Below are positions 1-24,203 of a DNA stretch of 24,203 nucleotides, one piece after another. Made by a program: the position numbers and the translations under genes. Source of the DNA: a virus; IMG/VR virus record IMGVR_UViG_3300037247_001715, positions 1-24,203 of that record; one strand, given 5' to 3'. The notes under the pieces are model-generated. The model was given only the letters and a program-made list of their open reading frames with translations, ran no database searches and was not told the DNA's origin. The number at the start of each line of letters is the position of its first letter. The first letter of the stretch is position 1.

Positions 1-929
1 ATCAACAGTGCTCGCAGGTAGTCTTCACGTGACATCCCCATCTCTGCCAATCCGAGGGGGTCGATGAGCTGCTGTTCCGCCCCCATCATCACCGGATACC
101 CTGTCATCTGGGCGAAGTTGAGCAGCATGTTCATTCCTTCGGTCGTCTGCCCTTGGAGTCCGGTCAGTCCGAACTGTCGTACAGCCTCGAGCTGCTGCGT
201 TGCCCACTGGCGACTGGCTTCGTCCCCAGCCTGCATCTGCGTGAGGCTCTGCAAGGCTGCGGTGCGGGTAGCTTCATCTGACGACGCAAGGGCCGCCCGG
301 ATGTCTCCCATGCCCCGAGCCGCTTGGCCGGCAGCGGTCATACCGAGCTGGGCCTCCAAGCCGGAACCCCTGATCCCCCTCTGAGCCATCTGCTCGGAGA
401 TCCCCCGCCTCGCCACGGCAAGCTGACCTCCGATGTTCTCCTCGAACGCCCCCCGCTGTTCGGGGCTGAAGCCTGTGTACTCCGGCGAGGCTCGTTCCTC
501 CATTCTCGCAGTGAGTTCGGGACTCCACATCGAGTATCCAGGCTCCAGTCTTGCTTCGAGCGAACCGCTGACCTCGTCGATCCACTGCTGGAAGCGGGCC
601 AGATCCTCCTCGGGTATGCCGGGGATCTCCAACGGCTCGAACGGCCCCATCCCTCCACCAGGGGTATCAAACCCCATAGCCCTATCCCCCCACCGTCGCT
701 CCTCTGGTGTTAGCTCCCAGTATTGGCTGTAGAACTCCGGACCAGTAAGACCTTCCGCCCCCGGAGAAGTTAGAGTCAAGAACCGTTGGTCATTGGGAAG
801 GCCGCCCCTCGGCACACCTAGCGCCCAGTTCTCCGGTCGAGCAGACCAGGGCTGCCTAAAGGACGACTCGAGCCCCGGTGTCTGCCACCACTGATTCGGA
901 TCGAACGAAGTCCAGTCAACTTCCGCCAT
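1..929 (-). CDS. Internal virion (ejection-like) protein, 3' end beyond the window
   Basis: An open frame from an ATG at 929 (GGAG six bases upstream) to the window edge, about 309 codons with no stop. The first 120 residues are rich in Trp, Pro and Gly, with MAEVDWTSFDPNQWWQTPG and PEFYSQYWELTPEERRWGD. After that comes an Ala/Gln/Met-rich helical region, including RRGISEQMAQRGIRGSGLEA and TAALQSLTQMQAGDEASRQW. Repeats of small residues with an RGI-GSG turn occur in phage proteins that are ejected with the DNA or lie inside the head. The previous gene ends 13 bases before the ATG. Function is inferred and the C-terminal part is unseen. Confidence 0.7.
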   Translation of the reverse strand, partial: MAEVDWTSFDPNQWWQTPGLESSFRQPWSARPENWALGVPRGGLPNDQRFLTLTSPGAEGLTGPEFYSQYWELTPEERRWGDRAMGFDTPGGGMGPFEPLEIPGIPEEDLARFQQWIDEVSGSLEARLEPGYSMWSPELTARMEERASPEYTGFSPEQRGAFEENIGGQLAVARRGISEQMAQRGIRGSGLEAQLGMTAAGQAARGMGDIRAALASSDEATRTAALQSLTQMQAGDEASRQWATQQLEAVRQFGLTGLQGQTTEGMNMLLNFAQMTGYPVMMGAEQQLIDPLGLAEMGMSREDYLRALL

Positions 930-942
930 AATCAGCTCCTCG

Positions 943-1446
943 TTAGGCGTACATGCCTCTCATCTGGCCAATGCCACCCATCGCTTCTCCGTAGGCCCCG
1001 CGCATAAGGTTTTGCCAGTCCTGAAACCGCTCCTGATTGATCTTGTTCATCGCGGCGTTCTGTTCAAGGGACGCAATCACAGCAGGCCGCATCTGTTCGG
1101 GTAACTCAGCCATCCATCCGCCAGCCGCCTCCGGGCTCATAAACGAGGCCTCGGCGAGCTCGCTGGAGATGTAGGGCTCAGCCTTACGGGTTCCCGTCAC
1201 GGGCGTCCCCTCGATCTCGGCAATTAGCCGCTCTATCTCTCCCTGAATTGGATCAGGGCCTTGCTGTCCGCCAAAGAGTCCACCGCCACGCGAAAGGGCA
1301 AGACCTCCAAGGGCTCCAGGAGGACCTCCAAGCATCCAACCTCCAACGCCAAAGAGTAGACTTTTGATGAAGTCAGCGAACTGGTTGCCCCCTTGTGACT
1401 GTGGTTCCGCCGGTTGAACGTCAACTCGCTGTGCTCGCGTTGCCAT
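943..1446 (-). CDS. Gly-rich ejection-like protein, 167 aa
   Basis: A 167-residue protein with a Gly-rich hydrophobic stretch at about residues 25-60 (FIKSLLFGVGGWMLGGPPGA, then LGGLALSRGGGLFGGQQG). A helical Met/Gln/Asn-rich C-terminus follows (QNAAMNKINQERFQDWQN). Podovirus internal proteins that are injected with the DNA often have this make-up. The ATG at 1446 has GAGGAG seven bases upstream. It is directly before another protein of the same general kind. The ejection role is an inference from composition and position. Confidence 0.65.
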   Translation of the reverse strand: MATRAQRVDVQPAEPQSQGGNQFADFIKSLLFGVGGWMLGGPPGALGGLALSRGGGLFGGQQGPDPIQGEIERLIAEIEGTPVTGTRKAEPYISSELAEASFMSPEAAGGWMAELPEQMRPAVIASLEQNAAMNKINQERFQDWQNLMRGAYGEAMGGIGQMRGMYA

Positions 1447-1458
1447 TAGACTGCTCCT

Positions 1459-1851
1459 CTAAGTGTTCACCCGATTCCACTCGTCGGTATCGCCGTTGTA
1501 CCACAAGTGAATCGACTTCGTTGCGTCGTCCAAAGAGAAGTCCGACGCCATGTTGATGTTGCCCGTCCCGGTCTTGACTACTACCGTGCGAACACCGGAA
1601 ACCGCCCGCAATATGATCTCTTCCCCGTCCACCCCGCCGTTGATCGTATCCAGATCATCGGTCGCCGCCTGAATCTCCGTGTCAACCTTGTGTCGGCGCT
1701 GGGTTCTCGTAACGACTCCGGCAGCAATATTGAGCGTCGCCGGGTCAAGATTGTCCTCCAGGCTATCGAGCATTTCGCTGAACTGGTCGCCAGTCGGCAG
1801 GGCTCCGGAAGCCAGGTACTCTTTCAGGATAGCCTTCGTGCGCTTGGGCAT
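1459..1851 (-). CDS. Small protein sharing a beta module with the tail fibre, 130 aa
   Basis: A 130-residue protein. The first part (KEYLASGALPTGDQFSEMLD) resembles short N-terminal attachment segments of fibre proteins. Residues 58-130 contain LDTINGGVDGEEIILRAVSG, then VRTVVVKTGTGNINM and IHLWYNGDTDEWNRV. This corresponds in order and spacing to the beta module at residues 68-148 of the 1280-residue fibre (LERITGAVDGQIVIVRASDG). It could be a separate short fibre or a capping subunit. The start is the ATG at 1851, next to the upstream stop. Confidence 0.68.
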   Translation of the reverse strand: MPKRTKAILKEYLASGALPTGDQFSEMLDSLEDNLDPATLNIAAGVVTRTQRRHKVDTEIQAATDDLDTINGGVDGEEIILRAVSGVRTVVVKTGTGNINMASDFSLDDATKSIHLWYNGDTDEWNRVNT

Positions 1852-2220
1852 CTATGTGGCTTTCGCTTCAGTCTTCTCTGGCCCCGGCTCGATGAACTTC
1901 TCATACAAGGTCGCTTGACCAATACTGAGTTCTTCTTTGTCGTCCAGCTTTGTGAGTATGGTGACAATCTGGCCGAACATGCTTTGTCCGATCTCGACTG
2001 CGTGCTCCGTCTTGAAATGCTCGCGGTCCCACTTTGCAGCGCCGGTGAGATCACCATTCTCGTCCTTCAGTTCCTCGTAGCCTACTTGCTCTTTCTCGGC
2101 ATCGGTAGGGGTAAGTGCATCTCGCACTTCCCGAAGGCGGGTGACTTGTGCGAAGTTGCCTTTGACGGGAAGGAGTGCGTTCACCGCGAATCGTTCATGG
2201 AAGGTAAGTTTGAGTTTCAT
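1852..2220 (-). CDS. Small fibre-region protein, 122 aa
   Basis: A 122-residue, helical, charged protein. The start MKLKLTFHERFAVNALLPVK, followed by GNFAQVTRLREVRDAL, resembles a group of small phage proteins that begin with a similar KL..ERF..L.P..GNF pattern; they are of unknown function. The C-terminal half is rich in Glu and Lys (LTKLDDKEELSIGQATLYEK). The ATG at 2220 has AAGG eight bases upstream. It lies between fibre-related genes, so it may be a fibre assembly or accessory factor. Confidence 0.65.
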   Translation of the reverse strand: MKLKLTFHERFAVNALLPVKGNFAQVTRLREVRDALTPTDAEKEQVGYEELKDENGDLTGAAKWDREHFKTEHAVEIGQSMFGQIVTILTKLDDKEELSIGQATLYEKFIEPGPEKTEAKAT

Positions 2221-2229
2221 AAAGGTTCC

Positions 2230-2448
2230 TTACGTTATTTCCACGATGTCGGGATCAGGTGCAACAGTGCCCTGGGCCACGCGTCTTTTGTGCTTGACGA
2301 CTACTTCTGTATGCACACCTTTGAGCCACGCTTTATAAAGCTGGGCATCCGTTCCACCCTCACCTACAAGATCCTCACGTATGTCCTCAAGCGCAGCGAT
2401 GACCTGTGCGAACTTCTCAGCCGTTCCCGATATTTCGTAACTTGGCAT
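2230..2448 (-). CDS. Small hypothetical protein after the fibre, 72 aa
   Basis: A 72-residue protein with one likely helix (AEKFAQVIAALEDIREDLVG) and a basic strand-like segment (GVHTEVVVKHKRRVAQGTV). The ATG at 2448 is directly after the fibre stop, and the GGAG before it lies in the last fibre codons. It is probably a fibre-related accessory or assembly factor because of its position, but I recognise no family. There are no membrane segments. Confidence 0.65.
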   Translation of the reverse strand: MPSYEISGTAEKFAQVIAALEDIREDLVGEGGTDAQLYKAWLKGVHTEVVVKHKRRVAQGTVAPDPDIVEIT

Positions 2449-5400
2449 TCAGACTCCCCGCTTGACGGTGTTATCGTCATTCGTATCCACGTAAAGCTCG
2501 CCAGCGGCCGCTCCGGCATCCGCTTGGTCTGTCCCGGAAATCAGCGATGCCGCGAAGATGCTCGCCGCGTTCAAGTCTATCAGAGCTGTCGTGATCTCGA
2601 CTTCGCCATCTGCGAACAAATCCAGTTGGCCGTCAACGGATGAGTTGAACCCCAACGCCGAGTCCCGCACGAACACCGACGTGCCGCCGTCTACGAGAAT
2701 GTCGCCGTCGCTCTGGACCGTCAAGCGGGTAGTGCGGCCAGTTGTGCCGGTGCGAAACTGGATACCAGTAGGGACAACGCCAGAACTTGTAGCGCCATCG
2801 ACTCTGAAAGATATCTCTGCGTTACTTCCCCACGCAGCGCCGTCGTAGCCTGAAGAGATAAAACTGGCGAGAGCATCGTTATCCTCGACCTTGACTCGCG
2901 CTGCGGCTGTTCCGCGAGAACGTCTAAAACTAAATAGCGGCCGATGACCCCCAGGACTACCACTTGATGCCACCTGTAGGGTCATATTAACGGAAGAGCC
3001 TTCACGATGTATGTACAGAAATTCGTTTCCGGTCGCACCGGGAAGTGTCACCGGATCACAATTGATACCCACTTGCCCACCAGACGTGATCCGCGTTTTC
3101 TCGGCGGGAATGCCATCCAATGTCGTGTAGAACGCCATGTAGGAATCGCGGGTGCCGATACCACCAGCCCAGTTTGTTTCGGTGCCTATACGAAGAGCAC
3201 CGGATATAGCTGTTGGTGCAACGCCAATTCCACCTGCCCCGTACGCCTGGAGAAAGGTCAGCGACGTAGTTGTGTCAACCATCGAGGCATTCCAGCCGTA
3301 GTTGTAAATAGACCACGCGGCTATGTCGGCTGCCGCTGTTCCGGTAACATAGTTCAGAAAACCCCAGGTAGTTGGCGGTATTAATATTAAACCTGCGCCA
3401 GCAGTGCCCGAGATCGTGTTCCCGTCCAGCCGCAGGTTGTCTACGTTCAGTTGCGTTATGCCGCCCATCACGCCAGCGTCAGTGAGGGATACTGGGCTAG
3501 TCTGCGCGCCCAACGCGCCACCCTTGCCGCGAACAAGGGCGTCGTCGGTTAGGTTGGCGTCGGCAGTTACTATGGTCCCGCCGTCACTCAGGTCCGCCAG
3601 CGCCACCGAGCCGAAGCCCAGCGTCGGATTGCCAGCGGCGCCGTCCGCGTTGGACACCGTGAGCTTGGCGTTGGCCACCGCGATCGAACGGTTCGTGTAG
3701 TTGCCTGCACCCGTACGGATCATCAGTCCGTCGCCGGTGATGTCACCGTCCATGATCGCACCGGCAGCGGCTACGTTCGCGGCGTCGGTCACGTTGGCCA
3801 TAGCCTCAATGCCGTCGAGCTTTGCGCCGTCAGTCACTATATCCCGCCCGTCAACCGTGCCCGTCAGCGTGATGTCGCCGGTTACGTCAAAGTCATCGAG
3901 GCTCTTAACCTTCCCCGTCCCTTTAGAAATAAGGGCCAAATCAATGTCAGCATTATCCCCCTGTGCAACAAGTGACGGTGGCAGACCCGTTTGGGAATTG
4001 AAAACCGTGATGTAGTTGACCGCAGCGACGGCAAATCCAAACGCGAGCTGCTCGTTGCCCAGAATGTCGCGTATCACATCCACATAGAGAATGTCATTCC
4101 CGGCCATGGCGAGATCGTTGCCGAGCGTGATGTTCGCTCCGGGAGTGGACTCCTTGATGTTGTCGGCGTATATAATCCCCTCGACCTCCAGGTCATTCTG
4201 AACGCCAAGGTCGGAACCGCTTGCCGCCGTGTCACAGGCAAGGTTGTGGAAGATACCCTGCGTCTGCCAATAAGAGACCTTGACGAAGTCGGTGTCGGCA
4301 GGCGCGGGACCTGCGAGAAGCATGGACCGTGGGTTGTACGTGGCATTGCCGACGGCTGATTTCGGAAGGGCGAATCGACAAGTGGCGCCGACCGATTCGG
4401 CGAACATGAATTCGATCTCGCTGGTCACGGGGCCGCCGATGTTCCTTATGAGCACGGTGCCGTCGAGGTCTATGGCACCGACGTTGAACGACGTGCGGCC
4501 GAGGAGGGCGTTGCCGAACTGGATCATCCCGTAGTCAGAGGGGTTGCCCACCTTGAGGTCGTAGTTCGTTAATCCGCCGTCGCCGATTCCCGGAACGGAC
4601 ATAACGCCGTTGTCGGCAATCGACGCAGTGCGGCCTTGAATTCCCTTCGCGCCACCATCACCCACTGTGATAGCATTGTCCACAATCACCGTCGCCGCAG
4701 TCACGTCGCCGCCGCCGGTCCCCGCGCCGCCGGCCGTCGCCGGAGTCCGACCTCGCTGGTCGATGGTAGTTACAATCTCCATCGCGGTGGCGGTGTGCTT
4801 GCAGACGAATGATGCCACCAGGAAACCCGTCGTGGATTCCAGGGCGAACTCAACGGGGATACTGAAGTCGGCGTGGCCTTCTACGTCAATCTCGGCGTCC
4901 GATGCAGTGTTGTACTGTCCGCTCGGCGTATCGAGCATCATCGGCGAGTACGTGCCGGACTTATTCGACACGGCCCACAGGTCGAGCTTGATGTACTTGT
5001 TGTTGCCGATATCCGTCCCGTCCGACAACTTCGTGATTGCGTTGAGACTGTTGATAATGCGATAGGCGCCGTCAGGATCGTTGAGTACAAGGATCACATC
5101 GCCCGCGCCGGCCGTATCCGAGTCGAGGGCCGCAAACGTGTGCGGGTGCGCCTGGGAAACGAGACCGACAGCGATGGACACCCATAGGTCGTTGCCGTCC
5201 TGCGTTGCAACACCCTCGCAGCCATCGAGCCAGATCGCTCCCCCCCGACGCAACCGTTCGGCTATGTGTGTTAAATGCCCTTGCCCGACCCCGGCTCCAG
5301 ACGTCGATGCGGCGTGGTCGTTTATGTTCTGATTAACCAGGGCGCCTCTCGCCGCCACTTCCACAGCGGTCTGAATGTAGAAAAATCCGACCTTGATGTG

Positions 5401-6291
5401 TTCGGCGGCAGGCCAGCCGCTGTCACTGACTGCCAGGGTTTTCGCAGTCTGCAGAATGTAGACATAGTTCCTCTTCGGGTGCTGTGCGTCAACGCCTTGC
5501 GTTAAGGGAATGCTGATGATCGGCGTGCAGTCGAGAACGGTATAGCCGTCGGAGAACACCATCGTCAGGTCGCCGCCGCCCGCCTGCTCCAGCGTCATTT
5601 TGACGGCGCCGCCGTCTTCTATCACCAGGGCGTCGAAGCTCTCCAGAAAGATATCCCGGAGGAACTTGGCGAGATCGTCCAGTTGGGCGTGGGTGTTCGT
5701 ACCGGCCCCGCTGAGATTGTCATGGACAACAACATCAGCGCCTCCAGCTTCATGGAGTGTTGCGTGGATCGCCGGTAGGTGCGCCGGAATCTCGGCGACA
5801 GGGCTATCCGGTTCGGCAACGGACACCTCTGCGGATCGAAACACCGAGTTTCCGATCCACCGGCCAACGGCCGCGTTATATTCGAGCACCACCATGTCGC
5901 CATCACGCAGGGTGACGTCGCCGCCGGGCACAACGAATTGACCGGACAGTTCGTCCTCGACGACCTCGCCTCCGTCAACCAGCATAACAACGCGGTCGCC
6001 GTCCGACGCACGGACAATGACAATCTGCCCGTCCACGGCACCGGTGATCCGTTCGAGCGATCCGGTAGCCGCCTCGGCTTCGTTGTCCAACGTGTACAGC
6101 AGTCGATCCGGTTCAATGGCTACCTGCTTTTCAACACTGGACACGAGCAATACTGCGGCGTCAGGCTCTTCCGCGAGGCGCTGATTAAGCCACTCGCGGG
6201 AAAACCCGGTAGGCGCAATATGGTCGTACCCAATGCGCCCTTCGCCGACAATCAGCGGCCCAGGTAAAGTGCCGATGCTCGTGTATCTCAT
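2449..6291 (-). CDS. Large tail fibre protein, 1280 aa
   Basis: A long fibre made of linked modules. Residues 65-148 form a small beta domain with LERITGAVDGQIVIVRASDG. Residues 171-207 carry the fibre pattern HLPAIHATLHEAGGADVVVH and THAQLDDLAKFL. Around 338-385 is GHLTHIAERLRRGGAIWLDG followed by VSIAVGLVSQAHPH. Further on there are Gly-rich shaft-like repeats with DGAKLDGIEAMANVTDAANV. A late part contains TRITSGGQVGINCDP, as in many fibre receptor regions. The C-terminus ends with GELYVDTNDDNTVKRGV and has no obvious endosialidase-type chaperone domain. Fibres of this kind bind host receptors. The start overlaps the previous stop (ATGA). Confidence 0.82.
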   Translation of the reverse strand: MRYTSIGTLPGPLIVGEGRIGYDHIAPTGFSREWLNQRLAEEPDAAVLLVSSVEKQVAIEPDRLLYTLDNEAEAATGSLERITGAVDGQIVIVRASDGDRVVMLVDGGEVVEDELSGQFVVPGGDVTLRDGDMVVLEYNAAVGRWIGNSVFRSAEVSVAEPDSPVAEIPAHLPAIHATLHEAGGADVVVHDNLSGAGTNTHAQLDDLAKFLRDIFLESFDALVIEDGGAVKMTLEQAGGGDLTMVFSDGYTVLDCTPIISIPLTQGVDAQHPKRNYVYILQTAKTLAVSDSGWPAAEHIKVGFFYIQTAVEVAARGALVNQNINDHAASTSGAGVGQGHLTHIAERLRRGGAIWLDGCEGVATQDGNDLWVSIAVGLVSQAHPHTFAALDSDTAGAGDVILVLNDPDGAYRIINSLNAITKLSDGTDIGNNKYIKLDLWAVSNKSGTYSPMMLDTPSGQYNTASDAEIDVEGHADFSIPVEFALESTTGFLVASFVCKHTATAMEIVTTIDQRGRTPATAGGAGTGGGDVTAATVIVDNAITVGDGGAKGIQGRTASIADNGVMSVPGIGDGGLTNYDLKVGNPSDYGMIQFGNALLGRTSFNVGAIDLDGTVLIRNIGGPVTSEIEFMFAESVGATCRFALPKSAVGNATYNPRSMLLAGPAPADTDFVKVSYWQTQGIFHNLACDTAASGSDLGVQNDLEVEGIIYADNIKESTPGANITLGNDLAMAGNDILYVDVIRDILGNEQLAFGFAVAAVNYITVFNSQTGLPPSLVAQGDNADIDLALISKGTGKVKSLDDFDVTGDITLTGTVDGRDIVTDGAKLDGIEAMANVTDAANVAAAGAIMDGDITGDGLMIRTGAGNYTNRSIAVANAKLTVSNADGAAGNPTLGFGSVALADLSDGGTIVTADANLTDDALVRGKGGALGAQTSPVSLTDAGVMGGITQLNVDNLRLDGNTISGTAGAGLILIPPTTWGFLNYVTGTAAADIAAWSIYNYGWNASMVDTTTSLTFLQAYGAGGIGVAPTAISGALRIGTETNWAGGIGTRDSYMAFYTTLDGIPAEKTRITSGGQVGINCDPVTLPGATGNEFLYIHREGSSVNMTLQVASSGSPGGHRPLFSFRRSRGTAAARVKVEDNDALASFISSGYDGAAWGSNAEISFRVDGATSSGVVPTGIQFRTGTTGRTTRLTVQSDGDILVDGGTSVFVRDSALGFNSSVDGQLDLFADGEVEITTALIDLNAASIFAASLISGTDQADAGAAAGELYVDTNDDNTVKRGV

Positions 6292-6986
6292 TTCAAGGGC
6301 TTCGGGCTCAAAAGTGTATGGTTAGCAAGGTCCGACAGGGGAACCGATTGCCCTGTCGTGTCGGCATCCGCATAAACAATCAATACCTGTAGTTGCCCCT
6401 TCATATCCGCAGGCCACTCAGAAAATGGCGCTGGCCCGGCACGAAAGAACCCAGCAACAATGGGCCGCACATTGGTCTGGACTACGCCAATATTCGCATA
6501 CCGTTCAGGAATCTGTCCGGTAGGATGGTTGAGGAGCAATTCGCTTCCAAGCCAAGGAAGGGCGGACGCATCGCGACTACTCCCCGCGTAGTACCATCTC
6601 TGGTTGACCTCCGTATCCGCAGATGTGCCGACACCAAAGTGGATAGCGAACTCCAGATCATAATTGAACACCACGTCCACGTTGACGGTGACATCCAGCA
6701 CGACAAACGGGGGGACCGGATTGCCCAAGAGGACTGGGCCGCTTCGCATCTGGAGACCTCCGGAGACGGCCCACCCTTCGTCAAAGCGAACAAACCCCTG
6801 CAGTAGCTTCACGGGCGTGGCTTCAACGAGCTGAAGAAGCACATCGGTAACTGGAGGCACACTTGGCGTCCCTTCACCGATGCCGATGGCACGCTCCGCA
6901 GTCACTATTCGGCCGTAAAGCTGGCGCAGTTGGATATCCAGGTGCGGAGAACCGGTTGCCGGGAATGTTGGCGCTGTAGCAGCCAT
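6288..6986 (-). CDS. Hypothetical virion protein, 232 aa (paralog of previous gene)
   Basis: A 232-residue relative of the preceding protein. It starts with MAATAPTFPATGSPHLDIQL and RQLYGRIVTAERAI, and has FVRFDEGWAVSGGLQMRSGP near residue 70-90. The C-terminal half is beta-rich (VVLDVTVNVDVVFNYDLEF, then QLQVLIVYADADTTGQSV). The ATG overlaps the previous TAA as TAATG. Its own TGA overlaps the tail-fibre ATG (ATGA). The tight coupling to the fibre gene suggests a fibre-attachment or baseplate-like role, which is inference. Confidence 0.7.
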   Translation of the reverse strand: MAATAPTFPATGSPHLDIQLRQLYGRIVTAERAIGIGEGTPSVPPVTDVLLQLVEATPVKLLQGFVRFDEGWAVSGGLQMRSGPVLLGNPVPPFVVLDVTVNVDVVFNYDLEFAIHFGVGTSADTEVNQRWYYAGSSRDASALPWLGSELLLNHPTGQIPERYANIGVVQTNVRPIVAGFFRAGPAPFSEWPADMKGQLQVLIVYADADTTGQSVPLSDLANHTLLSPKPLK

Positions 6987-7777
6987 TATCGCGGACCAAC
7001 CTTCACAGGCTTGACCGCAATAAGCGGCCTCTCCCCGACAGGAGTGTCAGGCGTAATGCGGTTCCCTTCAAGGGCGTCACACCAGACGGGTACGACTGTT
7101 ACTTCGCCGCGTGCTTCCTCAGACCATTCTAGACCATTGGCCACTTGGGCCTGCCCGGCTGCCGGCTCAGCAAAGACAAAACCCACGCAAACTGGTAGCG
7201 TAGGAAGGTCGGGGACATTTCTTCTTAAAGACTTACGGCCGGTTGGCTGATTCCGCTCCACGTTGTACCAATACCGAATAACGTCGGAGGGGAAACGGAC
7301 TCTCGTGTCGATCGGCAGCGGCGCACCGACGTACTGAGCAGCCATGTTTTCCTTGGCGATATTTCCCCAGTAATCCGCATAGTCTGGTGGCGGATCCTCT
7401 CCCGGCAGAATGTCGGCAAACATCAAACGACCAAACGGGTTTGCAGGATCGCCAGCCGCTCTCGCGAACACTTCACTAATGTACGCCGTGACACGTAGCA
7501 GCAATGATGCAGGGAACAGCACCAATACGTACCGTGCCGGGCCTCGGCGTAACTTGGGATGCGCATAGACCCACCCCTCGTCAAATCTGACCGAAATAAA
7601 TGAGCAATACACAGCCCTGACGGATGCAATCCGGGCGCTGGCCGGACCGGGTGCCGATGACGGCGCACTTGTGCGAAGTATCTGTTCGATCGTTCCAATC
7701 CGGCGGTAGAGTTCCCGAATCTCAAGATCGACATAGGGACTCTTGGCAACTGGAAACGGTGGAGCTACTGTCGGCAT
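6986..7777 (-). CDS. Hypothetical virion protein, 263 aa (paralog of next gene)
   Basis: A 263-residue protein. It begins with MPTVAPPFPVAKSPYVDLEI, continues with RELYRRIGTIEQIL and later has SVRFDEGWVYAHPKLRRGPA. The same landmarks appear in the next gene: a PxFPxxxSP N-terminus, LYxRIxTxE, and VRFDEGW followed by LRxGP. A short helix near the start suggests oligomerisation; the rest is beta-rich. The last base of the stop is shared with the next start (TAATG). It is probably a structural component near the fibre. I know of no named family. Confidence 0.7.
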   Translation of the reverse strand: MPTVAPPFPVAKSPYVDLEIRELYRRIGTIEQILRTSAPSSAPGPASARIASVRAVYCSFISVRFDEGWVYAHPKLRRGPARYVLVLFPASLLLRVTAYISEVFARAAGDPANPFGRLMFADILPGEDPPPDYADYWGNIAKENMAAQYVGAPLPIDTRVRFPSDVIRYWYNVERNQPTGRKSLRRNVPDLPTLPVCVGFVFAEPAAGQAQVANGLEWSEEARGEVTVVPVWCDALEGNRITPDTPVGERPLIAVKPVKVGPR

Positions 7778-7781
7778 CGCC

Positions 7782-8018
7782 CTACATCACCCCAATGACC
7801 ATAAAGGGATTAGCGGCCAAGGCGTTCGGCTTATCTATAGTGCGCGGCGGGCCGATGGACGGCAGGATGACCGGCGACAAGACGACGGGCACTTCCCTGA
7901 CCCATTCGGGACGCACGGTGGCCATAATCGTCGAGACCTTCTGGGTAGTGAACAGCCACGGAGTGACCGTTCCAACCCATGGCATCGTTGCGGGCGCAAC
8001 AGTAACGCTGATCGACAC
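7782..8018 (-). CDS. Small hypothetical protein, 78 aa, GTG start
   Basis: A 78-residue, hydrophobic, Val/Pro/Thr-rich protein with beta character (TMPWVGTVTPWLFTTQKVST, then VREVPVVLSPVILPSIGPP). I place the start at the GTG at 8018 because GAGGA from the end of copy 3 lies about six bases upstream. That repeats the coupling pattern of the three preceding genes. The frame is open further upstream, but that part overlaps copy 3 and looks like a shadow of it. There is no clear membrane helix, because prolines interrupt the hydrophobic stretches. A small tail accessory protein is possible; the function is unknown. Confidence 0.65.
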   Translation of the reverse strand: MSISVTVAPATMPWVGTVTPWLFTTQKVSTIMATVRPEWVREVPVVLSPVILPSIGPPRTIDKPNALAANPFMVIGVM

Positions 8019-8020
8019 CG

Positions 8021-8449
8021 CTATTCCTCGATGTACACCGTGAACGTAACCGGCACGAAGTTGCCGCTCCTGTAGCGCAGGGCGACCCGCTCGGCACCCT
8101 TCACGATGATGCGGAACGGCGGTCGCCACGGGTAAGTGCCTTGCTGATGAATCGGGAACGCGATCAGCGTGGCAACGAACGTCGGTTCTGTCGTGAAGTC
8201 CTTTGCCAGCGTAGCCAGCTTGGTCTCGTCGATCCCGCGGTCCTGGTATTGGGGGGTCGCCGCGCTGCTCGTCCCCGCCGTATTCTGGATACACCAATCA
8301 AACAGCACGGCCGGGCTTGCCGGGGTACTTCCCTGAAGGCCGATCTCGGCGCCGATGATCTGCACGCGATGGTTCGTCGGCGATAGCACCTGGAACAGCG
8401 TTCTCGGGTTGTCGTTCGGCGTGAGTGTGTTGAAGACGTAGTATTTCAT
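8021..8449 (-). CDS. Tandem virion protein family, copy 3
   Basis: A 142-residue near relative of copy 2, equal in length. Conserved blocks include NPRTLFQVL, TPQYQDRGI, ETKLATL, HQQGTYPWRP, ERVALRYRS and the VTFTVYIEE end. Differences are concentrated in positions 24-46 and 90-100, which could be the exposed or partner-binding part. The ATG at 8449 uses GAGGAG from the end of copy 2 as its ribosome binding site. Its own last codons are GAG GAA TAG and are followed closely by the GTG start of the next gene. Confidence 0.8.
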   Translation of the reverse strand: MKYYVFNTLTPNDNPRTLFQVLSPTNHRVQIIGAEIGLQGSTPASPAVLFDWCIQNTAGTSSAATPQYQDRGIDETKLATLAKDFTTEPTFVATLIAFPIHQQGTYPWRPPFRIIVKGAERVALRYRSGNFVPVTFTVYIEE

Positions 8450-8451
8450 TA

Positions 8452-8880
8452 TTACTCCTCGATGAAGAGAGTGAAGGTTACGGCAACGAAGGTGGCACTT
8501 CTGTATCGGAGCCCGACTCGCTCACCACCGCCAACGACGATCGGGAACGCGGGTCGCCAGAGATACGTGCCCTGTTGGTGAATCGTGAAATAGATGAGGA
8601 TGCTGCTGGCAGTCGGCTCTGCGGTGAAATCCTTTTGGAGCGTGGCGAGCTTGGTTTCAGCGATTCCCCGATCTTGATACTGGGGAGTCAGTGCCGACGC
8701 AGTGCCCGCCGTTGTCTGCAAGAGCCAATCAAAGAGCACTGGCGCAGTCGAGGGGTCGGCGCCGCCGAGGCCGAAGTCGCCACCGTATATCGTGATACGC
8801 TGATTCGCGGGGGCCAGCACTTGAAAGAGCGTGCGTGGGTTCGCATCCGGCGTATGCAGGTTGTAGGCGTAGTATCGCAT
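8452..8880 (-). CDS. Tandem virion protein family, copy 2
   Basis: A 142-residue protein. Residues 1-24 include MRYYAYNLHTPDANPRTLFQ. Later parts are VLFDWLLQTTAGTASALTPQ, YQDRGIAETKLATLQKDFT, IHQQGTYLWRP, GGERVGLRYRS and VTFTLFIEE. It aligns without gaps over its whole length to copy 3, with about 65% identical residues by my own count. The ATG at 8880 follows GGAGGAGTAACCC, where the GAG GAG TAA belongs to the end of copy 1. Coupled translation is therefore likely. The role is unknown; a virion subunit is inferred. Confidence 0.8.
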   Translation of the reverse strand: MRYYAYNLHTPDANPRTLFQVLAPANQRITIYGGDFGLGGADPSTAPVLFDWLLQTTAGTASALTPQYQDRGIAETKLATLQKDFTAEPTASSILIYFTIHQQGTYLWRPAFPIVVGGGERVGLRYRSATFVAVTFTLFIEE

Positions 8881-8884
8881 CGGG

Positions 8885-9349
8885 TTACTCCTCCATGTAA
8901 AGCGTGACGGTCACAGGGATGGTGTTGGAACCCGTGTGCCCCAGAAGGCGCAGGCCGACACGTTCGCCGCCCAATACGATTATCGGAAACGGCAGCGTCC
9001 AAGGCATGTTCGCTTGACGGTGCAATGAGACAGACGCCAGTACAGCTCCGGCAGTCGGCTCCGTTGCTGGCGTTGCATCCGTTTGGTATTCAAGGAAACT
9101 AGCCTGGATCGCTTCATCGTATCCACGATCCTTCTTCTGCGGAGTGATCGCAGTTCCATTCGCTCCGGCATTGGTCTGCACAAGCCACTGTAGCGTGAAC
9201 CCCACAGTTGCCGGGCTGTCGCCTTGGAACCCAACTTCCATACCGAGAACCACCGCACGATGATCCGACGCGGCAGCAATTTGAACGAGGGTCTGAGGAT
9301 CAGCCCTTGCGGGCGTGTGTGTCGTTGCAACGTAGTAGTGCAAACGCAT
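8885..9349 (-). CDS. Tandem virion protein family, copy 1
   Basis: A 154-residue protein and the most divergent of three tandem relatives. Shared features are a Tyr-rich start (RLHYYVATTHTPARADPQTL), a motif ITPQKKDRGYDEA, a short LHRQANMPWTLPFPIIV stretch, then GGERVGLR and a beta-strand end VTVTLYMEE. The ATG at 9349 has TGGAG seven bases upstream. Its last codons, GAG GAG TAA, double as the ribosome binding site of the next copy. The compact beta-rich make-up suggests a small surface or tail protein. I do not know the family by name. Confidence 0.75.
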   Translation of the reverse strand: MRLHYYVATTHTPARADPQTLVQIAAASDHRAVVLGMEVGFQGDSPATVGFTLQWLVQTNAGANGTAITPQKKDRGYDEAIQASFLEYQTDATPATEPTAGAVLASVSLHRQANMPWTLPFPIIVLGGERVGLRLLGHTGSNTIPVTVTLYMEE

Positions 9350-9369
9350 TTCGATTCTCCAGTAGGGTT

Positions 9370-11553
9370 TTAGCGCCGACCAACGGGTTCGGCGTCAATT
9401 GCAAATCCAGTGAAAGGCCCGATGCACTTTCGCGTAAGGTCCGCAGAGAAAGCGAGCTTGATCCGCGTTCCTCGCTTGTTGATTGCGAACTTCCCGTAGG
9501 GCTTCCCGCTCGCGGTCGCACCAGGGAAGCGCACCCCTCGGCGTACCCGGTAATCATCCTGAAACACCAGCGTCTTGATGGTTCGGCCGCGCTCCTGTTC
9601 CACTTCGATGGCCAAGTAGAACGTCTCGCTCGCACCCGGCCCGTAAAACAACGTAACGGTGTGAACGCGCTTCGGGCGATCCAGTAAGCCGAGCGACATC
9701 CACGGCGTTTCATATTCCCACGCGATGTATTCCTCGTCTCCGGCAAGCGTGTGATCCTTACCACGCTCCGCTGCCAGCATCTCAAGGAGCCGAGCCGACG
9801 CCTCGCCCGTCCCGGCAAGTATCAGCGGATCGGCACTGAGCACTGGACATAGCGCAGCAGGCACGTCGGCAATCAGGTTCACTGCGGATGGGAACTGATG
9901 GATCGTCCAGTTGCCGACGGCGGGATCGCCCACGCCCTGGCGGTAGTCGAAGCAAAAGACCTTGTCGTCTACCTGGGCGTATTGGATCCAAAGCAGCCCG
10001 GTCCGACGGTCGTTAGCCATGCTGCACTTGTCTCGCGAAGCTTCCGGCACAAGGGCGTGCGTCGCCTTGATCGGATCGGAGACCTTCCTGGCCCGCAAGC
10101 CGTCGAATCCATAGATGCCGTCCAGCGCGTTGTAGTACAAGATGCCGTCGCACTCCTTGAGCGCCAGGCTCCCACCTTTGTTGAAACAACCCGTGTCGGC
10201 CTGGACTCGATATTTCGAGAACAGCGGTTGCGGCGCAGCTTGACCAAGGGCTACCGTGTCGTTGGTGTGCTGAGTCAGCGTCCCGGCAATCACATAGATC
10301 GCGGTTTCCTTGAAGACCAGAAGTCGACCCTGGTATACCGCCAAGCCGGTGATAGGTTCACTACCTTCATCGTCGAATGTGATAAGGGCGTCACCAGCTA
10401 CGTGCTCGCCGTTGAAGTCCGCAGAATAGAACAGAGCACCATAGGTATCCGGGTCGATGGATGCATAACAGACTTTGTTGTCGAAGACTACGATCGCGTT
10501 TGATTTCGGTGGCAGACCATTCCGGGTTGGAGCGTATGGGCCAAATCCCCGGGCACTTAGAATCTCATCGGTGCCTGTCACCAATGGAGGGATTTTTACT
10601 TCTCGACCGTCAAGAATGTAGTTGTTAGTGTAAGGTGGCTGGGCGTTAGGGGTGAACGGTATCTCCATCGCCAACCGAAAGGCGACCTCACCTCCAACCA
10701 CCTCCGGGTCTTCGTCGTCCATCAGGGTGATTCTAAGGTAGACACGCAGTGTATCTATGCGGTTGCGTTCAGCGTCCGTGCGGCCGCCGTAACTAATTTC
10801 CAGTTCAACTATTTGGCCTGGACCTATAGTGTACGTAGGTGACAGATCAAGCGGCAGATCACGCAATACCCAGTTAACATTGGATTCCGTCTTGTATAGG
10901 CTATCGTAAAAGCTGAAGGCGAAGCCGTACTGCCCCGGCGGGAAAACCAGCGCATCCTCATCGCCTCCCGCCGAGTCTCTTACTGTAACACGAGCCAAGC
11001 CTGGAAGGTCAATCCCGCAATGGTAAAGCTCATTGCCCCCGCCAGCTATCGTAGCTGAAAGAGGATATGCCGTATCCCACAACACAACATTGGGACGTCG
11101 AACGAACTCGGAAAAACCGAAGAATGTTTTGCGCCCGAGATGCACAATGTCGCCACGTGTCCCGCGCGCAATAGGCGGGAGCTTGCCGACCTCCTCATCC
11201 GTTACGGGATCAGACGACTCTAGTTTGGTGATCCGCAGGGAGGACCCGTGCTGCAGTCCCCCTTGTAGACTTGCTACTATCAACAGGCGACTGACGGATT
11301 TCTGGCTCGCATCGTCCAAGTCAAGGTAAGCAGACGGAAGAGGCGCAATCGCTTCGATCCACGGCACCAACGCCGCATCCTCAATTGTCAAGACGTTTCG
11401 CAGACCCGGCCGGGCCTCAATCTGCCCGCGATTGAGCACGATGTTCTTCATCGTCTCGGCGTACTGCGGCGGCTGAATGTCGCCGGTCACACCTTCATTG
11501 ACGCCGAGAAACGGCCCCATCACCCGCAATACGTTTTCAAGAGTTCTAGGCAC
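9370..11553 (-). CDS. Beta-propeller-like neck or tail-stabilisation protein
   Basis: About 727 residues. The first part, VMGPFLGVNEGV followed by YAETMKNIVLNRGQIEARPG, is typical of large podovirus neck proteins in the P22 gp10 region. Later there are repeated strand units ending in short aromatic turns, for example ITGLAVYQGRLLVFKETAIY, then KECDGILYYNALDGIYGFDG and RRTGLLWIQYAQVDDKVFCF. These suggest a beta-propeller. I chose the GTG at 11553 because GGAG lies six bases upstream. A GTG at 11571 and an ATG at 11520 are other possible starts. It lies after the adaptors and before the fibre-related genes. Its role would be closing the neck and holding the fibres. Confidence 0.72.
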   Translation of the reverse strand: MPRTLENVLRVMGPFLGVNEGVTGDIQPPQYAETMKNIVLNRGQIEARPGLRNVLTIEDAALVPWIEAIAPLPSAYLDLDDASQKSVSRLLIVASLQGGLQHGSSLRITKLESSDPVTDEEVGKLPPIARGTRGDIVHLGRKTFFGFSEFVRRPNVVLWDTAYPLSATIAGGGNELYHCGIDLPGLARVTVRDSAGGDEDALVFPPGQYGFAFSFYDSLYKTESNVNWVLRDLPLDLSPTYTIGPGQIVELEISYGGRTDAERNRIDTLRVYLRITLMDDEDPEVVGGEVAFRLAMEIPFTPNAQPPYTNNYILDGREVKIPPLVTGTDEILSARGFGPYAPTRNGLPPKSNAIVVFDNKVCYASIDPDTYGALFYSADFNGEHVAGDALITFDDEGSEPITGLAVYQGRLLVFKETAIYVIAGTLTQHTNDTVALGQAAPQPLFSKYRVQADTGCFNKGGSLALKECDGILYYNALDGIYGFDGLRARKVSDPIKATHALVPEASRDKCSMANDRRTGLLWIQYAQVDDKVFCFDYRQGVGDPAVGNWTIHQFPSAVNLIADVPAALCPVLSADPLILAGTGEASARLLEMLAAERGKDHTLAGDEEYIAWEYETPWMSLGLLDRPKRVHTVTLFYGPGASETFYLAIEVEQERGRTIKTLVFQDDYRVRRGVRFPGATASGKPYGKFAINKRGTRIKLAFSADLTRKCIGPFTGFAIDAEPVGRR

Positions 11554-12250
11554 GCATCGCTCCAACGTCACGAACCCACGGTCCGGTGCGGTTCCAACTC
11601 GCGAGGTCCAGGTTCATCATCTGAACCAGCTCAGCGTAGTTCCGATCCCAGACACGCGAATCGGCTGCGACTTGATCAAGCACCATCTTGGTAGCCCGCA
11701 CTGCGATGATCTCGTGGTGTTGTTCGGGAATCTCTCTGGGAACATCATCATCGTCGCTCAGTAGGGTGATCTGAGCACTGTAGTACACGTCGATGGTCAT
11801 TGAGGACGGGGGGTCGTAGACGAAGCCCATGTGCCAGACGCCGGCCGAGTTGCGAACGAAGTAGATGATCGGCCTGACGAACCCCCCGACACGATCCGGC
11901 CAGTACGTACCGGTTCCGTATCTGTTGCGGTCACGGAAGTCCACCACTGCGCAGGTAATTGGCCGTCCACCCCAATTCTGGTCCGTCCGCTCCGCAAATA
12001 GAATCTTGCGAATAAACGTCGTAGGAGGTCCCGATGCGCTAGTGGCATTTAGATAGTAGACCTCCGTGCCCGAGGACACACTTGTCGTGATCGGGGTGGC
12101 CGTCATATTGTAGAGGTCGGCGGCCTGTTCAACGATGTTGGTGACGTGTTCGACGGCCCGGTTTATCAGCCGGTCAAGCCGTTGCGGCGCCATGCCGCCC
12201 CGTGGCCCAGCGTTCTCGAGGACTAAAAGTCGAAGCGTTTTTAGGTCCAT
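11546..12250 (-). CDS. Head-tail adaptor-like protein 2 (related to previous gene)
   Basis: A 234-residue protein with the same layout as the preceding one. An N-terminal helix (DLKTLRLLVLENAG) is followed by RLDRLINRAVEHVTNIVEQA, which parallels RLDRLIDRAYDKLINAAIAV there. A beta-rich middle includes VGGFVRPIIYFVRN and SMTIDVYYSAQITLLSDD. A C-terminal helical part (HEIIAVRATKMVLDQVAADS) follows. Two related adaptors in a row suggest that they form two stacked rings or one mixed ring between portal and neck. The start is the ATG at 12250. The end overlaps the following gene start by a few bases. Confidence 0.68.
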   Translation of the reverse strand: MDLKTLRLLVLENAGPRGGMAPQRLDRLINRAVEHVTNIVEQAADLYNMTATPITTSVSSGTEVYYLNATSASGPPTTFIRKILFAERTDQNWGGRPITCAVVDFRDRNRYGTGTYWPDRVGGFVRPIIYFVRNSAGVWHMGFVYDPPSSMTIDVYYSAQITLLSDDDDVPREIPEQHHEIIAVRATKMVLDQVAADSRVWDRNYAELVQMMNLDLASWNRTGPWVRDVGAMRA

Positions 12251-12261
12251 CCGTCGCCACC

Positions 12262-12951
12262 CTATCCAGCCATTACGGCCCGCCCGGCACTTCGGTTGAA
12301 CGTCACCACCAGCTCCCGCATACCCTCGTCGTAGAGGGCCTTGAAGGCGCTAGCATCACTGTTCTCTTGAAGCAGCCCGATGATTACGGCCCCGAAGCCG
12401 ATCAGGTAATGGAACTCGGCAGGCAACTCGATCGCGGTGGCAATGCTGTCCGCGTCGATCAGACTTGCGGGTCGCCTGTTGTAGACCAGCGTATACGTGA
12501 AATCAGTTACGGGGTCCGTGACAGGGAGGTAGACGGTTATCGTACCGCTGGTCTTCTGGACGCCAGCGGTGTGATCGCTCTCGTGCGTAATGTAAGCGAC
12601 CTCGCCGTCGTCGATGCCGCGATACAGATTGAAGAAGAATCGCGGGACTATCTGGACGGGGCGAGGTGGAGACACATCGGTACGTTCCAGGACCGCTGGC
12701 CCTCGAAAGTCGTCAGGAAGGGCAAGCGATACAACAGCATCGGCACCCTCATAGCCGCCGTTCCCGTTGTCGTAGTCCTGCGATGTCTGGAGAAACTGCC
12801 CGTCCACGGCGATAGCCGCGTTAATCAGCTTGTCGTAGGCCCGGTCGATCAGGCGATCAAGTCGCGGGTTGCCGTTTTCGTTGGTCCATATATCCCCGTC
12901 TGGATCGCCGAGATCGGCCAGCACGCTGGCGCGAATCTCATCAAGTGTCAC
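12262..12951 (-). CDS. Head-tail adaptor-like protein 1
   Basis: A 229-residue protein with the pattern of phage adaptor or neck-ring proteins. An N-terminal helix (TLDEIRASVLADLG) is followed by RLDRLIDRAYDKLINAAIAV (30-49). A beta-rich centre comes next, then a C-terminal helical part (SDASAFKALYDEGMRELVVT). Adaptors bind under the portal and link it to the tail machine, as P22 gp4 does. The next gene has the same plan and is clearly related. The start is the ATG at 12951. Fold-level assignment is moderately sure, and the exact ring position is unknown. Confidence 0.68.
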   Translation of the reverse strand: MTLDEIRASVLADLGDPDGDIWTNENGNPRLDRLIDRAYDKLINAAIAVDGQFLQTSQDYDNGNGGYEGADAVVSLALPDDFRGPAVLERTDVSPPRPVQIVPRFFFNLYRGIDDGEVAYITHESDHTAGVQKTSGTITVYLPVTDPVTDFTYTLVYNRRPASLIDADSIATAIELPAEFHYLIGFGAVIIGLLQENSDASAFKALYDEGMRELVVTFNRSAGRAVMAG

Positions 12952-12966
12952 AGTGCGGCTCCCGGG

Positions 12967-13557
12967 CTACTGACGATCCGTTTCCAGTGCGACGTAACCT
13001 CCGACCGTCATACGGGGGTAGTAGTCAAACGACACGCCCAGAATGTGAACCTCGGTCACTTCAAACTGGGTGAGCGTCGGTGTAACGATTTTGAACACCA
13101 ACATGCCATCGATCGCGTTTTCGTCAAAGGTGTTTGCGGCGATGATGCCGCGCGGCGAGCGATACATGGCCAATGTTGTCGTCACGGCCGGACTCTGGGT
13201 GGTAATGACGGTGCCCAACGCCGTGGCCGGCTCAATCGACACCTCACCATTGTCGATTTGGTCGTAAAGGATCTGGAATACGACGGCATCGTCGAGCGCC
13301 ACCGTTCCTTCAACCATCCACCGGACACGAACGCCAATCTCTTTGGTGATGTCCCAACAGGACGGAAACTCTATGACGTGCGTGATGGCGTCGTTGGCTG
13401 CTGCGATTATCATCCCGTAGTAACCGAAGGTGCTCAATTCGCCCTGAGCAGGCGCTCCGGCACCCAGGCCCACGTGTGCATCACTCCAGCCCTGAAAGGT
13501 CTCAAGCGGGATGTACATGCGCTGGCGCGCCCATTCGATGTTTCTATCGCGAATCAT
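12967..13557 (-). CDS. Hypothetical beta-rich virion protein, 196 aa
   Basis: A 196-residue protein with many alternating hydrophobic segments and few charged helices. Examples are DAITHVIEFPSCWDITKEIG, VRVRWMVEGTVALDDAVVFQ and FEVTEVHILGVSFDYYPRMT. This is the profile of a beta-sandwich structural protein. There is no membrane segment or signal peptide. The ATG at 13557 has AAGGAG nine bases upstream. Its place just after the coat gene and ahead of the adaptor-like genes fits a head decoration or neck protein. I do not recognise a named family. Confidence 0.7.
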   Translation of the reverse strand: MIRDRNIEWARQRMYIPLETFQGWSDAHVGLGAGAPAQGELSTFGYYGMIIAAANDAITHVIEFPSCWDITKEIGVRVRWMVEGTVALDDAVVFQILYDQIDNGEVSIEPATALGTVITTQSPAVTTTLAMYRSPRGIIAANTFDENAIDGMLVFKIVTPTLTQFEVTEVHILGVSFDYYPRMTVGGYVALETDRQ

Positions 13558-13587
13558 TCTGCGTTACTCCTTCTAAAATAGTTGACC

Positions 13588-13603
13588 CCCGCCCATCAGC
13601 GGG
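13588..13603 (-). terminator. Hairpin after the coat gene (weak terminator candidate)
   Basis: In the 59-base gap between the coat stop and the next start, the transcribed strand has CCCGC and GCGGG arms around a 6-base loop. The hairpin is followed after about ten bases by TATTTT. The stem is short and the T-run is not adjacent, so this would be at best a partial terminator. Such leaky signals after a coat gene are common in phages and help make coat more abundant than downstream proteins. Confidence 0.35.
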
Positions 13604-13616
13604 ATACTGGGAAACG

Positions 13617-14882
13617 CTACTCGCTCAGGTCTTCGAGCACGCCATTGGAAGCCGGGTCGTGACAGACCGGCTGCAAGAATCGACGCCACGCCGCCTCGAA
13701 CTGATCGAAGCCGCTTACACGGTGAAGAATCTGGCCATCCTCGTCAATGAACCCACCCTCGGAGTCCTGGTAGATGGACCACGTATCCAGGTCCAGCATG
13801 AACAGACTGTTCCGTCGCGCCCACTTGTCACGCACGATCGGCATACCAGCAAAGTCAACCGCCTGGCACCAGCCATTGAGCTTCATAAGATCACCGCCAT
13901 ACCGCTTGTCCGGTACGAGGATTTGGGCGATCTTGCGCCAGAGGGCGTGAGAACAAATGCCCAACTTGGGCGTGCCTGGCGAGTTCGTTTCGATCGCGTC
14001 GCGCAACTCCTGAAGCAAGTCGAGCGTGATCTCACGCTCCGTACCACCGTTGCCGAGAACCTGCGCTTTCCAGAACTCGTTGCCGGCAGTCCCCCGGTTG
14101 ATGTTGAGAATATGTCCGGCGCCCGTGTGGTAGGACTCCGGACTTACATCATTCACGATGCCCAGCAGACCGTATACGGCATCGTTGCGGCTACCCTGAC
14201 GATAGGCGTAGTACGCCGCAGCAGTAACGTCCCCCGTACCACCGAGTATCCCGCCATCAGCATGCAGGGTAACCTTGTCAAGCGTCGGATCGGTGCCGTC
14301 GGTCACAACGCTTGTGACCAACAGACCGGCTTTCCCTTCGGTAACAGCCCCGGCCACCGTGGTCACGTCGATGATCATGTTGCGCTTGATGCCGTTGTTC
14401 TTTTTGGGAATAGCAAACGCACTGGTAGACTTAGCACCATCCGGATAAGCCAGCACGCCACCAAGTCGGCCCGTGCCGTCCTGGTGAAGGTCGTAGGCCA
14501 GTGCATCGGCAATGTCCTCGACGCACCCCTTGGCCTCAGACAACAGAGCATCCAATTCAGCCGCGGTCGGTGCGCGGGCGCTCTTCAGCAGGGCGCCGTC
14601 GATCTTAAAGGTTCCATAGAGCCGCCTGTAGTTGGTGTACCCCTCCTTGTAGATTTGCGTCCCGGAAGTAGGCAGCGTTCCGGACGATGAATACCCCACG
14701 GCCCCGGCGCCTGCGGTGTGCAGCCGGACATTGATCTGCTTGCCCTCGGCGTACGTGTCCGATTTACGGCCGATGAGTTGAAGCAGAATCCGGTCGCGGT
14801 TTTGCAGTTCCCACAGGTCCGGGGTATAAACGTGCCGCAGCACATTGGTGTATGTGTCTCGTGTTGCTGTACCGATTGCCAT
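13617..14882 (-). CDS. Major capsid protein (HK97-fold type)
   Basis: A 421-residue coat protein that would build the icosahedral head. The N-terminus, with MAIGTATRDTYTNVLRHVYT, is followed by KQINVRLHTAGAGAVGYSSS and GTLPTSGTQIYKEGY. These are typical of the N-arm and first beta elements of HK97-type coats. The P-domain helix region includes LDALLSEAKGCVEDIADALA. The C-terminal part has LGICSHALWRKIAQILVPDK and AGMPIVRDKWARRNSLFMLD, resembling the late A-domain of such proteins. The ATG at 14882 has GGAG eight bases upstream. It is directly after the scaffold-like gene, in the expected head-gene order. Confidence 0.85.
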   Translation of the reverse strand: MAIGTATRDTYTNVLRHVYTPDLWELQNRDRILLQLIGRKSDTYAEGKQINVRLHTAGAGAVGYSSSGTLPTSGTQIYKEGYTNYRRLYGTFKIDGALLKSARAPTAAELDALLSEAKGCVEDIADALAYDLHQDGTGRLGGVLAYPDGAKSTSAFAIPKKNNGIKRNMIIDVTTVAGAVTEGKAGLLVTSVVTDGTDPTLDKVTLHADGGILGGTGDVTAAAYYAYRQGSRNDAVYGLLGIVNDVSPESYHTGAGHILNINRGTAGNEFWKAQVLGNGGTEREITLDLLQELRDAIETNSPGTPKLGICSHALWRKIAQILVPDKRYGGDLMKLNGWCQAVDFAGMPIVRDKWARRNSLFMLDLDTWSIYQDSEGGFIDEDGQILHRVSGFDQFEAAWRRFLQPVCHDPASNGVLEDLSE

Positions 14883-14968
14883 TCAAGAGTCTCCTGGCGT
14901 CGGCGGCGAAGTGTGACTGACCGGTCCCTTGCCGTCGGCGCTACTTTGTTTCCAGTTTGTGTCCTCGG

Positions 14969-15790
14969 TTAATTACCTGAGCCGTGAAGCTCGTTACTGT
15001 ATGCGAGCGCCCGCTTCAGTGTTGCCCCGCTCCGAATGTTGTCGGCGTCCGGTTTGAACGTCGGCGGGTCAATCGGCGCCGATGTCCCGACCCCGCCTTC
15101 TCCCAGTGCGGCCTGCGCTGCGATCTTCTTCGTGGTGCTGCGCTTGGTTACGCGGGCGATGTAGTTCGCGTGACGACGGGATGCTTCACCGAAAGCCGTC
15201 TCCATGTTCGCGCCGGCGGCCATCAGCTCGTACGTGCTTCTGGCGACTGTCGCCCGCGCTTCCGGCTCGTCGCGGGTGAGCGGCTGGGTGTTCAGTAGAG
15301 CTTCGAGCTTGCTGTCGTTCTTTGCACCCGCGATCGCAATGGCGGTTTGCTGTTTCATTTCCGCCATCTGAGTCTGAAACTCTTTTCTGGAGAGCGGTGC
15401 CACCTCATCGTCGTCCACCTCTGGCTCCGGCGCAGCAGCCTTGGCTTTCGGCTCCGGTTTCTGGGTCGCCTGTTCGACCTGATACCCAGCCGATGCGTAC
15501 CGGACCATCTGCTCCGGCGTAATACCATTGCGCTTCGCGGCGTCCTGTAGCGTCTTCCAACCGTCATCAACCGCATCGGGCTCCGCTACGTCCGCAGTTT
15601 TCGCCGTCGGCACGGCTTCCCCGCCGCCTTCAGACTGGAGGATTCGGTTGGCCGCAGCGTCCGCAGTGTCCGCAACGTCCGCCTTCTCCTTCTTCTGCTC
15701 CTCGGGCTTTGGCTGAGCTTCACTGGGCGCCAGTTCAGCCTTCGGCGCTTCACTGTCCGTCTTTTTCTCTTCTGTCGCCGTATCCGGCAT
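14969..15790 (-). CDS. Scaffold-like protein
   Basis: A 273-residue protein lying between portal and coat, the usual place of the internal scaffold that guides procapsid assembly. It is rich in Ala, Glu, Lys and Pro. It has a disordered acidic N-terminal half, an acidic patch PEVDDDEVAPLSR, and a helical segment SRKEFQTQMAEMKQQTAIAI. It ends in a region with basic residues (HANYIARVTKRSTTKKIAAQ). The start chosen is the ATG at 15790, with AAGGAGA seven bases upstream; it begins MPDTATEE. The frame is open for another 36 codons upstream, but that part overlaps the portal end. Scaffold identity is based on position and composition, as scaffolds are poorly conserved in sequence. Confidence 0.75.
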   Translation of the reverse strand: MPDTATEEKKTDSEAPKAELAPSEAQPKPEEQKKEKADVADTADAAANRILQSEGGGEAVPTAKTADVAEPDAVDDGWKTLQDAAKRNGITPEQMVRYASAGYQVEQATQKPEPKAKAAAPEPEVDDDEVAPLSRKEFQTQMAEMKQQTAIAIAGAKNDSKLEALLNTQPLTRDEPEARATVARSTYELMAAGANMETAFGEASRRHANYIARVTKRSTTKKIAAQAALGEGGVGTSAPIDPPTFKPDADNIRSGATLKRALAYSNELHGSGN

Positions 15791-15803
15791 GAGCATTCTC
15801 CTT

Positions 15804-18086
15804 CTATTTGGGAACGAAAAGCCCGCTACGTTGGCGGGTGAAACCTTGCGGTGGTGGCCGGCTGCTAGCTCGGCGACCCATTTCGGCGGGAGCGCCACTG
15901 GGACCTCCTGGTTTCTGAGGCGTCGGGCGTTGCCCTCCCCCTTGCTGTCCAGGGGACCCCTGACCGGCTTCCATCGGCGACGGCAGACCCGCTTCGGCGC
16001 TCAGGTCGCGGATGAGCACCATTGCCTGCACTCGCTGGCGCACTGTTTTTCGGATTCGTCTTTCCTCGTGATTCCGCTTATGGGTAAGGAAAACCCTTTC
16101 GAGTCCAGGATCGAAGCGTAGCTTGCGTCGGTAAGCGGCGCCCTTTTGGGCCTTGGTGTGCTCCGTCAAGTGGACCGTGTCGTCATCGCCGTCGGATACC
16201 GGAGGCAACGCGCCTTCCAACATCTCCTGATTTTCGAGCGAAGCGTTCGAGCGATCCTGTTGGGATTCGTCGACCTCTTGGGTAACGCCCTGCCCAAGCC
16301 ACCGAAACACCGTCTCCCGGTCCCCCGGAGTTTGGACACTCAGCCAACCCCGCGCTGTGAGCATGTCGATAAGTTCAATGGTCGTTTGCCTGTCGAGGGC
16401 ATTGCCCAAGTCGCATTCGACGTTGAACTCCGCCGCCGGCAAATCTTGACCGGACCAGCGCAACACTTCCGGCTCGCTGTTTTCTCCGATGATCGTGATC
16501 GTTCGCTGCTCGTCTGTGAACTGCCGAAGGATCTTCATCCATTGGCGGCAGACGTGCCCCAGGTCATCCCGGAGCATACGCATCATCGGCGCGTTCAACC
16601 TTGCGTCGGCTTCTTGGAGGGCAACGGCGTGACGACCGCTGCGCACGTTTCCTTTTTGCTTCCCGTAACTCGGGGCATGGTTTCGCGACACGTCCTCGAA
16701 ATCACTACGAAGACTCTGCTCCCAATAAGGCATATATGCCGGTAGGGGCTCGGGAACCCACGGCTTGATTTTGTTTAGACTGACCCACGTAGGATTCACT
16801 TCCACAAGCTCATGGGGAGCCGTAAAGGCTTTCTTGTGCAGCCCGTGCCCTTTCTCGACGAGGATTCGCGGCTCGACCGTGGCGGCCTTGTGCTCGGCAA
16901 CCTGCGAGCGGGCCACGTTGATCTCCACCTGAAGCGGCATAAGGTCTTGAACCGTGGAGGGCGGCCAGAAGCTGCGCGGGCTCGGCAGCTCCCGAATCAT
17001 CACGATCGGTATCTCGCCGTGGTCGTAAGGGTTACGACCCTTCTTGAGTATGATGTTCTGGGCTACGACGGCGTGGAATCCCTTGGGGCACGCCCGGCTC
17101 ACCGGTCTCCAGAGTTCGTAGACTCGAACGTGATCCGGGCTACCGACCGCCACACCCAAGTCGCCGCCTGTGCCGTAGCCTCCAAGCGTTTCGATACCCT
17201 GATCCAGAGAGCCGATGTGGTCCGTGCCGCTACTGGGGTTGATCGTGTCAGCCTTTTTCCCGTAGCGCTCCCTGATTTCCTCCATGTGCCGATACTGGCG
17301 CGACATCAGCCACGGGGCCTTTTCAATCGAATGGGCGTGTTGCGGCGGGATGATGTCGAAGCCGGTGAGCAGGGTGCAATCGAGGTCTCCGTCGTGGACC
17401 TCGAAGCGGTCTTCATTGTCAAGGGCCACTTCGCCCGGCTCTATGCCGAGAAGCGAACCGATCATGTTGGAGAACCGCTGGCGGGTGCTTGTTCCGTTAC
17501 CGCCGTAGAGTTGGGCTGTCTCAATTTCGTCAGACTCGAACACGTCAGTCGGCCCGACTTTGAACTCGTCGCCGAGCAGGGGATCCCAGGTCGACTTGAA
17601 GAACGCACACCCCGTGCAGAACATCAGCCAGAGCGAGTCGACGAACAATTTATCGCCAACGAGCTTTTTCCAGTAGTAGCGGGCCAGCTTGTCCTGTACG
17701 CGCGCCGACGCAATGTCCACGTCATCCGCAGTCGCCGGGCTGACACGAAACGACACGGGGCGAGCGGTGACTAGACTGACCCAATTGAGAATCGCCGGTT
17801 TGAGCCGATTCACGAACAAGGCGATGCGGCCCGCCTGGACATCGTAGGAGTCAGCCAGGTCGCGCCGCATGTTGTCCCAGCGCTTCAACTGGTCGCCCGC
17901 CGCCCAAGCGAGCTGCAATGAAGCCCGCTTCACCCAACGGTGGTGATATTGGTCGTGCCGAACGACCTGGGAGCGGATGAACCCCAAAATGTCACGCTCC
18001 GAGGGATTCCGCCAGTTGATACGATGACTGGCTCCGCCTACAGCTACGGACTGCCGCCCCGTCCGGGATGGTTCGAGAATCGCCAT
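15804..18086 (-). CDS. Portal protein (P22-like size and motifs)
   Basis: A 760-residue protein. A dodecameric portal forms the vertex through which the terminase pumps DNA and to which the neck attaches. P22 portal is of similar length. Portal-like features include an N-terminal helical region with NRLKPAILNWVSLVTARP (residues 93-110). They also include a middle stretch with GEIPIVMIRELPSPRSFWPP followed by VQDLMPLQVEINVARSQVAE, the typical pattern where the portal clip and stem region begins. The last 60-70 residues are rich in Gly, Gln, Pro and Ser and are probably disordered. The ATG at 18086 lacks a strong ribosome binding site. The order TerL, small proteins, portal, scaffold, coat supports the call. 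Confidence 0.88.
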   Translation of the reverse strand: MAILEPSRTGRQSVAVGGASHRINWRNPSERDILGFIRSQVVRHDQYHHRWVKRASLQLAWAAGDQLKRWDNMRRDLADSYDVQAGRIALFVNRLKPAILNWVSLVTARPVSFRVSPATADDVDIASARVQDKLARYYWKKLVGDKLFVDSLWLMFCTGCAFFKSTWDPLLGDEFKVGPTDVFESDEIETAQLYGGNGTSTRQRFSNMIGSLLGIEPGEVALDNEDRFEVHDGDLDCTLLTGFDIIPPQHAHSIEKAPWLMSRQYRHMEEIRERYGKKADTINPSSGTDHIGSLDQGIETLGGYGTGGDLGVAVGSPDHVRVYELWRPVSRACPKGFHAVVAQNIILKKGRNPYDHGEIPIVMIRELPSPRSFWPPSTVQDLMPLQVEINVARSQVAEHKAATVEPRILVEKGHGLHKKAFTAPHELVEVNPTWVSLNKIKPWVPEPLPAYMPYWEQSLRSDFEDVSRNHAPSYGKQKGNVRSGRHAVALQEADARLNAPMMRMLRDDLGHVCRQWMKILRQFTDEQRTITIIGENSEPEVLRWSGQDLPAAEFNVECDLGNALDRQTTIELIDMLTARGWLSVQTPGDRETVFRWLGQGVTQEVDESQQDRSNASLENQEMLEGALPPVSDGDDDTVHLTEHTKAQKGAAYRRKLRFDPGLERVFLTHKRNHEERRIRKTVRQRVQAMVLIRDLSAEAGLPSPMEAGQGSPGQQGGGQRPTPQKPGGPSGAPAEMGRRASSRPPPQGFTRQRSGLFVPK

Positions 18087-18109
18087 TGTGTGTTACGGAT
18101 CGCCGGTCG

Positions 18110-18337
18110 TTAGTAGGTGTGGTGGCTGCCCTTGGGTACGTTCTTGGCCTTTACGCCCTTGGTCTTGGTGTTGGCTTTGCTGTTCGACGGTTGCCCGCCG
18201 GAGTAGCCGCCACATTGACCGTCAGTGATCATGTCGCCACCGTCGGGCATCGTGGTCACGCCGTCCTGCGTCTTGCTCTTGCGCGGCGCCTTCCGATGAT
18301 GGTACATGCTGCCTTTGTAGTCCTTTATTGTTGCCAT
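18110..18337 (-). CDS. Small basic Gly/Lys-rich protein, 75 aa
   Basis: A 75-residue protein without hydrophobic segments, rich in Lys, Gly, Ser and Thr. The N-terminal part is MATIKDYKGSMYHHRKAPRK. The middle has a Gly/Asp stretch with a single cysteine (DGQCGGYSGG), and the end is basic (KTKGVKAKNVPKGSHHTY). The ATG at 18337 has TGGAG six bases upstream, a good site. It ends 23 bases before the portal start. The composition suggests a disordered or nucleic-acid-contacting protein. I recognise no family. Confidence 0.6.
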   Translation of the reverse strand: MATIKDYKGSMYHHRKAPRKSKTQDGVTTMPDGGDMITDGQCGGYSGGQPSNSKANTKTKGVKAKNVPKGSHHTY

Positions 18338-18360
18338 AACATTCTCCAGAAAAAGAATCC

Positions 18361-18747
18361 TTAGCTGTCGATCTCGGCAAGGGCGTCTGCCCGCCGAGTG
18401 TCAAACGCTTGCTCCCAGTCCTGTTCATTCCCCTCGCGCACACGCCGCCGGCGGTCCTCCTCCATATTGACGGCGACGGCTTCGCGGCTCAGGTCGATGC
18501 GATCGTTAGGTGCAGCGGTGTCAGCGCTGGCAACCCCCAGTCGTTCCATGCACGCCTTGACCATTTTGTCCTCACGTTTCGAGCGGGTTCCAAGTAGCTC
18601 TTCGCGGGCCTTCAGGTCCTCACGTAGTTCGACGATGGCCTGGTGTAGTTCTTTGCGCACGCCGCGCCCGAAGCCGTAGCCGACGAGCACCGCCACCATG
18701 AGTTCGGCAAGTATGAGCAGTTGGGGAATAAGCCAATCAGCGTTCAT
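18361..18747 (-). CDS. Membrane-anchored coiled-coil protein, 128 aa
   Basis: The N-terminus carries one hydrophobic segment (residues 5-26, including LIPQLLILAELMVAVLVGYG). It is followed by a highly charged helical region with heptad-like spacing from about 30 to 60 (KELHQAIVELREDLKAREEL). The C-terminal part is very rich in Arg, Asp and Glu (EDRRRRVREGNEQDWEQAF). The start overlaps the previous stop by four bases (ATGA). The topology resembles some phage inner-membrane lysis proteins (i-spanin-like), but there is no overlapping or embedded lipoprotein gene of the usual spanin kind here. Together with the 83-residue protein, it is a candidate membrane effector. This is inference from topology only. 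Confidence 0.7.
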   Translation of the reverse strand: MNADWLIPQLLILAELMVAVLVGYGFGRGVRKELHQAIVELREDLKAREELLGTRSKREDKMVKACMERLGVASADTAAPNDRIDLSREAVAVNMEEDRRRRVREGNEQDWEQAFDTRRADALAEIDS

Positions 18748-19031
18748 GGTTCAACGATGCCCCCTTCGCTGCCCTTCCCTTCGATCGCTTCCACTCGCTG
18801 CAGCAACTCTTCCATGAAGAGGAACAGGGCTACGAACGCCGTGGCATCCGGCTGCACCCGGCCGCCCTGGAATTTGGCTTGGAGGATGATCTTTTGTAGA
18901 GCCGTGCGGGCCTGCGCGATCCGCTCGCCCAGAGGCGCGTCCTTGGCGATCCGCACTTCGACCTGAGCGCCGTTCGGTATTCCAACGTCTTGGGCTGGCG
19001 CGCCGGGCATGTTCTTTTCCGTCTGTATCAT
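18744..19031 (-). CDS. Hypothetical protein, 95 aa
   Basis: A 95-residue protein with a short Gly/Pro-rich N-terminus and two predicted helices. The first is LGERIAQARTALQKIILQAK (34-53). The second is AFVALFLFMEELLQRVEAIE (65-84), which is amphipathic with a hydrophobic face. It overlaps both neighbours by four bases (ATGA), so it is in the middle of a coupled set with the 112-residue and 128-residue proteins. I recognise no family. Helical packing with a neighbouring small protein is possible but not shown. Confidence 0.65.
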   Translation of the reverse strand: MIQTEKNMPGAPAQDVGIPNGAQVEVRIAKDAPLGERIAQARTALQKIILQAKFQGGRVQPDATAFVALFLFMEELLQRVEAIEGKGSEGGIVEP

Positions 19032-19366
19032 TCGTGGCTCTCCTCAATCTGTTCGGGCGTGTCGATCGCCTGGACTTTCTTCTTGCGAACGGAAGGTTCG
19101 TCTTCCTCCGCAGGCCACAGACCCTCCGCCAGCGTTCTCATAAACGTGCCCTTCGTCGGCTCGTGCAACACCGTACGAATGCTCATGCACCGATGATCTC
19201 GTGGGTCGGTAATCATCAGGATGAACTCGGCGTGGGGGTCGAGGTCCAGGATGCACTCGGCTATCGGATCAATCAGGTCGCGGGGGTTCAGCACCGGCAG
19301 GTCTTGCCGAGCAATCACCCCTTTTATTCTCCTCACCCGGCGCTTCTTGTTGCTGTTCTGTTCCAT
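19028..19366 (-). CDS. Hypothetical protein, 112 aa
   Basis: A soluble, mixed protein. It has a basic N-terminus (residues 3-17, NKKRRVRRIK), then a compact middle with PVLNPRDLIDPIAECILDLD and AEFILMITDPRDHRC, and an acidic C-terminus (EEDEPSVRKKKVQAIDTPEQ). The start at 19366 is an ATG with a weak GA-rich site upstream. Its stop overlaps the next start in an ATGA arrangement, indicating translational coupling. I do not recognise the family. There are no membrane segments or catalytic motifs that I can point to. Confidence 0.65.
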   Translation of the reverse strand: MEQNSNKKRRVRRIKGVIARQDLPVLNPRDLIDPIAECILDLDPHAEFILMITDPRDHRCMSIRTVLHEPTKGTFMRTLAEGLWPAEEDEPSVRKKKVQAIDTPEQIEESHE

Positions 19367-19379
19367 TTTCTCGTTTCCG

Positions 19380-19631
19380 TCAGGTTCGCCGCACGCCGTT
19401 TATCGAGCGCAGCAGCGTTATGTTCTCGCGTAACAACTCCGAGTTTTGCCCCAAAATGCGCGAGTTTTCCTTCATCGCTTCCGTCGCATCCTGTCGCAAT
19501 GCGTGGCATCGCTCGGCGATGTCCCTCAACGTGCAGTCACGGCTTTTGAGAGCTTTGAGAAACCAGGAGACGATCAACAACACAGCCCCGAGGAACGATG
19601 TCCCAGTAACGATGTCCATGGTAGGGGCCAT
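19380..19631 (-). CDS. Small membrane protein with coiled coil
   Basis: An 83-residue protein. A hydrophobic segment at residues 10-27 (GTSFLGAVLLIVSWFLKA) would span the membrane once. It is followed by a polar helix from about 35 to 78 (AERCHALRQDATEAMKEN, then LGQNSELLRENITLLRSI) with coiled-coil spacing. The start is the ATG at 19631, overlapping the previous stop context as TGAATG. A second ATG four codons on is possible. Single-pass proteins of this size can be holins or spanin-like lysis proteins. No endolysin is seen nearby to support that, so a lysis role is only a hypothesis. Confidence 0.7.
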   Translation of the reverse strand: MAPTMDIVTGTSFLGAVLLIVSWFLKALKSRDCTLRDIAERCHALRQDATEAMKENSRILGQNSELLRENITLLRSINGVRRT

Positions 19632-19799
19632 TCAGTTCCGACCTTTCTTCTTATGACTCTTGCGACTCCTGCCGCAGGCACCGAGCGCAATGGCAACGAT
19701 CTGCTTGCGTGGCCGCTTCTTCGTCCGCGTCTCGTTCGCCTCGCTCAGCTCGCGGATATTCTTGCCGACGCAGCCCTTGCCGCTTTTCTTGAGAGGCAT
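19632..19799 (-). CDS. Small basic phage protein, 55 aa
   Basis: A 55-residue, Lys/Arg-rich protein, MPLKKSGKG at the start and KKRPRKQIVAIALGACG in the second half, ending in a basic tail. Small phage proteins with this pattern (a basic N-terminus with NIREL, then KQ-VAIAL, then Lys-rich end) occur widely among virion gene clusters; I know of no established function. The start chosen is the ATG at 19799, because AGGAGA lies seven bases upstream. An in-frame TTG farther upstream (19826) lacks such a site. The gene lies entirely within the other-frame C-terminal half of the preceding gene and ends as TGAATG into the next one. Confidence 0.7.
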   Translation of the reverse strand: MPLKKSGKGCVGKNIRELSEANETRTKKRPRKQIVAIALGACGRSRKSHKKKGRN

Positions 19800-19962
19800 G
19801 TTGCTTTCTCCTGACCACGATTTCAAAGTGATCGTCGTAGCGAAGCGTGGCTTCGTTCGTGTGCTCCATCTTGAGCATTGAGACGAGCCCCTTGATCTGC
19901 GACGCCAACTGCTGTGCGCTCTCCTTCTCCCAGTGCAGCTTCTCTTGCTCGGCGATGGTCAT
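19651..19962 (-). CDS. Hypothetical protein, 103 aa, C-terminal half overlapping another gene
   Basis: The first 55 or so residues look like a normal protein. They form a helical Gln/Glu-rich stretch (EQEKLHWEKESAQQLASQIK), then MLKMEHTNEATLRYDDHFEIVVRR. From about residue 55 onward the frame runs through the whole coding region of the next small gene (19632-19799) in another frame, and the composition changes to Arg/Glu/Cys-rich residues. There are three possible explanations: true dual coding, a gene that once stopped near 19800 and lost its stop, or a sequencing frameshift. The ATG follows the previous stop as TGAATG. I recognise no family. The first half is more credible than the second. 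Confidence 0.5.
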   Translation of the reverse strand: MTIAEQEKLHWEKESAQQLASQIKGLVSMLKMEHTNEATLRYDDHFEIVVRRKQHASQEKRQGLRRQEYPRAERGERDADEEAATQADRCHCARCLRQESQES

Positions 19963-20439
19963 TCAGAGCCCGGCTTTCCATCGCCAGCGGCGATACCATG
20001 TGTTCAACCGCACATTGCGATCCCCTGCCCCGTCGTGAGCGATATTGAATCCCAATCCATGTCCACATGAAGGCAACGCACTATCTCCCGGAACGGCAGG
20101 GTACATTACCGTCTGATACCAGATGGCCGGGGACTCCCCAATGTCCGCCGCTGCGATTGTAATCTGTTGCAAGGGAGCATCGTCTACGCTTGCGTCATTT
20201 CCATCGAACGACCGGTACACAGTGATCACGGCACCGGTGTCAACGGTTCCTCCCGTTGGCTTCAGCTCAAAGGTGACTTGTACACCAGCAAACGGCCCAG
20301 CTTGCCTGAGGGGCAACCGAGCCGGATTGTATACCGGCGTCGCAAGTTCGATAATGCCGGCACCGATACCAGGCGCCGCTACAAGGGTCGAGCCACCAAG
20401 AAACTGGATTTGGCTCTCGAATACCGGCGCCCCCAGCAC
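19963..20439 (-). CDS. Beta-rich hypothetical virion protein B (paralog of previous gene)
   Basis: A 158-residue protein clearly related to the preceding one. PFAGVQVTFELKPTGG and VITVYRSFDG line up with the equivalent parts there. The ITIAAADIG segment, a tyrosine/proline stretch (VMYPAVPGDS) and the final YRRWRWKAGL correspond as well. The N-terminus is different and more Gly/Pro-rich. The start is a GTG at 20439, with GGAG eight bases upstream. The preceding gene ends only a few bases before, so the two are likely translated together. The pair appears to be an old tandem duplication, as only the core motifs are conserved. Function is unknown, and a virion surface or decoration role is inference. 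Confidence 0.75.
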   Translation of the reverse strand: MLGAPVFESQIQFLGGSTLVAAPGIGAGIIELATPVYNPARLPLRQAGPFAGVQVTFELKPTGGTVDTGAVITVYRSFDGNDASVDDAPLQQITIAAADIGESPAIWYQTVMYPAVPGDSALPSCGHGLGFNIAHDGAGDRNVRLNTWYRRWRWKAGL

Positions 20440-20442
20440 AGC

Positions 20443-20889
20443 TTAGACTCCAAACAAAAAGCGCCAGCGCCGGATCAGCACTGTTCCCTTGAGCGTCCGA
20501 TCTCCGCCGTTGCGCGACAGGTTGAACCGGGCCGCGTACCCGAGCGTCGATTCGCCGGAATCGGCCGGCAGCGCCGGGAATATCTCCGTCTGGACCCACG
20601 TGTTCGCCGCACCGATGTCACCGGCAGCGATCGCAATCGTTTCGATCTCCTGGTCGTCAATGACCGTGCCGTCAAACGACCGGTACACCAGAATGTCGCA
20701 TCCGCTGTCGCTGGCGCCACCGGACGACGTGATCGCAAACTGCACCAGCACCCCGGCAAACGGTTGGTTGTCCTCGTCTGACGGCATCCCCACCTTGATT
20801 ACCGACGTGTTCACCCCTCCATCGGGGACCGTGGCATCATCCAGGATCGTGATCGGCTGAGGTTCAAACTTCGGTGCTATCAGACCCAT
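20443..20889 (-). CDS. Beta-rich hypothetical virion protein A (paralog of next gene)
   Basis: A 148-residue protein rich in beta-type alternation, Gly, Asp and Ser. Its core, PFAGVLVQFAITSSGG (43-58) followed by DILVYRSFDG (65-74), recurs in the next gene, as do an IAIAAGDIG segment and an Arg/Trp-rich end (IRRWRFLFGV). It has no signal peptide or membrane segment. It starts at an ATG at 20889 with GGAG eight bases upstream; that site overlaps the TerL stop. Small beta-rich proteins of this kind in phage clusters are often capsid decoration or spike subunits, but I recognise no named family. A structural role is inferred from composition, duplication and neighbours. Its place between TerL and portal is unusual for a tail component. 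Confidence 0.75.
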   Translation of the reverse strand: MGLIAPKFEPQPITILDDATVPDGGVNTSVIKVGMPSDEDNQPFAGVLVQFAITSSGGASDSGCDILVYRSFDGTVIDDQEIETIAIAAGDIGAANTWVQTEIFPALPADSGESTLGYAARFNLSRNGGDRTLKGTVLIRRWRFLFGV

Positions 20890-20900
20890 TGGCGCATCTC

Positions 20901-22556
20901 CTACGTGAAAATCAACGAGTAAATCTTCGACGGCGATTCGCCGTAGAGTTCGCGGGCCAGCGGCTTCCTGAGTTCGTCTACCGCAGCCCGTTGCAAGGAC
21001 GACCGGTCACTGAACTCCACGAGGTCGAGATCCGGGTCGTACCGCTTGCTGTAATCGCGGGTCCCGTCGATCAGTAGGTTGAGCCGGGCTATGCCATCGA
21101 GAATCTGCCCGTGCATGGGCACCCCGCGAGGCTTGCGCCAGTAGTCGCAGGGCAGATCGTGCATACAAAACAGCTCGATCGTCTTCATCTGGTTCCGGTC
21201 ACAGATCGTGCCTTGGAAGTCCTCGCCGTCGGGGCCGGGCTTCCACCGGCACTCGTCCTCGCCTTCACCCTCGACCCATCCGGACATCTGGTGTATGTCC
21301 ACCAGGTCGTGCAGGTCCGTACGACCCTTGCCAACCGAGTCCTCGACGTAGAGTTCCCGAAAGACGTGGACGTGCCCTGAGAATCCGTAGGTCATACAGG
21401 CGTAGCGCACCGCGTCCACAGTGTGATCGTCGCGCTTGACCGGCCGTTCAGGCACACCGCCGAGGGCCGTGCGCGATTTCCGCTCAAACCGATAAGCGGT
21501 AAACTCACGAATCAGATTCATGCAACTCGGATCCACGGTGAACCCTGCCGGCTCGCCGGGGTAATGGGCGATCCAGACACAGGCAAACGCATTCACCGCT
21601 CCGAAGTCGATTCCGCGGAAGAGTTCCCCACTTTCCTTGGTGAGCCGGATATCCGCGAAGGTCCGCGAGTGCCGGAGCGGATCGAACATTGGGAAACAGC
21701 GACCTTCGGCGTGCTTGAACGCCTCTTCCGGGGTACGCGGATACTCACGAGGCATAAAGAGCGGATCCGCCTTCTTCCGCTCTTTGGTTTCGTTGTACCA
21801 CGTCTGGTCCCGGTCGGGATGCGCATCGTACGGGAAGAATATCGGTGTATAGCCGTTCTCAGGGGCGCCCTTCCACACAGTGTAGAAGTCCCCGTGGGGA
21901 CCGGCGCTCGAACTCAGGCACACCATTTGCCCACCGGTCATTTCCAGCGTGGGCTCGCAACCTTGGCGGGCCTCTGCCGCATTGGGCACGTAGGCGTGCT
22001 CATCTACGATGACGAGGTCAGCGGTAAACGACCGGCCGGCGGCATCCTTCCCGGAAAGCACGCGGAGTTCGGATTCCTTGCTTTTCCCGTGGTTGAAAGA
22101 CAGTTCGTATCGGCTGTCGTTGAAAATCTTCACGCGCAGCCACGTCGGCAGGTGTCGGTGGATGAATCGCACACGCTGGAGAAAGTTCTTGGCGTAATCT
22201 CGGTTTTGCTGAAGCACCAAGACCTGAAACATGGGCTCAGTGACGAGCTTCCAGGCGACAAAGACGGCCAGAAGCGTTGTCGCTCCGATTTGCCGGGGTT
22301 TCAGGCAGACGATCCAATCCCCCCTCGTGAGGGCGTCCGTCAATGTACGTTGACAGTCGTAAGGCTTGAAGCGAGCGGCGCGCCGCGTCCTTTTGTCCTG
22401 GATGTAGACACATTCATCGCAGAAACGGCCGAAATCCCGCGCAATCTCGAGGGCCTGTGCGATCTTCGGGGCAGGGTCGGGGGCTGGGAGCGCTGCCTTT
22501 GGTTTCCTGTACTGAGGAAGGCGCTCAGCCAAATTTATTTGCTGCGTGACCGGCAT
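20901..22556 (-). CDS. terL: Terminase large subunit (ATPase plus nuclease), with apparently permuted nuclease segments
   Basis: A 551-residue DNA-packaging motor that would hydrolyse ATP at the portal and cut genome units. The ATPase half has a Walker A variant KPRQIGATT (K86-T94), with the lysine ahead of the RQ as in many TerLs. It also has a Walker B IVDE with D185/E186, and a coupling-type motif LSSSAGPHGDFYTVW near 214-228. The nuclease half starts at GIDFG (D317). The motif DDHTVDAVRY (376-385), normally near the end of the domain, comes next. Segments that usually precede it follow: FRELYVED (E401), ICDRN (D453) and GQILDGIARLNLL (483-495). The acidic residues needed for metal binding are present, but the order is changed. 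No strong ribosome binding site is seen before the ATG at 22556. Family assignment is firm; the permutation is my inference from motif order. Confidence 0.93.
   Translation of the reverse strand: MPVTQQINLAERLPQYRKPKAALPAPDPAPKIAQALEIARDFGRFCDECVYIQDKRTRRAARFKPYDCQRTLTDALTRGDWIVCLKPRQIGATTLLAVFVAWKLVTEPMFQVLVLQQNRDYAKNFLQRVRFIHRHLPTWLRVKIFNDSRYELSFNHGKSKESELRVLSGKDAAGRSFTADLVIVDEHAYVPNAAEARQGCEPTLEMTGGQMVCLSSSAGPHGDFYTVWKGAPENGYTPIFFPYDAHPDRDQTWYNETKERKKADPLFMPREYPRTPEEAFKHAEGRCFPMFDPLRHSRTFADIRLTKESGELFRGIDFGAVNAFACVWIAHYPGEPAGFTVDPSCMNLIREFTAYRFERKSRTALGGVPERPVKRDDHTVDAVRYACMTYGFSGHVHVFRELYVEDSVGKGRTDLHDLVDIHQMSGWVEGEGEDECRWKPGPDGEDFQGTICDRNQMKTIELFCMHDLPCDYWRKPRGVPMHGQILDGIARLNLLIDGTRDYSKRYDPDLDLVEFSDRSSLQRAAVDELRKPLARELYGESPSKIYSLIFT
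21375..21542 (-). other. TerL block 339-394 (DHTVDAVRY segment) at an unexpected place
   Basis: These 56 codons encode the segment that contains CMNLIREFTAYRFE and RDDHTVDAVRYACMTYG, which in most large terminases lies at the C-terminal end of the nuclease. Here it sits between VWIAHYPGEPAG and HVHVFRELYVED. The block is an exact multiple of three bases. It is bounded on both sides by CAGGG in coding orientation (GGCAGGG before, TCAGGG at its end). If it is removed in thought at these repeats, the flanks join in frame as HYPGEPAGHVHVFRELYVED. That resembles the usual strand-turn-strand near the start of the nuclease fold. Confidence 0.55.
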
Positions 22557-23067
22557 TATCGGTGTCGTCCATTTCCCTGCTGGCCTGGAGTGCCGCTATG
22601 ACGGTTCCGGGCTCCAAGGGAGGCGCTTCCGGCAACGGCGCTACGCTTGCGACATCCTTATTCGCAGTACAAATTGCCGTGAAGTAACTGCGCTGCAACT
22701 CTAACCGCTCGTTGATGAGCTGTTCGACTCGAATCCAGAGTCTCAGTGCTTCCTGGGCCCGCTGACATGGCGTGCACAAGCCCTTTACCCCCTTGGTCGC
22801 GCCCTGGATCAGCGTTTTCGGGCAGTAGCAGTCGTCTTCCCGCCTCTTTATGGCCTGGAGGCACTCCGCTATAGCGCTTTTGCGAAGGCGGCGCTGTGGA
22901 AGCGTGTCCTTGAGCTTCTCTGCTTGCTGGAGTCGCCGCTTGATGAAGCCGGAAATGACGTGCCGCCGTTCTGCGTCGTCGACGATGGCCGTTTTTCCAA
23001 ACTGCTCGTGGGTCTCTAGGTCGATGTAACGGGACAATTGGGCTATTTCGGGGTCGAGTCTAGGCAT
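22525..23067 (-). CDS. Hypothetical protein upstream of TerL; candidate small terminase subunit by position
   Basis: A 180-residue, largely helical, basic protein. Residues 40-75 are rich in Arg and Lys (FIKRRLQQAEKLKDTLPQRR). A cysteine cluster follows: CYC at 80-82 and CTPC at 98-101, a plausible zinc site. Residues 102-130 look like a long amphipathic or coiled-coil helix (RLWIRVEQLINERLELQRSY). The C-terminus is Pro/Ala-rich and acidic. It overlaps the preceding zinc-ribbon gene by eight bases and TerL by 32 bases, so it is tightly coupled to TerL. Small terminase subunits usually sit exactly here and combine a DNA-binding part with a helical oligomerisation part. I see no classical helix-turn-helix, and the Cys cluster is not typical, so the assignment rests on position and helical character only. 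Confidence 0.6.
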   Translation of the reverse strand: MPRLDPEIAQLSRYIDLETHEQFGKTAIVDDAERRHVISGFIKRRLQQAEKLKDTLPQRRLRKSAIAECLQAIKRREDDCYCPKTLIQGATKGVKGLCTPCQRAQEALRLWIRVEQLINERLELQRSYFTAICTANKDVASVAPLPEAPPLEPGTVIAALQASREMDDTDNAGHAANKFG

Positions 23068-23317
23068 GGATCGCCACCGCCATTCTCACGTCGCCGGGAT
23101 GGAGGACCGAGAGCCGGTTGTTGTTATCCAGACCCACCAATCGGCCGCAGGTAGGACAGGCGTACGCAATGCGGGTCACACAGGAGCCCTGTACACGTAC
23201 AGTTTTCCCGCAGTTCTCGCAAACGAAGGATCGCTCACGCTGCGGCGGCCGGTTACAGGCTCGCGTTACACTTCGGAGCCCCCTATCGGTCTCGATTGAT
23301 AGCACATCCACTATCAT
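23060..23317 (-). CDS. Small zinc-ribbon protein
   Basis: An 85-residue protein with two CxxC knuckles, FVCENCGKTV (C33, C36) and YACPTCGRLV (C54, C57), about 18 residues apart, plus C46 between them. This is a typical zinc-ribbon arrangement, found in many small phage regulators and nucleic-acid-binding proteins. The rest is mixed, with a hydrophobic C-terminal end. The ATG at 23317 has no clear ribosome binding site, so the true start may be one of the in-frame GTG codons just downstream. The gene follows the 164-base gap and is therefore the first gene of the downstream cluster. Its stop overlaps the next start by eight bases (ATGCCTAG). Zinc binding is inferred from the cysteine spacing and the exact role is unknown. 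Confidence 0.7.
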   Translation of the reverse strand: MIVDVLSIETDRGLRSVTRACNRPPQRERSFVCENCGKTVRVQGSCVTRIAYACPTCGRLVGLDNNNRLSVLHPGDVRMAVAIHA

Positions 23318-23404
23318 AGTAAGACAGGGGCCGGGCGATATTACCCAATCGACACAATTCCTTTGCGGTCAAGGAGTTGTAGCAGATTTGGAACGAAACA
23401 GTGA

Positions 23405-23434
23405 GCCACGTGGCACTGGGCAATAGTACCCAGT
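23405..23434. promoter_or_regulatory. Two abutting palindromes in the intergenic gap (possible operator)
   Basis: The 164-base gap 23318-23481 holds no gene on either strand that I can support. It contains a perfect 10-base palindrome GCCACGTGGC at 23405-23414. Immediately next to it is an inverted repeat with 6-base arms, ACTGGG and CCCAGT, at 23415-23420 and 23429-23434, separated by eight bases. Neither hairpin is followed by a T-run, so an intrinsic terminator is unlikely. Dyad symmetry between a DNA-binding protein gene and the packaging genes is what an operator would look like. I found no convincing standard -35/-10 pair with normal spacing on the minus strand. Function is inferred from symmetry and position only. 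Confidence 0.4.
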
Positions 23435-23481
23435 TTTACGCAAGTACTGAAATGACAAGAAGTTACAGGACGCCAGTGGTT

Positions 23482-23754
23482 CTATGGGCGATCCTGGCGC
23501 CAATCGACCGCACGGAGGCCGAAAATCGCCATTTTGTCGCGAAATGTCCTCTCAGTGACGCCGAGCTGGCGCGCCGCTTCCCCGGGCGAGCCGTTCGCGC
23601 GCTTGAGTGCCGCGATGTACTCGCGTCTCTCGATTGCGCGGAGGGTGTGCTTGAGGGAACCAGTCGAAGGGGGCTTGGCTTCGAGCTCAGCGAGGATCTC
23701 CGTTATGTCCTCGACTCCATCCAGCTCGGTGTCGTCTGGATCCGGGCTGTCCAT
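23482..23754 (-). CDS. Fis-type helix-turn-helix DNA-binding protein
   Basis: A 90-residue protein. Residues 1-30 are acidic and probably flexible. Residues 34-82 match the Fis/NtrC C-terminal DNA-binding fold: a helix with AIERREYIAAL, then the helix-turn-helix NGSPGEAARQLGVTERTFRD, then a final KMAIFGL segment. Members of this fold bind DNA as dimers and act as architectural or transcriptional regulators. I chose the ATG at 23754, with GGAG ten bases upstream. A TTG at 23775 would add seven residues and overlap the previous gene. It has no AAA+ domain, so it is a stand-alone Fis-like protein and not a full sigma-54 activator. It lies directly before the only large intergenic gap, so control of the downstream late operon is a reasonable inference. 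A small-terminase-like role is an alternative. Confidence 0.8.
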   Translation of the reverse strand: MDSPDPDDTELDGVEDITEILAELEAKPPSTGSLKHTLRAIERREYIAALKRANGSPGEAARQLGVTERTFRDKMAIFGLRAVDWRQDRP

Positions 23755-23761
23755 CGGCAAG

Positions 23762-24049
23762 TTACTCCGCAGCAACGCCGCCGGGCCCCAGCTTAAGCGC
23801 GTCTCGAATGGCTTTCGCCCGCTCCCGATACTCCGCCGCCAACTTGGGATGCAACTCTTCGCAGGCCGTCGCTTTGCGGTTCAGCTCCACGGCCCAGCGC
23901 CAGGGTTGCCAGCCGTCAGGAACGAGTATCTGCCCACGTACACTCAGCGCAGTGTTTACGGGCCCCTGCTTGACAGCCATAGGCTGCGCATCGAAGATCG
24001 CCTTGCCTTCCTTGAACGAATCAGCTTTCGCCATTGGCGACTCAGGCAT
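23762..24049 (-). CDS. Hypothetical protein, 95 aa
   Basis: A 95-residue protein starting at an ATG preceded by GAGG about nine bases upstream. The C-terminal half is rich in Arg, Lys and Glu and reads as a helix (ELHPKLAAEYRERAKAIRDAL, approximately residues 64-84). The N-terminal half contains a short beta-like stretch around GQILVPDGWQPWRWAVELN. There is no signal peptide, membrane segment or cysteine motif. It overlaps the upstream partial gene by eight bases, and its end overlaps the region just before the Fis-type gene, consistent with co-transcription. I do not recognise the family. The position upstream of the packaging genes gives no firm clue to its role. Confidence 0.65.
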   Translation of the reverse strand: MPESPMAKADSFKEGKAIFDAQPMAVKQGPVNTALSVRGQILVPDGWQPWRWAVELNRKATACEELHPKLAAEYRERAKAIRDALKLGPGGVAAE

Positions 24050-24203
24050 CGCAACTCACCTCGGCCTGCGGAATCACCACGCGAACAGGGGCGCCAAAGT
24101 TCTCCGGCACTTCGATGTCGGCCATCGGGTAGCTGTCGAGGACTTCCCACTCGACGGTTTTTTCGAGCGCCTCGAATCGGATGCTTATATGGCGACCGAT
24201 CCA
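24042..24203 (-). CDS. 3' end of an unknown protein (partial)
   Basis: The last 53 codons of a gene whose start lies beyond the window edge. The frame is open from base 24203 to a TGA at 24044-24042. That stop lies within the first codons of the next gene, whose ATG is at 24049, so the two genes overlap by eight bases as expected inside an operon. The visible protein tail is mixed alpha/beta in character and moderately acidic, with segments such as IRFEALEKTVEWEVLDSYPM. I recognise no domain. It is reported because the frame is open to the edge, it uses the operon strand and its stop is coupled to the next start. The function is unknown. Confidence 0.6.
   Translation of the reverse strand, partial: WIGRHISIRFEALEKTVEWEVLDSYPMADIEVPENFGAPVRVVIPQAEVSCDA

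Follow-up and report, generated by a model that had tools for sequence, protein, structure and literature searches.

A tandem array of small phage genes whose terminal glutamate codons carry the proposed ribosome-binding site of the next gene

Three adjacent, related genes in a virus genome record form a tandem array in which the last codons of one gene hold the best Shine-Dalgarno (SD) match for the start of the next, and our analysis confirms that this array and the position of its SD matches are real. We regard it as probable that the explanation as a whole is one of tight packing, in which each next SD would come to lie within the last two codons of the preceding gene, the terminal codons would be doubly constrained, and the encoded proteins would be accessory virion subunits.

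The window, i.e., the whole stretch of DNA that was analyzed, covers an IMG/VR virus record from end to end (24,203 bases); the record is possibly a fragment. The array forms part of a module of late genes, encoded on the minus strand, that comprises terminase, a P22-like portal, the major head protein, smaller genes, a gene for a 733-aa protein, and the array itself; 3' of the array lie genes for proteins of 78, 263, and 232 aa, followed by a gene for a protein of 1280 aa. The features of the array are as follows (L006, L007, and L009 are related contigs).

8885..9349, minus strand: copy 1, 154 aa, ending in ...LYMEE; groups with the first copies of L006, L007, and L009 (85/93)
8888..8893, minus strand: GAG GAG of copy 1, proposed SD of copy 2 (GGAGGA, -9.3 kcal/mol; stop-to-start distance 4 nt)
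8452..8880, minus strand: copy 2, 142 aa, ending in ...LFIEE; AlphaFold2 jelly-roll model, mean pLDDT 92.9
8455..8460, minus strand: GAG GAG of copy 2, proposed SD of copy 3 (-8.4 kcal/mol; stop-to-start distance 2 nt)
8021..8449, minus strand: copy 3, 142 aa, ending in ...VYIEE; sister of copy 2 (96/87 without the outgroup, 93/90 with it)
8024..8029, minus strand: GAG GAA of copy 3, proposed SD of the 78-aa gene (-5.9 kcal/mol; GTG 2 nt past the stop)
7782..8018, minus strand: 78-aa open reading frame with a GTG start; positional counterparts in L006 (ATG), L007, and L009 (both GTG), 20-26% identity

Copy 3 is 65% identical to copy 2 (E 1.8e-61) and copy 1 is 43% identical to it (E 1.4e-28), so that the three related neighbors of 154, 142, and 142 residues named in the original prediction are indeed there. 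Copies 1 and 2 end in GAG GAG TAA and copy 3 in GAG GAA TAG, the distances from stop to start being 4, 2, and 2 nt, respectively; the two Glu codons and the stop thus stand directly 5' of the next start, including the GTG of the 78-residue gene, just as had been claimed. An artefact of open reading frame calling is ruled out, as the copies match each other and their relatives over nearly the full length and the same junctions are present in L006, L007, and L009. The small gene behind the array keeps its place in the relatives at a sequence identity of 20-26%, and by our gene calls it starts with GTG in three of the four genomes.

Relatives were obtained by a search of IMG/VR contigs with the capsid protein, which returned L005-L008 and L009. 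Two of these contigs (L005 and L008) stop before reaching the array, and the other three have the same gene order as the window, namely, a 733-aa-type gene, the copies, the small gene, and appendage-type genes. The copy number is three in the window, three in L006, two in L007, and two in L009, giving 10 copies in four genomes. A distant homologue is present as a single copy in MW202566 (profile E 2.4e-10), where it was matched by copies 2 and 3 and by L006 copy 3 in a search of a phage collection; copy 1 and the 733-aa protein had no match in that collection, and the MW202566 homologue used as a query matched only itself there. Query A1 found no relatives among viral contigs, two scans of genome contigs likewise found none, and further searches returned only contigs that were already known. 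In five whole records whose capsid proteins are distantly related, the best profile match among open reading frames of at least 50 codons had an E value of 0.37, which we take as chance. Relatives with a single copy and freely varying spacing had been named as evidence that would speak against the original prediction; the four genomes hold several copies each and only the distant homologue is single, and the spacing does vary. Every copy found, among the 10 copies and the relatives examined, has a close follower gene, so that the other kind of counterevidence named, an EE end kept with no gene behind it, did not occur in this set.

A tree built from the 10 copies unites the first copies in one group (85/93) and pairs window copy 2 with copy 3 as its sister (96/87), and both groupings persist when the MW202566 homologue is added (86/93 and 93/90, respectively). 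These groupings point to an early duplication and to one or more that are specific to a lineage; the placement of the extra copy of L006 is not resolved.

The claim that the terminal codons serve as the ribosome-binding site of the next gene holds in the sense that the best SD match falls mostly inside these codons in 9 of the 10 copies, as judged by pairing with a canonical anti-SD of the 16S 3' tail, from which that of the host may differ. Every one of the 10 junctions has an SD of -5 kcal/mol or better (range, -5.9 to -11.1). The gaps are 4, 2, and 2 nt in the window, 10, 8, and 1 nt in L006, and 7 and 6 nt in both L007 and L009, all within a stop-to-start range of about -4 to +10 nt. The exception is L006 copy 1, in which the SD (AGGAGGUG) lies past the stop and the penultimate codon is TCT.

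This arrangement is not special to the array. We compared it with 45 other tight junctions (gap of 0-10 nt) from seven genomes, 26 of which have an SD of -5 kcal/mol or better; 17 of these 26 strong SDs are mostly in upstream codons, and at gaps of 0-4 nt this holds for 17 of 17. Palleja et al. (2009; PMC2784483) describe the same on a genome-wide scale, with SDs in the end of the upstream coding region at gaps of 1-4 nt and rarer SDs that overlap the stop codon at gaps of 5-8 bp, and they cite Eyre-Walker (1996) for closely spaced, codirectional genes with an SD in the upstream end; SDs within upstream genes, together with coupling, are also treated by Huber et al. (2019, PMC6728339; 2023, PMC10666635). 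From these accounts and our comparison set we conclude that such junctions belong to a kind already described. The array resembles the gene pairs described by Palleja et al. in its gaps of 1-4 nt, its SDs in the last codons, its purine-rich coding ends, and its frequent TAA. It differs from them, as they are described there, in that the arrangement recurs along tandem paralogues and in relatives and in that 6 of its 10 gaps measure 6-10 nt, with the SD still mostly in codons in 5 of these 6. In those five copies (gaps of 6-8 nt) the SD lies 8-10 nt from the start, whereas outside the array, gaps of 5-10 nt come with nine SDs of -5 kcal/mol or better, not one of which is mostly in codons. The in-codon SDs at gaps of 6-8 nt hint that it is the protein that calls for the Glu codons and that their use as an SD is partly incidental.

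Codon choice at the gene ends speaks to a role of the RNA. The original prediction had suggested comparing the third positions of the terminal GAG codons across homologous clusters, and these positions turned out more uniform than expected: 16 of the 17 terminal Glu codons of the 10 copies are GAG, with a P of about 0.003 under per-genome codon use, a value that, like the other p values given here, is optimistic, with only 4 genomes and 10 copies that are related by descent. By comparison, GAG accounts for 35 of the 52 internal Glu codons of the same genes (Fisher p = 0.024) and for 390 of the 650 Glu codons in background genes (p 0.0023). In the window alone, GAG is used at five of the six terminal Glu positions, the last codon of copy 3 being GAA. 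The third base of the penultimate codon is G in 9 of 10 copies versus 33% in the background (p 0.0003). When L009, a near orthologue of L007, is left out, the counts are 13/14 for GAG (P 0.008) and 7/8 for the third-base G (p 0.002), and when L006 copy 1 is left out, GAG stands at 15/16 (P 0.004).

The penultimate Glu is replaced by Ala in L007 copy 2 (GCG GAG) and by Thr in L009 copy 1 (ACG GAG), and GGAG is retained in both; the only penultimate codon that neither encodes Glu nor ends in G is the TCT of L006 copy 1, a single case and the one with its SD past the stop. Averaged over 56 conserved columns, among them the terminal ones, the most frequent codon accounts for a share of 0.57, and of the 15 two-fold columns only 3 reach 0.9, i.e., the 2 terminal Glu columns and 1 Tyr column. 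The Tyr column, an internal one, equals the terminal Glu columns in uniformity, and GAG makes up as many as 8 of 10 codons in columns of internal Glu. Shared ancestry alone is an unlikely source of the GAG codons at the gene ends, and the 16/17 GAG count together with the penultimate G in 9 of 10 copies makes an RNA-level constraint on the terminal codons likely. The suggestion that the EE end is kept partly by the need to initiate the next gene is thus supported for codon choice and the third base; it finds no support for the EE pair as such, of which only the last Glu is invariant and the penultimate residue is variable.

The AlphaFold2 model of copy 2 is all-beta (mean pLDDT 92.9), and we read the predicted fold as a single jelly roll. 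None of the three copies has a Pfam or PHROG family at E values up to 1, a comparison of copy 2 with PDB sequences gave one match at chance level (E 0.11), and no Rfam element was found in the window at gathering scores. Foldseek matched the model to 47 predicted viral proteins in BFVD at an E value of 0.001 or better, mostly unnamed or "uncharacterized," which, where an organism is given, come mainly from tailed phages and in five cases from giant viruses; at the same threshold, it found no match in the PDB. Among re-aligned PDB folds, endospore appendage subunits scored highest (Z 9.7 for 7a02 and 9.0), followed by plant virus capsids (Z 8.7, 8.2, and 8.1) and a fibre domain of phage 7-7-1 (9rkv, Z 8.1), and none of the re-aligned matches is decisive. 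The predicted fold also resembles that of phrog_5335, represented by a 191-aa protein of LIMEzero and a 174-aa protein of CVT22, at TMq values of 0.71 and 0.69 for BFVD models that are tied to these phrog_5335 genes by organism and length only. No relation of the array proteins to this family was found in sequence, with no PHROG match at E values up to 1 and an hhalign probability of 0.4% against a two-member alignment.

The locus lies in the late operon of a phage of the short-tailed type. Its portal is P22-like and scores above the Pfam cut-off, and the capsid protein, which is under the Pfam cut-off for SU10_MCP, is a major head protein by PHROGs. The 733-aa gene weakly matches (E 1.6e-5) a family whose description reads internal virion protein, and from this match and from its position we infer that it is of the tail "nozzle" type. 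The genes 3' of the array are probably tail-appendage genes. The window 263-aa and 232-aa proteins share an N-terminal motif of about PPF/PPY..SP..D..LR.LY.R (7706-7729 and 6915-6938, minus strand), which is also present in both L006 counterparts (11061-11084 and 11732-11755) and at the start of long fibre-type proteins in L007 (9204-9227) and L009 (16992-17015); one further window match to this short pattern, at 5540-5563, looks like chance. The motif is perhaps a common anchor of tail appendages. Gene position and the predicted fold suggest that the array proteins are accessory virion subunits, and we favor a tail-associated location because the array sits between the nozzle-type gene and the genes that share this fibre-type motif.

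How the ends of these genes came to look alike can be read in other ways. The C-terminal Glu might be kept for the protein alone, closing the last beta strand for structure or assembly, with the SD as a by-product of purine-rich codons. Much is consistent with this: the last Glu is found in 10 of 10 copies, including L006 copy 1, where it stands outside the SD; the MW202566 homologue also ends in a Glu, perhaps the aligned residue, with a weak SD of -2.4 kcal/mol; the last strand of the copy 2 model extends to residue 141; and the SD remains in codons even at gaps of 6-8 nt. A protein-level constraint on the last Glu is in fact likely too, because this residue is kept in every copy, also where the SD is past the stop. 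Such a constraint on its own, however, would leave unexplained the 16/17 GAG codons, the third-base G of the GCG and ACG penultimate codons, and, in the one case at hand, the occurrence of TCT only where the SD is elsewhere, and we consider it doubtful as the full account. We consider more probable the double constraint, in which the protein, whose last beta strand ends here, would probably be the main reason why the last Glu is kept, and ribosome binding would account for the use of GAG and for the third base of the penultimate codon. The downstream genes would then depend on ordinary SD-led initiation, perhaps aided by ribosomes that terminate a few nucleotides away. The stronger proposal of the original prediction, that translational coupling holds the subunits at equal ratios, seems to us quite improbable. 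Huber et al. (PMC10666635) take gaps of -8 to +10 nt, which they report to be enriched for subunits of complexes, as predictive of termination-reinitiation, and the array gaps of 1-10 nt fall in this range; the array also shares with such pairs (PMC6728339, PMC10666635) the short gap and the SD within the upstream gene, and in predicted RNA folding two start regions (copy 1 to copy 2 in the window and in L006) rank with the top 1-3% of 150 random sites in their degree of pairing. Yet the same account has coupling depend on short overlaps, with scanning of intergenic regions being rare, and no copy overlaps its follower; unlike the pairs described there, the array is without any stop/start overlap, and occlusion of the start is predicted at only 2 of 10 junctions, the other 8 not being unusually paired. 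SD energies (-5.9 to -11.1 kcal/mol) and start codons differ among the junctions, with GTG behind the array in three of four genomes, and copy number varies among the relatives (3, 3, 2, and 2). Coupling itself is compatible with our data; strict coupling and fixed ratios find no support in them.

As for the location in the virion, the array proteins might instead be cement or decoration proteins of the head, which we regard as possible but unlikely. The cement proteins of KHP40 (7dou; Z 7.7, rmsd 2.6, 101 aligned residues) and GP4 (8h89; Z 6.8, rmsd 3.2, 112 aligned residues) are among the re-aligned fold matches, at middling Z scores that are common among unrelated folds. Like the array proteins, those of KHP30/KHP40 and GP4 are small beta-sandwich phage proteins, the GP4 protein being described as Ig-like (PMC9698820), and the MW202566 homologue lies two genes behind a 364-aa gene that we take as the capsid gene (annotated as hypothetical). 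The similarity, however, amounts to Z scores of 6.8-7.7, comes without a sequence match or, from Foldseek, a PDB match at an E value of 0.001 or better, and is exceeded by that to 7a02, to the plant virus capsids at 8.2-8.7, and to 9rkv. The gene position differs as well, with the copies following the 733-aa-type gene in all four genomes.

Our observations lead us to speculate, tentatively, that the array propagates itself as a unit: with the ribosome site of the successor built into every copy, a tandem duplicate would be translated at once. If true, a virion protein would have its C-terminal residues shaped by what the next start requires of the RNA, and changes in copy number would be eased. 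Bearing on this idea are the sister relationship of window copies 2 and 3 and a small duplicate with the same end pattern in MW202566 (L021), where a small gene in tandem duplicate (58 and 53 aa, 16373-16713) lies directly behind the distant homologue; the last 49 residues of the two are identical, and both end in GAG GGA TAA AG ATG, where the last codons again hold the best SD match. Because this type of junction recurs in paralogues and in relatives, the needs of the protein end and those of the next ribosome site can be separated, and the array offers a compact natural case for doing so.

A second tandem pair of paralogues is located between the terminase and portal genes of the window (20443-20889 and 19963-20439, minus strand). 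The pair was suspected of belonging to the array family, but profile comparison showed no relation. The two proteins, of 148 and 158 aa, are 40% identical and predicted to be beta-rich at a middling model confidence (pLDDT 76), and two copies are also present in L005; here, too, the SD of the second gene lies within the last codons of the first.
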